64,000 bases of DNA from Rathayibacter sp. VKM Ac-2804 (GTDB taxonomy: Bacteria; Actinomycetota; Actinomycetes; Actinomycetales; Microbacteriaceae). The position numbers and the translations under genes are program-made. Below the pieces are notes generated by a model. That model saw only the letters and a program-made list of their open reading frames with translations. It searched no databases and was not told the DNA's origin. Location: assembly GCF_009866655.1 (NCBI RefSeq), contig NZ_CP047420.1:1054001-1118000 (forward strand), written 5' to 3'. Shown piece after piece: positions 1 to 64,000 of this stretch; the stretch's first letter is position 1; every line of letters starts with the position of its first letter.

Positions 1-1676
1 TGCAGCTCGCCACCGTCGCGGCGGCCGTCCTGGTCTGCGCGGGGCTGGTGACCGCTTTGAGCGTGCAGCAGCTGCAGGGCGAGGCGGAGGAGACGGCGCT
101 CGCCATCGCCCGCACCGTCGCCGAGGACTCCGACGTGCGCGACGCCGTCGCCGCCTCCTCCGCCGACCCGGCCGTGCCCTCCCGCGCGGAGCTCGAGGGC
201 GGGACGCTCGAGACCGCCGCCGAGGCCATCGAGGAGCGCACCGGCGCGCTCTTCGTCGTGATCACCGACGACCGCGGCATCCGGCTCGCCCACCCCGACC
301 CCGAGCGACTCGGCGAGGTGGTCTCGACGAGTGCGGAGGAGGCGCTCGCCGGCCGGGAGTCGGTGTCCTGGGGCACCGGCACGCTCGGCGAGTCCGCGCG
401 GGCGAAAGTGCCGGTCTACGGACCGGACGGCGCGCGCGTGGTCGGCGAGGTGAGCATCGGCTTCGCCCGCTCCAGCGTCTTCGACGACCTGCCGACCGCG
501 CTGCTGGGCGTGCTCGCGGCGGCGCTCGCCGGGCTCGTGCTCGCGGCCGTCGCCTCGGTCTTCATCCGGCGCCGGCTGCTGCGGCTGACGCTCGGCCTCG
601 CGCCGGAGGAGCTCACCGCGCTGGTGCAGGACCAGGCCGCGGTGCTCGACGGGGTCGACGAGGGGGTGCTCGCCCTCGACCGCGACGGGCGGGTCGGCGT
701 CTGCAACGCGCGCGCCGCCGCGATCCTCGGCTCGGAGGATCCGACCGGTCGCGCCCTGCACGGCCGCGCGCTCGCCGACCTCGGGCTGCCGCAGCCGCTC
801 GCCGACGCGATCGCCGCGGCCCTCGCCTCGACGGAGCCCTCCCGCGGGAACGGCGAGGAGGGCTTCGTCGTGCGCTCCCGCATCGTCTACGTGGACATCC
901 GGCGGGTGACCCGGGGCGACCGCGATCTCGGCGTCGTGGTGGTGCTGCGCGATCGGACGGCGCTCGCCGCGCTCAGCCGGCGCCTCGACGCCGTCGGCGC
1001 GATGACCAACGCGCTGCGGGTGCAGCGGCACGAGTTCGCCAACCGTCTGCACGTGGTGGCCGGTCTGCTCGATGCGGGCCGGACGGGGTCGGCGCGCGAG
1101 TACCTCGACGAGGTGCTGACCCGCGGGCCGCTGAAGTACCCGGTGCAGCACGCCGACCGGCTGCAGGAGCCCTACCTCCAGGCGCTGGTCGGCGCGAAGG
1201 GGATCGAGGCGGCCGAGCGCGGCGTCCTGCTGACCCTCGGCGAGGAGACGCTGGTGCGCGGGACGGTGATCGAGCCGGAGGACGTCGCGACGGTGGTCGG
1301 CAACCTCGTCGACAACGCGGTGCGCGCGGCCGTCGAGGGGAGCCGCGACGTGCGCTTCGTCGAGGTCGAGCTGCTCGACGACGGCGACGCGCTCTTCGTG
1401 ACGGTGGCGGACTCCGGCGACGGCGTCGCGGATCCGGAGTCGCTCTTCGCCCGCGGGCCGGGCGCGGTGGACGAGGACGACGACCGCGTGCACGGCCGCG
1501 GCTTCGGACTGCCGCTCTGCCGCGAGGTCGCGGCGCGGCGCGGCGGCGAGGTGTGGCTGGCGGACGCCGGTGGCGAGTCCTCCGGGGCGGTGCTCTGCGC
1601 GCGGCTGCCGGGCGCGGTGCTGCCGCCGGAGGACGAGCTGCGCGACGAGTCGCGGCTCGAGGAGGAGGACCGATGA
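1..1676 (+). CDS. Sensor histidine kinase, DcuS/CitA family (5' partial)
   Basis: Membrane sensor kinase of the DcuS/CitA type, which senses carboxylates or similar solutes outside the cell and phosphorylates the downstream regulator. The reading frame is open to the left edge, where codons from base 3 encode a hydrophobic stretch, so the first transmembrane segment is cut. Then come an extracytoplasmic sensor domain (to about base 490), a second transmembrane segment (about 490-570), a PAS domain (about 620-970) and the kinase. The phospho-accepting His codon is 1029-1031 in the context RHEFANRLHV, typical of this family, followed by the N box NLVDNAVRAA and a G-rich ATP lid near GRGFGLPLC. 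It overlaps the response regulator by ATGA. The true start lies outside the window. The ligand cannot be told from sequence. Confidence 0.9.
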   Translation, partial: QLATVAAAVLVCAGLVTALSVQQLQGEAEETALAIARTVAEDSDVRDAVAASSADPAVPSRAELEGGTLETAAEAIEERTGALFVVITDDRGIRLAHPDPERLGEVVSTSAEEALAGRESVSWGTGTLGESARAKVPVYGPDGARVVGEVSIGFARSSVFDDLPTALLGVLAAALAGLVLAAVASVFIRRRLLRLTLGLAPEELTALVQDQAAVLDGVDEGVLALDRDGRVGVCNARAAAILGSEDPTGRALHGRALADLGLPQPLADAIAAALASTEPSRGNGEEGFVVRSRIVYVDIRRVTRGDRDLGVVVVLRDRTALAALSRRLDAVGAMTNALRVQRHEFANRLHVVAGLLDAGRTGSAREYLDEVLTRGPLKYPVQHADRLQEPYLQALVGAKGIEAAERGVLLTLGEETLVRGTVIEPEDVATVVGNLVDNAVRAAVEGSRDVRFVEVELLDDGDALFVTVADSGDGVADPESLFARGPGAVDEDDDRVHGRGFGLPLCREVAARRGGEVWLADAGGESSGAVLCARLPGAVLPPEDELRDESRLEEEDR

Positions 1677-2341
1677 CCCCGGATCAGCAGGAGCGCACCG
1701 TGCTCGTCGTCGACGACGACTTCCGGGTGGCGCAGCTGCACGCCGACCTCGTCGACACCCGGCAGGGCCTGCGGGCGCTGCCGCCGGTGCACACCGCCCG
1801 GGCCGCTCGCGCCGCGGTGCTCGAGCACGCGCCGGACCTGCTGCTGCTCGACGTGCACCTGCCGGACCAGAGCGGGATCGCGCTGCTGCGGGAGCTGGAG
1901 ACGGACGCGTTCGTGGTGAGCGCCGCCTCGGACGGGGCGACGGTGCGCAAGGCCCTGCACGCGGGGGCGCTGGGCTACCTGATCAAGCCGTTCGACGCGC
2001 GGCTGCTCGGCGAGCGCCTCGACGCCTACGTGCGCTTCCGCAACGTGCTGCGCGAGGACCGGGTCGCGGATCAGGAGGCGGTGGAGCGGGCGCTGCGCAT
2101 CCTGCACTCGGGCGACGCCGCGGCGGCGCAGCCGTCCCGCTCGGCGACGGAGCAGCTGGTGCTGGCGCGGCTGTCCGAGTCGGGCGCCGAGCTCTCGGCC
2201 CTCGAGGTCGCGGAGCGGGCAGGCATCTCGCGCGCGACGGCCCAGCGCTACCTCTCGGGCCTCGCGGGCCGCGGCCTGGTCGAGATGACCCTGAGCTACG
2301 GCACGACGGGTCGCCCGGAGCACCGCTACCGAGCGAAGTAG
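1673..2341 (+). CDS. Response regulator, CitB/DcuR-like
   Basis: Cytoplasmic DNA-binding partner of the kinase upstream. At 222 aa it has the family's usual length. Residues 1-120 are a receiver domain with acidic residues VVDDD near the N terminus, phospho-acceptor Asp60 in LLLLDVHLPD and the conserved Lys in LIKPF. The C-terminal part (about 155-220) is a winged-helix domain containing LEVAERAGISRATAQRYLSGL. The ATG at 1673 was chosen because it forms an ATGA overlap with the kinase stop and begins the receiver fold correctly. Longer upstream GTG starts would lie inside the kinase. Such pairs usually control uptake or breakdown of di/tricarboxylates, but no such target gene lies next to it. 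Confidence 0.9.
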   Translation: MTPDQQERTVLVVDDDFRVAQLHADLVDTRQGLRALPPVHTARAARAAVLEHAPDLLLLDVHLPDQSGIALLRELETDAFVVSAASDGATVRKALHAGALGYLIKPFDARLLGERLDAYVRFRNVLREDRVADQEAVERALRILHSGDAAAAQPSRSATEQLVLARLSESGAELSALEVAERAGISRATAQRYLSGLAGRGLVEMTLSYGTTGRPEHRYRAK

Positions 2342-2348
2342 CCCCAAA

Positions 2349-2408
2349 ACGAAGGCTGGGACGCACGATCCGGGTGATTCCTTCTCGGATCGGCGTCCCG
2401 GCCTTCGT
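2349..2408. terminator. Bidirectional terminator between the response regulator and terC
   Basis: A 16-bp inverted repeat (2349-2364 with 2393-2408, one G-U-type mismatch) encloses a second perfect 7-bp stem (2366-2372 with 2386-2392). Read on the minus strand the hairpin is followed by TTTT. It sits between two converging genes. Confidence 0.85.
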
Positions 2409-2416
2409 TGTGCGGG

Positions 2417-3445
2417 TCAGTGTCCCGTTTTGACGTCCGCACCGGTCTCGGCGGCGAGGCGCTTGCGCTCCGCGGCCTCGGCGGCCATGCGGCGACCCTT
2501 CGGGCTGACCAGCGAGGCGATGACCGTGACGGCCAGGACTCCGATGATCACAGTGAGCGAGAGGCCGGTGCCGATCTCGAAGACCTCGACGTGCTCGCCG
2601 CCGTTGATGAACGGCAGGTTGTTCTCGTGCAGCGCGTGCAGGATCAGCTTCACGCCGATGAAGGCGAGGATCGCGGCGAGGCCGTAGCTGAGGTAGACGA
2701 GGCGGTCGAGCAGTCCGTCGATCAGGAAGTACAGCTGGCGCAGACCGAGCAGCGAGAACGCCGTGGCGGTGAAGACCAGGAAGACGTCGCTGGTGAGGCC
2801 GAAGATCGCGGGGACGCTGTCGAGCGCGAACAGGATGTCCGTGCCGCCGATCGCCGCCATCACCAGGATCATCGGCGTGAGGACCTTCTTGCCGTCGATG
2901 TGCGTGTAGAACTTGTCGCCGTCGTACTGGTCGCTCGTCTTGAAGATGCGCTTGGCGAGGCGGACCATCACGTTGTCGCCGGCGTGCTCGTCGCCGGGCT
3001 TCACCAGGTTGAACGCGGTCAGCAGCAGGATCAGGCCGAAGAGGTAGAAGATCCAGGCGAAGGAGTTGATCAGCGCGGCGCCGAGGAAGATGAAGCCGGT
3101 GCGGGCGATCAGCGCGAAGACGATGCCGAAGAGCAGCACCTTCTGCTGGTCGGCGCGGGGCACCTTGAAGCTCGCCATGATGATGAGGAAGACGAAGAGG
3201 TTGTCGACCGACAGCGCCTTCTCGGTGATGTAGCCCGCGAAGTACTCGGAGCCGGGGGTCGGTCCGCCGAAGACCAGGACGGCGACGCCGAAGAGCACGG
3301 CGATGCCGACGTAGAGGGCCGACCAGAGCGCCGACTCCTTGAGGGTCGGCTCGTGCGCCTTGCGCACGTGGAAGAAGAAGTCGAAGAGCAGGAGCAGGAC
3401 GATGAAGACGATCGTCAGGGTCCAGATCAGGGGCGACACGGTCAT
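2417..3445 (-). CDS. TerC family integral membrane protein
   Basis: 342-aa protein of the TerC/Alx family, multi-pass membrane proteins linked to metal (Mn) export, tellurite resistance or metalation of exported proteins. Hydrophobic segments fill most of the chain: residues about 5-25, 40-60, 75-95, 110-130, 135-150, then 195-310. The conserved membrane acidic residues occur in EKALSVDNLFVF and in DILFALDSVPAIFG, both family hallmarks. The C-terminal tail is cytoplasmic and charged. It is transcribed alone and ends in the bidirectional hairpin. I looked for a yybP-ykoY-like Mn riboswitch upstream and could not identify one. Alx and TerC subgroups cannot be separated here. Confidence 0.9.
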   Translation of the reverse strand: MTVSPLIWTLTIVFIVLLLLFDFFFHVRKAHEPTLKESALWSALYVGIAVLFGVAVLVFGGPTPGSEYFAGYITEKALSVDNLFVFLIIMASFKVPRADQQKVLLFGIVFALIARTGFIFLGAALINSFAWIFYLFGLILLLTAFNLVKPGDEHAGDNVMVRLAKRIFKTSDQYDGDKFYTHIDGKKVLTPMILVMAAIGGTDILFALDSVPAIFGLTSDVFLVFTATAFSLLGLRQLYFLIDGLLDRLVYLSYGLAAILAFIGVKLILHALHENNLPFINGGEHVEVFEIGTGLSLTVIIGVLAVTVIASLVSPKGRRMAAEAAERKRLAAETGADVKTGH

Positions 3446-3620
3446 GTGGGGGCTGGCCTCGCTCGAGATGGGGGATGGGGACGGACGTGGGGGCTCCGCA
3501 CGGCGCTAGAACGCTAGCGATCAGGCGGGCGGGCAGGACCGTTGTCCGACGGATCGTGAGTATCTTCTCAGTTCTTCCGCTCGTCTTCGCGCTCAGCGGC
3601 CGGAGGGCCACACTGGTCCC

Positions 3621-4508
3621 ATGCCCGGCACCGCGGTCGACAGGACCTTCCAGGACGCCTACGGCGTGACGATCCACTGGCGCTGGTGGTCGCACCCGCG
3701 CCCGAAGGCGATCGTGCAGATCGCGCACGGCGTGGGCGAGCACTCCGGCCGCTACGTCGAGCTCGCCGAGGCGCTCGTCGCCGCGGGCTACGCGGTCGCC
3801 GCCGACGATCACCGCGGGCACGGGCGCACCGGCCTCGAGCAGCACGGCGGCGACGTCGCCGAGCTCGGGCGGCTCGGCCCGGGCGGTCTGCGCGCGGCGG
3901 AGGAGGCGATCAACCGGCTGACCCGCGAGCTGGGGGCCGAGAACTGCGGCGTCCCGATCGTCCTGCTCGGCCACTCCTGGGGCTCGCTGATGGCGCAGCG
4001 GATCGTCGACCACCGCTCCGCCGACTACGCCGCCCTGATCCTCAGCGGCACGGCGTACCGCCTCCCCGGGTACATGAACGCCGGCGATCTGGCCCGCCGG
4101 CACCGGGTGCCCGGCGGGCTCGGGCTCGAGTGGCTCTCGCGCGACCCGGCGGTCTGGCAGCTCTTCCACGACGACCCGCTCACCTTCACCACCCCGCTCG
4201 CGAAGCGGATCGGGCTGCGCGAGACGCTGCGGCTCGTGGGCCGGCCGGCCCGGCGGCCCGAGCACCCGCTGCCGCTGCTGCTCGTCGTCGGTGCGGACGA
4301 CAGCCTCGGCGGCGAGCGCTCGGTGCGGGCGCTGGCCCAGGCGTACCGCCGCCGGGCCGGCTACACGGACGTCAGCGTGCGGGTGTACCCGGAGGCGCGG
4401 CACGAGCTGTTCCAGGAGCTCAACCGCGTCGAGGTCACGGCCGACCTGGTCGGCTGGCTCGACGAGCGGTTCCCCGCACCAGGGGAGGACGTCGCTCCTC
4501 CGGCCTAG
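3621..4508 (+). CDS. Alpha/beta hydrolase, monoacylglycerol-lipase-like
   Basis: Cytosolic serine hydrolase of 295 aa resembling monoacylglycerol lipases and lysophospholipases. The oxyanion region is IAHGVGEHSGRY (residues about 34-45), a classical MAGL signature. The nucleophile is Ser119 in LLGHSWGS, the acid is probably in VVGADDSL, and the catalytic His is in EARHELFQELNR near the C terminus. The ATG at 3621 is preceded by CACACT and a 6-nt gap, compatible with a leaderless transcript. It ends 9 nt before the lipoate ligase gene, whose apparent -10 hexamer overlaps this stop codon. Substrate unproven. Confidence 0.85.
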   Translation: MPGTAVDRTFQDAYGVTIHWRWWSHPRPKAIVQIAHGVGEHSGRYVELAEALVAAGYAVAADDHRGHGRTGLEQHGGDVAELGRLGPGGLRAAEEAINRLTRELGAENCGVPIVLLGHSWGSLMAQRIVDHRSADYAALILSGTAYRLPGYMNAGDLARRHRVPGGLGLEWLSRDPAVWQLFHDDPLTFTTPLAKRIGLRETLRLVGRPARRPEHPLPLLLVVGADDSLGGERSVRALAQAYRRRAGYTDVSVRVYPEARHELFQELNRVEVTADLVGWLDERFPAPGEDVAPPA

Positions 4509-4517
4509 GCTGGCGTC

Positions 4518-5567
4518 ATGCATGGCGAGTACAAGGTCCCCGGTGGAAAGCTCGTGGTCGTCGACCTCGACGTGGTCGACGGGAGGTTCGCCGGCTTCCG
4601 GCTCGCGGGCGACTTCTTCCTCGAGCCCGACACGGCCCTCGACGACATCGACCGCGCGGTGGTGGGGCTGCCGGCCGAGAGCGACGCGAGGACGATCGCC
4701 GCGGTGATCCGCCAGGCGCTCCCCGCCGATGCGGTGCTGCTCGGCTTCACCCCCGAGGCCGTCGCGGTCGCGATCCGGCGCTCGCTGCAGAAGGCGACCA
4801 GCTGGCGCGACTACGACTGGCGCATCGTGCACGCGAAGGCGGTCTCGCCGTCGATGCACCTCGCGCTCGACGAGGTGCTCACCGCGGCCGTCGGCGAGGG
4901 GCGCCGCGAGCCGACGCTGCGGATCTGGGAGTGGGACCAGCCCGCCGTGGTCATCGGCAGCTTCCAGTCGCTGCGCAACGAGGTCGACCTCGAGAACGCG
5001 GAGAAGTACGGCGTCGAGGTCGTCCGCCGCATCTCGGGCGGCGGCGCGATGTTCATGGAGGCGGGCAGCGTCGTCACCTACTCGCTCTACGTCCCCGGCG
5101 ATCTCGTGCAGGGCCTCACCTTCGCCGACTCCTACGCCTTCCTCGACGAGTGGGCCGTCAGCGCGCTGCAGTCGCTCGGCATCGACGCGGTCTACCAGCC
5201 GCTCAACGACATCACCTCGCCCTCCGGCAAGATCGGCGGAGCGGCGCAGAAGCGGCTCGGCTCCGGCGCCGTCCTGCACCACGTGACCATGAGCTACGAC
5301 ATCGACGCCGAGAAGATGGTGCAGGTGCTGCGGATCGGGCGCGAGAAGCTCTCCGACAAGGGCATCGCCTCCGCGGTGAAGCGCGTCGACCCGCTGCGCA
5401 GCCAGACCGGGCTCAGCCGTGCCGAGATCATCGAGCGGATGAAGGCGACCTTCGTCCAGCTGCACGGCGGGACCGCGGGCGATCTGACGGCCGAGGAGTA
5501 CGCGGAGGCCGAGGAGCTCGTGGCGTCGAAGTACTCGACGCCGGAGTGGCTGCGCCGGGTGCCGTGA
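4518..5567 (+). CDS. Lipoate--protein ligase family protein with N-terminal accessory domain
   Basis: 349-aa ligase expected to attach lipoate or octanoate to acyltransferase subunits and glycine-cleavage H protein. The catalytic BPL/LplA fold starts near residue 100 and contains RRISGGGAMF (lipoyl-AMP binding) and the Lys motif GKIGGAAQKR. The first 90 residues (start HGEYKVPGGKLV) look like the small lipoate-ligase C-terminal/LplB domain, which is normally after or separate from the catalytic domain. Here it is fused in front. A TAGGCT hexamer lies exactly 6 nt before the ATG, suggesting leaderless transcription independent of the hydrolase upstream. Confidence 0.85.
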   Translation: MHGEYKVPGGKLVVVDLDVVDGRFAGFRLAGDFFLEPDTALDDIDRAVVGLPAESDARTIAAVIRQALPADAVLLGFTPEAVAVAIRRSLQKATSWRDYDWRIVHAKAVSPSMHLALDEVLTAAVGEGRREPTLRIWEWDQPAVVIGSFQSLRNEVDLENAEKYGVEVVRRISGGGAMFMEAGSVVTYSLYVPGDLVQGLTFADSYAFLDEWAVSALQSLGIDAVYQPLNDITSPSGKIGGAAQKRLGSGAVLHHVTMSYDIDAEKMVQVLRIGREKLSDKGIASAVKRVDPLRSQTGLSRAEIIERMKATFVQLHGGTAGDLTAEEYAEAEELVASKYSTPEWLRRVP

Positions 5568-5603
5568 GGCGGGGCGCCCTCCGGGGCGCCGGCTCCGCTC
5601 GGC

Positions 5604-5885
5604 TCAGCTCGCGAGCAGCTCCTGGTAGTCCGGGTGGTCGGCGATGAAGTCGGCGACGAACGGGCAGAGCGGGACGACGTGCGCGCCGCGGTCGTGCGCG
5701 TCGTCCAGGGCGGCCTCGACCAGGCGGTCGCCGAGGCCCTCGTGCCGGTGCTCGGGAGCGATCTCGGTGTGCAGGAAGACCACGTCCGCGCCGCGGACCG
5801 CGTAGTCGGCGAGGCCGACGTTCTCGCCGTCGACCCACAGCGTGTACTGGGACCGGTCCTCGTCGTGGCGCACCTCGGAGATCAT
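5604..5885 (-). CDS. Small GNAT-family N-acetyltransferase (YidJ/YjdJ-like)
   Basis: 93-aa single-domain protein of the short GCN5-related acetyltransferase family. It has a beta-rich start (SQYTLWVDGENVGLADY), the acetyl-CoA loop EHRHEGLGDRLVEAAL, and the family's terminal motif VVPLCPFVADFIADHPDYQELL. Complete for this short family. Substrate unknown; such proteins may act on small metabolites or proteins. It converges with the lipoate ligase gene, 36 nt apart. Confidence 0.88.
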   Translation of the reverse strand: MISEVRHDEDRSQYTLWVDGENVGLADYAVRGADVVFLHTEIAPEHRHEGLGDRLVEAALDDAHDRGAHVVPLCPFVADFIADHPDYQELLAS

Positions 5886-5997
5886 CGCGTCACTCTACGC
5901 CGGGGCCCGCGGCGGCCCGGGCAGCCGCCCGTCGAGGCGTGTCGGAGGGGTCGGTGCCGTGTCCGAGCGGCCCGCGCCCCCGTGACACCATTGCGGA

Positions 5998-6870
5998 GTG
6001 CCCAGGACGATCCAGATCGCGGACGGCGTCCCGGAGACCCGGAGCGCGGTGATCCATGCCGAGAACCTCGAGGTCCTGCCGCTGCTCGCGGACGGGTCCT
6101 TCACCGTCGTGTACCTCGATCCGCCGTTCAACACCGGCCGCGCGCAGGTGCGGACGTCGACCACCTCCGTCCGCTCGGCGACCGGCACCATCTCCGGCTT
6201 CAAGGGCCGCAGCTACGAGCGGATCCGCGGCGACCTCCTCCGCTACGACGACCGCTTCGACGACTACTGGTCCTTCCTCGAGCCGCGCCTCGCCGAGGCC
6301 TGGCGCCTGCTCGCCGACGACGGCACCCTCTATCTGCACCTCGACTACCGCGAGGCGCACTACGCGAAGGTGCTGCTGGACGCTCTGTTCGGCCGCGAGT
6401 GCTTCCTCAACGAGATCATCTGGGCCTACGACTACGGCGCCAAGGCCACCAAGCGCTGGCCGACCAAGCACGACACGATCCTCGTCTACGTGAAGGACCC
6501 GCGCGGCTACCACTTCGACTCCGCCGCCGTGGACCGCGAGCCTTACATGGCACCCGGCCTCGTCACCCCTGAGAAGGCCGAGCGCGGCAAGCGCCCCACC
6601 GACGTCTGGTGGCACACCATCGTCTCGCCCACCGGCCGCGAGAAGACCGGCTACCCCACCCAGAAGCCCGAGGGCGTGCTCCGCCGCATCGTCCAGGCCT
6701 CCAGCCGCGAGGGCGACGCCGTGCTCGACTTCTTCGCCGGCTCCGGCACCACCGGCGCCGTCGCGCACGCCCTCGGCCGCCGCTTCGTCCTCGTCGACGA
6801 GCACGCCGACGCCATCGCGGTGATGCGCCGCCGCTTCGCCGCCCACGACCCGGAGCCCCTCTTCCTCTGA
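5998..6870 (+). CDS. Site-specific DNA methyltransferase (beta class, adenine- or cytosine-N4), orphan
   Basis: 290-aa amino-methyltransferase. Motif IV LDPPFN is at residues 40-45 and the SAM-binding motif I FFAGSGTTG is at 245-253. This IV-before-I order defines the beta class, which modifies adenine N6 or cytosine N4. The linker TGYPTQKPEGVL is typical of the family. A GTG start is used. No restriction endonuclease or specificity gene flanks it, so it is either an orphan regulatory or protective methylase or a remnant. The recognition sequence cannot be predicted from the window. Confidence 0.9.
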   Translation: MPRTIQIADGVPETRSAVIHAENLEVLPLLADGSFTVVYLDPPFNTGRAQVRTSTTSVRSATGTISGFKGRSYERIRGDLLRYDDRFDDYWSFLEPRLAEAWRLLADDGTLYLHLDYREAHYAKVLLDALFGRECFLNEIIWAYDYGAKATKRWPTKHDTILVYVKDPRGYHFDSAAVDREPYMAPGLVTPEKAERGKRPTDVWWHTIVSPTGREKTGYPTQKPEGVLRRIVQASSREGDAVLDFFAGSGTTGAVAHALGRRFVLVDEHADAIAVMRRRFAAHDPEPLFL

Positions 6871-6889
6871 CGCCCCGCCGCCCCCTCTC

Positions 6890-6930
6890 CAGAAGTTGTC
6901 GTACTCGCGTACCCCCTACGACAACTTCTG
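6890..6930. repeat. Palindromic repeat P1, copy 1
   Basis: Perfect 14-bp inverted repeat, CAGAAGTTGTCGTA with its complement (6890-6903 with 6917-6930), loop of 13 nt. It lies 20 bp after the methyltransferase stop. Two further copies are at 6972 and 8073, bracketing the DUF559-like gene. Confidence 0.9.
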
Positions 6931-6971
6931 CGGACCTGATGGCCACCTCGTCGGCGTGCGGATCCGCTCTC

Positions 6972-7012
6972 CAGAAGTTGTCGTAGAGGAGCGCCGAGTA
7001 CGACAACTTTTG
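6972..7012. repeat. Palindromic repeat P1, copy 2
   Basis: Same arms as copy 1 (6972-6985 with 6999-7012), with one wobble pair (CTTTTG instead of CTTCTG) and a different 13-nt loop. The AAGTTGTCGTA core is kept while the loop has diverged, so the arms are what is conserved. Confidence 0.9.
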
Positions 7013-7119
7013 AGGAGAGGTCGGGGCGGTAGTCCTCCACAGGGGCGGTCGGAGGGAGTTGTCCGTCGGTTGGAGGGAAGGGAGCCACGTCGTCGGCTCG
7101 AGTGCAGCACGATCGGCGC

Positions 7120-8028
7120 ATGACGGACATCGATCTAGGAGCGTTCACCCGCCGTGCGGCCCTGCGCGAAGGCGCGACGGACGGCGAACTGCGGTCGCCG
7201 CGACTGGCGAGCCCGTTCCACGGAGTGAGGACACGCGTCATGCCGGTGACGCACGTCGAGCGTGCTCTGGCCTACCGGCCGCGGCTGCGTCCGGGGCAGT
7301 TCTTCTCGCATCTGACGGCGGCCCAGCTCTGGTCGGTGCCGCTTCCCTTCCGACGGCCGGAGGACGATCCGATCCACGTCGCTACGTTCTCTCCGCGGCG
7401 ACCGCCGCGGACTCGGGGCGTCGTCGGGCACGTCCTTCTGCCGCAGAACGTCGCCGTGTCCACGAGGTTCGGACTGCCGGTGGCCGATGCGGCGTCGACA
7501 TGGGTCTCGCTCGGGATGCTCCTTCCCGACCGCGACCTCCTGGCGGCCGCCGATCACCTCCTCCTCGTGCCTCGCTACCCGGACGAGGTCGATCCGCGTC
7601 CGTACGCGGGACTCTCCGACCTGCAGGACCGAGTGAACGGATACCACGGGCCCGGACGAAGACGGCTCGAGAGCGTGCTGCGGCTCGTCTCGACCGCGGC
7701 CGCCTCCTGCAGGGAGACGGCCCTGCGATCGCTGGTTCGCGAGGCAGGACTCCCCGCCCCGGAGGTCAACGCCGAGATCACGGCCGGCGGCCGGCTCATC
7801 GCGATCGGCGACCTCGTCTTCCGCCGGTGGAAGGTGCTCGCGGAGTACGACGGCCGCCAGCACCAGACGAGCGATGCGCAGTACGCGCGCGATCGGGAGC
7901 GCTCCCTGGCGCTCCAGCTGGCGGGTTGGATCCAGGTCGTGGTCCGCGCGGACGGGCTCGGCCGAGAGCGAGCCCGCACGATCTTCGAGATCCGGGCCGC
8001 TCTGATGGCGCACGGCTGGCGGCCATGA
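7120..8028 (+). CDS. DUF559/Vsr-like nuclease-fold protein (AbiEi-like N terminus), palindrome-flanked
   Basis: 302-aa protein of unknown function. The N-terminal half (FSHLTAAQLWSVPLP) resembles the AbiEi/transcriptional-regulator-like region common in actinobacterial DUF559 proteins. The C-terminal part (about 200-302) looks like a Vsr/PD-(D/E)XK nuclease fold, with Asp231 in IGDLV, Glu242 in AEYDGRQHQ, and a terminal QLAGWIQVVVRAD strand-helix. The same Asp-10-residues-Glu spacing occurs in the related gene at 26046. The ATG at 7120 is preferred over a GTG 18 nt upstream. Palindrome P1 is present twice upstream and once 45 bp downstream. Nuclease activity is an inference. Confidence 0.75.
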   Translation: MTDIDLGAFTRRAALREGATDGELRSPRLASPFHGVRTRVMPVTHVERALAYRPRLRPGQFFSHLTAAQLWSVPLPFRRPEDDPIHVATFSPRRPPRTRGVVGHVLLPQNVAVSTRFGLPVADAASTWVSLGMLLPDRDLLAAADHLLLVPRYPDEVDPRPYAGLSDLQDRVNGYHGPGRRRLESVLRLVSTAAASCRETALRSLVREAGLPAPEVNAEITAGGRLIAIGDLVFRRWKVLAEYDGRQHQTSDAQYARDRERSLALQLAGWIQVVVRADGLGRERARTIFEIRAALMAHGWRP

Positions 8029-8072
8029 CCCGCCCTGCCTTCACCGAGAGCTCACTCCCTCCGCCGGGTCCT

Positions 8073-8113
8073 CGAAAGTTGTCGTACTCGGCCATCGAAT
8101 ACGACAACTTCTG
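8073..8113. repeat. Palindromic repeat P1, copy 3
   Basis: Arms 8073-8086 and 8100-8113 share the 11-bp AAGTTGTCGTA core with copies 1 and 2 and have two mismatches outside it. The loop is again 13 nt. It sits 45 bp after the DUF559-like stop and 38 bp before the convergent lacI-type gene. Confidence 0.88.
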
Positions 8114-8150
8114 GAGAGTGGCGAAGAGGAGGGGAGGAGAGCGCCCGCGG

Positions 8151-9173
8151 TCAGGAGCTGGCGCGGACGATCAGCTCGGTGGGCATCAGGGTGCGGTGCT
8201 CGACGTCGGCGCCCTCGATGCGGGCGGTCAGGAGCTCGGCCATCCGGGCGCCGAGCTCGACGGGGACCTGGCGGACGGTGCTGAGGGCGGGCACGGCGGA
8301 GCGGGCGAAGATGTCGTCGTCGAAGCCGACGACGGCGACGTCCTCGGGGACGCGGCGGCCCGCCTCCCGCAGCGCCGCGTAGGCGCCGACGGCCATCTGG
8401 TCGTTGGCGGCGAAGAGGCCGTCGATCGAGGGATCGCGCTCGAGGAGCCGCCGCATCGCCGCGGTGCCGCTCTCGGGCGAGAAATCGCCCCACTCGACGA
8501 GGGAGTCGTCGAGACCCGCGTCGGTCAGGGCGCTGCGCCAGCCGATCAGGCGGTCGACGCCGGGCGGCATGTCGGCCGGACCGGCGATGGTCGCGATGCG
8601 GCGCCGCCCGCCCGCGATCAGGTGCGCGGTCGCGACGGCGGCCCCGTCGGCGTTGTCGACGTCGACGAAGTAGGAGTCCCGCTCGTCGGGCGAGAGCGGC
8701 CGGCCGCCGAAGACGATCGGCAGCGAGTTCGACAGCGCGGCGTAGGAGTGGTCGCCGGAGTGGTGCGAGACGACCAGGGCGCCGTCGACGTTGCCGCCGA
8801 GGAGGTAGCGGCGGGTCTTCTCGCCGCTCGTCTCGGAGGCGATCAGCATCGACAGCGTGTAGTCGGTGTCGGCGAGGCGCATGGCGGCGCCCTGCACGAT
8901 CGCGGCGAAGAACGGGTCGGCGAAGACGCGCGCGGTCGACTCCGGCACGATCAGCGCGATCGACTGCGTGCGCCGGGAGGCGAGCATCCGCGCCGCCCGG
9001 TTGGGCACGTAGTCCAGCTCGACGATCGCCTTCTGCACGGCGGCGACGATCTCCGCGGCGACCTGCGGCGCGTTGTTGACCACCCGCGAGACGGTGGCGC
9101 GCGAGACGCCGGCCCGGGCGGCCACGGCCTCGAGCGTCGGCGAGCGCCCGCCTCCCCTGATGCCCTCGGACAC
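8151..9173 (-). CDS. LacI-family transcriptional repressor (CebR/CelR-like)
   Basis: 340-aa LacI/GalR regulator. Residues about 12-35 form the helix-turn-helix LEAVAARAGVSRATVSRVVN, followed by the hinge YVPNRAARMLASRRT and a periplasmic-binding-like ligand domain. It uses a GTG start 3 nt after the beta-glucosidase stop, so the two are co-transcribed. A dyad resembling the cellobiose-responsive CebR box lies upstream of the operon at 10692. This makes a self-regulating beta-glucoside switch likely, with cellobiose or a related disaccharide as probable inducer. Confidence 0.88.
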   Translation of the reverse strand: MSEGIRGGGRSPTLEAVAARAGVSRATVSRVVNNAPQVAAEIVAAVQKAIVELDYVPNRAARMLASRRTQSIALIVPESTARVFADPFFAAIVQGAAMRLADTDYTLSMLIASETSGEKTRRYLLGGNVDGALVVSHHSGDHSYAALSNSLPIVFGGRPLSPDERDSYFVDVDNADGAAVATAHLIAGGRRRIATIAGPADMPPGVDRLIGWRSALTDAGLDDSLVEWGDFSPESGTAAMRRLLERDPSIDGLFAANDQMAVGAYAALREAGRRVPEDVAVVGFDDDIFARSAVPALSTVRQVPVELGARMAELLTARIEGADVEHRTLMPTELIVRASS

Positions 9174-9176
9174 GGG

Positions 9177-10643
9177 CTAGTCCAGCGCCTCGGCCGCGGC
9201 GCCGCCGATCAGGCGGGAGTAGACGAGTCCGGAGTCCTTGATCAGCCGCTCCTGGCTGGCGTAGTCGACCCGGACGATGCCGAAGCGCTTCTCGTAGCCC
9301 CAGGCCCACTCGTAGTTGTCGAGCAGCGACCAGACGAAGTAGCCGCGGACGTCGGCGCCCTGGTCGATCGCGTCCGCGACCTTCTCGACGTGGTCGAGCA
9401 CGTACTGGGTGCGGTCGACGTCGTGCACGCGGCCGTCCTCGACGACGTCGTCGTACGCGGCGCCGTTCTCGGTGACGTAGAGCGGCGGCAGATTCTCGTA
9501 CTCCAGGCCCAGCCGCGTGAGCAGGTAGCGCAGGCCGTCGGGGTGCACCTCCCAGTCCATGGCGGTGCGCGGGAGGCCGCGCGAGGGGAAGGTGATCGAC
9601 TCCGAGCCGACCCACGGCGAGCCGACCTCGCGCTCGGTCGCCTGCGCGAAGTCCTCGGCGTCGGCCGGCAGCGGACGCCCCGAGACGTTGTCGTCGTGGT
9701 AGTGGTTCACGCCGAGGAAGTCGAGCGGCTGCGCGATCGTCGCCAGGTCGCCGTCCTGGATCAGCTCGTCCAGACCCAGGCCCGCGACGTCCTCGAGGAG
9801 GTCCTCGGGGTACTCGCCGAGCAGCAGCGGGTCGAGGAAGATGCGGTTCTGCAGTGCGTCGAAGCGGCGCGCGGCGTCGAGGTCGACCTCGTCCTCCGGG
9901 TCGTCGGGGACGGCGTTGGAGAGGTTGAGCGTGATGCCGAGGTTCTGCGCGCCGAGCTCGCGCAGGGCCGAGACGGCGAGCCCGTGCGCGAGGTGGGTGT
10001 GGTGCACCGCGGCCAGAGCGGCCTGCTGCGAGATCACGCCGGGCGCGTGGATCCCGGCGCCGTAGGAGAGCAGGGTCGAGCAGAACGGCTCGTTGAAGGT
10101 GGTCCAGTGCGCCACCCGGTCGCCGAGGCGCGCATGCACCGCCTCCGCGTAGTCCCGGAAGCGCTCGGCGGTGTCGCGGTTCGTCCAGCCGCCCGTCTCC
10201 TCGAGGGCCTGCGGGAGGTCCCAGTGGTAGAGCGTCAGCCAGGGCAGCACTCCGGCGCCGAGCAGCTCGTCGACGAGGCGGGAGTAGAAGTCGAGTCCCT
10301 CAGGGTTGACGGAGCGGTCGCCGGGCTTCACCCGCGACCAGCTGACCGAGAAGCGGTAGGAGGCGAGGCCGAGGCGCTTCATCAGCGCGACGTCGGCGGG
10401 CATCCGGTGGTAGTGGTCGACGGCGACCTCAGGCGTGTCGCCGTTCGCGACGGCGCCGGGGACGCGGGAGAAGGCGTCCCAGATGCTGTCCTCCTTGCCG
10501 CCCTCGTGGCCGGCGCCCTCGATCTGCGCGGCGGCGGTGGCGGAGCCCCAGAGGAATCCGGCGGGCCAGTCGCGCGCGGCGAGGCGCTCGACCCGGGCGA
10601 TCTGCTCCGGCAGGGTCGGGGCGGGGGAGGGGGGAACGGTCAC
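9177..10643 (-). CDS. Beta-glucosidase, glycoside hydrolase family 1
   Basis: 488-aa GH1 enzyme that hydrolyses cellobiose and other beta-glucosides in the cytoplasm with retention of configuration. The N-terminal signature FLWGSATAAAQIEGA, the acid/base Glu in TTFNEPF and the nucleophile Glu in YVTENGAAY are all present. The length is normal and there is no signal peptide. The GTG at 10643 was chosen over an ATG ten codons upstream because AAGGAG sits 6 nt before it. First gene of the operon with the LacI regulator. No sugar transporter is adjacent, so uptake must be encoded elsewhere. Confidence 0.92.
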   Translation of the reverse strand: MTVPPSPAPTLPEQIARVERLAARDWPAGFLWGSATAAAQIEGAGHEGGKEDSIWDAFSRVPGAVANGDTPEVAVDHYHRMPADVALMKRLGLASYRFSVSWSRVKPGDRSVNPEGLDFYSRLVDELLGAGVLPWLTLYHWDLPQALEETGGWTNRDTAERFRDYAEAVHARLGDRVAHWTTFNEPFCSTLLSYGAGIHAPGVISQQAALAAVHHTHLAHGLAVSALRELGAQNLGITLNLSNAVPDDPEDEVDLDAARRFDALQNRIFLDPLLLGEYPEDLLEDVAGLGLDELIQDGDLATIAQPLDFLGVNHYHDDNVSGRPLPADAEDFAQATEREVGSPWVGSESITFPSRGLPRTAMDWEVHPDGLRYLLTRLGLEYENLPPLYVTENGAAYDDVVEDGRVHDVDRTQYVLDHVEKVADAIDQGADVRGYFVWSLLDNYEWAWGYEKRFGIVRVDYASQERLIKDSGLVYSRLIGGAAAEALD

Positions 10644-10688
10644 TGCGGACTCCTTCGGCGGCTGTCCCGTCATCCTACGACCATCCCG

Positions 10689-10702
10689 GTGGAGCGCTCT
10701 CT
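10689..10702. promoter_or_regulatory. CebR/LacI-type operator upstream of beta-glucosidase
   Basis: The 8-bp palindrome GAGCGCTC (10692-10699), with a central CG, lies about 50 bp upstream of the GH1 start. Over 14 positions it resembles the TGGGAGCGCTCCCA box of cellobiose repressors of actinobacteria (10 of 14 positions by eye). This position fits repression by the co-transcribed LacI protein. Confidence 0.5.
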
Positions 10703-10770
10703 CACCGCGCTGGAGGGACGGCAGGAGGGGCGGCCGGAGGCACGGTCGGAGATCCGGCCGCGGGAACGCC

Positions 10771-10803
10771 GACGGCCCGGCACGCCGAGGCGTCCGGGCC
10801 GTC
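10771..10803 (-). terminator. Hairpin after the MFS gene
   Basis: Perfect 10-bp stem GACGGCCCGG/CCGGGCCGTC (10771-10780 with 10794-10803) with a partly paired loop. It lies 33 bp beyond the MFS stop on the minus strand. There is no clear T tract, as is usual in high-GC actinobacteria. Confidence 0.6.
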
Positions 10804-10835
10804 AGGGGTCGGAAGGAGCCGACCGGGCGCAGCGA

Positions 10836-12668
10836 TCAGCCGCGCCGGTCGCCGTCCTCCGTGCGCCGGGGCGCGGTGGCGATGGAGTCGGTCCGCACGT
10901 CGGGCTCGATGCTGCCGGCGGCGAGGTCGGCGCCCGCGCGGGCGGCCAGCTGCGGGTCGGTGCGGCGCAGCTCGGCCGCGGCGTCCTCGTTCGCGAGGTC
11001 GTGCGCCTCCTGCATGGCCGACTTCGCCCGCAGCGGCGGGGTCTTCAGGAACCAGGAGAGCACGAAGGCGAGCAGGACCACGCCGAGCGCCACCTGGAAG
11101 ACGGTGACCGTCGCGTCGTTGAAGCCGGTGAGGAACGGCGCCGAGAGGGCGTCGTTCGCCGTGTTGAGGAACGAGGTGTCACCGTCGAGCGCCGAGCCGA
11201 TCGCGCCCGAGTCCTGCGACTGCAGCAGTTTCAGGATGCCCGCGTTGGCCGGGTCGGCCGCGATCGTCGGGTCGGACGCGGCGGCCTGCAGGTTCGCGGC
11301 GATCGTGGGGTTCTTGAAGGCGGCGGCGATGGTCTCCGGGATGCGGCTGAACAGCACCGAGAAGATGACCGCGGTGCCCAGCGTGCCGCCGATCTGGCGG
11401 AAGAACGTCGAGGCGCTGGTCGCGACGCCCATGTTCGCCGTGTCGACCGAGTTCTGCGAGGCGAGGGTCAGCGTCTGCATCATCTGGCCGAGGCCGAGGC
11501 CGAGCAGCAGCATGCCGCCCATCACGAAGATCACCGGCTTGTCGATCGAGACGAAGGAGAGGTAGAAGAACGCCGCGGACATCAGGAACGTGCCGAGGAT
11601 GGGGAAGGCGCGGTAGCGGCCGGTGCGGGAGATGATCTGGCCCGAGACGATCGAGGCGATCATCAGGCCGAGGATCATCGGCAGCATCAGGAAGCCGGAC
11701 TCGGTCGGCGTCGCGCCGTTGACGAGCTGCAGGTAGAGCGGGAGCGCCATCATGCCGCCGAACATGCCGAAGCCGACCAGCACGCCCAGGACGGTCGCCA
11801 TCGAGAAGGTCGGCGAGCGGAAGAGCTTCAGCGGGATCAGCGCGTCGTCGCCCATCATCCGCTCGGCGGCGATGAAGCCGACGATGCCGAGCACGCCGAC
11901 GACGTAGCAGACCCACGCGATCGGCGAGCCCCAGCCCCACTCGCGGCCCTGTTCGGCGACGAGCAGGAGCGGCACGGCGGCGACGATCACGAGCGCCGCA
12001 CCCCACCAGTCGATCCGCACGGAGCGGCGGGCGGCGGGCTTGGGCAGGTGCAGGAAGCGGACCACGATGAACAGCGCCACGGCGCCGATCGGCAGGTTGA
12101 TCAGGAAGACCCAGCGCCAGCCGGTGATGAAGAGGATCTCGGGGGTGCCGGCGAGGAGGCCGCCGATCAGCGGGCCGACGACGCTGGAGATGCCGAAGAC
12201 GGCGAGGAAGTAGCCCTGGTACTTGGCGCGCTCGCGCGGCGGCAGGATGTCGCCCATCACGGTGAGGGCGAGCGACATCAGTCCGCCGGCGCCGAGGCCC
12301 TGCACCGCGCGGAAGCCGGCGAGGCCGAGCATCGAGGTCGCGAAGCCGGCCAGGAGCGAGCCGATCAGGAACAGGACGATCGCGATCAGGTAGAGCGGGC
12401 GGCGGCCGAAGATGTCGGAGAGCTTGCCGTAGATCGGCGTCGCGATCGTCGAGACGATCAGGTACGCGGTGGTGACCCAGGCCTGCTGCGAGAGGCCGTC
12501 GAGGTCGTCGGCGATCGTGCGCATCGAGGTGCCGACGATCGTCTGGTCGAGCGAGGACAGGAACATCCCCGCCATCAGGCCGAAGATCACGAAGAGGATC
12601 TGGCGGTGCGACATGATCGCGCCCGAGGGAGTGGCGGCGGTCGCGGGTGGGCGGGCGGAATCGGTCAC
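10836..12668 (-). CDS. MFS drug efflux transporter, DHA2 (EmrB/QacA) family
   Basis: 610-aa proton-driven multidrug exporter with the 14 hydrophobic segments expected of DHA2. Family motifs include LDQTIVGTSMRTIADDL in the first helix (motif D1-like), YGKLSDIFGRRPLY in the first cytoplasmic loop (motif A), and GAGGLMSLALTVMGDILPPRER near helix 4 to 5. A loop of about 100 residues and a charged C-terminal tail are present. The GTG at 12668 was chosen because AAGGGGA precedes it by 5 nt; an ATG 23 codons upstream lacks such a site. It is single. The 186 bp upstream carry repeated GCAAA-type half-sites that might bind a regulator, but no regulator gene is adjacent. Confidence 0.88.
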   Translation of the reverse strand: MTDSARPPATAATPSGAIMSHRQILFVIFGLMAGMFLSSLDQTIVGTSMRTIADDLDGLSQQAWVTTAYLIVSTIATPIYGKLSDIFGRRPLYLIAIVLFLIGSLLAGFATSMLGLAGFRAVQGLGAGGLMSLALTVMGDILPPRERAKYQGYFLAVFGISSVVGPLIGGLLAGTPEILFITGWRWVFLINLPIGAVALFIVVRFLHLPKPAARRSVRIDWWGAALVIVAAVPLLLVAEQGREWGWGSPIAWVCYVVGVLGIVGFIAAERMMGDDALIPLKLFRSPTFSMATVLGVLVGFGMFGGMMALPLYLQLVNGATPTESGFLMLPMILGLMIASIVSGQIISRTGRYRAFPILGTFLMSAAFFYLSFVSIDKPVIFVMGGMLLLGLGLGQMMQTLTLASQNSVDTANMGVATSASTFFRQIGGTLGTAVIFSVLFSRIPETIAAAFKNPTIAANLQAAASDPTIAADPANAGILKLLQSQDSGAIGSALDGDTSFLNTANDALSAPFLTGFNDATVTVFQVALGVVLLAFVLSWFLKTPPLRAKSAMQEAHDLANEDAAAELRRTDPQLAARAGADLAAGSIEPDVRTDSIATAPRRTEDGDRRG

Positions 12669-12854
12669 GGGGGTCCCCTTGTCTGGCGGACGCCGCCAGG
12701 GCACGGCGGACCGCCGCAAACGTTGCGTGCTGCGCAAAGTTACACCGCGTGCGGACTCGACGGCACCGCTTCCGGCGAGCCTGTGGAGGATCTCAGAACG
12801 GCCCGCCCGATCCGCGGTTCGAGGAGGCCGATCGGGGCCCCGCGGGGCCGCCGC

Positions 12855-14399
12855 TCAGCTGTGCGCCGGGACCCCCGCCTCGGCCCAGCCGGCCTCGCGC
12901 AGCGCCGCCCGCGCCTCGGCCCGAGCCGAGTACGGCGTCCGCACGCCCTCGATGTCGCGGTAGTTCTGGTGCCCCGGTCCGGCCCAGAGGATCGAGTCGC
13001 CCTCCTGCGCCAGCGACACGGCGACGCGGATCGCGTGCTTGGGGTCGTCGACCTCGTGGATCTCGCCGTCCGGCCGCGCCGCGCGGGCCGCTGCCATCAG
13101 GGTGCTGCGGATCGACGCCGGGTCCTCGAAGCGCGGGTGGTGATCGGTGATGACGAGTACGTCGCTGCCCGAGACCGCCGCCTCGGCCATCGCCGGCCGC
13201 TTCAGGGCGTCGCGGTCGCCGTCGGCGCCGAAGACCATGATCACGCGGCCCGGAGTGACCTCGCGCACCGCCTCGAGCGTGCGGGTGAAGGCGTCGGCGC
13301 TGTGGCCGAAGTCCACGTACACCGTGGGGCCGTGCTCGCCCGAGACGCGCTCGGTGCGGCCGGGGAGGGAGACGTCGAGGCCGCCGTCGCGGTGCAGGGC
13401 CGCCCGGATCTCGCCGATCGGCCGGCCCGCCTCGATCAGCATCACGATCGCCAGCGCGGCGTTGGCCGCCATGTGCGCGCCGATGATCGGGACGGACGTG
13501 GTGATCGCCCGGTTCTCCCGGTTCTCCACGCGGAAGTGGGTGCGGCCGAACTCCTGCTCGAGGATGCTCACCCGCCAGTCGGCGTCGACGTCGGGGAGCG
13601 AGGTGATCGTGGTGACGGGGACGCCCGCCTCGTTCACCAGGCGCTGCCCGGCGGGGGAGTCGAGCGAGACGACCGCGCGGCGCGAGCGGTCGGGCTGGAA
13701 CAGCTGCGCCTTCTCGGCGAAGTAGGTGTCCATGTCGCCGTAGTCGTCGAGGTGGTCATGGCTGAGGTTCGTGAACGCGGCGACGTCGAAGACGACGCCG
13801 TCGACGCGGTGCCGGGTGAGGGCCTGCGCGCTGACCTCGATCGCGGCGGCGCCGACCCCCTCCTCCTGCATGCGCGCGATGAGGGCGTGCAGCTCGGTCG
13901 CCTCGGGAGTGGTGAGCCCACTCGTCACGGAGGTGTCGCCGATGTGGCGCTCCGCGGTGGAGCTCAGGCCGGGCACGACGCCGAGCTGCCGCAGCATCCC
14001 CTCGAGCATGTGCACCGTCGAGGTCTTGCCGTTGGTGCCGGTGACGCCGAGGAGCAGGGGCGCGCGCTCGGTCGTCGCGTAGACGACGGCGGCGACGGCG
14101 CCGAGGCGGGCCCGCGGGTCGTCGACGACGAGCACGGGCAGGCCGGTGGCGCGCGCGGCGGACTCGCCGGCCGCATCGGTGAGGACGCCGACGGCACCGC
14201 GCTCGGCGGCCTCCGCGACGAAGTCGGAGCCGTGGCGGTTGACGCCGGCGAGGGCGACGAAGAGGTCACCCGGCTCGACGTCGGAGGCGGTGAGGGTGAT
14301 CCCGCTCACCTCGACGGACGGGAGGTCGCCGTCGGGCAGCTCGGCCGCCCGGGCGACGGCGCGGAGGGGGACTGCTCGGACGTGCAAGGGGCGCAGCAT
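12855..14399 (-). CDS. MurE-like Mur ligase
   Basis: 514-aa ATP-dependent amide ligase of the MurE type, which adds the third amino acid to UDP-MurNAc-Ala-Glu. It has the N-terminal uridine-binding domain, the P-loop GVTGTNGKTST, the central domain with NLSHDHLDDYGDMDTYFAEKA, and the C-terminal domain. The substrate-selecting motif is DHHPR (residues 419-423) where diaminopimelate enzymes have DNPR. Many Microbacteriaceae use diaminobutyrate, lysine or ornithine at this position, so a different substrate is plausible. It stands alone, not in a division-cell-wall cluster, so it may be a paralogue of the housekeeping enzyme. Confidence 0.82.
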   Translation of the reverse strand: MLRPLHVRAVPLRAVARAAELPDGDLPSVEVSGITLTASDVEPGDLFVALAGVNRHGSDFVAEAAERGAVGVLTDAAGESAARATGLPVLVVDDPRARLGAVAAVVYATTERAPLLLGVTGTNGKTSTVHMLEGMLRQLGVVPGLSSTAERHIGDTSVTSGLTTPEATELHALIARMQEEGVGAAAIEVSAQALTRHRVDGVVFDVAAFTNLSHDHLDDYGDMDTYFAEKAQLFQPDRSRRAVVSLDSPAGQRLVNEAGVPVTTITSLPDVDADWRVSILEQEFGRTHFRVENRENRAITTSVPIIGAHMAANAALAIVMLIEAGRPIGEIRAALHRDGGLDVSLPGRTERVSGEHGPTVYVDFGHSADAFTRTLEAVREVTPGRVIMVFGADGDRDALKRPAMAEAAVSGSDVLVITDHHPRFEDPASIRSTLMAAARAARPDGEIHEVDDPKHAIRVAVSLAQEGDSILWAGPGHQNYRDIEGVRTPYSARAEARAALREAGWAEAGVPAHS

Positions 14400-14614
14400 G
14401 GGGTCCTCTCGTCATCGGGACCGGTGGGCGGCTCCTCCGAGGGGGCGGAGGAGCGCGGTCGCCGAGGCTGTCACTCAAGCTAGGGGGTCTGCTTATGTGA
14501 ATCCTTTGAGGATATTGGAGAGCTGCGTGGAGGAGCAGTGCTGAACGGATACACCCCTCAGTGCTTGACATCCCTGGACGGGGGCGCGATCGGGGCCCCG
14601 CGTAGGCTCGGAGC

Positions 14615-15502
14615 ATGACCTCGGACGAGAACCCGACCCCGGAGGGGCGCCCCCTCCGGCGCCGCGCACTGGTGATCGGGGGAGTCGCCGTGGCCGCCGG
14701 AGTCGCTGCTGTCGGCGTGAACGCGGCACTCGGCGCCGGCCGCGCGAGAACTCCCGCCGCGTCCGCGACTCCGAGTGCCGTCCCGGGCGCGTCGGCGAGT
14801 GCCTCCGCCACGGCGAGCGCGGTGCCGGTCGAGACCCCGACCGAGACGCCCACGCCGACGCCGACCGCGACGCCCGGGATCGACCTCTCCGCGCACTCGA
14901 ACGACGACCCGGCCAGCATCTGGGTGGTCGTCAACAAGCTCCGCACCCTGAACCCGGTCGACTACGTCCCCGCCGACCTCGTCTACCCGGACGTGTCCTA
15001 CGTCAATCGCCAGCCGATGCGCCAGGCGACCGCGGACGCACTCGTGCCGATGTTCGCCGCGGCCTCGAGCGAGGCCGGCCTCTCGCTCGCGGTGCAGAGC
15101 GCCTACCGCTCCTACGACACCCAGGTCAGCGTCTACGCCGGCTGGGTGTCCTCGCGCGGCCAGGCCGGAGCGGACGCGACCAGCGCGCGCCCGGGGCACA
15201 GCGAGCACCAGACCGGCTGGGCCGTCGACGTCGTCGGCTCCTCGGGGACCTGCGCCCTCGAGATCTGCTGGGGCGACACCCCCGAGGGCCAGTGGGTCGG
15301 CGCGAACGCGCACCGCTTCGGCTTCCTCGTCCGCTACAAGCCCGACACCACGCCGATCACCGGCTACGAGTCCGAGCCGTACCACCTCCGCTACATCGGC
15401 GTGGAGCTCGCGCAGCACCTGCACGACGCCGGCATTCCGACGCTCGAGCGCCTGTTCGGGCTGCCGGACGCCCCCGACTACGCGCCGGGCACGGTCTCCT
15501 AG
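14615..15502 (+). CDS. Secreted or anchored D-alanyl-D-alanine carboxypeptidase, VanY (M15B) family
   Basis: 295-aa zinc peptidase that trims peptidoglycan stem peptides outside the cell. An N-terminal basic and hydrophobic segment (RRRALVIGGVAVAAGVAAVGV, about residues 15-36) anchors or exports it, and a Thr/Pro/Ala-rich linker runs to residue 90. The M15 motif SEHQTGWAVD gives zinc ligands His198 and Asp205, with His257 in EPYHLRY and catalytic Glu254. TAGGCT lies exactly 6 nt before the ATG, so the mRNA is probably leaderless. It is divergent from the MurE-like ligase, 215 bp apart, which links two wall enzymes. Confidence 0.88.
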   Translation: MTSDENPTPEGRPLRRRALVIGGVAVAAGVAAVGVNAALGAGRARTPAASATPSAVPGASASASATASAVPVETPTETPTPTPTATPGIDLSAHSNDDPASIWVVVNKLRTLNPVDYVPADLVYPDVSYVNRQPMRQATADALVPMFAAASSEAGLSLAVQSAYRSYDTQVSVYAGWVSSRGQAGADATSARPGHSEHQTGWAVDVVGSSGTCALEICWGDTPEGQWVGANAHRFGFLVRYKPDTTPITGYESEPYHLRYIGVELAQHLHDAGIPTLERLFGLPDAPDYAPGTVS

Positions 15503-15623
15503 CGGCGCCCCCGGTCGGCTGATCGGCGGCTCGAGATCACCCCCTCGCGCCTCCTGGCGCGCCCTGTCGGGCGTCCCACGCCACGCCTTCCGTTCGAACG
15601 AGCGCGTCCCTAACCTCTCCTTC

Positions 15624-15644
15624 AAAGCGAGGCAGGCTCGCTTT
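15624..15644 (+). promoter_or_regulatory. 5' UTR hairpin before the secreted unknown protein
   Basis: Perfect 8-bp stem AAAGCGAG/CTCGCTTT with the loop GCAGG. It ends 6 nt before a strong AAGGAG ribosome-binding site for the ATG at 15662. The position could modulate translation or mRNA stability; no known riboswitch is recognised. Confidence 0.5.
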
Positions 15645-15661
15645 CGATCGAAGGAGATCTC

Positions 15662-16492
15662 ATGACATTCCCGCTGCTCGCCTCCTCGAGGCGCTCGTCC
15701 GCACTGTCCTTCACGGCCCTCGTGGCCGTCTCCGCACTCCTCGCCCCGGCGGCCATCGCCGCCGAGGATCCGGGCCCGCCGACGCTTGCGTCGGCGACGG
15801 TCGCCGAGGCCCTCGAGAACGTCGAGAGGGTCGATCCGACTCTCCTCCACGACGCTGTTCTCGAGGGTGCCGGGACGGCCGCCCTGGGCTCCGGCTCGGT
15901 CGTCGTGCCGTCCGATCCGTCCGCCGGTGTCCGGATCGGCGACGGCGCTCGGACCGTGATCGTCGATCTCCCTGCCGCGGAGAGCGCTGGTCCGGCTGCC
16001 GCCCTCGCGGACGGGGGAGTCGTGTACCCCGCGGCTCACAGTGCGACCTCCGTCGTGGTCGGCGATCGAGGCGTGCAGATGCTGACGACGATCGCGGATG
16101 CCCAGGCTCCGGCCGACTACTCCTACGACGTGACCCTCGCCGAGGGGCAGCGGCTCGAGCTGCTCGGCGACGGAGCGGCGGTCGTCGATGCCGACGGCGG
16201 CATCGCGCTGCTCATCGGAGCAGCGTGGGCGATCGACGCGGACGGGGACCGGATCCCGACGCACTACTCGGTGTCCGGTTCGACCCTCACGCAGACGGTC
16301 GATCACTCGGCGCCCGGAGTGGCGTACCCGGTCGTAGCCGATCCGGCGTGGCTGGCGCCCTTCGTGTTCAAGTGCCTCATCGGACTCGGAATCAACGGAC
16401 CGCAGATCGTGTCGATCATGGCGTCGGGCGGGCCGGGATCGATCGGTGGAGGGCTGGCCGTGTCGATCATGGTCTGCCTCAGGGGAAAGTAG
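15662..16492 (+). CDS. Secreted protein of unknown function with C-terminal hydrophobic two-Cys segment
   Basis: 276-aa exported protein. A signal peptide covers about residues 1-34 and probably ends at AIAAED. A beta-rich middle follows, ending in a VAYPVVADPAW motif (about 221-229) that I associate with actinobacterial secreted proteins carrying variable C-terminal tails. The last 48 residues are hydrophobic and Gly/Ser-rich with two cysteines (Cys238 and Cys272), which could form a disulfide or be a released peptide. It has an ideal AAGGAG site. Nine bases after the stop begins a small gene whose paralogue follows. I do not recognise a defined function; a secreted peptide or toxin precursor is one possibility. 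Confidence 0.7.
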   Translation: MTFPLLASSRRSSALSFTALVAVSALLAPAAIAAEDPGPPTLASATVAEALENVERVDPTLLHDAVLEGAGTAALGSGSVVVPSDPSAGVRIGDGARTVIVDLPAAESAGPAAALADGGVVYPAAHSATSVVVGDRGVQMLTTIADAQAPADYSYDVTLAEGQRLELLGDGAAVVDADGGIALLIGAAWAIDADGDRIPTHYSVSGSTLTQTVDHSAPGVAYPVVADPAWLAPFVFKCLIGLGINGPQIVSIMASGGPGSIGGGLAVSIMVCLRGK

Positions 16493-16501
16493 GGCCGGAG
16501 C

Positions 16502-16783
16502 GTGTTCCGCCGACGCTCACCTGAGCGCTTATCGCGTGAGCTCCGCTCGATCGATGACGCCATCGAAGCCCATCCCTTCAGGTCCGAGCCGATCACGCGC
16601 GCCTTCGCCGTCATCGAGGACGGCGACGGGGACAAGGAGCTGATCAGCGCGCGACTCCGTGAGCAGGGCCTGCCGGAACTTCAGACGATCGGAGCTTCCA
16701 CGCTGCGGTACTCGCTCAGCTGGTGGTGGCTGCACAACCGGCGGCGCGCGGCCGTGCGGAGGATCGAGCGGCATCGGGGTTGA
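16502..16783 (+). CDS. Small charged protein, paralogue A of a tandem pair
   Basis: 93-aa protein of unknown function, basic and Arg-rich, with a helical N-terminal half (LSRELRSIDDAIEAHPF) and an aromatic, basic end (SWWWLHNRRRAAVRRIERHRG). It is clearly homologous to the protein encoded at 16931: both share HPF, a loop ending in ARLxEQGLP/EEGLP, and an identical WLHNRRRAAVRRIER tail. The GTG start has GGAG upstream. The gene begins 9 nt after the secreted protein and contains a TTA leucine codon (codon 10), rare in such DNA. An immunity or partner role for the secreted protein is a guess from position only. Confidence 0.65.
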   Translation: MFRRRSPERLSRELRSIDDAIEAHPFRSEPITRAFAVIEDGDGDKELISARLREQGLPELQTIGASTLRYSLSWWWLHNRRRAAVRRIERHRG

Positions 16784-16877
16784 ACCCGCTCGTCGTCCGT
16801 CGGTGAGCCTGCCCAGTGCTCGAACGGACTGGGGAGCTGTCGGCGCATCCGTTGGAGGGGTGACAAGCCTGTTGAGA

Positions 16878-16904
16878 CGCGGGCGGGAGGGGTTCCCGCC
16901 CGCG
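16878..16904 (+). other. Strong hairpin between the paralogous small genes
   Basis: Perfect 11-bp GC stem (16878-16888 with 16894-16904) with a 5-nt loop. It lies 26 nt before the preferred GTG of the second paralogue. It may attenuate or terminate the upstream transcript, or form part of the next 5' UTR. It also occludes the alternative GTG at 16904. Confidence 0.6.
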
Positions 16905-16930
16905 TGGCCGAAAGGCGGAAGGGAAGCACG

Positions 16931-17221
16931 GTGCTTCGGAGACCGACGCGGGAGAAGCTGCAGCGCGAGCTGGAGGCGATCGACGCCGCGATCGCCGGAC
17001 ATCCGTTCTCCTCCGACGTGCTCGTTCGCCTCCAATCGGTCTTCGCCGAGAGCGACGGCAGTGGGAGGGACGGGCAGCGGATCAACGCGCGCCTGGCGGA
17101 GGAGGGTCTGCCGACCATCCCGGGAATCTGGATCTTCTATGCCCGGAACTTCTCCAGCTGGGGGTGGCTGCACAATCGGCGGCGTGCGGCCGTGCGGAGG
17201 ATCGAGCGGCTCGGGGGCTGA
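16931..17221 (+). CDS. Small charged protein, paralogue B of a tandem pair
   Basis: 96-aa homologue of the protein encoded at 16502, sharing the N-terminal helix pattern (LQRELEAIDAAIAGHPF) and the C-terminal WLHNRRRAAVRRIERLGG. The GTG at 16931 is preferred over one at 16904 because a GGAAGGGA site precedes it and the N terminus (LRRPTREKL) then aligns with paralogue A. The two genes are 147 bp apart with a hairpin between, so this looks like a tandem duplication. No transmembrane helix is certain; the WGWLHNRRR stretch could associate with membranes. Confidence 0.65.
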   Translation: MLRRPTREKLQRELEAIDAAIAGHPFSSDVLVRLQSVFAESDGSGRDGQRINARLAEEGLPTIPGIWIFYARNFSSWGWLHNRRRAAVRRIERLGG

Positions 17222-17319
17222 ACGCGTGTCCGTTCGGACATCCGGATGTGTCCGGAAATCGGTCCGCAAGGGCTTGCGGAGACGGCCGCGATCAGAAGCG
17301 GACGTGACAGACGGGCGTT

Positions 17320-17335
17320 GTTACCGTACCGTTAC
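17320..17335 (+). promoter_or_regulatory. MtrA-like box (GTTAC-N6-GTTAC)
   Basis: Direct repeat GTTACCGTACCGTTAC, whose complement is GTAAC-N6-GTAAC, the pattern known for the actinobacterial response regulator MtrA. It lies about 110 bp upstream of the secreted IPT/amidase-like gene. MtrA controls cell-wall hydrolases in other actinobacteria, which fits. Confidence 0.5.
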
Positions 17336-17442
17336 TCGGAGTGCTTTCGGAGGTCACCCTTAGGGGACTCCGACTCCCGCGTGGTGACATGGCCGCTTCC
17401 CCCTGAAATCCCGCACGCCCCCGCCCCCGTGCGCACCGACCC

Positions 17443-19029
17443 GTGAGTTCCCCTGTGCCCCACAGTTCCACCCGTTCCACCGTGCCCGCTGCCGCCGAGG
17501 TCGCCCCCGCCGACGCTCAGCTCGCACCGCCGCTGACCCGCCGTGAGGCGCGCGAGCGCGAGGGCCGCGTCCGCTCGACCCCGCCCGTCGTGACGCCGGC
17601 AGCCCCCGCCGTCGAGCTCCCCGCCTCCGCTGCCCCGGCCCCGGTCGTCCTCGCCCCCGTCGCGCTCGCGCCGGCCGCCGAGGGCATCCGCCCCTCCGCC
17701 GCCGCCCCGCTGCACCCCGCGAGCGGCGACGTCTTCCCCTCCCGCCGCGACCGCCGGGCCGCCGAGGGGCACCGCCAGCGCGTCGAGCCCGCTCGTCGCG
17801 GCTCGTCCTTCTTCCGCCCCTCGCGCCGGCACCTCGTGCTGGCGATGTCCGGCGGGCTCGTCCTCGTGGCCGCCGCCTCCGGTGTGAGCCTCACCGTCGG
17901 CGCCTCCACGGACGCCGAGTCGGCGACCGCCTCCACCGCCGCCCCGACGGCGACGGCCGCGCCCGTCACCGTCCTGCCGGCCACCACGGCCGACTCCCGC
18001 GTCGTGCTCAGCAGCGTCTCGACCACCACCGGCACCGTCGCCGGCGGCACGAGCGTCACCCTCGCCGGCTCGAACCTCGACTCCGTGGCGACCGTCCGCT
18101 TCGGCGACGCCGAGGGCAGCGTCACCGTCGACAACCCCGACCAGATCACCGTCACCGCGCCGCCCGCGAGCGGCGAGGCCGAGGGAGTCGTCCCCGTCGC
18201 CTTCTTCGACGCCGGGGGAGCGCCGATCACCTTCGACGCCGTCACCGACGCCGCGGCCGCGGTGACCGTCGACGGCACGCCGGTCGAGACGGTGCAGCCC
18301 GCCGTCGACGCGTCGACCGCGACCCAGGAGCCGCTGACGGCGACCGCCGCCACTCCGGCGGCCACTCCGACCGCCGCCGACGCGACCGCCGCGCCGACCG
18401 CCGCCCCGGCCGCCGCCGCGACAGACGCGCAGCCCGCCGAGCTCGTCGCCCCCGCCGCGACGGCCTCGCCCAGCCCGGCCGCCACCGGCGTGCTCGCGAC
18501 CACCAAGGTCGTCGCCTCCGCGATCACCTTCGCCTACACGCCCGATCCGGCGATCGAGGCCGCGAAGGCCGCCGCCGCGCTCGAGGCCAGCCGCCTCGCT
18601 TCGCAGCTCGACTACCTGCAGACCTACTGGTCCGACTACAACTCCGCGCAGTACGGCGTGATCGGCGGCAACGACTGCGTCAACTTCACCTCGCAGTCGC
18701 TGATCGCCCGCGGCTGGGAGATGGACGGCGAGTGGAGCTACTCGCGGACCGGCGGCTACAGCTCGGCCTGGGCCTCCTCGACCGCGTTCAACTCCTACCT
18801 CTCCGCGCACCCGGAGCGGGCGACGCCCCTCACGAACGCGCAGCGCGCGGACGTGAAGCCCGGCGACGTCGTGCAGTTCGACTGGGACGGCTCGGGCGAC
18901 TGGGACCACACCGGCGTCGTCACGAGCGTGAAGGGGAGCACGATCCTGTACTCCTCGCACACCGCCGACAACCTCGACCAGAGCATCGACTCGGCCTCGG
19001 CCGGGCGCATCATGTTCTGGAGCGTCTGA
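17443..19029 (+). CDS. Membrane-anchored IPT/TIG plus amidase-like (Amidase_6) surface protein
   Basis: 528-aa exported protein. A long Ala/Pro-rich cytoplasmic or linker N terminus is followed by one transmembrane segment near residues 130-150 (HLVLAMSGGLVLVAAASGV). An IPT/TIG immunoglobulin-like domain spans about 186-270, an Ala/Thr/Pro-rich spacer about 275-365, and the amidase-like domain about 385-528. The last contains NDCVNFTSQSL with Cys412 as probable nucleophile, GDVVQFDWDGSGDWDHTGVV, and SSHTADN, the signatures of PF12671-type cysteine hydrolases. It probably acts on peptidoglycan or another envelope peptide. The GTG start at 17443 is the only good one. An MtrA-like box lies upstream and a terminator downstream. 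Confidence 0.8.
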   Translation: MSSPVPHSSTRSTVPAAAEVAPADAQLAPPLTRREAREREGRVRSTPPVVTPAAPAVELPASAAPAPVVLAPVALAPAAEGIRPSAAAPLHPASGDVFPSRRDRRAAEGHRQRVEPARRGSSFFRPSRRHLVLAMSGGLVLVAAASGVSLTVGASTDAESATASTAAPTATAAPVTVLPATTADSRVVLSSVSTTTGTVAGGTSVTLAGSNLDSVATVRFGDAEGSVTVDNPDQITVTAPPASGEAEGVVPVAFFDAGGAPITFDAVTDAAAAVTVDGTPVETVQPAVDASTATQEPLTATAATPAATPTAADATAAPTAAPAAAATDAQPAELVAPAATASPSPAATGVLATTKVVASAITFAYTPDPAIEAAKAAAALEASRLASQLDYLQTYWSDYNSAQYGVIGGNDCVNFTSQSLIARGWEMDGEWSYSRTGGYSSAWASSTAFNSYLSAHPERATPLTNAQRADVKPGDVVQFDWDGSGDWDHTGVVTSVKGSTILYSSHTADNLDQSIDSASAGRIMFWSV

Positions 19030-19060
19030 GCCGGAGCCCCGAAGCCCGGAGAGACACGGA

Positions 19061-19097
19061 AAGAGGCCGCCGTCGCATCAGCGACAGGCGGCCTCTT
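19061..19097. terminator. Bidirectional terminator between the amidase-like gene and csbD
   Basis: 11-bp perfect stem AAGAGGCCGCC/GGCGGCCTCTT with a nested GTCGC-ATCA-GCGAC stem-loop. It lies between two convergent genes and has TTCGTCGTT on the plus side and TTTCC on the minus side. Confidence 0.85.
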
Positions 19098-19115
19098 CGT
19101 CGTTCGGGAGAAGCG

Positions 19116-19289
19116 TCAGTTCTTGAAGACGTCCTTGACGTCCTCGCCGACCTTCTTGGTGTGGGCCTTCGTCTGGTCGGCCTGGCCCTCGGCCTCGAGC
19201 TTCTCGTTGTCGGTCAGCTTGCCGACCGCTTCCTTGGCCTTGCCGAGCAGGTTCTCGGCAGCGTTGCGGATCTTGTCGTCAGCACCCAT
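19116..19289 (-). CDS. CsbD family stress protein
   Basis: 57-aa acidic, lysine-rich helical protein typical of the CsbD family, induced by general or envelope stress. The family repeat is clear: NLLGKAKEAVGKLTDN, then EAEGQADQTK. The ATG has AAGGAG 6 nt upstream. It is adjacent to the Asp23/AmaP envelope-stress genes on the same strand, 83 bp downstream, which suggests shared stress control. Molecular role is unknown even in well-studied members. Confidence 0.9.
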   Translation of the reverse strand: MGADDKIRNAAENLLGKAKEAVGKLTDNEKLEAEGQADQTKAHTKKVGEDVKDVFKN

Positions 19290-19372
19290 GAGGGGCTCCT
19301 TCCGTTCGATTCGGTTCGTCCTCCGGCGACGGCCGCTGGAGGAAGTGGTGGGTGAGCGCGGGCGCTCGCGGG

Positions 19373-19996
19373 TCAGGCGACCCGGTCCTCCTTGGAGAAC
19401 CCGGCTCGGGCGCTGGAGGCGACCTCGAGCACGACGGGCAGTCGTGCGCCGAGCAGGCGATCGAGCTCCAGGACCTCCTGGCGCACCGCGTCCACGACCG
19501 TGCGGGGCGAGACCCCACCGCGGGGCAGGACCCGGACCTTGAGCGCCGTCGACGAGCCGTGGCGGTAGGCCGCGACGGTCACGTCGATCAGATCGGTGCG
19601 GCCGGCCAGAGCGTTCTCGAGGACGTCCTCGGCGAAGCCGGTGGCGATCTCGACCTCTCCGGCCACGCCGCTAGACGAGCCCGCGTCGGTGAGGACGGTG
19701 CTCGTGCGGCCGTGGCCGTGCGCGGAGATCAGGACGATCGCGAGCACGATGCCCAGCAGGCAGATCCCGACGATCGCGTAGAGCGGCCACAGCACGGCCG
19801 CGTCGCTCCAGGCGGTGCCGTCCTCCGGTGAGATGCGGGAGACGAGGGCCGCGCCCTGGCCGTCCGCGACGTCGGCGACCGCGTCGCGGACCGGCTGCGA
19901 GACGGCGATCAGGACCAGGCCTGCCGTGACGGCGGCGAGGACGAGGCCGACCAGGAGGAGGATCAGGCGGTTCACGAACCGGTTGCTCGTGGTCAT
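19373..19996 (-). CDS. AmaP-like alkaline-shock membrane anchor protein
   Basis: 207-aa protein with two N-terminal transmembrane helices (about residues 12-32 and 65-90) joined by a short loop. A cytoplasmic domain follows, ending ALKVRVLPRGGVSPRTVVDAVRQEVLELDRLLG, which resembles Asp23-fold sequences. This is the layout of AmaP, which anchors Asp23 proteins beneath the membrane. It is last in a five-gene run, and its ATG overlaps the previous stop (TGATG). Confidence 0.75.
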   Translation of the reverse strand: MTTSNRFVNRLILLLVGLVLAAVTAGLVLIAVSQPVRDAVADVADGQGAALVSRISPEDGTAWSDAAVLWPLYAIVGICLLGIVLAIVLISAHGHGRTSTVLTDAGSSSGVAGEVEIATGFAEDVLENALAGRTDLIDVTVAAYRHGSSTALKVRVLPRGGVSPRTVVDAVRQEVLELDRLLGARLPVVLEVASSARAGFSKEDRVA

Positions 19997-20595
19997 CAGA
20001 TCCTCCCGGAGTCGGAGATGCGGACGGTGGCGCGGGGGGCGGGCGTCGCCGCGATGCGGCTCAGCTCGTCGTCGACGGCGGACTGCACGGAGTCGCGGTC
20101 GACGGTGATCCCCGAGGAGGGGGTCACCTCGATCACGGCGGTGCGGCGGCCGATCGAGGCACGGGTGTCCTCGCGGCGGGAGCGGGCGGCCGTGCGGGCC
20201 GACCGGGCCAGGGAGGACGCGATCACGCCGTCGTCGAGGACCACGGCGAGCCGGTCGTCCGCCACGGTGTGGCGGGCTCGGGCCCCCGGGGCGAGGGCGA
20301 GGACCAGCAGGATCAGCGCCAGCACCGCGGTGCCGACGGCGATGCCGATGATCGCGCCGGAGGCGAGATCCGTCACGCCGACGATCGCTCCGAGGAGCGC
20401 GGACGGCGCGAGCAGCAGGGGAGCGGCTCCGACGATCGCGAGCACCGCCTCCGTCCCGACGTACGCGGCGATCAGGATGATCAGCACGAGCACGACGATC
20501 TGGGCCGCGGAGCGCGAGCTGTGCGTCTCGCGGCGCAGGTAGCGGCGGTACCGCGCGTCCGGGGCCGCGTCGCGGGGGGTGGCTGCGGGGCTCAT
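19996..20595 (-). CDS. DUF6286-type membrane protein
   Basis: 199-aa protein with two hydrophobic segments (about 30-60 and 80-110), a basic cytoplasmic stretch and a C-terminal alpha/beta tail (TVRISDSG). It matches the DUF6286 proteins found in actinobacterial Asp23 operons. Its start overlaps the previous stop by ATGA. Probably part of the membrane platform for Asp23 proteins; biochemical function unknown. Confidence 0.72.
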   Translation of the reverse strand: MSPAATPRDAAPDARYRRYLRRETHSSRSAAQIVVLVLIILIAAYVGTEAVLAIVGAAPLLLAPSALLGAIVGVTDLASGAIIGIAVGTAVLALILLVLALAPGARARHTVADDRLAVVLDDGVIASSLARSARTAARSRREDTRASIGRRTAVIEVTPSSGITVDRDSVQSAVDDELSRIAATPAPRATVRISDSGRI

Positions 20596-20957
20596 GCGAT
20601 CCTCCTCGGGGTGCTGCTGGCAGTGCGGGTGCCGCTGACCCGGAGGTCGACGCGGCTGACGGTGCGCCCGGTGAGCGCCCCCATGCGGGAGGCGACGGCG
20701 GCGCGCTGGCGGTGCAGGCGGTCGAGGAGGCTCTCCCCGGCCGGGCCGGAGCCGTCCGTCACCACCGGGGCGGTGACGGCGAGCGCGAGGCCGCCGCTGT
20801 CGTCCGACAGCCGGACGCGGATCGCGGAGACCTCGACCCCCAGCTCCTCGTGGACGATCGCCACCGCCGTCCGCTCGAGGGAGCGGACGGAGATCGTGAC
20901 GGTCCCCGGCTCCGTCCGAGCGGTCCGCTCGGCGGGACGCTGGTCGAGTGCGGTCAT
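20592..20957 (-). CDS. Asp23/Gls24-like protein, short
   Basis: 121-aa soluble protein with a divergent Asp23/Gls24-like fold: TVTISVRSLERTAVAIVHEELGV, then SAIRVRLSDDSGGLALAVTAPVV, and a final strand SRVDLRVSGTR. The ATG at 20957 is preferred because GGAG lies just upstream; a longer frame runs into the neighbouring genes. Second Asp23-like member of the operon. Confidence 0.7.
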   Translation of the reverse strand: MTALDQRPAERTARTEPGTVTISVRSLERTAVAIVHEELGVEVSAIRVRLSDDSGGLALAVTAPVVTDGSGPAGESLLDRLHRQRAAVASRMGALTGRTVSRVDLRVSGTRTASSTPRRIA

Positions 20958-20965
20958 GGCGACTC

Positions 20966-21193
20966 CTAGCGGGAGGTGGTGCGGCCGCGGAACACGTCCA
21001 CGAGGCTGCGCACGTCGAGCGAGCCGTCGAGTATCCGCGCGATCAGGACGCCGAGCGCCATGAAGACGGCGGTGAGGACGAAGCCCCAGAAGCCGAAGAG
21101 CAGGGCGGCGAAGGCGAGGATCGCGCCGACGACGAGGCCGAGCGTGGTGCTGCGGCCGGCCGGGGCGGGGGCGGGGATGCGGGGGTCGCTCAT
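20966..21193 (-). CDS. Small DUF2273-like membrane protein
   Basis: 75-aa protein with two adjoining hydrophobic segments (about 18-34 and 36-52) and a short basic C terminus (RGRTTSR). Short two-helix proteins of this kind sit between Asp23 genes in many Gram-positive bacteria. The ATG overlaps the stop of the upstream Asp23 gene (ATGA). Confidence 0.75.
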   Translation of the reverse strand: MSDPRIPAPAPAGRSTTLGLVVGAILAFAALLFGFWGFVLTAVFMALGVLIARILDGSLDVRSLVDVFRGRTTSR

Positions 21194-21675
21194 CGGACGC
21201 GGCTCTCGGTCTCGGTGTCGCCCTTGTCCTCGCCGGGGATGTGCACGTCGACGATCGCGACGTTGATCTCCGCGACGGACATGCCGACGAGCTCGGTGAC
21301 GGCCTCGGACACCGCGGCGCGGACCTGGTCGGCGACCGACTGCATCGGCACCGGGTACTCGACGACGAGCGTGACATCGGCGGCGACCTGGGTCTCGCCT
21401 ACCTCGACGCTGACGCCCTGGGCGTGGTCGTTGCCGCCGACGGCCGACCGGATCGCGCCGAAGGCACGGGCGGCGTTGTTGCCGAGGGCGAAGACGCCGG
21501 GCACCTGGCGCGCGGCGATGCCGGCGACCTTGGCGATGACGGCGTCGTCGATGACGGTGCGGCCCTGGGCCGTGCCGGAGACCGTGCTGCCGCCGAGGCT
21601 GGTGACGGTGTCGACCGAGGCCTTGTCGACGCGGGGGGCGGTGGGGGTGGCGGGGGTGCGCGTGCTGTCGCTCAT
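21190..21675 (-). CDS. Asp23/Gls24 family envelope stress protein
   Basis: 161-aa first gene of the operon. The Asp23 domain covers about residues 40-150: VIAKVAGIAARQVPGVFALG, an N-terminal signature, then TLVVEYPVPMQSVADQVRAAVSEAVTELVG and VAEINVAIVDVHI. The low-complexity start and charged tail are common. GGAG lies 6 nt before the ATG. It is divergent from a sigma factor gene 195 bp away, the likely shared control region. Role: membrane-associated envelope homeostasis. Confidence 0.88.
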   Translation of the reverse strand: MSDSTRTPATPTAPRVDKASVDTVTSLGGSTVSGTAQGRTVIDDAVIAKVAGIAARQVPGVFALGNNAARAFGAIRSAVGGNDHAQGVSVEVGETQVAADVTLVVEYPVPMQSVADQVRAAVSEAVTELVGMSVAEINVAIVDVHIPGEDKGDTETESRVR

Positions 21676-21870
21676 GGTGACTCCTGTGCGTGTCGTCGGC
21701 CGCTCGTGGTGCGCGGCCGGGGTCGGGGAGTCCGGCGGGTTTCCCGTCGGGCTGTGCTTTCATGAGTGAGACGGAGCCCGACGGGCGTTCGTCACGGTGA
21801 AGGTCAGAGTTTTTGCTGAGTGTCACCTGATAGTCCATCCGGCTCCCGCCGGTGAGCGCTGAGGAGCGTC

Positions 21871-22419
21871 ATGCCCGGTCTGGAGACGGCGAGCGATGCG
21901 CTCCTCGCCGAGCGCTCCGCCGAGGGCGACGTCCGGGCGTTCGAGGTGCTGGTCAAGCGGCACCAGTCGATCCTCCGCGCCTACGCCTGGCGGCTGACCG
22001 GCTCGCAGGCCGACGCGTCGGACGCGGTGCAGAACGCGCTGATCACCGTCTGGGCCCAGCTCCCGCAGCTGAAGGAGCCGGCGAGCGTCCGGAGCTGGAT
22101 GATGCGGATCGTCAGCCGGTCCAGCGTCGACCTCCTCCGCCAGCGCAGACCGGTCGACGACGTCGACGCCGTCGAGCACCCGCCGGCCCGCGAGCCCGGT
22201 CCGTTCGAGTCGGTCGAGCAGAGCGACGCCATGCGCGCTCTCGCCCGGGCACTGGCCGACCTGCCCGAGACCCAGCGGCAGTGCTGGCTGCTCCGCGAGG
22301 TCGGCGGCGAGTCGTACAGTGAGATCGCCGATCACCTCGGCATCACCGCCACCGCCGTCCGCGGCAAGCTCGCTCGAGCACGGGAGTCGCTGGTCGTGGC
22401 GATGGAGGACTGGCGATGA
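21871..22419 (+). CDS. RNA polymerase sigma factor, ECF-like sigma-70 family
   Basis: 182-aa extracytoplasmic-function sigma factor. Region 2 covers about 10-80 (FEVLVKRHQSILRAYAWRLTGSQADASDAVQNALITVWAQL) and region 4 about 120-180, with a recognition helix in SEIADHLGITATAVRGKLARARESL. Both DNA-binding regions are intact. It is divergent from the Asp23 operon and followed by two Asp23-related genes, so it is probably the operon's regulator, with one downstream product as a candidate anti-sigma factor. Confidence 0.85.
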   Translation: MPGLETASDALLAERSAEGDVRAFEVLVKRHQSILRAYAWRLTGSQADASDAVQNALITVWAQLPQLKEPASVRSWMMRIVSRSSVDLLRQRRPVDDVDAVEHPPAREPGPFESVEQSDAMRALARALADLPETQRQCWLLREVGGESYSEIADHLGITATAVRGKLARARESLVVAMEDWR

Positions 22420-22426
22420 GGGCCTG

Positions 22427-22460
22427 CGATGAAGGAGTCGGCGCGATGAAGGGATCGGCG
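22427..22460 (+). repeat. Tandem 17-bp repeat of a start-codon region
   Basis: Two imperfect copies of GCGATGAAGGAGTCGGC (22427-22443 and 22444-22460) run into the real start GCGATGAC. Each unit carries an ATGA and an AAGG-type ribosome-binding site, so the spacer between the sigma factor and the next gene looks like a slipped duplication of a translation-coupling site. Confidence 0.7.
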
Positions 22461-22462
22461 CG

Positions 22463-23143
22463 ATGACCCCGGACGAGACGCCCGGACGCCCGGACTCCGG
22501 CGAGGACGTCGTGCTGCCGCCCCTGAGCGCGCCGCTGGTCGATCCGGTCGAGGAGACCGACGCGACCGATGCGGAGACCGACGCCGGCGACGCCGTCGGC
22601 CTCGACGAGCTCAGCGACTACCTCGACCGCGGCCGCCTGCCCTACGACCCCGCGATCGAGGAGTCGCCGGAGCACCGCCGCACGCTCCGCGCCCTCGAGC
22701 GCGTCCGCGCCCTGTCCGGTGCGCTGATCGACGACGACGCCGCGCACCTCCCCGTGCCCACCGAGAACTGGTTCGGCTCGATCCTCACCCAGGTGCGGCG
22801 CGAGGCCCGGGCCGGCCGCGACATCCCGCTCGCGAGCACCGACCCCGACGTCGAGCTGACGATCACCGAGGGCGCCGTCCGCGGCATCGTCCGCGAGGCG
22901 GGCGACAGCGTCTCCGGAGTCCTCGTCGGCCGCTGCCGGCTGCAGGGCGACGTCGCCGACCCCGGCGCCGACATCGCGGTCGAGGTGACGATCTCGGTGT
23001 TCTGGGGCGTCCCGATCGCCGACGCGGCGCAGCAGGTGCGCGAGCGGATCCACTCCCGGCTGCTCACCCAGACCGAGCTGCGCGTCTCGACGATCGACGT
23101 GCGCGTCGAGGACGTCTACGTCCCGAACGGGGAGGAGGCGTGA
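22463..23143 (+). CDS. Asp23-fold protein with N-terminal extension (possible anti-sigma)
   Basis: 226-aa protein. Residues 1-60 are acidic and disordered. Residues about 50-120 are helical (LSDYLDRGRLPYDPAIEESPEHRRTLRAL), reminiscent of the short helical sigma-binding domains of anti-sigma factors but without the zinc motif. Residues about 125-220 resemble the Asp23/Gls24 fold (VELTITEGAVRGIVREA, VEVTISVFWGVPIADAAQQVRERI). It follows the sigma factor and overlaps the next gene by ATGA-type coupling. An anti-sigma or Asp23-based sensor role is an inference from order. Confidence 0.65.
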   Translation: MTPDETPGRPDSGEDVVLPPLSAPLVDPVEETDATDAETDAGDAVGLDELSDYLDRGRLPYDPAIEESPEHRRTLRALERVRALSGALIDDDAAHLPVPTENWFGSILTQVRREARAGRDIPLASTDPDVELTITEGAVRGIVREAGDSVSGVLVGRCRLQGDVADPGADIAVEVTISVFWGVPIADAAQQVRERIHSRLLTQTELRVSTIDVRVEDVYVPNGEEA

Positions 23144-23571
23144 CCGGGTCCGAGCCGCGGCCCGTCGCGCCGATCGTGCTGGTGCCCGCGGTCGCTCCCG
23201 GCGAGCCCGCGCCCAGCGCGGCCGCCGTGCTCACCGCCGAGATCCGCGCCCTTGCGGGAGTGGCCATGCTCGTGCCGGCGCGCGGGCAGGTGCGCGACGT
23301 CCTCGCGCACGCCGCGGGCGCGCTGACGCCCTCCACGGTCGACGCCGCGGACGGGCCGCTCGGCGCGGTCTCCGGCGGCACCTTCGCCGAGCCGGTGCTC
23401 GTGCGCGTCCTCGGCGACGAGGTGTCGGTGTCCGCGGAGGTCTGCGTCGCCGCGGAGTCGTCGGCGCCGGATGTCGCCCGGACGGTCGGCTCCGTCGTGC
23501 GCGAGTGGTGCCGGCGCGAGCACCCCGGTCGCCGGGCGCGCGTCGCGATCCGGATCGCCTCCGTCGACTGA
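23140..23571 (+). CDS. Conserved hypothetical, Asp23-like companion
   Basis: 143-aa soluble protein with alpha/beta character and no transmembrane helix. The C-terminal portion (VSVSAEVCVAAESSAPDVARTVGSVVREWCRREH) follows the strand-helix pattern of the preceding Asp23-fold protein. The GTG start overlaps the previous stop by 4 nt, so the two are translationally coupled. I do not recognise a named family. Confidence 0.6.
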   Translation: MTGSEPRPVAPIVLVPAVAPGEPAPSAAAVLTAEIRALAGVAMLVPARGQVRDVLAHAAGALTPSTVDAADGPLGAVSGGTFAEPVLVRVLGDEVSVSAEVCVAAESSAPDVARTVGSVVREWCRREHPGRRARVAIRIASVD

Positions 23572-23617
23572 CGCGGGGGAGCGCCGCCCCCGGTCGACTG
23601 CCCGGAGGGCGAGCCGT

Positions 23618-24550
23618 CTAGGCGCCGTGCTCGGCGAGGAACGCCTCCGTCTCGGCCGCCGTCGGCGTCGAGACCGCCGCGCCGGCCCGGGTGACCGAGA
23701 TCGCCGCGGCCGCCGTCGCCCAGCGGACGAGCTCGACCAGCGCCGCCGGGTCGTCGAGCCGGTGGCCGCCGCCCGCGAGCCGTGCCGCGAAGACGCCGCA
23801 GAAGGTGTCGCCGGCGCCGGTCGTGTCGACTACGGCGACGCGGAACGCCGGCGCGCGCACCGGCTCGCGGTCGCGGACGGCGACCACCACGCCGTCCGAG
23901 CCCAGGGTGACCAGCACCAGCGGGACGAGCGCCGTCAGGCCGACGGCGAGGGCCGTGTCATCCGCCGCCGCGATGCCGCGCTCGGCGCCGAGCTCGCGCG
24001 CCTCGTGCTCGTTGACGATCAGCACGTCCAGCTCGGCGAGCAGCTCCTCGGGCAGCGGGCCGATCGGCGCCGCGTTGAGGACGGTGGTGGTCCCTGACGC
24101 ACGGCCGGCCCGTGCCGCCGCCAGCACGGTCGGGACCGGGATCTCGAGCTGCAGCAGGAGCGCCGAGGCGCCGGCGATCAGCGCCTCCTCCTCCGCGGTC
24201 AGGTCGGTGAAGGCGGCGTTCGCGCCGGAGTCGACGACGATCGCGTTCTCGCCCGCGTCGTCCACTGTGATCTGCGCGGTGCCGGTGCGCTCGTCTCCGC
24301 GGCGCGCGTGCAGCTCGAGCGGCTCCTCCGCCAGCAGTCCCGCGAGCTCGTCGCCCGCGGCGTCGCGCCCGAGGCTCGTGACGAAGGCGCTGCCCGCGAC
24401 CGTGCGGGCGGCGGCCACCGCCTGGTTGAGCCCCTTGCCGCCGGGGAAGGTGCGGGAGTCGAGGGCGAGAACGGTCTCGCCGGGCGCGGGGATGCGGGCC
24501 ACCCGGTGGACGTGATCGAGATTGGCGCTTCCGAGGACGACGAGGCTCAT
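23618..24550 (-). CDS. Ribokinase-like PfkB carbohydrate kinase
   Basis: 310-aa cytosolic sugar kinase. It starts with VVLGSANLDHVHRV and the substrate motif FPGGKGLNQAVAAART (PfkB signature 1), and ends with signature 2 VVDTTGAGDTFCGVFAARLAGG, which carries the catalytic Asp. Ribose is the typical substrate, but 2-deoxyribose or a nucleoside cannot be excluded. The ATG at 24550 fits the fold, and TACCGT lies 6 nt upstream, so it is probably leaderless. A longer start would add an unlikely 17-residue tail. Divergent from the aldo/keto reductase, 64 bp apart. Confidence 0.88.
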   Translation of the reverse strand: MSLVVLGSANLDHVHRVARIPAPGETVLALDSRTFPGGKGLNQAVAAARTVAGSAFVTSLGRDAAGDELAGLLAEEPLELHARRGDERTGTAQITVDDAGENAIVVDSGANAAFTDLTAEEEALIAGASALLLQLEIPVPTVLAAARAGRASGTTTVLNAAPIGPLPEELLAELDVLIVNEHEARELGAERGIAAADDTALAVGLTALVPLVLVTLGSDGVVVAVRDREPVRAPAFRVAVVDTTGAGDTFCGVFAARLAGGGHRLDDPAALVELVRWATAAAAISVTRAGAAVSTPTAAETEAFLAEHGA

Positions 24551-24614
24551 GCTCCGACGGTAGGGCACGCGCAAGGGGCTGCTCGCATCCTCCGGCCGCA
24601 CCTACGGTGGAGGC

Positions 24615-25601
24615 ATGGAAACTCGAATCTTCGGCCGCACCGGTGCGCCCGTCTCCGTCGTCGGCCTCGGAACCTGGCAGCTCGGTGCCGACTGGGGGGA
24701 CGTCGCGGAGAGCGACGCCCTCGCCATCCTCGACGCCGCGGCGGAGTCCGGCGTCACCCTCTTCGACACCGCCGATGTCTACGGCGACGGCCGCAGCGAG
24801 CGGACCATCGGCGCCTGGCGCGCCGCCCACCCCGACGCGGAGGTCTTCGTCGCGACGAAGATGGGCCGCCGCGTGGAGCAGATCCCCGCCAACTACGTGC
24901 TCGACAACTTCCGCGCCTGGACCGACCGCTCGCGCTCGAACCTCGGCGTCGACACGCTCGACCTGGTGCAGCTGCACTGCCCGCCGACCTCGGTCTACTC
25001 CGACGACGCGGTCTTCGACGCGCTCGACACCCTGGTCGACGAGGGCGCCATCGCGCACTACGGCGTCTCGGTCGAGCGCACGGACGAGGCGCTCACCGCC
25101 ATCGCGCGGCCGAACGTCGCGAGCGTCCAGATCATCCTCAACGCGTTCCGCCTCAAGCCGCTCGACGCGGTGCTGCCCGCGGCCCGCGAGGCCGGCGTCG
25201 GCGTCCTGGCGCGCGTCCCGCTCGCCTCCGGCCTGCTCAGCGGCCGCTACACGACCGAGACGACCTTCGCGCCGGACGACCACCGGAACTACAACCGCGA
25301 CGGCTCCGCCTTCGACGTCGGCGAGACCTTCTCGGGCGTCGACTTCGCGACCGGCGTCGAGGCCGCCCAGGAGTTCTCCCTCCTGGCCGCCGACCACGGC
25401 CTCGCGCCCGCCGCCGCCGCGCTCGCCTGGATCATCCAGCAGGACGGCGTGACCGCCGTCATCCCCGGTGCCCGCTCCGTCGAGCAGGCGAAGGCGAACG
25501 CCACCGCCGCGGACGCCGCCCCCCTCGGCCCCGCCTTCATGGAGGCCGTCAACGCCCTCTACGACACCCACTTCCGCCCCACGGTCCACCCCCGCTGGTA
25601 G
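24615..25601 (+). CDS. Aldo/keto reductase
   Basis: 328-aa NADPH-dependent oxidoreductase with a TIM barrel. FDTADVYGDGRSE holds the catalytic Asp and Tyr, FVATKMGRR the Lys, and LVQLHCPP the His. The cofactor-binding end is AVIPGARSVEQAKANATAA. It closely matches the YajO/IolS-type group that reduces aldehydes or sugars. The ATG has TACGGT 6 nt upstream, matching a leaderless promoter and mirroring the divergent kinase promoter. Confidence 0.9.
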   Translation: METRIFGRTGAPVSVVGLGTWQLGADWGDVAESDALAILDAAAESGVTLFDTADVYGDGRSERTIGAWRAAHPDAEVFVATKMGRRVEQIPANYVLDNFRAWTDRSRSNLGVDTLDLVQLHCPPTSVYSDDAVFDALDTLVDEGAIAHYGVSVERTDEALTAIARPNVASVQIILNAFRLKPLDAVLPAAREAGVGVLARVPLASGLLSGRYTTETTFAPDDHRNYNRDGSAFDVGETFSGVDFATGVEAAQEFSLLAADHGLAPAAAALAWIIQQDGVTAVIPGARSVEQAKANATAADAAPLGPAFMEAVNALYDTHFRPTVHPRW

Positions 25602-25628
25602 GTCGCTCCGCGACGCCCCGGCCTGCGC

Positions 25629-25882
25629 GTGCTGATCGAGCAGCCCGCGCAGCGCCGCGTCTGCATGCTGATCGAGTAGCCCGCGCAGCGGGCGTATCGA
25701 GATCCACCACCGTGAGAACGCGAGTCTGCAGACCCGCCCTGCTGGTGGTGGCGGGTCTCGATACGCCCCTGCGGGGCTACTCGACCAGCATGACGCGGCG
25801 GCGCCGCGTCCTTTCCCTCACCACCGAGACGCGAAGCGGCTTCGCCGCTCAATACGCCCCTGCGGGCTACTCGACCAGCATG
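25629..25882. repeat. Cluster of dispersed 38-40-bp palindromic repeats (family R)
   Basis: This gene-free stretch carries copies of a repeat whose full form reads GGTCTCGATACG, then a variable GC core, then CTACTCGACCAGCATG. A clear inverted pair is at about 25664-25706 and 25754-25792, facing each other, with partial copies at 25629-25655 and 25851-25882. Further pairs are at 30339-30457 and 63454-63552. No open frame or transposase is present between the copies. Confidence 0.88.
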
Positions 25883-25930
25883 TGTGCGGGCGTCTCTTCC
25901 CAGTAGATCCCCCTCCACCGGAGTCCCGTC

Positions 25931-25990
25931 CTCACTCGCCCGAGAAGGCTCGTTTTCCACCCCGAGAACGAGCCTTCTCGGGCGAGTGAG
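25931..25990. repeat. Palindromic repeat P2, upstream copy
   Basis: Perfect 24-bp inverted repeat (25931-25954 with 25967-25990), core CTCGCCCGAGAAGGCTCG, 12-nt loop. It ends 55 bp before the start of the second DUF559-like gene and is unrelated in sequence to repeat P1. Confidence 0.95.
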
Positions 25991-26045
25991 CGGCGCCTGT
26001 GGACAACTTCGCGCACGGAAGGGCTAGAGGCGCCAGCATGGCGCG

Positions 26046-26918
26046 GTGAGTGGCGACGAGCCGGAGGGCGTCTTCAGCGTGGCGGAGGGGAGCGCCGCGG
26101 GGCTGTCGCGGGCGCGGATGCGGTCGGCGGAGTTCTCGTCGCCGGCCTACGGAGTCAGATCGTCGGCGCCGGCCGTCACGCTCGCGGATCGCTGCGCGGC
26201 GGTGCTGCATCGCCTCGGAGACAGCGTCTTCGTCTGCGGGCCGACCGCGGCGCTGCTCTGGGGCGCTCCGCTCGACCGGCGCTGGGAGCAGCGCACCATC
26301 GTGGACGTCGCCGTCGTCGCACCGGCCCGGGCGCCGCACGCGCGCGGACTCGCGGGTCGCAGTCTCACTCTCGACCGCGCCGTCGACGTCGTGACGGGGC
26401 GGAGGCGCGCTCTCACCACTCCTGAGCGCACCTGGTGCGACCTCGGCGCCGTCCTCGAGCTCGCGGACCTCGTGGCGGTCGGCGACGACCTCCTCCACCG
26501 ACGTCTCGTCACCGAGGAGTCACTGCGTGCCGCGCTCGCGCGGTATCCGGGACGACGGGGCGTCTCACGCCTGCGTCGAGCCCTCGGGCTGCTCGATGGC
26601 CGCGCGGAGTCGCGTCCCGAGTCGCAGGTCCGCGTGGCGCTGGTGCTCGCGGGGATCACCGGGGCCGAGGCGAACGTCGAGATCCACGACGAGGCCGGCA
26701 CCTTCCTCGGCCGGGTCGACCTCTGCCTCGCCCGGGCCCGCCTGATCATCGAGTACCACGGCGACTACCACCGCTCCGAGCCCGGCCAGTGGCGCAGGGA
26801 CGTCGCCCGCGCGCGCCGCCTCCGCGCGGCCGGCTGGACCGTGATCGAGCTCACCGGCGACGACCTCGCCGACCTCGACTCCGTCGTCGCCCAGGTGCGC
26901 GCGGCGCTGCGCCACTGA
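26046..26918 (+). CDS. DUF559/Vsr-like nuclease-fold protein, palindrome-flanked (second locus)
   Basis: 290-aa relative of the gene at 7120. The N-terminal half has the matching block FVCGPTAALLWGAPLDRR (compare FSHLTAAQLWSVPLPFRR). The C-terminal Vsr-like domain (about 195-290) has Asp225 in GRVDLCL and Glu236 in IIEYHGDYHR, followed by RRLRAAGWTVIELTGDDL, the usual end of DUF559 domains. GTG start with CAGCAT 6 nt upstream. It is bracketed by palindrome P2, whose downstream copy begins 2 bp after the stop. Function unproven; a nicking or DNA-processing enzyme is suggested by fold. Confidence 0.78.
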   Translation: MSGDEPEGVFSVAEGSAAGLSRARMRSAEFSSPAYGVRSSAPAVTLADRCAAVLHRLGDSVFVCGPTAALLWGAPLDRRWEQRTIVDVAVVAPARAPHARGLAGRSLTLDRAVDVVTGRRRALTTPERTWCDLGAVLELADLVAVGDDLLHRRLVTEESLRAALARYPGRRGVSRLRRALGLLDGRAESRPESQVRVALVLAGITGAEANVEIHDEAGTFLGRVDLCLARARLIIEYHGDYHRSEPGQWRRDVARARRLRAAGWTVIELTGDDLADLDSVVAQVRAALRH

Positions 26919-26919
26919 C

Positions 26920-26969
26920 TCGCCCGAGAAGGCTCGCTCCCGGGGCGGAGAACGAGCCTTCTCGGGCGA
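26920..26969. repeat. Palindromic repeat P2, downstream copy
   Basis: Perfect 17-bp inverted repeat (26920-26936 with 26953-26969) sharing TCGCCCGAGAAGGCTCG with the upstream copy but with a different 16-nt loop. It starts 2 bp after the DUF559-like stop and could also act as a terminator for the two converging genes. Confidence 0.95.
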
Positions 26970-26990
26970 CTCGGCGGCGTGCCGCGCGGG

Positions 26991-28613
<1,623 letters not shown>

Positions 28614-28682
28614 GGGGTCCATAGTGGCAGTCGCGCCGGGGCCGCGATACCGGCTGGACAGGCGCTGGCTAGGCTGTCCGCC

Positions 28683-29666
28683 ATGCCCGACCGCGCCTCC
28701 GACGGTGTCCCCGACACCGCCTCCGCCCCCCGCACCTACAGCTATCTCGGGCCGTCCGGCACGTTCACGGAGGCGGCGCTCGCGCAGGTGCCCGAGGCGC
28801 GCGGGCACGTCTGGCGGAGTGTCGGCAACGTCGGCGAGGCGCTCGACGACCTCGTCTCGGGGCGCAGCGACGGCGCGGTGATCGCGATCGAGAACTCGGT
28901 CGAGGGCGGGGTGACCGCGGCGCAGGACGCGCTGGCGAAGATCCCGGGCGTGCGGATCGTCGGCGAGTACCTCGTGCCGGTGTCGTTCATCCTGGTCGGC
29001 CGCCCGGGGGCGCGGCTCGAGGACGTGCGGATCGTCGCCGCCCACCCGGTCGCCTACGGCCAGTGCCGCGAGTGGCTCGACCGGACGATCCCGAGCCACG
29101 AGCACCTGCCCGCGTCGAGCAACGTGCAGGCCACGATCGACCTGCTCGCCGGCTCGCCCGCCCAGGCCGCGATCGCGCCGCCGGGCATCGTCCGCCACCA
29201 CGGCGTCGAGGTGCTCGCGGAGCGGATCGGCGACAACCCGAACGCGGTCACCCGCTTCGTGCACGTCTCGCGCTCACGGGTGCTGCCCGAGCCGACGGGC
29301 GCCGACAAGACGAGCCTGATCGTCGAGCTGCCCTCCGACGCCCCCGGCGCGCTGCTGGACATGCTCGAGCAGTTCGCGACCCGCGGCGTGAACCTGAGCA
29401 TGATCCAGTCGCGGCCGATCGGCGACGCCCTCGGCCGCTACCGCTTCGTCATCGACCTCGACGGCCACGTGCACGACGAGCGGGTCGCCGACGCCCTGCT
29501 GGGCCTCCGCCGCTTCAGTCCGCGGGTGATCTTCCTCGGCTCGTATCCCCGTGCGGATCGCCGTCCGGTCTCGTACGTGCGACGCTACGACGACGAGGTG
29601 TTCATCGAGGCCCGCGACTGGCTGCGCGGGATCCTGGGCAGCGAACCGGAGGTCGACGATGACTGA
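28683..29666 (+). CDS. pheA: Prephenate dehydratase
   Basis: 327-aa enzyme converting prephenate to phenylpyruvate in phenylalanine synthesis. The catalytic domain starts TYSYLGPSGTFTEAAL and includes ENSVEGGV and NAVTRFVHV, with the conserved Thr-Arg-Phe. An ACT domain covers about 205-285 (TSLIVELPSDAPGALLDMLEQFATRGVNLSMIQSRP), where phenylalanine feedback binds. TAGGCT lies 7 nt before the ATG. The stop overlaps the next gene by 8 nt. Confidence 0.94.
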   Translation: MPDRASDGVPDTASAPRTYSYLGPSGTFTEAALAQVPEARGHVWRSVGNVGEALDDLVSGRSDGAVIAIENSVEGGVTAAQDALAKIPGVRIVGEYLVPVSFILVGRPGARLEDVRIVAAHPVAYGQCREWLDRTIPSHEHLPASSNVQATIDLLAGSPAQAAIAPPGIVRHHGVEVLAERIGDNPNAVTRFVHVSRSRVLPEPTGADKTSLIVELPSDAPGALLDMLEQFATRGVNLSMIQSRPIGDALGRYRFVIDLDGHVHDERVADALLGLRRFSPRVIFLGSYPRADRRPVSYVRRYDDEVFIEARDWLRGILGSEPEVDDD

Positions 29667-30315
29667 ACGAGGCGGAGCCGAGCGCGAGCGCGTCGATCCG
29701 CGGTACGACGCCGCCTTCCAGCGGGGTTTCGCCGGGGGAGTGGACCGGGTGCGCGGCGACGAGCGCGCCTTCGCGCGGCCGAGCACGGCGCCGGAGGGGA
29801 TCGCCCGCCGGCGGCCGCCCGCGCTCGCCGAGGTCGCGACCGACAGCCGGCGCTCGCGGCGGGCCGCCGAGAGTCCCGCCCCCGCCGGTCCGCCCGTGCG
29901 CCTGCCGTCCGACGCCGATGCGGCGCCCATCGTGCAGCCGTTCGCGGACGCCGCCCGAGAGGAGGCGCCCGCCCGCCGCGTCGACGCCGCCGTCGAGCCC
30001 TCTGCGCCGCTCTGGCGGAACCCCTGGCTGCTCGCCCTGCTGCTCGCGGGGCTCGCCGGCAGCGTGCTCGGCGTCGCGCTGCTCTACAGCGGCTACTCCT
30101 CGCCGCCCGCGTCGTACTACGGCGACTCCGACACCCCGTCACCGGAGTGGATCCAGCGGCAGATCACCTACTACGCCTCGATCCCGCTGCTGGGCAGCCT
30201 GCCCTTCGCCCTGCTGCTGGCGATGGGCGTCGCGGCGCTGCGCTGGCGTGCCCGGCCCGCGAAGCAGGCGCCCTCCGACGACGTCGAGACCGAGGCCGAG
30301 GCGACGACCCACTGA
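29659..30315 (+). CDS. Hypothetical membrane protein downstream of pheA
   Basis: 218-aa protein with a charged, disordered N-terminal half (to about 115) and two transmembrane segments (about 118-140 and 170-192) joined by a short exterior loop rich in Ser/Pro/Tyr. The ATG at 29659 overlaps the pheA stop, so the two are co-translated. No known domain. The pairing is probably lineage-specific rather than functional. Confidence 0.75.
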   Translation: MTERGGAERERVDPRYDAAFQRGFAGGVDRVRGDERAFARPSTAPEGIARRRPPALAEVATDSRRSRRAAESPAPAGPPVRLPSDADAAPIVQPFADAAREEAPARRVDAAVEPSAPLWRNPWLLALLLAGLAGSVLGVALLYSGYSSPPASYYGDSDTPSPEWIQRQITYYASIPLLGSLPFALLLAMGVAALRWRARPAKQAPSDDVETEAEATTH

Positions 30316-30338
30316 CGCCGGCGCCTCCGGTTGAGGGG

Positions 30339-30457
30339 GATCTCGATACGCGCGCTGCGCGCGCTACTCGATCAGCATGGGCTGCTGTCGATGCGTCAGA
30401 GCGCGAGATCGCTCGAGCATGCTGGTCGAGCAGCCCCGCAGGGGCGTATCGAGACCC
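30339..30457. repeat. Inverted pair of family R repeats
   Basis: Copies at 30339-30379 (GATCTCGATACG...CTACTCGATCAGCATG) and in opposite orientation at 30418-30457 (CATGCTGGTCGAGCAG...GTATCGAGACCC). The internal arms are the reverse complement of each other, so the 120 bp can fold into one long hairpin. It sits between the pheA operon and the ferritin-VIT gene. Confidence 0.9.
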
Positions 30458-30498
30458 ACCGTCGTCAGCACTTCCGGCGGAAGTGGGAGGAATGCCCC

Positions 30499-31617
30499 CT
30501 ATACCCCCGACGCCCCGAACAGCAGCCCGAGCAGATAGGTGACGAGCGCTGCGCCGTAGCCGATGCCGAGCTGGCGCAGCGCGCGGGCGAGGGGCGGCGC
30601 GCCGGAGAGCAGGCCGACGATCGCGCCGGTCGCGAGCAGCGCCAGGCCGACCAGGACGGACGCGAGGACCACCGCGGCCAGCCCCGACATCCCGAGCAGG
30701 TAGGGCAGCACGGGGATGATCGCGCCCGAGGCGAAGAAGCAGAAGCTCGACAGCGCCGCGCCCATCCCCGTGCCGATCGACTCGTGCTCGTCGATCGACG
30801 GGTCGGCCTTCGGCCCGCCGATGGTGATCGGCGAGGTCGGCGCCGCGCCGCCCCGCAGTCCCGCGAAGACGCGGGCGGCGCGGGCGTCCGCGTCCTCCTG
30901 CGAGAGCCCGCGCGCGCGGTAGACCAGCGACAGCTCGTTGGCGTCGACGTCGAGGTCGGAGACGACGTGGTTGGTGTCGAGGTCGGGGGAGGAGGCGGAG
31001 AGCAGCTCGCGCTGCGAGCGCACCGAGACGAACTCCCCGGCCCCCATCGAGAGCGCGCCGGCCAGCAGCCCGGCGATGCCGGTGAAGAGCACGACCCCGG
31101 TGCCGACGCCGCTCGCGCCGACGCCGAGGACGAGGGCCAGGTTCGAGACCAGGCCGTCGTTGGCGCCGAACACCGCTGCGCGGAAGGTGCCCGAGAGCCG
31201 GTTGCGGCCGCGCTCGGCGAGCCCGCGGACGACCTCGCCGTGGATCCGCTCGTCGGCGGCCATCGCCTCCGTCGCGTCGTCGTCGTCGGCGTAGGGCGAG
31301 CGGGCCTCGGCGCGCTGGATCAGCGCGAGCACGAAGACCGAGCCGAACTGCCGGGTCAGGAAGCCGAGGAGGCGGGTGCGCAGGTCGGGCCGGGGCTGCG
31401 GCTCGGCGGCCGACCCGAGCAGCTCCCGCCAGTGCTCCTCGTGCCGCCCTTCGGCCGCGGCGAGGGCGAGCAGGATCTCGCGCTCCTCGCCGGTGCGGCG
31501 CTGTGCGAGATCGCGGTAGCTCGCGGCCTCGGCGAGCTCGTCGGCGAGGTAGCGCCGCCAGCGGCGGATCTGCACGGGGGTGGGGGAGGAAGGGGTGTCT
31601 CGGGCGGTGGTCGCCAT
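30499..31617 (-). CDS. VIT1/CCC1-family metal transporter with N-terminal ferritin-like domain
   Basis: 372-aa membrane protein for Fe/Mn handling. Residues about 15-140 form a ferritin-like four-helix region with acidic metal ligands (LADELAEAASYRDLA, EGRHEEHWRELLG, ADERIHGEVVRGL). Residues about 150-370 form the VIT/CCC1 domain with five hydrophobic segments and family motifs (AAVFGANDGLVSNLALVLG, GALSMGAGEFVSVRSQRE). This is the layout of MbfA-type membrane-bound ferritins that export iron or manganese. The ATG at 31617 follows AGGAG. Confidence 0.85.
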   Translation of the reverse strand: MATTARDTPSSPTPVQIRRWRRYLADELAEAASYRDLAQRRTGEEREILLALAAAEGRHEEHWRELLGSAAEPQPRPDLRTRLLGFLTRQFGSVFVLALIQRAEARSPYADDDDATEAMAADERIHGEVVRGLAERGRNRLSGTFRAAVFGANDGLVSNLALVLGVGASGVGTGVVLFTGIAGLLAGALSMGAGEFVSVRSQRELLSASSPDLDTNHVVSDLDVDANELSLVYRARGLSQEDADARAARVFAGLRGGAAPTSPITIGGPKADPSIDEHESIGTGMGAALSSFCFFASGAIIPVLPYLLGMSGLAAVVLASVLVGLALLATGAIVGLLSGAPPLARALRQLGIGYGAALVTYLLGLLFGASGV

Positions 31618-31947
31618 GGGATCTCCTGGGTTCGGCACCCCGGCCGACCCGCGCGAGAGGACCGATCAGGACACGTGTCGACTGACCGAAGGTCTCGTTC
31701 GCCCGGTTCCGCGAGGATCTGGGTGGCGGGCCGGGTCCGGGACTCTCCGGACCAGCATGTCGACGCGCCTCGTCGTCCGCTCCGCGGACGGTGGGAACTA
31801 CTCCCCTTCGCAGGGACCACCGTAGCCGACCCGGCGGCACCGCGCCCCTCCGATCGCGGCGCGACGGCCGCGGGTAGGGTCGAGCCGCGGCGGACCCTCC
31901 CGGCCCGCCCCCGCGCCGCACCGGCGCCCTCGAAGTGGAGGCCGCCC
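31618..31947. other. Divergent intergenic region, ferritin-VIT gene and FMN oxidase gene
   Basis: About 330 bp without a gene. On the plus side TAGGGT near 31875 is a possible -10 element for the oxidase. No recognisable metal-regulator operator, riboswitch or repeat was found. The DNA is locally GC-rich with short inverted pieces only. Confidence 0.4.
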
Positions 31948-33003
31948 ATGTCCGGCGACAGCGCACCGACCCGCCGACTCGTCGCCGAGCTGGAGGAGCG
32001 CGCCCGCGAGGTCCTGCCCTGGTTCGTCGCCGACTACTACGGCGCCGTCGCGGGCGGCCGGGGGGAGCGCGACGCCGACCTCGCGGCCTGGGACGCGATC
32101 CGGTTCCGGCCGGCGGCCCTGAACGGCGAGCTCGACGGCGACACCACGACCACTGTCCTCGGCACGGAGGTCCGCGGCCCGGTGCTGGTCGCGCCGATGG
32201 CGCAGCAGAACGCCGCGGACCCGCGGGGCGAGATCGCGATGGCGGAGGCGGCGGCGCGCGCCGGCACCCTGCTCGGCGTCTCCACGAACACGGCGCTGCC
32301 GTTCGAGCGGATCGCTGCGGCGGGTGCGCCGTGGTGGTTCCAGGTCTACCTGCTCGCGGACCGCGACGTGACGCACGCGCTCGTCGAGCGGGCCGCTGAG
32401 CACGGCGCCCGCGCTCTGATGCTCACGGTCGAGATGCCGGTGCTGCGCGGCGAGCGCCCCGGCATCGAGCCGCTGACCTGGCCGGAGATCCCAGGCAAGG
32501 CGAGGCTGGGCAACCTGACCGAGCAGGAACGCGCCCTGGTCCTCGGCCGTCCCGTGCCGAACCCGGGACTCGACGACATCGGCCGGCTCCGCTCGGTGAG
32601 CGGTCTGCCGGTCCTGGTGAAGGGCGTGCTGCGCGGCGAGGACGCGCGGCGCGCGGTCGACGCGGGCGCCTCCGGTGTCGTCGTCTCGACCCACGGCGGC
32701 CGGCGGATGGACGGCTCGATCACCGCCGTCGGGGCGCTCGCCGAGGTGGCCGCGGCGGTCGGTGCCGACGCCGAGGTCTACGTCGACAGCGGCGTCCGCT
32801 CGGGCCGGCACGTGCTCGCGGCGCTCGCGCTCGGGGCGCGGGCGGTCTTCGTCGGACGGCCGCTGATGTGGGCGCTCGCCGCGGGTGGCGCCGACGAGGT
32901 CGCCGCGCTGCTCGGCGTTCTCGACGCCGAGTTCCGGGTGCTGCTGCGGCAGTCGGGAGCGGCGTCGATCCGCGATCTGGCCGGGCTCGTCGCCCAGTCC
33001 TGA
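31948..33003 (+). CDS. FMN-dependent alpha-hydroxy-acid oxidase homologue
   Basis: 351-aa TIM-barrel flavoprotein like lactate or glycolate oxidase. Family residues seen are the Tyr in VADYYGA, the Tyr in WFQVYLLADRD, Lys225 in LVKGV, and catalytic His249 with Arg in STHGGRRMDG. The FMN phosphate loop is VYVDSGVRSGRHVL. A departure is Glu162 in TVEMP where most members have TVDTP, and the usual SNHGGRQLDG reads STHGGRRMDG. It may oxidise an unusual 2-hydroxy acid or have altered activity. The ATG at 31948 starts the conserved region; ribosome-binding site GTGGAGG. Confidence 0.82.
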   Translation: MSGDSAPTRRLVAELEERAREVLPWFVADYYGAVAGGRGERDADLAAWDAIRFRPAALNGELDGDTTTTVLGTEVRGPVLVAPMAQQNAADPRGEIAMAEAAARAGTLLGVSTNTALPFERIAAAGAPWWFQVYLLADRDVTHALVERAAEHGARALMLTVEMPVLRGERPGIEPLTWPEIPGKARLGNLTEQERALVLGRPVPNPGLDDIGRLRSVSGLPVLVKGVLRGEDARRAVDAGASGVVVSTHGGRRMDGSITAVGALAEVAAAVGADAEVYVDSGVRSGRHVLAALALGARAVFVGRPLMWALAAGGADEVAALLGVLDAEFRVLLRQSGAASIRDLAGLVAQS

Positions 33004-33038
33004 CACCGCCCGTGATCAGCCGGCGGCGCCCGCGCCGG

Positions 33039-33839
33039 TCACACCGCGACGGTGCCGCGGGTCCGGCGGCGCTGCTGCCGCTCGTGCTCCGCGTCGAGCA
33101 GTGCGCGGGTGCGCTCGGTCGCCAGCAGCTCGATCAGGGTGCCGGTCTCCTCCTCGATCCGCTCGCGCAGGTCGAGCGGCTCGCTGTTCAGGAGGCGCTT
33201 GGCCGCGGCCGCCACGAGCGGCGGGCGGGCGGCGAGCGCCCGGACGCGCTCGTCGACGCGGGCTGCGAGCTCGGCGCGGGGCACGACCTCGGTGACGAGC
33301 TGCCACTCGAGCGCCTCGGCGGCCCGGACGGCGCGGCCCGACAGCACGAAGTCGAGCGCCCGGCGGCGGCCGATCGTCGCGGGCAGGGTCGCCGTGACGC
33401 CGCAGTCCGGGACGAGCCCGACGTCGCCGTAGGCGCTGACGAAGGTGGCGGCGGGCGTCGCGACGACGATGTCGGCGGCGAGGGCGAAGGCGATCCCCGC
33501 GCCGGCGACCACGCCGTCGATCGCGCAGACGACGACGGCGCTGCTCTCGCCGAGGAGGCGGAACGCCTCGCCGGCGGTCGTCGCCAGGTCGCGGAGGTAC
33601 TCGTCGGGGCGATCGGCGCCCAGGATCGCCGAGACGTCGCCGCCGGTGCAGAAGGCGCGGCCGGCGGACTCCACGACGACGACGGTGCAGCTCGGGTCGG
33701 CGTTCAGCCGGATCAGGGCGCGCACCAGCTGCAGGGCCGTCTCGAGATCGAGGGCGTTGAGCGCGTCGGGCCGGTCGAGCACGAGGCGCGCGACGGGGCC
33801 GGTGCGCTCGAGGCGCACTGTCGGGGTCTGGAGGGTCAT
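33039..33839 (-). CDS. Enoyl-CoA hydratase/isomerase family protein
   Basis: 266-aa crotonase-fold enzyme of acyl-CoA metabolism. The oxyanion-hole segments are AFCTGGDVSAIL and DGVVAGAGIAFALAADIVVA, and the C-terminal helices contain the usual hexamer-forming region. The acid pair typical of hydratases is not obvious, as the second segment reads GLVPDCGVTATL. An isomerase activity is equally possible. Convergent with the oxidase gene and not in an operon, so no pathway partner is visible. Confidence 0.85.
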   Translation of the reverse strand: MTLQTPTVRLERTGPVARLVLDRPDALNALDLETALQLVRALIRLNADPSCTVVVVESAGRAFCTGGDVSAILGADRPDEYLRDLATTAGEAFRLLGESSAVVVCAIDGVVAGAGIAFALAADIVVATPAATFVSAYGDVGLVPDCGVTATLPATIGRRRALDFVLSGRAVRAAEALEWQLVTEVVPRAELAARVDERVRALAARPPLVAAAAKRLLNSEPLDLRERIEEETGTLIELLATERTRALLDAEHERQQRRRTRGTVAV

Positions 33840-34013
33840 GGCGGGGCCTCTCGGGTGGAGGTCGGGGAGGCGCGGTCCTCGCGAGGGGACACGGAGGGGC
33901 GGCGCCGTCCTCGGGGTCGAGGGGCGCAGAAGTGGTTCGCAGCCCCGATCCCGCCGGATCGGTCCGCCCGGCCGATCCTCAGGCGCGCCTCCCGGCCCCT
34001 CTAAACTGCTCTG

Positions 34014-35285
34014 GTGATTGATCCCGTACTTCTCCGCGAGAACCCGGACGTCCTGAAGCGCTCGCAGGAGGCGCGCGGCGACTCCGTCGAGCTCGTCGAC
34101 GAGGCCGTCGAGGCCGACCGCGTGCGCCGGTCCGCGATCACCGAGGCCGAGCGCCTCCGAGCCGAGCAGAACGCGTTCGGCAAGACCGTCGCGAAGGCAC
34201 CGAAGGACGAGAAGGCGGCCCTGGTCGCCGAGGCGCAGCGCCTCGCCGCCGCAGCCAAGCAGGCGCAGCAGGAGGCCGCCGAGGCCGACGAGCGCTTCGG
34301 CTCGCTCGTGAAGCGGCTGGCCAATCCGATCATCGACGGCGTGCCCGCCGGCGGCGAGGACGAGTTCGAGCTCGTGCGCACCGTCGGCGAGCGCCCGGTC
34401 TTCGACTTCGCGCCCCGCGACCACCTCGAGATCGGCGAGCTGCTCGACGGCATCGACATGCAGCGCGGCGCGAAGGTCAGCGGCGCGCGCTTCTACTTCC
34501 TCAAGGGCCTCGTCGCCCGCCTCGAGATCGCGCTGATGAATCTCGGCCTGGAGCGCGCCCTCGAGGCCGGCTTCACCCCGCTGATCACGCCGACGCTCGT
34601 CCGCCCCGAGATCATGGACGGCACCGGCTTCCTCGGCGAGCACGACGACGAGGTGTACCGCCTCCGCGACGACGACCTCTACCTCACCGGCACCAGCGAG
34701 GTGGCGCTCGCCGGGTACCACGCCGACGAGATCCTCGACCTCGCGGGCGGCCCGAAGCGCTACGCCGGCTGGAGCACCTGCTACCGCCGCGAGGCCGGCT
34801 CGGGCGGGCGCGACACCCGCGGCATCATCCGGGTGCACCAGTTCAACAAGCTCGAGATGTTCGTCTACACGCTGCCCGAGGACGCGGAGGCGGAGCACGC
34901 GCGCCTGCTCGCGCACCAGGAGGGCGTGCTGCAGAGTCTCGGCCTGCACTACCGCGTCATCGACGTCGCCGCGGGCGATCTCGGCCAGAGCGCCGCGCGC
35001 AAGTTCGACGTCGAGGCCTGGGTGCCCACCCAGGACGCCTACCGCGAGCTGACCTCCACCTCGAACTGCACCACCTTCCAGGCCCGCCGCCTCGACACCC
35101 GCTACCGCACCGAGTCCGGCAAGACGGCGCCCGTCGCGACCCTGAACGGCACCCTGGCGACCACCCGCTGGATCGTCGCCCTGCTCGAGACGCACCAGCA
35201 GGCCGACGGCTCGGTGCTCGTCCCCGAGGCGCTGCGCCCGCACCTGGGCGGCCTCGAGGTCCTCGAGCCGGTCCGCACCGCATGA
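34014..35285 (+). CDS. serS: Seryl-tRNA synthetase
   Basis: 423-aa class II aminoacyl-tRNA synthetase that charges tRNA-Ser. Residues about 1-105 form the coiled-coil tRNA-binding arm. The catalytic core has the serine-binding TSEVAL, motif 2 [22 protein letters not shown] and motif 3 [15 protein letters not shown]. The GTG start has TAAACT exactly 6 nt upstream, a clear leaderless signature. It overlaps the HAD gene by 4 nt. A tRNA-Ser(UGA) gene follows 0.9 kb downstream. Confidence 0.97.
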
Positions 35286-36103
35286 GCGCGGGTCGCGCCT
35301 CCGGTCGCCGCCTCGTCGCCCTCGACATCGACGGCACCGTCATGCACGAGGACGGCACCATCACCGACGCGGTCGTCGAGGCGATCACGCGAGTGGTCGC
35401 CCAGGGCGACGAGGTCATGCTCGCCACCGGCCGCTCGCCGTCGACGACGCTGCCCGTCGTGGCGCGGCTGGGCATCGCTCCAGAGTTCGTGATCTGCTGC
35501 AACGGCGCCGTCACCCTGCGCCGCGACCCCGAGGCGGAGGGCGGCTACCGCCCCGACGTCGTCGAGACCTTCGACCCCACCGAGGTCCTCGAGACCATCC
35601 GCCGGCACCTGCCCGACGCGCACTACGCCGTCGAGGACGCCGACGGCGCCTTCTCCTACACCGAGGCCTTCCCCGGCGGGGCGGTGATGGGCGCCGAGAC
35701 GGTGCACGTCCCGTTCGAGGAGCTGCTCGGCGTGCAGTCCACCCGCGTGGTCGTCATCTCGCCCGGCACCGGCATCGAGGAGTTCACCGAGCTCGTCGAG
35801 CGGATGGGCCTGCACCAGGTCAGCTACGCCATCGGCTGGACCGCCTGGCTCGACATCGCCCCGCACGGCGTCAACAAGTCGACCGCGCTCGAGCTGGTCC
35901 GGAACCGCCTCGGCATCGAGCGGAGCGACGTGGTCGCGCTCGGCGACGGCCGGAACGACATCGAGATGCTCACCTGGGCCGCCGAGCACGGCGCCGGCCT
36001 GGCGATGGGCCAGGCGCCCGCCGAGGTCCTCGCCGTCGCCTCCGCGATCCTCCCCGGCGTGCACGAGGACGGCGTCGCCGTCGCCCTCGCCGACCTGCGC
36101 TGA
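35282..36103 (+). CDS. HAD-superfamily (Cof-type) hydrolase
   Basis: 273-aa phosphatase of the Cof/IIB group. The catalytic motif I is VALDIDGTV with the nucleophile Asp, the Ser/Thr motif is MLATGR, the Lys is in HGVNKSTAL, and motif IV is [13 protein letters not shown]. The cap domain lies between about 85 and 190. It probably dephosphorylates a sugar phosphate or cofactor. Its ATG overlaps the serS stop by 4 nt, a common actinobacterial pairing. Confidence 0.9.
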
Positions 36104-36190
36104 CCCGGCGGCCCCTGCCCCACCGGTCGCCGCCCGCCGCCGCGCGTCCGTCGGTTACCATCGACTGTCTCTCCCCGCGGGGAGCGGCAG

Positions 36191-36278
36191 GGAGGGCTGT
36201 CCGAGCGGCCGATGGAGCCAGTCTTGAAAACTGGTGGGCAGAAATGTCTCTAGGGTTCGAATCCCTAGCCCTCCGCCA
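36191..36278 (+). tRNA. tRNA-Ser (anticodon UGA)
   Basis: Acceptor stem GGAGGGC pairs with GCCCTCC. The anticodon arm CCAGT-CTTGAAA-ACTGG puts TGA at 36225-36227, a long variable arm typical of tRNA-Ser follows, and the T arm is AGGGTTCGAATCCCT. The CCA end is encoded. TACCAT lies about 30 bp upstream as a possible -10. The thiopeptide-like region begins 220 bp after it. Confidence 0.97.
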
Positions 36279-36498
36279 TCTGAGAGCCCGTCCTTCTCGC
36301 CGACGCGGCCGTGCGCCGCGGGAGGGCTCCGCTGCGCGGGCACCGGGCTCGTAGGGCCGACGTCTCCCTCTCCTGGCGCGCGATGTCCTCTCCCTCGGTG
36401 CCGTCGCTAGCCTGACGTTCTTCCGCAGGCGGACCTGTGCCTCTGCAGCGTGGTCGCCTCGGCGATGCGGGCTGCCCGGCGGTCGAGAAGGAGAGCTC

Positions 36499-37842
36499 GT
36501 GACCGACGAAGACGTCCCCGGACCCCGGACCGAGCGCCTTCGCGCGGGCGTGTACGCCTCGCACGACGGCACGGCCACGACCGTGATGGCGTGGCCCCGG
36601 TCCCTGGCGCTCGGGGACGGCGCGGCGGTCGACGAGCGGCTGCGGCAGCTCGTCGAGGGCGTGCCGGGCGGCGCCGACGACCCCGTGACCGCGCGGCTGC
36701 GCGAGGACGGCTGGCTCGTCCAGGAGTTCGGCGACGAGGACGGTGCCGGTTTCGTCATCCGACCGCTGCGGGCCGCGGCGGAACCCGCTCCGGCGCCTTC
36801 CGCGGACCTCGACCTCGACCTCTCGAGGTTCGCCGTGGTCCGCCGCGACGGCCCGGACCTGCTGGTGGAGTCGCCGCTCGCCAGTGCCGAGATCGTGCTG
36901 CACCGGCGGTCGCTCCTCGCCGAGGCGCTCTCGGGCGGCAGCGGGCTCGCCGCGGCCCTGCACCGCGAGCTGCGCCGGCACGGTTTCCTCACGGCACCGG
37001 GCGGTCCGGAGGACACGGAGCTCCGCTTCCGCCAGTGGGCACCCCACGAGCTGCTCTTCTGGGATCGGAGCCGACCGGGCCACCGCGGGGCGATCGGCGA
37101 CTTCGGGGGCACGTGGTGGGGCGGGAAGGCGGGCTTCGCCCCGGAGGGCGCCGTCCCCACGCCGTTCGGCGGGCGCCGGGCCGCGCTCCCACCGGTCGAC
37201 ATCGCCGCCCTGAGGGCGGGCGACCCGCCCTACGCCGAGGTGGTCGAGCGAAGAGCGTCCCTGAGGCAGCACGACGAGTCCGCGCCGATCGATGTCGCCG
37301 AGCTCGGGGAGCTCCTCTTCCGGACGGACCGGGTCCGCGGGACCCGCGTCGACCACGGGACGGAGGTGGTCTGCTCGCCGCGACCGTCCGGCGGCTCGCT
37401 CGCCGAGCTCGAGCTGTACCTGGTCGTCTCGCGCTGCGCCGGGCTCGATCCGGCGTTCTACCACTACGACGCGCACCGCCACGAGCTCGAGGAGGTGTGC
37501 GGCATCGGCCGTCCCGCGGTGCGCAGGATGATCCGCGGCGCGAGCCGGGCGTCGGCGACGGACGCCGTCCCGCAGGTCCTGATCGTCGTCTCCGCCCGCG
37601 TCGGCCGCGTGATGTGGAAGTACGAGAAGATGGCGCTCGAGCTTGTCATGAAGGACACGGGGGTCCTCTACCAGGCGCTCGCCGGAGCGTGCAGCGCGAT
37701 GGGGCTGGCGGGATGCCCGCTCGGCGTCGACGACCCCGTCGCCTTCGCCGAGGCGACCGGTCGCGATCCCCTCCTCGAGTGCAGCGTGGGCCAGTTCCTC
37801 GTCGGCTCGAGCCCGCGGTCGACCCCGGCGGTGGCGGCGTGA
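36499..37842 (+). CDS. SagB-type azoline dehydrogenase (thiopeptide/TOMM E protein)
   Basis: 447-aa FMN-dependent nitroreductase-like enzyme that oxidises thiazolines to thiazoles in azole-modified peptides. Residues about 1-240 are an N-terminal extension typical of thiopeptide-type dehydrogenases. The SagB catalytic domain starts at VVERRASLRQHDESAPI (about 248) and carries the Lys374-Tyr375 pair in VMWKYEKMALE and GVLYQALAGACSAMGLAGCPLG. GTG start with AAGGAG 6 nt upstream. First gene of a four-gene operon whose genes all overlap by GTGA. It corresponds in position and type to the E protein of thiomuracin clusters. Confidence 0.85.
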   Translation: MTDEDVPGPRTERLRAGVYASHDGTATTVMAWPRSLALGDGAAVDERLRQLVEGVPGGADDPVTARLREDGWLVQEFGDEDGAGFVIRPLRAAAEPAPAPSADLDLDLSRFAVVRRDGPDLLVESPLASAEIVLHRRSLLAEALSGGSGLAAALHRELRRHGFLTAPGGPEDTELRFRQWAPHELLFWDRSRPGHRGAIGDFGGTWWGGKAGFAPEGAVPTPFGGRRAALPPVDIAALRAGDPPYAEVVERRASLRQHDESAPIDVAELGELLFRTDRVRGTRVDHGTEVVCSPRPSGGSLAELELYLVVSRCAGLDPAFYHYDAHRHELEEVCGIGRPAVRRMIRGASRASATDAVPQVLIVVSARVGRVMWKYEKMALELVMKDTGVLYQALAGACSAMGLAGCPLGVDDPVAFAEATGRDPLLECSVGQFLVGSSPRSTPAVAA

Positions 37843-39104
37843 GCCTCGTCGTGGACACGAGCGCCTGCGTGGTCGACCGGGAGGGCTGCACCTACGGCAT
37901 GACCGCCTCCGGCGACGTCGTCCTCACGGGCGAGATCGCCGGCTGGATCCGCCTCGTCGCCGCCTGGACCGAGGCGGGGATCGACGTCGACGAGCGCGCG
38001 CGGTCGCTCGATCCCGTCCGGGCCGATCAGCTCCGGCGCGTGCGGAGCGCGATGCTCTCCCTCGGCGTCCTCCGCGAGGCGCCCGTCGCCGGTCGCGTCA
38101 GCTTCCTCGGCGAGACGGCCCTCGCGGAACGGGCGGTGGTGCTCAACGGCCGCGCCCTGCCCGAGTCCTGCCTCGCCGTCGGCCCGGTCGCGGAGCGGTG
38201 GCTGATCGACGAGGTCCGACAGCATCGGGAGCGGACCTTCGGGGCGGTCCTGCTGCACGCGGGCGGGGCGCTCGTCGTCGGGCCGGCCTCCGGGTCGGAC
38301 CTGCTCCCGGTGCTCGTCGCCGTGGCGGAGCGCGGCGTCGAGGCGGGCAGGCCCGTCGAGGGCGTCGTGCGACAGGCCGTCGCTCAGCTCGTCCGCCGCG
38401 TCGAGGCCGGCCGCACGGACCCGTGGCGGGCCAGGACGGTGACCGCGGCGGGATCGGTGCTCACCCGCATCAGCCCCCATCCGTGGCAGGCCGGGCAGCC
38501 GGAGGCGACCGGCCCGTTCGAGGAGCGGGCGACGACGGTCGTCGATCCCGACTTCGGGGTGCTCCGGCTGATCGAGGAGGCGGATCTGCCGCAGGTCCCG
38601 CGCCACCACTCCCGGGTCCGCGTCGCCTGCGACGCCGTCGTCGCGAGGCGCGACGTCGAGGTCGTCGGCGAGGGCGCCGACTTCGCGGCGGCGCGGTCCG
38701 ACGCGGTCCGCCGGGCGCTCGCGGTCCGCGCGGAGTCGGTCCTCGATCCGCGCCGGGTGCTCGACGGGGCCGGTCGGGCGGTCGCCGCTCCCACCGCGAG
38801 CCTCGAGGAGCTGCGCGAGGCCGTCCGCCGCGTGGTCGCCGCGCACACGGCGTCCACCGTTCCGGGCCGGCTGCTGGCCGACGGTTCCACCCTCCGCGTG
38901 CCGGTCTCGCTCGCCTTCCGCTGCTCGGACGCGGCACCGGCGACCGGAGGTCTCGGAGTCGCCGAGACGGCGGAGGAGGCGCTGAGGTTCGCCCGGGAGA
39001 CGGCTCCCGCCTCCGATCCGCGGGCCGTCGTCGTCGACCTGGACCACGACCCCGTCGTGGCGAGACTCGGACTCGTCGTCCGGAAGGTGGTGATCCTGCC
39101 GTGA
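37839..39104 (+). CDS. F-type cyclodehydratase partner / leader-binding protein of the TOMM operon
   Basis: 421-aa protein between the dehydrogenase and the YcaO gene. The first 80 residues alternate strands and helices (SACVVDREGCTYGMTASGD..GWIRLVAAWTEAGIDVDE), fitting the winged-helix recognition element that binds the leader peptide. The rest resembles the Ocin-ThiF-like F proteins of thiopeptide clusters, with a C-terminal block (VRVACDAVVARRDVEVVGEGADFAAARSDAVRRAL) that looks like the N-terminal strand-helix of a YcaO fold without ATP residues. It should deliver the precursor to the cyclodehydratase. The GTG overlaps the previous stop. Assignment is by position plus faint similarity. Confidence 0.68.
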   Translation: MSLVVDTSACVVDREGCTYGMTASGDVVLTGEIAGWIRLVAAWTEAGIDVDERARSLDPVRADQLRRVRSAMLSLGVLREAPVAGRVSFLGETALAERAVVLNGRALPESCLAVGPVAERWLIDEVRQHRERTFGAVLLHAGGALVVGPASGSDLLPVLVAVAERGVEAGRPVEGVVRQAVAQLVRRVEAGRTDPWRARTVTAAGSVLTRISPHPWQAGQPEATGPFEERATTVVDPDFGVLRLIEEADLPQVPRHHSRVRVACDAVVARRDVEVVGEGADFAAARSDAVRRALAVRAESVLDPRRVLDGAGRAVAAPTASLEELREAVRRVVAAHTASTVPGRLLADGSTLRVPVSLAFRCSDAAPATGGLGVAETAEEALRFARETAPASDPRAVVVDLDHDPVVARLGLVVRKVVILP

Positions 39105-40984
39105 GCGCGAACGAGACCGTGGTCGCCGGCCAGGAGGACGGACTGCTCCAGCGAGCGCTGGCCGGCATCGGCGCAGCGAGGGGCGTGACCGTCCGAGCGT
39201 CCGACACCTGGCGGATCCCCGACCCTCCCGCGAACGAGGTGCCGTGGCTGCCTGCGCACGTCGAGGTGAACCGCCTCGTGATCGGGCCCCTCGTGCGTCC
39301 CGGCGTCCCAGGGTGCCCGCGGTGCCTGGCGCTCCGGCGCGAGCGCCTGGGCGGCGCGGAACCCTGGCGGCGGCAGCTGCGGGAGGAGTGCGCGGAGCAG
39401 CTCGAGGGCCGGCGCCCGGAGGCGCTCGACGAGCTGGCGGCCGAGGTCGCGGCGATCGCGCTCGAGCGCCTGCTCGCTCAGGAGCGGGACGACGCGGGCG
39501 CCGCGCGGCGGGTCGCCGTGGTCCGCCTCGACACGCTGGAGGTGGAGTCGCACGCCTTCCTCCCCGAGCCCCTCTGCGAGCTCTGCGGCGACCTCCCGGA
39601 CGACACCGCCGTGCTCGCCCAGCACGTCCTCACGCCGCAGCCCAAGACCGCTCCGTTCGGCGCGCGGATCCGCGACGTCGTCGGCGAGGCCGACGCCCTC
39701 CGCTCCCTCTACATCGACCCCTTCTGCGGGACGATCGCCGCCACACGCCGCGGGGACGAGGGCGGGCTGGTCATGGCGGCCGCGCCGATGCCGATGCGCC
39801 TGGACGGCTTGGTCGAGCCGGGCTACGGCCGCGGTCGCGACTACCGGTCCGCCGAGGTCACCGCGGTGCTGGAGGCGCTCGAGCGGTACGGGGGAGTCGC
39901 CCCGGGCGGGCGCCGGTCGACCGTGCGCGGAAGCTTCCGGGAGCTCGTTGCTGAGGCCGTGCACCCTGACGTCTTCGGTCGGCATCCGGACGAGTCCTAC
40001 GACGACCCGGCCTTCCGGTACCGGCGGTTCGACGAGGACGTGCCGATCCAGTGGGTGTGGGCGCACTCCTTCGCCGAGGGGCGCGCGCGACTGGTCCCCG
40101 AGGCTCTCGCCTACTACTTCTCGCAGCGACTGCGCGGGGACGACCCGGTCTCGTACTACGAGGTCTCGAACGGCTGCGCGCTCGGCTCCTCCTGGGAGGA
40201 GGCCGCCCTGCACGGTCTGCTGGAGACGATCGAGCGCGACGCGTTCCTCTGCACCTGGTACACCCGCACCACGCCCGCCGCCATCGACCTGAGCAGCTGC
40301 CGCGATCCGCTCGTCCCCGCCCAGGCGGTGGCGATCACCGCGGCGACCGGCTTCGACGTCGCCGCCTTCGACGTCACGACGGACTGGGGGATTCCGGCGG
40401 TGTGGCTGCTGGCGACGCGGCAGGGCGGCTCCGGACCGGCCGCGCTCTGCACCGCCGGCGCGGCCCTCGACCCCGAGCGCGCGCTGCTCGGCGCGCTGAG
40501 CGAGCTCGGCCCGATCCTGGCGGACCTCCTCCGGCGCTACCCGGGCGAGGAGGCGCACGCCGCGGAGATGGTGCGCGATCCGCTCGCCGTGCGGACGATG
40601 CTCGACCACTCCGCCCTGTACGCGCATCCGGACGCCCTCCACCGCCTCGAGTTCCTGCGCGATGGTCCGACGATCGGCATCGACGACGTCGGGGGAGCGC
40701 ACCGCGTCCGCCCGGACGCCGCGGATCTGGCGGTCGATCTCCGTGCCGTGGTGGAGCGGATCGGCGAGGTGCTCGTCGTCGACCAGACCACGCCGGAGCA
40801 CCGCGCCGGCGGTTTCTCCTGCGTGAAGGTGCTCGTGCCGGGTGCCGTGCCGATGACGTTCGGCCACCGCAACCGCAGGACCGACGGGCTGCCCCGACTC
40901 CTCGAGCTGCCGCGGCGGCTCGGCAGGCTCGACCGCGACCTGCTCCCGGACGAGCTGAACCCCGACCCGCATCCGTTCCCGTGA
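39101..40984 (+). CDS. Fused zinc-domain/YcaO cyclodehydratase (thiopeptide G protein)
   Basis: 627-aa ATP-dependent azoline synthetase. The N-terminal E1-like or C-protein domain carries a zinc site, Cys72/Cys75 (PGCPRC) and Cys159/Cys162 (PLCELCGD). The YcaO domain (about 200-627) has the ATP-binding motifs SAEVTAVLEALERYGG (from Ser250) and SNGCALGSSWEEAALHGLLE with TIERD (residues 356-380). The C terminus is NPDPHPFP, the PxPxP tail that catalytic YcaO proteins need. It converts Cys residues of the precursor to thiazolines. The GTG start overlaps the F-protein stop. It matches thiomuracin/GE2270 G proteins in layout. Confidence 0.9.
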   Translation: MSANETVVAGQEDGLLQRALAGIGAARGVTVRASDTWRIPDPPANEVPWLPAHVEVNRLVIGPLVRPGVPGCPRCLALRRERLGGAEPWRRQLREECAEQLEGRRPEALDELAAEVAAIALERLLAQERDDAGAARRVAVVRLDTLEVESHAFLPEPLCELCGDLPDDTAVLAQHVLTPQPKTAPFGARIRDVVGEADALRSLYIDPFCGTIAATRRGDEGGLVMAAAPMPMRLDGLVEPGYGRGRDYRSAEVTAVLEALERYGGVAPGGRRSTVRGSFRELVAEAVHPDVFGRHPDESYDDPAFRYRRFDEDVPIQWVWAHSFAEGRARLVPEALAYYFSQRLRGDDPVSYYEVSNGCALGSSWEEAALHGLLETIERDAFLCTWYTRTTPAAIDLSSCRDPLVPAQAVAITAATGFDVAAFDVTTDWGIPAVWLLATRQGGSGPAALCTAGAALDPERALLGALSELGPILADLLRRYPGEEAHAAEMVRDPLAVRTMLDHSALYAHPDALHRLEFLRDGPTIGIDDVGGAHRVRPDAADLAVDLRAVVERIGEVLVVDQTTPEHRAGGFSCVKVLVPGAVPMTFGHRNRRTDGLPRLLELPRRLGRLDRDLLPDELNPDPHPFP

Positions 40985-41808
40985 CGCCCTCGTCCGGGAG
41001 CGACGCAGATGCGCGGACCGACCCGGGTCTGCGCCGGGGCTCGGAGGTCGCCCATCCGCGCCGGCCCGAGACCGCCGATCCGCGGCGGCGGGAGCGCATC
41101 CTCGACGCGATGCGCGATCTCGTCCTCCGCTGGGGCTACCGCAAGGTCTGCATGCAGGACGTGGCCGACGCCGCGCACGTCGGCAAGGGCACGCTCTACC
41201 TGCACTGGAGCAGCAAGGACGAGCTCCTCGACGCGGTCCTCGTCCGCGAGGCGGGCCGGATCGACGCCGAGCTCGGAGCGGCCCTCCTGCGGCGGCCGGA
41301 GCTGGTCGCCTTCGGCCTCACCGCGGCGATGCTCTTCCACGGGACCATGGCGGTGCCGCTGCTCCGCGCCTACAACCGCGGTGACGCCGCGGTCCTCGGC
41401 TCGCGTGGAGCCCGGCCCGGCTCGTCCGACCGGCTCGGGCTCTCCCTCGTCTCCCGGCTCTCCGATCCGCACTACCTCGGGGCGCTCAGCCGGCACCACC
41501 TCGTGCTCGGCGACGCGCGCTCCGAGTCCGGGCGCCTGGCTGTCGGAGCGGTCGTCGGCGGCTTCGTCCTCCGCCCGGAGGGGGCCGCCGACGCGGATCG
41601 GCCGGGTGACTCCGATCGGTCTCGCGACGCCGAGCGGGCCGGCGACTGCGCCCGGCTCCTCGGGACGGTCCTGCAGCGGTCCTTCGGGCAGCCGCCTCAC
41701 GACCGCCACGCCGAGTACGCGGCGGCGGTCGCTGAGACGGTCTCGCCGGCGGGCCGGTGGATCGTTCCGCCTCCCCCTCCGACGGCAGAAGGCTCCCGTC
41801 CCGACTGA
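40981..41808 (+). CDS. TetR-family regulator in the TOMM operon
   Basis: 275-aa transcription factor. The N-terminal 40 residues are charged and disordered. The helix-turn-helix lies at about 45-95 (ILDAMRDLVLRWGYRKVCMQDVADAAHVGKGTLYLHWSSKDELLDAVL), followed by a long ligand-binding domain and a Pro-rich end. The GTG overlaps the YcaO stop, so it is co-translated with the modifying enzymes and may respond to the product or a precursor. Its stop codon lies inside the loop of the terminator hairpin. Candidate targets are the GGTNACC dyads upstream of the peptide gene. Confidence 0.85.
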   Translation: MTPSSGSDADARTDPGLRRGSEVAHPRRPETADPRRRERILDAMRDLVLRWGYRKVCMQDVADAAHVGKGTLYLHWSSKDELLDAVLVREAGRIDAELGAALLRRPELVAFGLTAAMLFHGTMAVPLLRAYNRGDAAVLGSRGARPGSSDRLGLSLVSRLSDPHYLGALSRHHLVLGDARSESGRLAVGAVVGGFVLRPEGAADADRPGDSDRSRDAERAGDCARLLGTVLQRSFGQPPHDRHAEYAAAVAETVSPAGRWIVPPPPPTAEGSRPD

Positions 41809-41823
41809 CGCGGGACGGGAGCC
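41791..41823. terminator. Terminator hairpin between the TetR gene and the precursor gene
   Basis: Perfect 13-bp stem GGCTCCCGTCCCG/CGGGACGGGAGCC (41791-41803 with 41811-41823) with a 7-nt loop containing the TetR stop codon. The convergent precursor gene ends at 41899, so the hairpin can serve both transcripts. No T tract. Confidence 0.75.
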
Positions 41824-41898
41824 GGGGGCGGCACGCGGAGGGACGCGTGCTCGCGAGCCGTGCCGAGGGGCCGAGAGGCCGGCTCTCGGCGACGGCGG

Positions 41899-42063
41899 TC
41901 AGGCGGCGGGCCCGCCGCAGCAGATGTAGCAGACGCAGTTCGAGTCGGCGAGCTCCTTCATGCCGTGACCGGCGGTCAGGGACTCGACTGTCCCGCCCCG
42001 CTCCGCCACCTCGAACACGGTCATCGGCAGGTCCCGGACGTCCGTCGTGTGCTTCTCGTTCAT
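41899..42063 (-). CDS. Thiopeptide-type (thiomuracin/GE2270-like) precursor peptide
   Basis: 54-aa peptide, the probable substrate of the adjoining E/F/G enzymes. The leader from residue 11 carries DLPMTVFEVAERGG and then VESLTAGHGM. From memory this matches the thiomuracin and GE2270 leaders over 30 residues without gaps, ending at ELAD where those read EVGA. The core from Ser41 is SNCVCYICCGGPAA, against SCNCFCYICCSCSS in thiomuracin. Cys43, Cys45, Cys48 and Cys49 are candidate thiazoles. The second Ser needed to close the pyridine ring is absent. ATG with AAGGAG 8 nt upstream. It is transcribed against the operon, from a regulatory region with four GGTNACC dyads. Confidence 0.9.
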   Translation of the reverse strand: MNEKHTTDVRDLPMTVFEVAERGGTVESLTAGHGMKELADSNCVCYICCGGPAA

Positions 42064-42131
42064 GGTCTCTTCTCCTTCGCTCTGTGCGCGTCGTGCCCGG
42101 GACGGGCCCCGAGGCGATGACCCGACTCTGC

Positions 42132-42260
42132 GCCGGTGACCGGCGGGCTCCCTCCTCCGATGAACGGGTGACCGGGATCCGCGGTCGGTCACCCGTCGGC
42201 GCGGACGCCATGGTGGCGCTGCCATCCGCCAGATGGCGGGCGGATATGCGTCGGTGACCG
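42132..42260. promoter_or_regulatory. Operator cluster: four GGT(G/C)ACC dyads
   Basis: Dyads GGTGACC at 42135-42141, 42167-42173 and 42253-42259, and GGTCACC at 42187-42193. The first extends to GCCGGTGACCGGC. The second and third (42165-42174, 42186-42195) are also perfect 10-bp complements of each other. They lie in the 291-bp divergent space between the precursor and the importer gene, 70-200 bp upstream of both starts. Likely binding sites for the TetR or PucR protein; this is an inference. Confidence 0.6.
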
Positions 42261-42354
42261 GATGACTCCGGGGCCGCGCGTCGGCAGAGTGACGGGTGGC
42301 GCCGAACCCTCCCGGGGAGTCGCCCCACCCGCACTTCCTGTCGAAGGAGACACG

Positions 42355-43374
42355 ATGCACGTCCACGGACCCACCACCCGACTGCGCCGCACGGCCGTCG
42401 CACTGGCCGCTGCCGCGGTCGTGCTGCTCCCGCTGAGCGGCTGCCAGAGCGCATCGACGACGCCGGCCGGTGAGCGCCCCGCCGAGTGCGACGGCGTCGA
42501 CCTGACCCGCGTCGGCTACTCGCCCTACTCCAACACCGGCGGGTACTTCCCGCTGGTCGAGAAGGGGCTGGAGGGCATCCTGTCCGACTGCGGCATCGAC
42601 GTCGTCACCTCCGATCCCGACGGCGAGTCCGGCGAGCAGGTGTCCGGAATCGAGAACCTCGTCGCGGCCGGTGCGAAGGCCGTGATCGTGTGCCCGACGG
42701 ACCCGAAGGCGATCTCGCCGGTCGCGCGCCGCCTCACCGGGCAGGACGTCCTCGTGATCGGGCTGGCGACCGACATCCCCGAGGCCGACGTCGTCTTCAA
42801 CCTCGACGACCGCGCCTTCGGCGAGCTCGAGGGCGAGAGCGCCGGCGGCTGGCTGGCGGCGAACCGCGCGGACGAGGTGCCCACCGTCGCGATCCTGCAC
42901 CAGGACTCCGGCGGCGAGCCGCTGATCGCCCGGCACGAAGGCGTCATCGCCGGGATCGACGCCGTGCTCGGCGAGGGGAAGTGGACGCTCGTCAGCGAGG
43001 TCGAGGCGTACCAGGAGGACACCGGCAACGCGCAGACCTCGACCGTCCTGCAGGCGCACCCCGATCTCGACCTCATCGTCGGTCTGAACGACTCCAGCGC
43101 GCTCGGCGCGATCTCCGCGGTCAAGGCCTCCGGACGCACCCCCGGCGAGGACGTCGGGATCGTCACCGGCGGCGAGGACGCGCGCATCCTGCGGGGCGTC
43201 CTCTCCGGCGAGGTCGTCTCCACGGTGGGCCTCTTCCCGGTCCAGCAGGGGGAGATCATCGCGCGCGCGGTCCTCGAGCTCGCCTCGGGCGGCGAGGTCG
43301 AGCGCGAGCAGATCGTGCCCGTCGAGCTGGTGACGGCGGAGAACGCCCAGGGGATCCTGGACTCCCTCGGATGA
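42355..43374 (+). CDS. Ribose-type ABC transporter, substrate-binding lipoprotein
   Basis: 339-aa exported lipoprotein with a signal peptide and lipobox LPLSGC (lipidated Cys30). The mature part is a type I periplasmic-binding fold like RbsB/YtfQ: GYSPYSNTGGYFPLVEKGL, later DLIVGLNDSSALGAISAVK. The ligand is a sugar or related solute, not identifiable here. The ATG at 42355 follows GAAGGAG; a longer start 31 codons upstream would spoil the signal peptide. First gene of the import operon, which is divergent from the thiopeptide-like precursor. Confidence 0.88.
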   Translation: MHVHGPTTRLRRTAVALAAAAVVLLPLSGCQSASTTPAGERPAECDGVDLTRVGYSPYSNTGGYFPLVEKGLEGILSDCGIDVVTSDPDGESGEQVSGIENLVAAGAKAVIVCPTDPKAISPVARRLTGQDVLVIGLATDIPEADVVFNLDDRAFGELEGESAGGWLAANRADEVPTVAILHQDSGGEPLIARHEGVIAGIDAVLGEGKWTLVSEVEAYQEDTGNAQTSTVLQAHPDLDLIVGLNDSSALGAISAVKASGRTPGEDVGIVTGGEDARILRGVLSGEVVSTVGLFPVQQGEIIARAVLELASGGEVEREQIVPVELVTAENAQGILDSLG

Positions 43375-44879
43375 CGGCATCGCTCGAGCCCGCCGCCGTC
43401 CTCACCGTCCGCGGCGTGAGCAAGGCCTTCGGCGGGGTGGCCGCCCTCTCCGGCGTCGACCTGTCGGTCCACGCGGGACGGATCCTCGGCCTGGCCGGCG
43501 CCAACGGGGCCGGCAAGTCCACGCTCATCAACATCCTCACCGGCCAGCTCCCGCCCGACACCGGCGAGCTGCGAGTGGGCGGCGAGCCGGTCTCGTTCTC
43601 GAGCCCGCGCGAGGCGCAGCGCCACGGGATCGGCGTCGTGCGCCAGGAGCTCGACCTCGTGCCCGATCTCACAATCGCCGAGAACCTCTTCCTCGGGGAC
43701 GAGCGCCCGTTCCAGCGGGCCCTGCAGCTCGACCGCCGGCGGATGCGGGAGGCCGCCCGCGCGCTGCTGCGCCGGATGGGGCTGGAGAACGACGTCGACG
43801 AGCTGGTGCGCGACGTGTCGATCGGCGACCGCCAGCTCGTGGCGGCGGCCCGTGCGCTGCGCAGCGCCGGATCCGTGCTGCTGCTGGACGAGCCGACCTC
43901 CTCGCTGACGCCGTTCGAGGCGGCACGCCTCTTCCGCGTCATGCGCTCGCTCAGCGACGAGGGCGTCGGCGTGGTCTTCATCTCGCACCGGCTCGACGAG
44001 GTCGTGCAGCTCTGCGACAGCATCGTCGTGCTGCGGGACGGCCGGGTCGCCGGCGAGTTCGCGGCCACGGCGGACGTGCTGCCGCAGGTCGTCGACGCCA
44101 TGGTGCCGGGCTCCGCCGCCGTCGTCCGGGGCGACCGGGCCCCGTCGCTCGGCGAGCCCGCGTTCGTCGGCGGAGCGATGGTGATCAAGGGCCGCCCGCC
44201 CGTCGACCTCGCGATCCGGCGGGGCGAGGTGCTCGGCGTCTTCGGCCTCGTCGGCGCGGGGAAGTCCTCGATCGGCCGCTCGATCGCCGGCCTCGAGACC
44301 CTGCAGTCCGGCTCGATGCAGCTCGGCGGCCGGCCCTACAGTCCGCGCTCCGCGGCCGCCGGCTTCGCCCGGGGCGTCGCCTACCTCTCCGAGGACCGCC
44401 GCACCGAGGGGATCCTGCCGCACCTCAGCGTGCGGCAGAACATGATCGTCCGGGCCCCGCGGGACGTCGCTCGCGGCGGCGTCTTCGACCGGCGCGCGGT
44501 GACCGCCCTGATCCGCGAGATGACGTCCCGCCTGCGGATCAAGGCAGCGAGCGACGCCCTCGACATCCGCTCGCTCTCGGGGGGCAACCAGCAGAAGGTG
44601 CTCGTCGGGCGCCTGCTCGCCGAGGACCTGTCCCTGCTCGTCCTCGACGAGCCCACCCACGGCATCGACGTCCGGGCCAAGGCCGACCTGATCGACACGG
44701 TCTGGGACCTCACCGGCAAGGGCGTCGCCGTCCTGCTGATCAGCTCGGAGATCGCCGAGCTGCGCGCCGCCTGCGACCGGATCATCGTCGTCCGCAACGG
44801 CGCCGTCGTCCGGGAGCTCCCGGCCACCACCGCCACCGAAGGAGAACTGATGTCCGCAGCGACCGGAGGCGTCTCGTGA
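43371..44879 (+). CDS. Ribose-type ABC transporter, fused ATP-binding protein
   Basis: 502-aa cytoplasmic ATPase with two tandem nucleotide-binding domains, as in RbsA/XylG. Domain 1 has Walker A GANGAGKST and the degenerate signature VSIGDRQ. Domain 2 has Walker A GLVGAGKSS and LSGGNQQKV. The first Walker B is LLLDEPTSSL and the second LLVLDEPTHGID. It powers import for the adjoining permease. The ATG overlaps the lipoprotein stop (ATGA). Confidence 0.92.
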   Translation: MTASLEPAAVLTVRGVSKAFGGVAALSGVDLSVHAGRILGLAGANGAGKSTLINILTGQLPPDTGELRVGGEPVSFSSPREAQRHGIGVVRQELDLVPDLTIAENLFLGDERPFQRALQLDRRRMREAARALLRRMGLENDVDELVRDVSIGDRQLVAAARALRSAGSVLLLDEPTSSLTPFEAARLFRVMRSLSDEGVGVVFISHRLDEVVQLCDSIVVLRDGRVAGEFAATADVLPQVVDAMVPGSAAVVRGDRAPSLGEPAFVGGAMVIKGRPPVDLAIRRGEVLGVFGLVGAGKSSIGRSIAGLETLQSGSMQLGGRPYSPRSAAAGFARGVAYLSEDRRTEGILPHLSVRQNMIVRAPRDVARGGVFDRRAVTALIREMTSRLRIKAASDALDIRSLSGGNQQKVLVGRLLAEDLSLLVLDEPTHGIDVRAKADLIDTVWDLTGKGVAVLLISSEIAELRAACDRIIVVRNGAVVRELPATTATEGELMSAATGGVS

Positions 44880-45874
44880 CCCGCCTCGACACTCCCGCTT
44901 CTGAGCTCGCCCGCGCTCCGCGCCGCGGCCTCGATCAGGAGCGCCTCGCCACGATCGTCCTCCCGGTGGCGCTGGCCGTGATGATCGTCGTCTTCGCCGT
45001 CAGCTCGTCGACCTTCTTCACCGTCGACAACCTGTTCGTCGTGCTCCGGCAGTCGGCGGTGCTCGGCGTCGCGGCGATCGGGGCGACGATCATCCTGATC
45101 GCCGGCCGGCTCGACATCAGCCAGGGCGCGCTGATCGCGGCGTCCGGGATCACCTGCGTGTCGCTGCTGCAGGTCGGGCTGCCGCCGCTCGTCGCCGTCC
45201 TCGGCGCGATCGCGCTCGGGGCCCTGCTCGGGCTCGTCAACGGCGTGCTGACCGAGACGCTCCGGATCCCCGGCTTCATCTCCACGCTCGCCGTGGCGCT
45301 GGTCGTCCGCGGTGCCGCGCAGGTCTGGACCAGCGGGCAGTCGATCGCGGCCCCGGTCGTCGAGGGCTTCGATCTCCTGCTCTGGGTCGGCACCGGGTCG
45401 ATCGGCCCGCTCCCGGTCGCGGTGGTGCTGGTGACCGTGCTCTACATCGTCGCGTGGCTCGTGATGCGCACGACGACCTGGGGGCTGCGCTCGTACGCCA
45501 TCGGCTCCTCCGGCCGGGCCTCGAGGGTGGCAGGGCTCCGGGTGAACGTGCACGCGATGCAGGTCTTCGTGGTCGCCGGGGCGCTCTCGGCAGTGGCGGG
45601 CGTGCTGCTCGCGGGGCGGCTCGGCTCCGGCTCCGCGAACAACGGGCAGGGCGCCGAGTTCGACATCTTCGCCGCGGTCGTCCTCGGCGGGACCTCGCTC
45701 TTCGGCGGCCGCGGCAGCATTCCGCGCACCGCGCTCGGCATCGTCTTCCTCTCGACGCTGAGCAACGGCCTCGTGATCCTGAATGTATCGTCCTACTGGC
45801 AGGGCATCGCGACGGGGACCGTGCTGGTGCTCGCCCTGGCGATCGACCGGTTGCGAGCACGCGATGACGAGTGA
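44876..45874 (+). CDS. Ribose-type ABC transporter, permease
   Basis: 332-aa membrane subunit of the RbsC/AraH family with eight to ten hydrophobic segments. The family loop TTWGLRSYAIGSSGRASRVAGLRVN (about 200-224) and the later AAVVLGGTSLFGGRGSIPRTALG form the ATPase contact region. It uses a GTG start overlapping the ATPase stop. Normal length and no missing segments. It forms the channel for the sugar importer. Confidence 0.92.
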   Translation: MTRLDTPASELARAPRRGLDQERLATIVLPVALAVMIVVFAVSSSTFFTVDNLFVVLRQSAVLGVAAIGATIILIAGRLDISQGALIAASGITCVSLLQVGLPPLVAVLGAIALGALLGLVNGVLTETLRIPGFISTLAVALVVRGAAQVWTSGQSIAAPVVEGFDLLLWVGTGSIGPLPVAVVLVTVLYIVAWLVMRTTTWGLRSYAIGSSGRASRVAGLRVNVHAMQVFVVAGALSAVAGVLLAGRLGSGSANNGQGAEFDIFAAVVLGGTSLFGGRGSIPRTALGIVFLSTLSNGLVILNVSSYWQGIATGTVLVLALAIDRLRARDDE

Positions 45875-45885
45875 GGCTGTGACGC

Positions 45886-46977
45886 ATGGAGGGTCTTCTC
45901 CGGCGGTTGTCCGAGGGCGGCGAGAGCGGTGCGGACGCGCTGCGCGTCGTCAGCTTCTTCGACAAGCTCCAGCAGTTCCGGGCCGGGATCGACGAGCTGG
46001 TGCGGTCGACGGCGATGCTGATCGGGACCGAGGCGGGCTTCGCCGGTCCGGGCGGCGGCTGCGGCTTCGACAGCCTCGGTCGCGCGCGGCCGCAGGATCC
46101 GCCGGCCGGAGCGATCAGCACCGGGATCGGCGGCGGCACCGCGGACGCCGGCCTGGTCTGGGTGGTGCCCTCGAGCAGCGACGCGGACATGGCGCAGCTG
46201 ATCCTCGAGCGCATGTCGCTGACCGCGGCCACGATCCTCATCCGGCAGGCCGACGCGGCCCGGCTGGGCGACGGCGAGCCGCTGCGGATGCTGATCGAGG
46301 CGCTGCCCTCGATCACCGAGCACCGGGAGGAGGCGCTGCGGCGGCTGGGCTTCCGGCCGGACTGGCGGGTCCGCGTCGTCCTCGCCCGAGGCTCGGGCGG
46401 ATCTCTCTCGGACCCGCGCACTTGGCGGGAGTGGTGCGGGCCGGAGCACCGCTGCACGGCTCCGGTGCGGTTCGGGACGGTGCACGCGGTGCTGGTGCAC
46501 GGCTCCGGGACCCTGCCCGGTGCGCTCCCCGAGGGCGCCGAGACCGTCGCCGTCGGAGCGAGCGCCTCGGCGCTGTCGCCGCGGGACTCCTACCTCTCCG
46601 CGCTGCGGACGCTGCGGCTGTGCTCGCCGACGCTCGGTCCGCGCGCTCTCGCGCACGATGCGCTCGGCTCCCTGCGCTGCCTCGCCCGGGTCTCCCCGGC
46701 GGAGGCCGCCGGCTCGGAGCTCGTGCAGCGGATGCGGCTCCTGGTGCGGACGCCCGTCGGCCTGGGCGAGATCCTCGCCCTGGACGCGTACTGCCGCCAC
46801 GCGAACGTCCGCGCGGCGGCGGCGGAGCTCCTGCTGCATCACAGCTCCCTGGGGCACCGGCTGAAGAACGTGGGCGCGAAGCTGGGGATCGACGTGTTCG
46901 AGGCCGCGCAGCGCAACGACGTGTGGCTCGCGCTGCAGCTGCTGCGGATCGCCGAGGCGGAGCCGGACGAGGCGTGA
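45886..46977 (+). CDS. PucR-like transcriptional regulator
   Basis: 363-aa cytoplasmic protein. The N-terminal region (RVVSFFDKLQQFRAGIDELVRSTAMLIG) resembles a GAF-like sensing domain. The C-terminal 70 residues form the PucR-type helix-turn-helix: LDAYCRHANVRAAAAELLLHHSSLGHRLKNVGAKLGID, then a helix (WLALQLLRI). It starts with an ATG 11 nt after the permease stop, so it belongs to the importer operon and probably regulates it in response to the imported solute. It may also act on the divergent precursor gene. Confidence 0.75.
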   Translation: MEGLLRRLSEGGESGADALRVVSFFDKLQQFRAGIDELVRSTAMLIGTEAGFAGPGGGCGFDSLGRARPQDPPAGAISTGIGGGTADAGLVWVVPSSSDADMAQLILERMSLTAATILIRQADAARLGDGEPLRMLIEALPSITEHREEALRRLGFRPDWRVRVVLARGSGGSLSDPRTWREWCGPEHRCTAPVRFGTVHAVLVHGSGTLPGALPEGAETVAVGASASALSPRDSYLSALRTLRLCSPTLGPRALAHDALGSLRCLARVSPAEAAGSELVQRMRLLVRTPVGLGEILALDAYCRHANVRAAAAELLLHHSSLGHRLKNVGAKLGIDVFEAAQRNDVWLALQLLRIAEAEPDEA

Positions 46978-46998
46978 GCCCCCTCGGCGCGGCAGGCG

Positions 46999-47922
46999 GT
47001 GGCCGCCGTGGACGCTGAGCTCGCCGCCGCCACCGAGCTGATGGTGCGGCCGGACCTGAACGACGTCGAGGGGACCCGGCTGCTGATGGGCTCGTCGACG
47101 ATGCAGCCGTCCTCCGCCGAGGTGGAGTTCGGCGGGTCGGTCGTGATCGAGTCGCGCTCGGTGCGCCTCGACGGTCACGACATCGCCCTGCGGCTCTACC
47201 GGCCGTCGGCGTCGGTCGGGTCCGCCCTGCTGTTCCTGCACGGCGGTGCGTTCGTCGCGGGGGACCTCCTCTCCGAGAACGCCCGCTGCCTGCGCTACGC
47301 CGGCGACGCGGGCTGCCTCGTCGTCTCCGTCGACTACCGCCTCGCGCCCGAGCACCCCTACCCGCAGGGCCTGCACGACTGCCGTGCGGTGCTGCGGTGG
47401 ATCGTCGAGCGGGCGGCGGAGCTCGGGATCGATCCCGCGCGGATCGCCGTCGCCGGAGTCAGTGCCGGCGGCGCGCTGGCGGCGGGGGTGAGCATGCTCG
47501 CGCTCGACGAGGGCGAGCGGGTGCCGCGCGCGCAGCTGCTGCTGTTCCCCGTGCTCGACGACCGCCTCCGGACGACGTCGATGCGGGAGTTCGACGCCAC
47601 GCCGGTCTGGGACAACCGCAACGCCGAGGTGATGTGGCGGCTCTACCTCGGCGGGCGGGAGGCCGACGCGTACGCGGCACCGGCTCGCCGCGAGTCGCTT
47701 CTCGGGCTGCCGGAGACGTACCTCCTCGTCGCGGAGCTCGATCCGCTGCGGGACGAGGCGCTCCACTTCGGCGCACGGCTCCTGGAGCAGGGGGTGCCCG
47801 TCGATCTGCGGCTCTGGGCGGGGACGTACCACGTGTTCGATCAGCTCGTACCCGACGCCGCGGTCTCGCGCGCCAGCCTCGAGGATCAGGTGCGGTTCCT
47901 CCGGCGGACCCTGCGCCCCTGA
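46999..47922 (+). CDS. Alpha/beta hydrolase, HSL/Aes-type esterase
   Basis: 307-aa carboxylesterase of the hormone-sensitive-lipase family. The oxyanion motif is FLHGGAFVAGD, the nucleophile Ser is in AGVSAGGAL (GDSAGG-type box), the acid is in VAELDPLRDEAL and the His is in AGTYHVFDQ. It probably cleaves small acyl or acetyl esters. The start is uncertain: GTG at 46999 or 47008, or ATG at 47041. It lies 21 nt after the PucR gene and may be the last gene of the importer operon, perhaps acting on the imported compound. Confidence 0.82.
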   Translation: MAAVDAELAAATELMVRPDLNDVEGTRLLMGSSTMQPSSAEVEFGGSVVIESRSVRLDGHDIALRLYRPSASVGSALLFLHGGAFVAGDLLSENARCLRYAGDAGCLVVSVDYRLAPEHPYPQGLHDCRAVLRWIVERAAELGIDPARIAVAGVSAGGALAAGVSMLALDEGERVPRAQLLLFPVLDDRLRTTSMREFDATPVWDNRNAEVMWRLYLGGREADAYAAPARRESLLGLPETYLLVAELDPLRDEALHFGARLLEQGVPVDLRLWAGTYHVFDQLVPDAAVSRASLEDQVRFLRRTLRP

Positions 47923-47935
47923 GCGGGGAGAGCCC

Positions 47936-48931
47936 TCAGCAGGCGCCGGCCGCGGACCGCGCCGCGCGCGCCGACCGCTCCGCGAGGCGCGCGAACGCCT
48001 CGCGCAGCTCCCGCGGCTCGACGTCGCTGATCGGCGCGTCGAAGCGGGCGATCGTTGCGGCGAGGCCGGGCCAGGACCAGGAGCCGACGCGGATCCGGCA
48101 GCGGCCGTCCGGCTCGACGGTCAGCGTGCCGTCGCCGAGGTACGGGGCGATCCGCGCGGCGTCGGCGTCGAGCGTCGCCGAGCCCCAGTGCGGCCAGGTG
48201 TCCGCTCCGGTCGAGCCCTTGAAGCGGGCGGAGAGGAACGCCGCGGGGTCGCCGCCGGGCACGGTCCGCGGGGTGAAGGCGGCGCCGGTATGGCTGCGGA
48301 GCCGGATCCGGTCGACCCGGTAGGTGCGCCAGTCGTCGCGCTCGGCGGTCCAGCCGATCAGATACCAGCTGCCGCCGGCGAGGACGAGGTGGTGCGGCTC
48401 GGTGGCGCGCACGGCGTCGGTCGGTCCTGCGGGGGAGTCGTAGTCGAACCGCAGGGTCAGCGCGTCGCGGATCGCGTCGCCGATCCGCAGCAGCACCCCG
48501 GAGTCGGCGCGCGCCCCGGCCGGGCGGGTCGCGGTGCCGGCGCTCGCCGCGAGTCCGTCGATCCGGTGCGCCAGGCGGCTCGGCAGCAGTCGTCGGATCG
48601 TCCGAAGCGCCCGCTCGGCCGCCTCGTCGAGGTCGGTGCCGAGGGCGCCGGCGGTCCGCAGCGCCAGGGCGATCACGACGGCCTGCTCGTCGTCGAAGAG
48701 CAGCGGCGGCAGCTCCGTGCCGGCGGCCAGGCGGTAGCCGCCGTCGGGGCCGCGCGTGGTCTCGATCACGTAGTCGAGCTCGCGCAGCCGCTCGACGTCG
48801 CGCCGGACGGTGCGCTCGCTCACCTCCAGCCGCTCCGCCAGCACCGGCGCCGACCAGTCGCGGCGCGACTGCAGCAGCGACAGGAGGGCGAGCAGCCGCT
48901 TCGAGGTGGAGGGCGAGGAGGCGATGGGCAC
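47936..48931 (-). CDS. WYL-domain transcriptional regulator (YafY-like)
   Basis: 331-aa DNA-binding protein. A DeoR-type helix-turn-helix covers about 5-60 (KRLLALLSLLQSRRDWSAPVLAERLEVSERTVRRDVERLRELDYV). The WYL ligand domain (about 135-230) contains LAGGSWYLIGWTAERDDWRTYRVDRI, and a C-terminal extension follows. The GTG at 48931 fits the family; an upstream extension would add an unlikely basic tail. Divergent from a VOC gene 119 bp away, a frequent regulator-target pair. Confidence 0.85.
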   Translation of the reverse strand: MPIASSPSTSKRLLALLSLLQSRRDWSAPVLAERLEVSERTVRRDVERLRELDYVIETTRGPDGGYRLAAGTELPPLLFDDEQAVVIALALRTAGALGTDLDEAAERALRTIRRLLPSRLAHRIDGLAASAGTATRPAGARADSGVLLRIGDAIRDALTLRFDYDSPAGPTDAVRATEPHHLVLAGGSWYLIGWTAERDDWRTYRVDRIRLRSHTGAAFTPRTVPGGDPAAFLSARFKGSTGADTWPHWGSATLDADAARIAPYLGDGTLTVEPDGRCRIRVGSWSWPGLAATIARFDAPISDVEPRELREAFARLAERSARAARSAAGAC

Positions 48932-49050
48932 GGATCGATCATCGCGCGCGAAGCGGACGTTCCCTGGCCGGTACCGACGAGATGGTGGAGTCAGCCCCGG
49001 GAAACGGGGAGAACCGCGGCCCACCCGCCGCGCACTGAAGGAGCACACCC

Positions 49051-49506
49051 ATGACCGCAGCAGTCGTCGCACACCTCAACTTCACCGGCCGGGCCCGCGC
49101 GGCCCTCGAGTACTACGCCGCCGCGTTCGGCGGTCAGGCGGTCGTCCGCACCTACGGCGACTTCGGGATGCCGGCGGGCCTGCCCGACGCCGAGCGGGTC
49201 GTCCACGGCCAGGTCGTCGGCGCGGAGGGCTTCAGCGTGATGGCGTACGACGTCCCCTCGAGCGAGGCGGATCTGCAGGCGGGAGCCACGCGCCGCGAGA
49301 ACGGCACGACGATCACCGACCGTCCCTTCTTCCTGGCGCTGCAGGCCGCGACCCTCGAGGAGGCGACCGGCCACTGGGACGCGCTCGTGGACGGAGCGAG
49401 CATCGTCGAGCCGCTCGCGGCGTCGGCCTGGTCGGCCGGGTTCGGCATGCTCACCGACCGTTTCGGGGTCGTCTGGGCGATCAGCGTCGTCGAGCAGCAG
49501 GGCTGA
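49051..49506 (+). CDS. VOC-fold (PhnB/3-demethylubiquinone-type) protein
   Basis: 151-aa glyoxalase-superfamily protein. It opens with VVAHLNFTGRARAALEYYAAAFGG and has GQVVGAEGFSVMAYDVP, matching the PhnB/YjdN group of VOC proteins. The typical metal residues of active glyoxalases are not all evident. The ATG has AAGGAG upstream. Divergent from the WYL regulator, which probably controls it. The substrate is unknown. Confidence 0.82.
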   Translation: MTAAVVAHLNFTGRARAALEYYAAAFGGQAVVRTYGDFGMPAGLPDAERVVHGQVVGAEGFSVMAYDVPSSEADLQAGATRRENGTTITDRPFFLALQAATLEEATGHWDALVDGASIVEPLAASAWSAGFGMLTDRFGVVWAISVVEQQG

Positions 49507-49707
49507 GCGCGGGCGGGTGGCCGTGCGGCGCGGCCGCCCGGACCCTCCGGCGCGAATTCCGGGCGACGGATGGCTTTCCGGAGCGCTCTGGGTACTATGT
49601 CCCGACGCGGTGGGAGTCCCCTCCTCCGCGCCCGCGGGTCCCGGACCCGCCCTCAGCTCCACACCCCCGGCCCCACCAGCCCCAGCCCTCAGACGAACGG
49701 GAGACGG

Positions 49708-51045
49708 ATGCGCACGACGCGCCCTTCGACGGACCACTCCGCCGCGGACGAGTCGGCGCGCACGCCGCGACCCCACGTCCGGCACGGACGGCAGAAGCGG
49801 CACAGCCTGCCGCGGACCCTCGTCAAGGCCGCTGCGACCGTCTCGGGAGTGGGCATCGTCGCCTCGATCTCGATCGTCGCGATCGCCGCGACCCTGCTCG
49901 TGCAGTCCGCGCAGCCGTCGGTCAGCCTGCACCCGGTCGCCGCGGGCTCCGAGGTCGCAGCCGGCTCGGTCCCCGAGATCGGCGCCCTCGAGGGCGGCTT
50001 CAACGTCCTCGTCGTCGGCAGCGATTCGCGCCAGGGTCAGGGCGACGCCTACGGCGACCCGGACGAGGAGACCAGCGTCCTCAACGACGTGAACATGCTG
50101 ATGCACGTCTCCGCCGACCACAGCAACGCGACCGTCGTCAGCTTCCCCCGCGACATGTACGTCGACATCCCGTCCTGCGTCAACGCTGTGACGGGGGAGA
50201 CCATCCCCGCCCGCTCCGACACCAAGATCAACGAGGCGATGGGCAAGGACGTCAGCCTCGGCTGCGTCGCCGGCGTCGCCGAGGAGCTCCTCGGGGTCCG
50301 GGTCGACTACGGCGCGGTCGTGCAGTTCAACGGCGTCATCGAGATGTCGAACGCGATCGGCGGCGTCGACGTCTGCGTCGCCACCGAGATCGCGGACCCG
50401 TACACCAACACCTACCTCGAGCCGGGTGTGCACTCGCTCGAGGGCATGGCCGCGCTGCAGTTCCTGCGCAGCCGGCACGGCATCGGCGACGGCAGCGACC
50501 TCACCCGCATCAGCAACCAGCAGGTCTTCCTCTCCTCGCTGGTCCGCCAGGTCAAGAGCGCCGACACGCTGCTCAACCCGGTCGCGCTCTACGGACTCGC
50601 CAAGGCCGCGCTGGGCAACATGACGCTCTCGACCGAGCTCAACAACGTGAACACCCTCGTGCAGATGGGCCTCGCGCTGAAGGACGTCGACATCGCGAAC
50701 GTGGTGTTCGCCCAGTACCCCACCGGCGCGACCTCCGGCGGCGTCGTCCCCGACCGCACGGCGGGCGACGTGCTCGCCACCGCCCTGCAGACCGACCAGC
50801 CGATCGCCCTCACCGGCGGGACCGGTGCCGGCGCGACGACCACCGGCGAGCCCGAGGCGCCGACGGCGACCGAGGCCCCCGCCGCGGGCCCCGCGACCAC
50901 CGACCCGCTCGCGACCGCGGAGGCCACCCCCGGCGCCCCGGCCGATCCCGCCACGCCCGCCGCCGGCACCCCGGTCGAGCTGCCCGAGGCGATCACCGGC
51001 CAGCCGGCCGACCAGCAGACCTGCTCGGTCGGATTCTTCGGCTGA
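49708..51045 (+). CDS. LCP (LytR-CpsA-Psr) family cell-wall glycopolymer ligase, copy 1
   Basis: 445-aa membrane-anchored enzyme that attaches lipid-linked glycopolymers to peptidoglycan. It has a basic N terminus, one transmembrane segment (about 40-65, VSGVGIVASISIVAIAATLLV), then the LCP domain with FNVLVVGSDSRQGQ, SFPRDMYVDIPSC, DTKINEAMG and the arginine-containing LRSRHGIGDGSDLTRISNQQ. A Pro/Ala/Thr-rich linker leads to the end. GGGAGACGG precedes the ATG at 49708; an in-frame start 46 codons upstream is less likely. The next gene is a paralogue. Confidence 0.88.
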   Translation: MRTTRPSTDHSAADESARTPRPHVRHGRQKRHSLPRTLVKAAATVSGVGIVASISIVAIAATLLVQSAQPSVSLHPVAAGSEVAAGSVPEIGALEGGFNVLVVGSDSRQGQGDAYGDPDEETSVLNDVNMLMHVSADHSNATVVSFPRDMYVDIPSCVNAVTGETIPARSDTKINEAMGKDVSLGCVAGVAEELLGVRVDYGAVVQFNGVIEMSNAIGGVDVCVATEIADPYTNTYLEPGVHSLEGMAALQFLRSRHGIGDGSDLTRISNQQVFLSSLVRQVKSADTLLNPVALYGLAKAALGNMTLSTELNNVNTLVQMGLALKDVDIANVVFAQYPTGATSGGVVPDRTAGDVLATALQTDQPIALTGGTGAGATTTGEPEAPTATEAPAAGPATTDPLATAEATPGAPADPATPAAGTPVELPEAITGQPADQQTCSVGFFG

Positions 51046-51061
51046 CGCCGAGGCGGAACCG

Positions 51062-52336
51062 ATGAGCGAACCCGTCGTCTCGCGCAGGACCGCGGCCCGC
51101 CACGGGCGGCTCCGGCCCCAGAGCGGGCTCCGCTTCGCCGGCCGGATCCTCGCGGCCTGCGTCGGCGTCGGGGTGCTCAGCGCGGTGTCGATCGTGGTGA
51201 TCGCGCTCTCGATGATCGCGGGCAGCGCGCGGCCGTCCGTCGACCTCGGCATCGGATCGACCGACGCCGGCTCCGCGATCCCGGAGATCGGCGCGATCGA
51301 GGGCGGCGTCAACATCCTGCTCGCGGGCAGCGACAGCGCCGAGGGCTCCGCGGCGGGCGCGTACGGCGACCGCTCCGAGAACCTCAACGACGTCACGATG
51401 CTGATGCACATCTCGGAGGACCACTCGACGGTCGAGGTGATCAGCTTCCCCCGTGACATGTACGTGCCGATCCCGTCCTGCACCGACCCGGTGACCGGCG
51501 CCGTCTCGGATCCGCTGCGCTCCGCCAAGATCAACACCTCGCTCGGCTACGGCGGACTCGCCTGCACCGTGCAGACCGTCGAGCAGCTCACCGGCCTCGA
51601 CATCCCCTACGCCGCGCTGATCCAGTTCGACGGCGTGATCGAGATGTCGAACGCGGTCGGCGGGGTCGACGTCTGCGTCGCCACCCCGATCGAGGACGAG
51701 TACACCGGTCTGAACCTCAGTGCCGGCACGCACACGCTCGTCGGCGCGGAGGCGCTCGCGTTCCTGCGCACCCGCCACGGCGTCGGCGACGGCAGCGACC
51801 TGACCCGCATCTCCAGCCAGCAGGTCTACCTGTCCTCGCTGGTGCGCAAGGTGAAGGACGCGTCGACCCTCTCGAACCCCGTCGCCCTCTACGGCCTCGG
51901 CAAGGCCGCCGTCTCCAACATGCAGCTCTCGACCTCGCTCGAGAACGTCAACACCCTCGTCTCCATCGGCCTCGCGGTGAAGGACGTCGACCTCGCCAGC
52001 GTCGTCTTCGTCCAGTACCCGACCTTCATCGACGGCGACGGCGTCTACCCGAGCGAGGAGGCGGCGGCGACGCTCAACGCCGCGCTGCTCGCCGACCAGC
52101 CGATCGCCCTCACCGGGACCACCGGCGGCGGCTCGGAGTCGACGGACGGCTCGACGCCCGCCGCGACCGATCCCGCGGCGACGGCGGATCCGGCGGCGAC
52201 CGGCGACGCGGCCGCGACGACCGACCCGGGGACACCGGCCCCCGGCGAGACCGCGGTCGCCCTCCCGAGCGACGTCTCCGGCCAGACCGCCGACCAGCAG
52301 ACCTGCACCGTCGGCCGCACCCTCGACGAGCAGTAG
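51062..52336 (+). CDS. LCP (LytR-CpsA-Psr) family cell-wall glycopolymer ligase, copy 2
   Basis: 424-aa tandem paralogue of the preceding protein. The transmembrane segment is at about 28-52, and the LCP motifs are VNILLAGSDSAEG, SFPRDMYVPIPSC, SAKINTSLG and LRTRHGVGDGSDLTRISSQQ. Both copies end DQQTC followed by a short tail with the same Cys. It starts 16 nt after copy 1 and so is co-transcribed. The duplicates may serve different glycopolymers. Ends 78 bp before tRNA-Ser(GCU). Confidence 0.88.
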   Translation: MSEPVVSRRTAARHGRLRPQSGLRFAGRILAACVGVGVLSAVSIVVIALSMIAGSARPSVDLGIGSTDAGSAIPEIGAIEGGVNILLAGSDSAEGSAAGAYGDRSENLNDVTMLMHISEDHSTVEVISFPRDMYVPIPSCTDPVTGAVSDPLRSAKINTSLGYGGLACTVQTVEQLTGLDIPYAALIQFDGVIEMSNAVGGVDVCVATPIEDEYTGLNLSAGTHTLVGAEALAFLRTRHGVGDGSDLTRISSQQVYLSSLVRKVKDASTLSNPVALYGLGKAAVSNMQLSTSLENVNTLVSIGLAVKDVDLASVVFVQYPTFIDGDGVYPSEEAAATLNAALLADQPIALTGTTGGGSESTDGSTPAATDPAATADPAATGDAAATTDPGTPAPGETAVALPSDVSGQTADQQTCTVGRTLDEQ

Positions 52337-52414
52337 CGCCGCCGCGCCGGGTGTCACGCCCGGCTCCCGGGTGCGGTTATAGTGGTCGTCGTGCGTTCGC
52401 CTGGCGGGCGCTCA

Positions 52415-52505
52415 GGAGACGTCGCATAGTCCGGTCGAGTGCACCACCCTGCTAAGGTGGAGAACCCTTTATTGGGTTCCGTGGGTTCAAATCCCACCGT
52501 CTCCG
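52415..52505 (+). tRNA. tRNA-Ser (anticodon GCU)
   Basis: Acceptor GGAGACG/CGTCTCC. Anticodon arm CCACC-CTGCTAA-GGTGG with GCT at 52451-52453. A long variable arm containing GAACCC...GGGTTC follows, then the T arm GTGGGTTCAAATCCCAC. CCA is not encoded. TATAGT near 52379 is a good -10. Confidence 0.97.
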
Positions 52506-52654
52506 CACTCCGTTCTTCGAGCCCGCTGGCGGTATCAGAACGACCCGCGCCTCTGCTTCCGACCACGGTCTGCGGTGCTGCAGATTCTTCTCGCGGACGT
52601 GCGCTCGCCAGCCGTCCGTGCGCAGCCGCCGGGGCGACCGGCTAGCCTGGCGGG

Positions 52655-53170
52655 ATGTCCAGTGCGATCCTCGAGGCCCTGTCCGCAGCTCCCGCCCGGC
52701 GGGACGTCGCGTCGATCCGCGGGGCCCTCGCCGAGGTCGCGATCGGCGACACGGTGCGGGTGCTCGTCCGCTCGGCGCGCTACGGGCTCTACGGCATCGA
52801 GGGCGTCGTCCGGCAGGCGGTCGGCGGGGAGCTCGTCGTCGCCGACGTGTTCCTCAACACCGGGACCGAGATCCAGAGCATCGCGCTCGCGCCCGAGCCC
52901 GACGCGGGCGCCGACGGCGACCGCTCCGTCGACGGGCTCGCGCACGGCGATCCGGTGCGGGTGACCTTCTCGACGCCGACGATCGGCTCCTTCACCGTGA
53001 CCGGGCCGCTCACCGCCGGCGGCCGCGACCCCTACCTGCTCGTCGGCAGCTGGATCGTCGCCGAGGACGCGAGCGCCGCCCGCCACGTCGACCGGATCGA
53101 GCGGCTCAGTGACGTCGCCCTGCACGTCAAGCACGTCCCCGGGCACCGCTCGGCCGCCGTCGAGGAGTAG
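52655..53170 (+). CDS. Conserved hypothetical protein
   Basis: 171-aa soluble protein without transmembrane helix or known motif. The middle is predicted to be a beta-barrel-like run of strands (VRVLVRSARYGLYGIEGVVRQAVGGELVVADVFL, and VTFSTPTIGSFTVTGPL) suggestive of a small binding domain. TAGCCT exactly 6 nt before the ATG indicates a leaderless mRNA. It converges with the nei2 gene. I do not recognise a function. Confidence 0.72.
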   Translation: MSSAILEALSAAPARRDVASIRGALAEVAIGDTVRVLVRSARYGLYGIEGVVRQAVGGELVVADVFLNTGTEIQSIALAPEPDAGADGDRSVDGLAHGDPVRVTFSTPTIGSFTVTGPLTAGGRDPYLLVGSWIVAEDASAARHVDRIERLSDVALHVKHVPGHRSAAVEE

Positions 53171-53198
53171 CGCCTGCTGAGCGCCCCGGCGCCCGGCC

Positions 53199-53987
53199 TC
53201 AGGTCTGGCAGCGCGGACACCAGTAGGTGACGCGCAGCTGCAGCTCGTCGTCGCCGAGCTCGCCGCGGCGGATCGCCGTGCCGCAGCGCCGGCACGGCTT
53301 GCGGTCGCGGCCGTAGACCCAGAGCTGCTGGCCGGGGCGGAGGTTGCCGGTGGTCGTGCGCTCGATGCGCTCGCGGTTGACGGTGATCAGCTTCTTCGCC
53401 AGGGCGATGGTGCGCACGAGATCTCCGCTCTCGCCGACCGGGCGGGTGGGTAGCACGCCGCGGAGGAAGCAGAGCTCGGCCCGGTAGACGTTGCCCAGCC
53501 CGGCCATGATCCGCTGATCGAGGAGAGCCAGGCCGATCGGCCGCTCGGGGTCGGCGGTGAGGCGGCGGAGCGCCTCGTCGGCGTCCCAGTCCGCGCCGAG
53601 CAGGTCGGGACCGAGGTAGCCGACCACATCCTCCTCCGCGGTCCGCGGCACGATCTCGAGCAGGCCGAGCTCGAAGCCGACGGCCTGCCACTCGTCCGTC
53701 TCGAGGACGATGCGGGCCTGGAAGGCGGGGCGGTGCCACTTCGGCCGGTCACCGGTCAGCGAGTAGAGATGCCAGCTGCCCTCCATCTTGAGGTGGGAGT
53801 GGATCAGCGTGTCGCCGATGCGCATCAGCAGGTGCTTGCCGCGGGGAACGACCGAGTCGATGGTCTCGCCCGTGAGGTCGACCGTCGCGAACTTCGGCAC
53901 CCGGACGTCGCAGCGGGTCAGCACCTGCCCGTCGAGCGCGTCGGCGAGGTTGTGGGCGGAGCGGTAGACGGTGTCACCCTCGGGCAC
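53199..53987 (-). CDS. Endonuclease VIII-type DNA glycosylase (Nei2, Fpg/Nei family)
   Basis: 262-aa base-excision repair enzyme that removes oxidised bases and nicks the abasic site. The catalytic N terminus is MPEGDTVYRSA (Pro2 nucleophile, Glu3), the conserved Lys is in PRGKHLLMRI, the helix-two-turn-helix in MAGLGNVYRAELCFL, and the zinc finger in CRRCGTAIR...WCPRCQT. It lies 27 nt downstream of lhr on the same strand; mycobacteria show the same pairing. Confidence 0.9.
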   Translation of the reverse strand: MPEGDTVYRSAHNLADALDGQVLTRCDVRVPKFATVDLTGETIDSVVPRGKHLLMRIGDTLIHSHLKMEGSWHLYSLTGDRPKWHRPAFQARIVLETDEWQAVGFELGLLEIVPRTAEEDVVGYLGPDLLGADWDADEALRRLTADPERPIGLALLDQRIMAGLGNVYRAELCFLRGVLPTRPVGESGDLVRTIALAKKLITVNRERIERTTTGNLRPGQQLWVYGRDRKPCRRCGTAIRRGELGDDELQLRVTYWCPRCQT

Positions 53988-54014
53988 GGGCGCTCCTCTC
54001 CTCGCGGCCGGCGC

Positions 54015-57000
54015 TCACGCGCGCAGCCTCAGGCCGCGCGGGTTCGCGACGAACCCGGCGACGGTCAGGGCGTCGCCGAACGGCGTGCCCAGGGCGAAGA
54101 CGCCGTCGATCTTCTCGACGGTCAGCTTCTCCACTCCTCGGGAGCGGACCAGCTGCGCGAGCGCTCCGGCCGCGTCCGCGAGGACGGTCTCGTCGGAGGA
54201 GAAGGTCAGCGCCGTCTTCCCGCCGCGCTCGAGGTAGACGGCCAGCTCGCCGTCCACGACGGCGACCAGGGCGCCCGCCTTGCGCCCGGGCCGGTGGCCC
54301 TCGCCCTGCGGCCACGGCAGCGCCGCACCGAACGGGTTCGCCGGGTCGGTGGCGGCCAGCGCGAAGACGGGCCGGGCGCGCTGCTGGGCCTCGTCCTGCG
54401 GCGCGAAGGTGCGGAGCCGGTCGACGCTGCCTGCGGTGCCGAACTGCGCAGCACCGAGCTTCTCGATGAAGTAGCCGCGGCGGGCGCGGCCCTGCTGCTC
54501 GAAGCCGCTGAGCACCTTGTAGGCGAGCGCGAAGCCGCCGAGCACCCCCTCGGCCTGGACGGAGCCGCGGGTGACGATGCCGTAGCGCTCGAGCAGCGTC
54601 TCGCCGAGCGCGTGCCCGCGGATCGTCGCGTCCGACTCCGCCAGCGGCACGATCGACCAGCGGCCGCCGGCGGTGGGCGGGCCGACGCGGGTCGCCATGG
54701 TGGGCCGGGCGGTCATCCGGCCGCGGGGTGCCCTGGCGCGGGCCGGGGCGCGCGGCTGCCGGTGCGCGCCGCCGGTCGAGCCGACGAGGGTGCGCAGCGG
54801 AGCGAGGGTGTCGTTCGTGAGCAGGCCCGCCCAGACCAGTTCCCACAGCGCCTCGACGAGGGTCTTGTCGTCGGTGGAGCCGACTGCGTCGGAGAGCTGG
54901 CGGAAGAAGTAGCCGCCGCCGGAGCCGAGCACGCCGACGATCTCCTGCTGCAGCTCGCCGAGCGGCACCGCCTCGGCCGCGGGGACGGGCAGCGTGAGTC
55001 CGGCGGTGTCGGCGAGGTGCAGGCTCACCCAGCCGTCGTTGCCGGGGAGGGTGCCGGCGCCGGCCCAGAGGACCTCTCCGGTCGCGGTCAGCTCGTCGAG
55101 CATGGCGGGGGAGTAGTCGCGCACCCGCGCGGGGAGGATCAGCGACTCCCAGGCCGAGGCGGGGATGGGCGCGCCCGCGAGCTGGTCGATGACGGAGGCG
55201 ACGCCGTCGATGCCGCGCAGCGAGCCGCCGAGGTGCTGCCAGGCCGGCAGGAAGCGGCCGTAGGCGGCGGCGTCGACCGGCTCGACCTCCTTCCGCAGCG
55301 CGGCGAGCGAGCGGCTGCGTAGGCGGCGCAGCACCTCGCTGTCGCACCACTCGGAGCCGGTGCCGTTCGGGCGGAACTCGCCCTCGGAGACGCGCCGCTC
55401 GCCCGAGAGCCGGCGGAGGGTGTCGTTGACGACCGCGACACCGAGGCCGAGCCGGGCGGCGACGGCGACGGCGGTGAACGGGCCGTGGGTGCGCGCGTAG
55501 CGGGCGACCAGGTCGCCGAGCGGGTCGCGCACCGGGTCGATGAAGGCGACGGGGACGCCGATGGGCAAGGGGACGCCGAGGGCGTCGCGCAGGCGCGAGG
55601 CGTCCTCCATCGCGGCGTAGCGCTGCTCGCCGGCGAGGCCGACCGGCAGGACGCGCTTCGCGCGGACCAGCTCGGCGACGATCGCGTCCAGCGTCTCCCG
55701 GGCGATCGGCTCGGCCTTCGCGACGTCGGCCGACGTCACCGACTCGTCCACCAGTCGCTCGCCCAGCTCGTCGATCGTCAGCGGGCCGAGCAGGCGGAGC
55801 AGGTCCGCCGCGCCCTCGAGGCCGCGCAGGCGCCGCTCCGGCTCGACGCGCTGCAGCTCGCGCTCGATCTGCGCGAGCACGAGCGGGTCGAGCAGCTCGC
55901 GCAGCTCGGCGCGGCCCAGCAGCTCGCCGAGGAGCGTCGCGTCGACCGAGAGAGCGGCCGCGCGGCGCTCCGCGAGCGGGCTGTCGCCCTCGTACATGAA
56001 GGCCGCGACGTAGCCGAACAGCATCGAGCGGGCGAACGGGCTCGCCGTCGGCGTCTCGACCTCGAGGATCTGCAGCTCGCGGCCGTCGAGCCGTGCGGCG
56101 AGGCGCAGCAGGGCGGGCAGGTCGTAGACGTCCTGGAGGCACTCGCGCACCGTCTCGAGGATGATCGGGAAGGTCGGGTAGGTGCGGGCCACGTCGAGCA
56201 GCTGGGCGGCGCGCTGGCGCTGCTGCCAGAGCGGCGAGCGCTTGCCGGGGTTGTAGCGGGGGAGCAGCAGCGCCCGCGCCGCGCACTCGCGGAACCGGGC
56301 GGCGAAGAGCGCGGAGCCGCCGACCTCGCTGGTCACCAGCTGCTCCAGCTCGTCGCGGTCGAAGAGGAAGAGCTCGGCCCCGGGCGGCTCGGACTCGGTG
56401 TCGGGGATGCGCACGACGATGCCGTCGTCGCCCGCCATCGCCGCTCCGTCGACGCCGTGCCGCTCGCGGACCCGCGCGCCGATGGCGAGAGCCCAGGGGG
56501 AGTGCACCTGCATCCCGTAGGGCGAGTGCAGCACCAGCCGCCAGTCGCCGAGCTCGTCGCGGAAGCGCTCGAGCACGAGCGTGCGGTCGTCCGGGATGCG
56601 GCCGGTGGCCAGGCGCTGCTCGTCGAGGAAGGAGAGCAGGTTGTTGGTCGCGTACTCGTCCAGGCCCGCGGCGGTGCAGCGCTCGCGCGCGGTCTCGACG
56701 GCGGCGCCGCCGATCTCGCGGGTGAAGGCTCCGATCGCCTCGCCGAGCTCGGCCGGCCGGCCCTGCGAGTCGCCCTTCCAGAACGGGAGGCGCCCGGGCT
56801 CGCCGAACGCGGGCGTCACGATCACGCGGTCGTAGGTGATCTCCTGGATCCGCCAGCTGGTCGCTCCGAGGGCGAAGACGTCGCCGACGCGCGACTCGTA
56901 GACCATCTCCTCGTCCAGCTCGCCGACCCGGTTGCCGGTCGAGCCGGGCTCGCCGACCATGAAGACGCCGAACAGCCCGCGGTCGGGGATCGTCCCGCCG

Positions 57001-58697
57001 CTGGTCACCGCCAGGCGCTGCGCGCCCGGCCGACCGGTGAGGGTGTTCTCGTCGCGGTCCCAGACGACGCGGGGCCGCAGCTCCGCGAACTGGTCGGAGG
57101 GGTAGCGGCCGGAGAGCAGGTCGAGCGTCGCCTCGTAGGCCGAGCGCGGCAGGGCGACGAAGGGGGCGCTGCGGCGGACGGTGTCGAACCACTCGTCGAC
57201 GTCGAGCGACTCCAGTGCCGTGGCCGCGACCGTCTGCTGGGCGAGGATGTCGAGCGGGTTGGCGGGCACCATGATCGCCTCGATCAGGCCGGCGCGCATC
57301 CGCTCGGTGGTGACGGCGGAGTGCAGCAGGTCGGCCCGGTGCTTGGGGTAGAACGAGCCGCGCGAGACCTCGCCCACCTGGTGCCCCGCCCGGCCGACGC
57401 GCTGGAGCGCACTCGCGACCGACGGCGGCGTCTCGACCTGCACGACGAGGTCGACGGCGCCCATGTCGATGCCGAGCTCGAGGCTCGAGGTGGCGACCAC
57501 GCAGCGCAGCCGGCCCGACTTCAGGTCGTCCTCGATGATCGCCCGCTGCTCCTTGCTGACCGAGCCGTGGTGCGCACGGGCGAGGAGCGGCTCGTCCTCG
57601 GGAGCGGCCTGGCCGGTGCCGCTGGTCGCTCCGGCGGCGCCCATCGACGCGGCGGGGGTGCGGCGGGCGGAGGCGCCGACCGCCTCGCCGAGGAGCGCGC
57701 CGACCGCGACCGGCTCGCCGGCCTCCCGGACGCGCTCGGCCTCGGCCTCGCGCCGCTCCGCGTAGATCTCGTTGAGCCGGGCGGTCAGCCGCTCGGCCAG
57801 CCGCCGCGAGTTCGCGAAGACGATCGAGGAGGTGTGCGCGAGCACCCGGTCGACGATCGACTCCTCCACATGCGGCCAGATCGAGCCGCTCTGCGGGCCG
57901 GTGGCGCCCATCGTCGAGCCGTCCTGCGACGCGGTGGAGCCCAGCTCCGACATGTCCTCGACGGGGACGACGACGCTGAGGTCCCACTGCTTCTCGGAGA
58001 CGGGGGCGACGATCGTGACGGGGGAGCGGCCGGCCAGGAAGCGCGCGACCTCCTCGCGCGGGCGGACCGTCGCCGATAGGCCGATGCGCTGCACGGGCTT
58101 CGGCAGCAGCGCGTCGAGCCGCTCGAGCGAGACCGCGAGGTGCGCACCGCGCTTGGTCGAGGCGACCGCGTGCACCTCGTCGACGATGACCGTCTCGACA
58201 CCGCGCAGCGACTCCCGCGCGGCCGAGGTGAGCATCAGGTAGAGCGACTCGGGGGTGGTGATCAGGATGTCCGGCGGCGTCTTCTGCAGCACCCGCCGTT
58301 CGGCCGCCGGGGTGTCGCCGGAGCGGACGCCCACGGTCACCGTCGACGGCGCGCTGCCGATGCCCTCGGCGCTCAGCCGCAGCGCGGTCTGCGTGACGCC
58401 GACCAGCGGCGAGCGGAGGTTGCGCTCGACGTCGACACCCAGAGCCTTCAGCGGCGACACGTAGAGCACGCGGGTGCGGTGCTGAGGGTCCTCCGGCGGC
58501 GGGCCCTGCACGAGCCGGTCGATCGCCCAGAGGAACGCCGACAGCGTCTTGCCCGAGCCCGTGGGAGCGACGACGAGCGCGTGCGCGCCGCTCGAGATCG
58601 CCGACCACGCGCCCTCCTGGGCGGCCGTCGGCGCGGGGAACGCGCCCTCGAACCAGGCCCGGGTGGCGGGGCTGAAGCGATCGAGGACGTGCGGCAT
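54015..58697 (-). CDS. lhr: Lhr-type ATP-dependent DNA helicase
   Basis: 1560-aa superfamily 2 helicase, full length for Lhr. The first about 850 residues form the Lhr core: Walker A APTGSGKT at 44-51, the DEVH box in VIVDEVHAVAS, motif III SATVRPREE, and helicase C motifs (ELGIDMGAVDLVVQVE, RVGRAGHQ). A winged helix and beta-barrel follow. The C-terminal half is the poorly understood Lhr-CTD. It moves 3'-5' on DNA and is linked to repair of alkylation and oxidative damage; here it precedes nei2. The ATG at 58697 starts the conserved region. Confidence 0.92.
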   Translation of the reverse strand: MPHVLDRFSPATRAWFEGAFPAPTAAQEGAWSAISSGAHALVVAPTGSGKTLSAFLWAIDRLVQGPPPEDPQHRTRVLYVSPLKALGVDVERNLRSPLVGVTQTALRLSAEGIGSAPSTVTVGVRSGDTPAAERRVLQKTPPDILITTPESLYLMLTSAARESLRGVETVIVDEVHAVASTKRGAHLAVSLERLDALLPKPVQRIGLSATVRPREEVARFLAGRSPVTIVAPVSEKQWDLSVVVPVEDMSELGSTASQDGSTMGATGPQSGSIWPHVEESIVDRVLAHTSSIVFANSRRLAERLTARLNEIYAERREAEAERVREAGEPVAVGALLGEAVGASARRTPAASMGAAGATSGTGQAAPEDEPLLARAHHGSVSKEQRAIIEDDLKSGRLRCVVATSSLELGIDMGAVDLVVQVETPPSVASALQRVGRAGHQVGEVSRGSFYPKHRADLLHSAVTTERMRAGLIEAIMVPANPLDILAQQTVAATALESLDVDEWFDTVRRSAPFVALPRSAYEATLDLLSGRYPSDQFAELRPRVVWDRDENTLTGRPGAQRLAVTSGGTIPDRGLFGVFMVGEPGSTGNRVGELDEEMVYESRVGDVFALGATSWRIQEITYDRVIVTPAFGEPGRLPFWKGDSQGRPAELGEAIGAFTREIGGAAVETARERCTAAGLDEYATNNLLSFLDEQRLATGRIPDDRTLVLERFRDELGDWRLVLHSPYGMQVHSPWALAIGARVRERHGVDGAAMAGDDGIVVRIPDTESEPPGAELFLFDRDELEQLVTSEVGGSALFAARFRECAARALLLPRYNPGKRSPLWQQRQRAAQLLDVARTYPTFPIILETVRECLQDVYDLPALLRLAARLDGRELQILEVETPTASPFARSMLFGYVAAFMYEGDSPLAERRAAALSVDATLLGELLGRAELRELLDPLVLAQIERELQRVEPERRLRGLEGAADLLRLLGPLTIDELGERLVDESVTSADVAKAEPIARETLDAIVAELVRAKRVLPVGLAGEQRYAAMEDASRLRDALGVPLPIGVPVAFIDPVRDPLGDLVARYARTHGPFTAVAVAARLGLGVAVVNDTLRRLSGERRVSEGEFRPNGTGSEWCDSEVLRRLRSRSLAALRKEVEPVDAAAYGRFLPAWQHLGGSLRGIDGVASVIDQLAGAPIPASAWESLILPARVRDYSPAMLDELTATGEVLWAGAGTLPGNDGWVSLHLADTAGLTLPVPAAEAVPLGELQQEIVGVLGSGGGYFFRQLSDAVGSTDDKTLVEALWELVWAGLLTNDTLAPLRTLVGSTGGAHRQPRAPARARAPRGRMTARPTMATRVGPPTAGGRWSIVPLAESDATIRGHALGETLLERYGIVTRGSVQAEGVLGGFALAYKVLSGFEQQGRARRGYFIEKLGAAQFGTAGSVDRLRTFAPQDEAQQRARPVFALAATDPANPFGAALPWPQGEGHRPGRKAGALVAVVDGELAVYLERGGKTALTFSSDETVLADAAGALAQLVRSRGVEKLTVEKIDGVFALGTPFGDALTVAGFVANPRGLRLRA

Positions 58698-58773
58698 GCG
58701 TGAATCCTCCCTGCCACCACCGACATTGCCGTGTGCGCGACCCGCGGGCGAGCCCTTGACGAGCGGACGCGGC

Positions 58774-58793
58774 GCCCGGTGATCGCCGGGCGG
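58774..58793. terminator. Short GC hairpin after the esterase gene
   Basis: CGCCCGG/CCGGGCG (7 bp, 6-nt loop), located 8 bp beyond the esterase stop on the minus strand and upstream of lhr. Modest evidence and no T tract. Confidence 0.45.
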
Positions 58794-58801
58794 CACCGGA
58801 G

Positions 58802-59449
58802 TCAGGCGAAGCCGAGCCGCACGAAGGTGCCGATGTCGGCGAGCTCCGCCTGGCTCACACCGTGCGCCACGCCCTCGTAGACCCGCGCGTCGAGCGCCGT
58901 GTGCGCCGGGAACCACTCCCCGGCCGCAGCGACCAGCTCCGGCGGGATCACCGCGTCGAGCGTGCCCCGGCCCCAGAACACCGGCGGACGCTCGGCGGCC
59001 AGGACCTCGTCGGCCGTGTCGCCCTCCGCCAGCGGCACCACGAACCCCGAGAGGGCGACCGCGAACGCGAACCGGCCGGGCGCGCGCCGCAGCAGCTGCA
59101 CGGCCAGCGCCGCGCCCTGCGAGAAGCCGAGCAGCCCGACGGGACCGTCGTGATCGAGCGCGTCCAGCCAGTCGAGGACGCCCTGCGCCGCCGCCTCGAC
59201 CGCGATCGGGTCCGCCCGCGGCTGATCCGGGTCCAGCGGCACCCGCAGCGGCCACCAGGCGTTCGCGCCGCCGTCCAGCGCCAGCGGCGCGCGGAGCGAG
59301 GCGAGGACCGGCTCCAGCGGCAGGTAGGCGCCGAGCGAGAAGAGGTCGCCCTCGTGCGAGCCGTAGCCGTGCAGGAGCACCAGGAGGGGCCGCCCGGCCC
59401 GGTCCTTCGCGGAGGAGGACCACAGCACTGCGTTCGCGTCGATACCCAT
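58802..59449 (-). CDS. Phospholipase/carboxylesterase family alpha/beta hydrolase
   Basis: 215-aa soluble esterase of the small carboxylesterase/dienelactone group. It has LVLLHGYGSHEGDLFSL at the start, the nucleophile Ser in LLGFSQGAAL, the acid in GTLDAVIPPE, and the His in EGVAHGVSQAEL. The ATG at 59449 is preferred; a start 17 codons upstream adds a tail lacking similarity. Divergent from the NUDIX-like gene. Substrates are probably short-chain or lysophospholipid esters. Confidence 0.85.
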   Translation of the reverse strand: MGIDANAVLWSSSAKDRAGRPLLVLLHGYGSHEGDLFSLGAYLPLEPVLASLRAPLALDGGANAWWPLRVPLDPDQPRADPIAVEAAAQGVLDWLDALDHDGPVGLLGFSQGAALAVQLLRRAPGRFAFAVALSGFVVPLAEGDTADEVLAAERPPVFWGRGTLDAVIPPELVAAAGEWFPAHTALDARVYEGVAHGVSQAELADIGTFVRLGFA

Positions 59450-59523
59450 CCGACCATCATCGCCGAGCCCGCCGGATGCGAGCCGAAACCGGACTGACAT
59501 GAACGTCGGGTAAGAATGGCCCT

Positions 59524-60063
59524 ATGAGCGTGCGTACCCCTGATCCCAACTCCGGGTGGCTGTCCGACGATGAACTCGCCGAGATCCGCCGTCGGCTCCC
59601 GCTGCTGTACGTCGAGGCGGTGCCCGTCCGCGTCGACGGACTCGGCCAGGTGACCGAGGTCGGGGTGCTCCTCCGGGCGACCGCCTCGGGGCAGATCACG
59701 CGCACGATCGTCTCCGGCCGGGTGATGTACGGCGAGACCCTCCGCGACGCGCTGTTCCGCCACCTCGAGAAGGACCTCGGCCCGATGGCGTTCCCGCTGC
59801 TGCCGGCCAGCCCGCTGCCCTTCCACGTCGCCGAGTACTTCCCGATGCCCGGCATGGGCCCCTTCACCGACGATCGGCAGCACGCCGTCTCGCTCGCCTA
59901 CGTCGTCCCCGTCACCGGCACCTGCGACCCCCGCCAGGACGCCCTCGAGCTCACCTGGATGACGCCCGACGAGGCCTGCTCCGACGCCGTCTCCGTCGAG
60001 ATGGAGGGCGGGCGCGGCGCGTTGCTGCGCGCCGCACTGGCTTCGGTGGGGAAGCTCCGATAG
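59524..60063 (+). CDS. NUDIX-fold protein (DUF4916-like) with degenerate Nudix box
   Basis: 179-aa protein with the alpha/beta Nudix layout. The box region GRVMYGETLRDALFRHLEKDLG (from about residue 68) keeps the first Gly and Glu and the Arg but replaces the REUXEE metal cluster, reading RHLEKDLG. It may therefore be catalytically inactive or have altered specificity. This matches the DUF4916 subgroup of actinobacteria. AAGAAT lies 6 nt before the ATG, suggesting a leaderless start. Confidence 0.78.
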   Translation: MSVRTPDPNSGWLSDDELAEIRRRLPLLYVEAVPVRVDGLGQVTEVGVLLRATASGQITRTIVSGRVMYGETLRDALFRHLEKDLGPMAFPLLPASPLPFHVAEYFPMPGMGPFTDDRQHAVSLAYVVPVTGTCDPRQDALELTWMTPDEACSDAVSVEMEGGRGALLRAALASVGKLR

Positions 60064-60155
60064 CGCGCAGCGTGCCTTCTCGCGCGCCGCGGGGCGGCGC
60101 GCCGCGGTCGGCTCTCGCAGGTGGTCGGGCTCTGTAGAGCGTCCGACGTCCGCCT

Positions 60156-60185
60156 GGCGGAATTCGCTGGCACGCGAATTCCGCC
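60156..60185. repeat. Palindromic repeat P3, copy 1
   Basis: Perfect 12-bp arms GGCGGAATTCGC/GCGAATTCCGCC with the loop TGGCAC. Confidence 0.92.
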
Positions 60186-60459
60186 TCCGGCTCGAAGCGC
60201 GCTCTCGTGCCGAGACTTCGGCGGAGGGGGCTCCGCAGCTGGTGGGTCGGGAACGGACTGCGATCCGATGCGCGGGACGTCCGGGGCGTGCCGCGCTCGC
60301 GCGCGAGCATCCCGACGAGAGGTGCGCCTCAAGCGGGCGACCTCTACACAGCTGAGGCTGGAAGGCGTTCTCGCGTCCTTTTTCGGGCGAAACGGGCGGT
60401 CCAGCCTTCTCTGCGCACGCCGCTGACGACGGAGGGAGCGTCTCACCTCCAAAGACGAC

Positions 60460-60511
60460 GAAGGCCGGGAGCCCGACCCGCGACTCCGTCGCGGGAGGAC
60501 TCCCGGCCTTC
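60460..60511. terminator. Strong nested terminator hairpin
   Basis: 12-bp stem GAAGGCCGGGAG/CTCCCGGCCTTC (60460-60471 with 60500-60511) enclosing CCGCGAC-TCC-GTCGCGG, followed by TTCTTC. It lies between the convergent NUDIX-like gene and the DEAD helicase. Confidence 0.85.
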
Positions 60512-60591
60512 TTCATGTCGTGCAGTCGTCGCGGCGCGCGCACGTCGTCAGACGTTGCGTACCCGGACCAGCCGCCCCTCACGAGGCGGAG

Positions 60592-60620
60592 CGGCGATTC
60601 GCGTGCCAAGCGAATCGCCG
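60592..60620. repeat. Palindromic repeat P3, copy 2 (inverted)
   Basis: 11-bp arms CGGCGATTCGC/GCGAATCGCCG with the loop GTGCCAA, the reverse complement of the TGGCAC loop in copy 1. Arms differ from copy 1 by one base pair missing on each side of the ATT core. Confidence 0.85.
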
Positions 60621-60702
60621 TAGCCGTTCGCGACACGCTCTGCAGAACGCGACCGTCCATCCAGCCGACTGCGGCACGCCGCCACGCGGCGTGCAAAACG
60701 GC

Positions 60703-62238
60703 TCAGCCCTGCGCGCGGCGCGACGGGCGACGCTCGGCGCCGGCCGGGGCGGAGCTGCTGCTGCCGCTGCCGGTGCTGTAGTACGAGCGCGAGCCGCCCG
60801 AGGTCGTCGCGGGGGCGGCGGAGCGGCCGCGGCCGCCGCGCTGTCCGCCGCGAGGGGCGCCGTCGGTCGCGCCGCCGCCGCGGCGGGGACGGTCGGAGCC
60901 GGCGCCGGCGGGGGCCGCCGAGCGCTCTCCGCGTCCGCCGCGGGGGGCGGAGGTGCCGTCGGTGCGCGCGGCGCGCTTGCGCTGCGCGTTGGCACCCTGC
61001 GAGCGGCCGCCCTGCGACTGACCGCGGACGGGCTCGACGACGGCCGAGGGGGTGACGTAGGGCGCGACGTCGCCGACGAGCTTCGACACGGCGGCCGAGT
61101 CGGCGGTGACGAGCTGCGGGGTGACCTGGATGGCGGCCTTGCGCAGGAGCGTCTTCACGTCGCCGCGCTGGGTCGGCAGGACGACGGTGACGACGTCGCC
61201 CTCGCTGCCGGCGCGGGCGGTGCGGCCCGAGCGGTGCAGGTACGCCTTGTGCTCCATGGGCGGGTCGACGTGGATGACCAGCTCGACGTCGTCGACGTGC
61301 ACGCCGCGGGCGGCGACGTCGGTGGCGACGAGCACCTTCACGGTGCCGGCGCCGAAGGCGGCGAGGTTGCGGTCGCGGGCGACCTGCGAGAGGTTGCCGT
61401 GCAGGTCGACGGCGGGGATGCCCTGGCCGGTGAGCTGCTTGGCGAGCTTCTTCGCGTGGTGCTTGGTGCGCATGAAGAGGATGCGGCGGCCGGTGCCGGA
61501 CGCGAGGGTCTTCACGAGGGCGTTCTTGGCGTCGAGGCCGTCGACCTCGAAGACGTGGTGGGTCATCAGCGCGACGGGCGAGTTCGCCTCGTCGACCGAG
61601 TGCAGCACCTCGTTCTGCAGGTACTTCTTGACCAGCTTGTCCACGCCGTTGTCGAGCGTGGCCGAGAACAGCAGGCGCTGTCCGCCGCGAGGGGTCTTGT
61701 CGAGGATGCGCGTGACGACGGGCAGGAAGCCCAGGTCGGCCATGTGGTCGGCCTCGTCGAGCACGGTGATCTCGACGGCGTCGAGGTTGACGAAGCCCTG
61801 CTTCATCAGGTCCTCGAGGCGGCCGGGGCAAGCCACGACGATGTCGACGCCCTGCTTGAGCGCGGCGACCTGGCGCTGCTGCGAGACGCCGCCGAAGATC
61901 GTGGTGGTGACGATGCCGTAGGCGTCGGCGAGGGGCTGCATGGCCGCGGTGATCTGCGTCGCGAGCTCGCGGGTCGGCGCGAGGATCAGGCCGAGCGGGC
62001 GGCCGGGGCGGCGGCGTCCGCCGGCGAGGGCGCCGCCGAGGCGGGCGACCATCGGGATGGCGAAGGCGAGGGTCTTGCCCGAGCCGGTCTTGCCGCGGCC
62101 GAGCACGTCGCGGCCGTTCAGGGTGTCGGGGAGGGTGTCCACCTGGATCGGGAACGGCTCGGTGATGCCGTTCGCGGTCAGGGCGGTGACGAGGGGTGCG
62201 GGGACGCCGAGGGCGGCGAAGGTGGGGATGGTCGACAT
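60703..62238 (-). CDS. DEAD/DEAH-box RNA helicase
   Basis: 511-aa RNA helicase of the RhlE/CsdA type for RNA remodelling, ribosome assembly or cold response. The Q motif is ALTANGITEPFPIQ, Walker A is GKTGSGKT, DEAD is VLDEADHMADLGF, SAT is LFSATLDNG, and motif VI is HRSGRTARAG. Residues about 420-511 are low-complexity Arg/Gly-rich (GGRGERS, RGGQRGGRGRS), an RNA-binding tail. The ATG at 62238 starts the helicase; a longer frame adds 32 implausible residues. Confidence 0.92.
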   Translation of the reverse strand: MSTIPTFAALGVPAPLVTALTANGITEPFPIQVDTLPDTLNGRDVLGRGKTGSGKTLAFAIPMVARLGGALAGGRRRPGRPLGLILAPTRELATQITAAMQPLADAYGIVTTTIFGGVSQQRQVAALKQGVDIVVACPGRLEDLMKQGFVNLDAVEITVLDEADHMADLGFLPVVTRILDKTPRGGQRLLFSATLDNGVDKLVKKYLQNEVLHSVDEANSPVALMTHHVFEVDGLDAKNALVKTLASGTGRRILFMRTKHHAKKLAKQLTGQGIPAVDLHGNLSQVARDRNLAAFGAGTVKVLVATDVAARGVHVDDVELVIHVDPPMEHKAYLHRSGRTARAGSEGDVVTVVLPTQRGDVKTLLRKAAIQVTPQLVTADSAAVSKLVGDVAPYVTPSAVVEPVRGQSQGGRSQGANAQRKRAARTDGTSAPRGGRGERSAAPAGAGSDRPRRGGGATDGAPRGGQRGGRGRSAAPATTSGGSRSYYSTGSGSSSSAPAGAERRPSRRAQG

Positions 62239-62490
62239 GGATGGTGCCTTTCGGGGCATCATGCCGATCTGACAGCGCAGGCCGGTGGGCGGGCGCGGGT
62301 GATCGGCTGTTCGGGCGAAGGTGACGGTGGTCACATCCGTTCGCCGTCAGAAGCGGTGCGCGCGGCCGGAGGCCTCATGCACGTGCGCCAGATGGTCGGG
62401 ATCCGAAGGATCCCTGACGATCGCGGTCCGAGGACCAGGGGCGTTCTACGACGCGGGGGAGCGCAGTCGTCGCGCTCGCACCCTCCCACC
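62239..62490. other. Upstream region of the DEAD helicase
   Basis: About 250 bp between two minus-strand genes, long enough for a cold-shock-like 5' UTR. Apart from AT-poor short inverted pieces I see no recognised element. Confidence 0.35.
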
Positions 62491-63339
62491 CTAGTGGGTG
62501 CCGATCCATCCCCGCATGGTCGTCTGCACGCGGGAGCCGTCGAGGTCGGCCAGCTTCAGGCCGACGAAGTCGCGCGCCCAGTCCGAGGTCTGCACGCGGA
62601 AGGGCGGCTCGGGGTCGCGCAGGGTCTGCAGGATCACCGCGGCGACGTCGGCCGGCTCCTGGGCGTGGGTGGAGGAGAACGCCGAGGCCGTGCGGTCGAG
62701 GTAGGCGCCGAGCGCGCCGGCGTAGGGGCCGGCCTCGGCCATCAGGGCGGAGGCGTCGATGCCGACGTTCTCGACGAAGCTGCTGCGGACGGCACCCGGC
62801 TCGATCAGCGAGACGTGCACGCCGACCGCCGCGGCGACGGGTGCGAGCGCCTCGAAGAAGCCCTCGACCGCGAACTTCGCGGCGCAGTAGTCCTCGTTGA
62901 ACGGCTGGCCGATCGCGCCGCCGACGCTCGAGACGGTCACGATGCGTCCGCGCGAGGAGCGCAGCAGCGGCAGCGCGGCGCGGGTCACGGCCACGGTGCC
63001 GAAGAAGTTCACCTCCATGACGCGGCGCAGCTCGGCCGGGTCCTCGAGCTCGCTGATGCCGATGTGGCCCGCGCCGGCGTTGTTGACCAGCACGTCGAGC
63101 CCGCCGTGGACGCTCTGGATCCGCTCGAGGCAGGCGGCCACGGAGTCGGCGTCGGTGACGTCCAGCTGCTGCACGTCGAGCTCGACCCCGGCCCCGCCGA
63201 TCGCCTCGCGGAGGCCGTCGGCGTGCTCCACATCGCGGACCGTGGCGACCACCTGCCAGCCCGAGCGGGCCGCCTCGATCGCGGTCGCGCGGCCGATGCC
63301 GGTCGAGGTGCCGGTGACGAGGAGGACGGATCGGGGCAT
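62491..63339 (-). CDS. Short-chain dehydrogenase/reductase
   Basis: 282-aa NAD(P)-dependent classical SDR. The Rossmann motif is LVTGTSTGIGRATA, the stabilising motif NNAGAGHIG, catalytic Ser in TVSSVGG, and Tyr-Lys in DYCAAKFAVEGF. The Arg residues after the first glycine motif (IEAARSGW, TVRDVEHAD) leave cofactor preference open. Substrate not predictable; usual targets are ketones, sugars or lipids. Confidence 0.88.
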   Translation of the reverse strand: MPRSVLLVTGTSTGIGRATAIEAARSGWQVVATVRDVEHADGLREAIGGAGVELDVQQLDVTDADSVAACLERIQSVHGGLDVLVNNAGAGHIGISELEDPAELRRVMEVNFFGTVAVTRAALPLLRSSRGRIVTVSSVGGAIGQPFNEDYCAAKFAVEGFFEALAPVAAAVGVHVSLIEPGAVRSSFVENVGIDASALMAEAGPYAGALGAYLDRTASAFSSTHAQEPADVAAVILQTLRDPEPPFRVQTSDWARDFVGLKLADLDGSRVQTTMRGWIGTH

Positions 63340-63453
63340 GCTGGTTCCTGCTTTCCGGCGCGGAGGCGCGCCGCCCGGAGGCTATCGGCGGAGCCTCCGA
63401 GAACGGTCAGCATCGAGCGCCCGTGGCAGTCGAGCAGCCGCGCAGCGGCGGCC

Positions 63454-63552
63454 CATGCTGGTCGAGCAGCCGTGGAGCGGCGTATCGAGACCCGGCCTGC
63501 TGAGCACGGTGGATCTCGATACGCCCTCTGCGAGGGCTACTCGATCGACATG
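63454..63552. repeat. Inverted pair of family R repeats
   Basis: Copies at 63454-63493 (CATGCTGGTCGAGCAG...GTATCGAGACCC) and, facing it, 63511-63552 (GGATCTCGATACG...GGCTACTCGATCGACATG). The short 17-bp spacer and complementary arms allow a long hairpin. A diverged partial copy begins near 63427. It lies between two minus-strand genes. Confidence 0.88.
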
Positions 63553-63563
63553 TCGCCGCCGAG

Positions 63564-64000
63564 TCAGCCCTTGTAGCGCTCGCCCACCGGCACTTCGACC
63601 GGCAGGGTGTTGCCGGGCTGCGCGAGCGGGCAGGCCCAGGCCGGGTCGTACGCGCAGGAGGGGTTGTAGGCGAAGTTGAAGTCGAGCACGAGCGTCGACG
63701 GCGTCGCTCCGGTGCCGAGGTCGGCGCCCTTCACGGTGTCGAGCAGGTAGCGGCCGCCGCCGTACGTGCCGCCCGGCGTGCCGGCCAGCGCGTCCTTGAC
63801 GGGGACGAAGAGCCCGCCGCCGTAGGAGCCGAGCTTCCAGACGTCGAGCGTCCCCGCCCGGGGCACCTCGACGGTCCCGACGAGCTCGAACGGCACCGTG
63901 CCGTCGGTGCCCGTCTCGACGTCCATCCGCCGCGCCTCCTCGGCCGGGGCGACCTCGAGCTCGAACCGCCAGGCGGCGTCGTACGGCGCGATCGGCAGCG
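63564..64000 (-). CDS. DUF1684 protein (N terminus cut by the window edge)
   Basis: The C-terminal about 145 residues of a DUF1684-family protein. The family blocks are present: GRYLLDTVKGADLG, LVLDFNFAYNPSCAYDPAWACPLAQPGN and LPVEVPVGER, with two Cys in the characteristic AYNPSCAYDPAWAC. The frame continues past base 63926 to the edge (APYDAAWRFELEVAPAEEARR), so the gene is longer to the right. Function unknown; a secreted or membrane-linked role is often assumed. Confidence 0.85.
   Translation of the reverse strand, partial: LPIAPYDAAWRFELEVAPAEEARRMDVETGTDGTVPFELVGTVEVPRAGTLDVWKLGSYGGGLFVPVKDALAGTPGGTYGGGRYLLDTVKGADLGTGATPSTLVLDFNFAYNPSCAYDPAWACPLAQPGNTLPVEVPVGERYKG

Follow-up and report, generated by a model that had tools for sequence, protein, structure and literature searches.

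The 64,000-nucleotide stretch of the Rathayibacter sp. VKM Ac-2804 genome analysed here (the window) carries what is probably a working linear azole-peptide system, which would derive from a thiomuracin/GE2270-type cluster and yield a peptide carrying about four thiazole rings. The genes for a SagB-type dehydrogenase (E), its F partner, a YcaO cyclodehydratase (G) and a TetR regulator form a coupled operon, and the gene of the precursor peptide A is convergent to it:

36499 to 37842, plus strand: E, SagB-type FMN dehydrogenase (azoline to azole), 447 aa (TIGR03605, 117.8 bits, cut-off 78.4)
37839 to 39104, plus strand: F, leader-binding partner, shortened, 421 aa (profile-profile match, E 7e-15)
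37839 to 38084, plus strand: RRE domain of F, residues 1-82
38592 to 39101, plus strand: YcaO-fold C-terminal part of F, residues 252-421
39101 to 40984, plus strand: G, E1-like/YcaO cyclodehydratase with CxxC pairs, 627 aa (TIGR03604, 338.1 bits; TIGR03882, 113.2 bits)
40967 to 40981, plus strand: PHPFP tail at the C-terminal end of G
40981 to 41808, plus strand: TetR-family regulator coupled to G, 275 aa (PF00440, 48.2 bits, cut-off 24)
41791 to 41823, no strand: possible terminator, a perfect 13-bp inverted repeat located between the convergent genes of TetR and the precursor
41902 to 41943, minus strand: core of precursor A, SNCVCYICCGGPAA, residues 41-54, four Cys and one Ser/Thr
41944 to 42063, minus strand: leader of precursor A, residues 1-40 (NF033399, 62.9 bits, cut-off 29)
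42164 to 42196, no strand: possible operator, a 33-bp inverted repeat with perfect arms of 11 bp that lies upstream of the precursor

The preliminary description of this DNA had recognised a SagB dehydrogenase, an F-type partner and a YcaO protein with a PxPxP tail beside a thiomuracin/GE2270-like leader, and the family and profile matches listed above bear out each of these assignments. E in addition matches PF22767 and PF00881 above cut-off and the ThcOx/CyaGox structures with an E-value of 4e-38, and it is 44% identical over 435 columns to the E protein of N. jabiensis; its assignment rests on these matches. The Lys-Tyr pair, which we take to be the catalytic motif of E, is present in all three Rathayibacter that carry the system. 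A conserved-column test on E returned zero near-invariant columns because its rows combine differing SagB-type proteins. F is considerably shorter than its N. jabiensis counterpart (421 versus 611 aa). Family profile searches matched it to no curated family, its predicted model has a mean pLDDT of 58.8 with residues 82-235 below 50, and Foldseek found no match for this model at E ≤0.001; the fold was assigned from a second-look alignment together with the profile-profile match. G keeps 82 of the 88 near-invariant columns, as defined on 16 G proteins from 12 LanB-bearing loci, in all three Rathayibacter.

Precursor A is a 54-aa member of the thiomuracin/GE37468 family, and NF033399 is its only NCBIfam match at E ≤0.01. 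The boundary between leader and core was taken from the thiomuracin-type alignment, which puts the predicted cleavage point after residue 40. In the three Rathayibacter the core reads SNC(V/I)CYICCGGP(AA/DD), with four Cys, one Ser and no Thr throughout, and the position of the second Ser is occupied by Gly-Gly. Since there is only this single Ser and no Thr, the pyridine that is built from two core Ser cannot form. Among the nearby repeats, the one at 41791 to 41823 lacks a T-run terminator according to the terminator scan, and promoter and terminator scans of 36200-42500 returned nothing. The upstream repeat is mostly conserved in the sister genomes; as a shared operator it was discarded, there being no second copy in the window at ≤3 mismatches.

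The LanB-like dehydratase and the pyridine synthase had been described as missing from the window, where iterated B, C and D profiles indeed find nothing, and their absence extends to the whole genome, in which PF04738 and PF14028 have zero matches at E ≤1. PF14028 tests for the pyridine synthase as well, because it picks up the C protein of N. jabiensis as well as its D protein. As the built-in controls of this search gave no signal, the genomes of 24 relatives were used as controls instead. PF14028 was found in 22 of them and PF04738 likewise in 22 (21 above cut-off), including R. iranicus of the same genus, and the only two with neither are VKM Ac-2857 and VKM Ac-2856, which carry the same system. 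The outcome that would have refuted the preliminary reading, dehydratase and cyclase genes elsewhere in the genome, was thus looked for with a negative result. For the LanM type, DUF4135 had no match, which is a weak absence as no control gave a signal. Of what makes up a thiopeptide system the genome thus contains the leader and the azole-forming E, F and G proteins, and the genome-wide search found neither the LanB-like glutamylation and elimination proteins nor the pyridine synthase. The silent built-in controls and the DUF4135 search leave some room for dehydration and cyclisation genes that went unrecognised or were lost from the assembly, in which case the product would be a thiopeptide. 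We regard this as extremely improbable, for the 4.09-Mb genome lies on one contig and is 99.99% complete, the profiles find their targets in the relatives and miss them in both sisters, and a core with one Ser and no Thr offers nothing for a pyridine.

All five genes are open in the three species, with lengths of 447/447/445 aa for E, 421 for F, 627/627/626 for G, 275/263/264 for TetR and 54 for A; for some genes of the sisters, reading began at the aligned position, which in some cases is no start codon. E, F and G are under purifying selection, with dN/dS of 0.30-0.35, 0.33-0.39 and 0.20-0.25, respectively, and 0.24-0.29 for TetR; no bootstrap upper limit exceeds 0.51 in the two pairs that were resampled (60 resamples). 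The precursor is looser (0.20-0.66, with a bootstrap upper limit of 1.65 in one pair). This wide interval and the shortened F would also suit a decaying thiopeptide cluster that lost its dehydratase and cyclase genes by accident and retains E, F, G and A as relics. A truncated thiopeptide-type relative does exist (L028/L087), with a LanB-N fragment, a short E, no C or D and a precursor core that is not Cys-rich and lacks the thiopeptide pattern. However, such decay is unlikely here, as the genes are open and constrained in three species, the four core Cys are kept in each of them, and the Ser lost from the core is one for which the missing enzymes alone have a use, which is a matched change. 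Open genes in three species and a core with one Ser and no Thr argue against both decay and an assembly gap.

Trees of G place the system among thiopeptide clusters, as the phylogeny proposed in the preliminary description was meant to examine: G falls with thiomuracin-type G proteins. The Rathayibacter trio joins N. jabiensis with a support of 98/99 in a tree of 32 rows and again of 98/99 in one of 40 rows, from which L039, L040 and L087 were omitted. In a tree of 30 rows the trio, N. jabiensis and L099 group at 97/97, the step that joins L099 to the trio being weaker (88/74). For the last tree 13 rows (L019 and L020 twice each, L026, L027, L032, L034, L036, L039, L040, L088 and L093) were dropped, being near-copies, loci cut short or long branches; L087 and L100 were skipped too. 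A contig end interrupts L039, so that its missing LanB carries no evidence. Because the group without the genes nests beside clusters that have them, the dehydratase/cyclase half was likely lost from a thiopeptide ancestor.

N. jabiensis DSM 45507 (L017), whose cluster is of the thiomuracin/GE2270/GE37468 type, shares with the window the leader family, the E-F-G gene order and the core pattern N-C-x-C-Y-I-C-C, and identities of 48% for G, 44% for E and 33% for F over 172 columns. It differs in having B, C and D (PF04738, and PF14028 twice) and, in its core SCNCFCYICCSCSSA, six Cys and four Ser. L099 and L100, from the same order as the window, are full B-C-D-E-F-G clusters with the same leader family (NF033399, 83.9 bits) and with identities of 44% for G and 35% for E, F not being detected by BLAST with that of the window. 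Like that of the window, their core STNCFCYPCCSCSAPSSSA has no Cys at position 2, but they keep B, C, D and the later Ser. Core Ser/Thr number four in N. jabiensis, seven in L099 and one in the window, and only two in the LanB-bearing L086. The same product could in principle have another history, in which the dehydratase half was never present and a thiomuracin-like leader was acquired, and F-dependent loci without dehydratases do occur in Nocardia, Streptomyces, Nocardiopsis and Saccharothrix. We consider this quite unlikely, since G of the trio joins LanB-bearing clusters with high support in all three trees, the weaker L099 step apart, and the E-F-G order is that within B-C-D-E-F-G of N. 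jabiensis.

The precursor family occurs in 11 of 394 genomes of the class (seven above cut-off) and in 5 of 396 of the order (three above cut-off), the own genome counted in both. Among the 17 loci with precursor matches outside the own genome, all 13 from the class have a LanB-N profile match (only a fragment in L087, which has neither C nor D), and several precursors in this group are distant. Of the four from the order, two have the full set; the other two, whose precursor matches stay below cut-off, lack every one of B to G. A search by G in named genomes led to 27 loci, 16 with a local LanB-N match and 11 without: the two Rathayibacter sisters, four Nocardia, two Streptomyces, one Nocardiopsis, one Saccharothrix and one locus cut by a contig end. 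As the LanB label changes four times on each G tree, with at least three changes forced by supported branches, the dehydratase-less state has, judging from these trees, been gained or kept more than once. The loci of Nocardia (L025-L027, L029), Streptomyces and Nocardiopsis (L021, L022, L024) and Saccharothrix (L030) are F-dependent azole loci with no local LanB match, and their candidate precursors are Cys-rich in Nocardia, Nocardiopsis and Saccharothrix; only that of Saccharothrix resembles NF033399, below cut-off (13.2 versus 29 bits). Two class-level loci, L091 and L094, show the reverse reduction, as in pyritides: they have LanB-N, C and D matches and no E, F or G match, with a related leader and cores ending in SWLV.

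How new is such a system? Its architecture had been put forward as a distinct class that combines a thiopeptide leader with a linear polythiazole product. The combination holds up, with the product class deduced from gene content, but its layout is not unprecedented: F-dependent linear azole systems are already known, and what is new is the thiomuracin-type descent with a matching core change. Heterocycloanthracin (HCA) and other systems of this kind share the RRE-bearing F, the fused E1-YcaO cyclodehydratase and the dehydrogenase, and the available portions of their descriptions name no dehydratase (PMC10634744, PMC7470986). The precursor of the window belongs to the thiomuracin/GE37468 family only and shows no HCA-type match, and its G groups with thiopeptide G proteins in trees built without HCA sequences. 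Goadsporin and the coryneazolisins resemble the window in that they have no pyridine synthase and a linear product is expected, according to the part of the 2015 YcaO survey at hand, but they retain LanB-like dehydratases; the same part knows only two cases of F proteins that belong to neither HCA nor thiopeptide clusters (PMC4603692). A literature search found no report of a system like this one, which specialist papers on thiopeptides or thiomuracin may already describe; an R. toxicus comparison, in the section available, mentions predicted thiopeptide clusters (PMC7143919).

With the azole module as the only one in the Rathayibacter set, a linear peptide with four thiazoles is to be expected. 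We infer that the RRE of F would bind the leader of A and that G, aided by F, would use ATP to convert the four core Cys into thiazolines, which E would oxidise to thiazoles, the last two forming a tandem bithiazole, with a total loss of about 80 Da. No Ser would be dehydrated and no pyridine ring would form, as the genes for the split LanB and the pyridine synthase have disappeared and the second Ser is replaced. In excerpts of the literature, the micrococcin equivalents of F, G and E alone make six thiazoles from Cys, before and as a requirement of all later steps (PMC10634744), and TbtEFG turns every Cys of a designed substrate into a thiazole or thiazoline (PMC9247985). A separate protease would remove the leader, since thiopeptides are described as shedding it during formation of the pyridine heterocycle by the pyridine synthase (PMC10885120), a step absent here. 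Among the annotated genes at 36.5-49.5 kb none could be recognised as a leader protease or peptide exporter, which together with the short F and the loose dN/dS of the precursor counts against the linear-thiazole reading. It could mean that E, F and G act only in part, giving thiazolines or fewer than four rings, or that the leader stays on the modified peptide and this acts within the cell, as would the loss of the leader-shedding synthase. Then again, E and G retain their family features, and linear azole peptides may, in the account available, rely on proteases from outside the cluster, for instance TldD/E (PMC10885120), so that we give partial action or a retained leader very little probability.

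Pyritides are likewise reduced relatives of thiopeptides that, as far as the source at hand describes them, keep the opposite half: the dehydratases and the cyclase (MroBCD), with no azoles (PMC9247985). EF-Tu is the target that thiomuracin and GE2270 inhibit. On balance we lean towards the idea that the thiopeptide pathway consists of two separable halves that can be set free, pyritides keeping dehydration and pyridine and Rathayibacter the thiazoles, here for a dedicated linear tetrathiazole with a bithiazole end, its own mode of leader loss and a role other than at EF-Tu, with the cores fitting the enzymes that remain. The system would then be an experiment of nature in which a complex antibiotic pathway was trimmed, as the lost enzymes and the altered core correspond in three species and full clusters, among them one type with the second core Cys already missing, serve as outgroups. 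It predicts that selection keeps the azole synthetase for a pyridine-free product, provides a small synthetase of three enzymes whose substrate is short and has four Cys, and poses the question of how a thiopeptide-type leader comes off without the enzyme that normally sheds it.

The host has a single YcaO match in its genome. Among named records, Rathayibacter sp. VKM Ac-2857 and VKM Ac-2856 come nearest to it (G 91% identical), and the precursor core of VKM Ac-2856 is the same as that of the window. Close G proteins (90-100%) occur in 3 of 15 Rathayibacter genomes, the own one counted, and matches of any kind at E ≤1e-20 in 5 of these 15 and in 12 of 398 genomes of the family, figures that, like all the wider sampling, come from samples or word-pattern scans and not from exhaustive lists. 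Seven plasmid records match G at 34-42% identity, none of them close, and PADLOC found no defence-system match for E, F, G or TetR. The genes lie in a segment behind a tRNA gene:

36191 to 36278, plus strand: tRNA-Ser(TGA), left edge of the insertion
36298 to 49532, no strand: 13.2-kb segment in the window and both sisters, replaced by 522 bp in the closest genome without it

The interval behind the tRNA gene (36279-49532 in the window; L061-L064) varies in length in all four cluster-less Rathayibacter examined, with 522 bp in the closest and 1.7-2.5 kb in the other three, and may thus be an insertion hotspot. A search for an integration signature, as exact direct repeats of at least 12 bases between 36151-36700 and 48901-49700, gave none. 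Other genes in the segment code for a ribose-type ABC transporter, PucR- and WYL-type regulators, an esterase and a member of the glyoxalase family. When the window is compared with VKM Ac-2856, dS is 0.24-0.35 for E, F, G, TetR and A but 0.04-0.08 for the genes of the transporter, PucR and the esterase, which makes it probable that the biosynthetic part extends no further than the precursor gene. The latter genes (42355-47922) are 96-98% identical to those of VKM Ac-2856, above the 84-91% of the adjoining biosynthetic genes, and this block was therefore probably exchanged recently. Finally, an interspersed palindromic repeat around GTCGAGTAGCCC...GGGCGTATCGAGA lies in intergenic regions of the window (25661-25913, 30335-30470 and 63488-63565) and of L015 (6710-7238), and several of its copies adjoin the cluster in the sister genomes.
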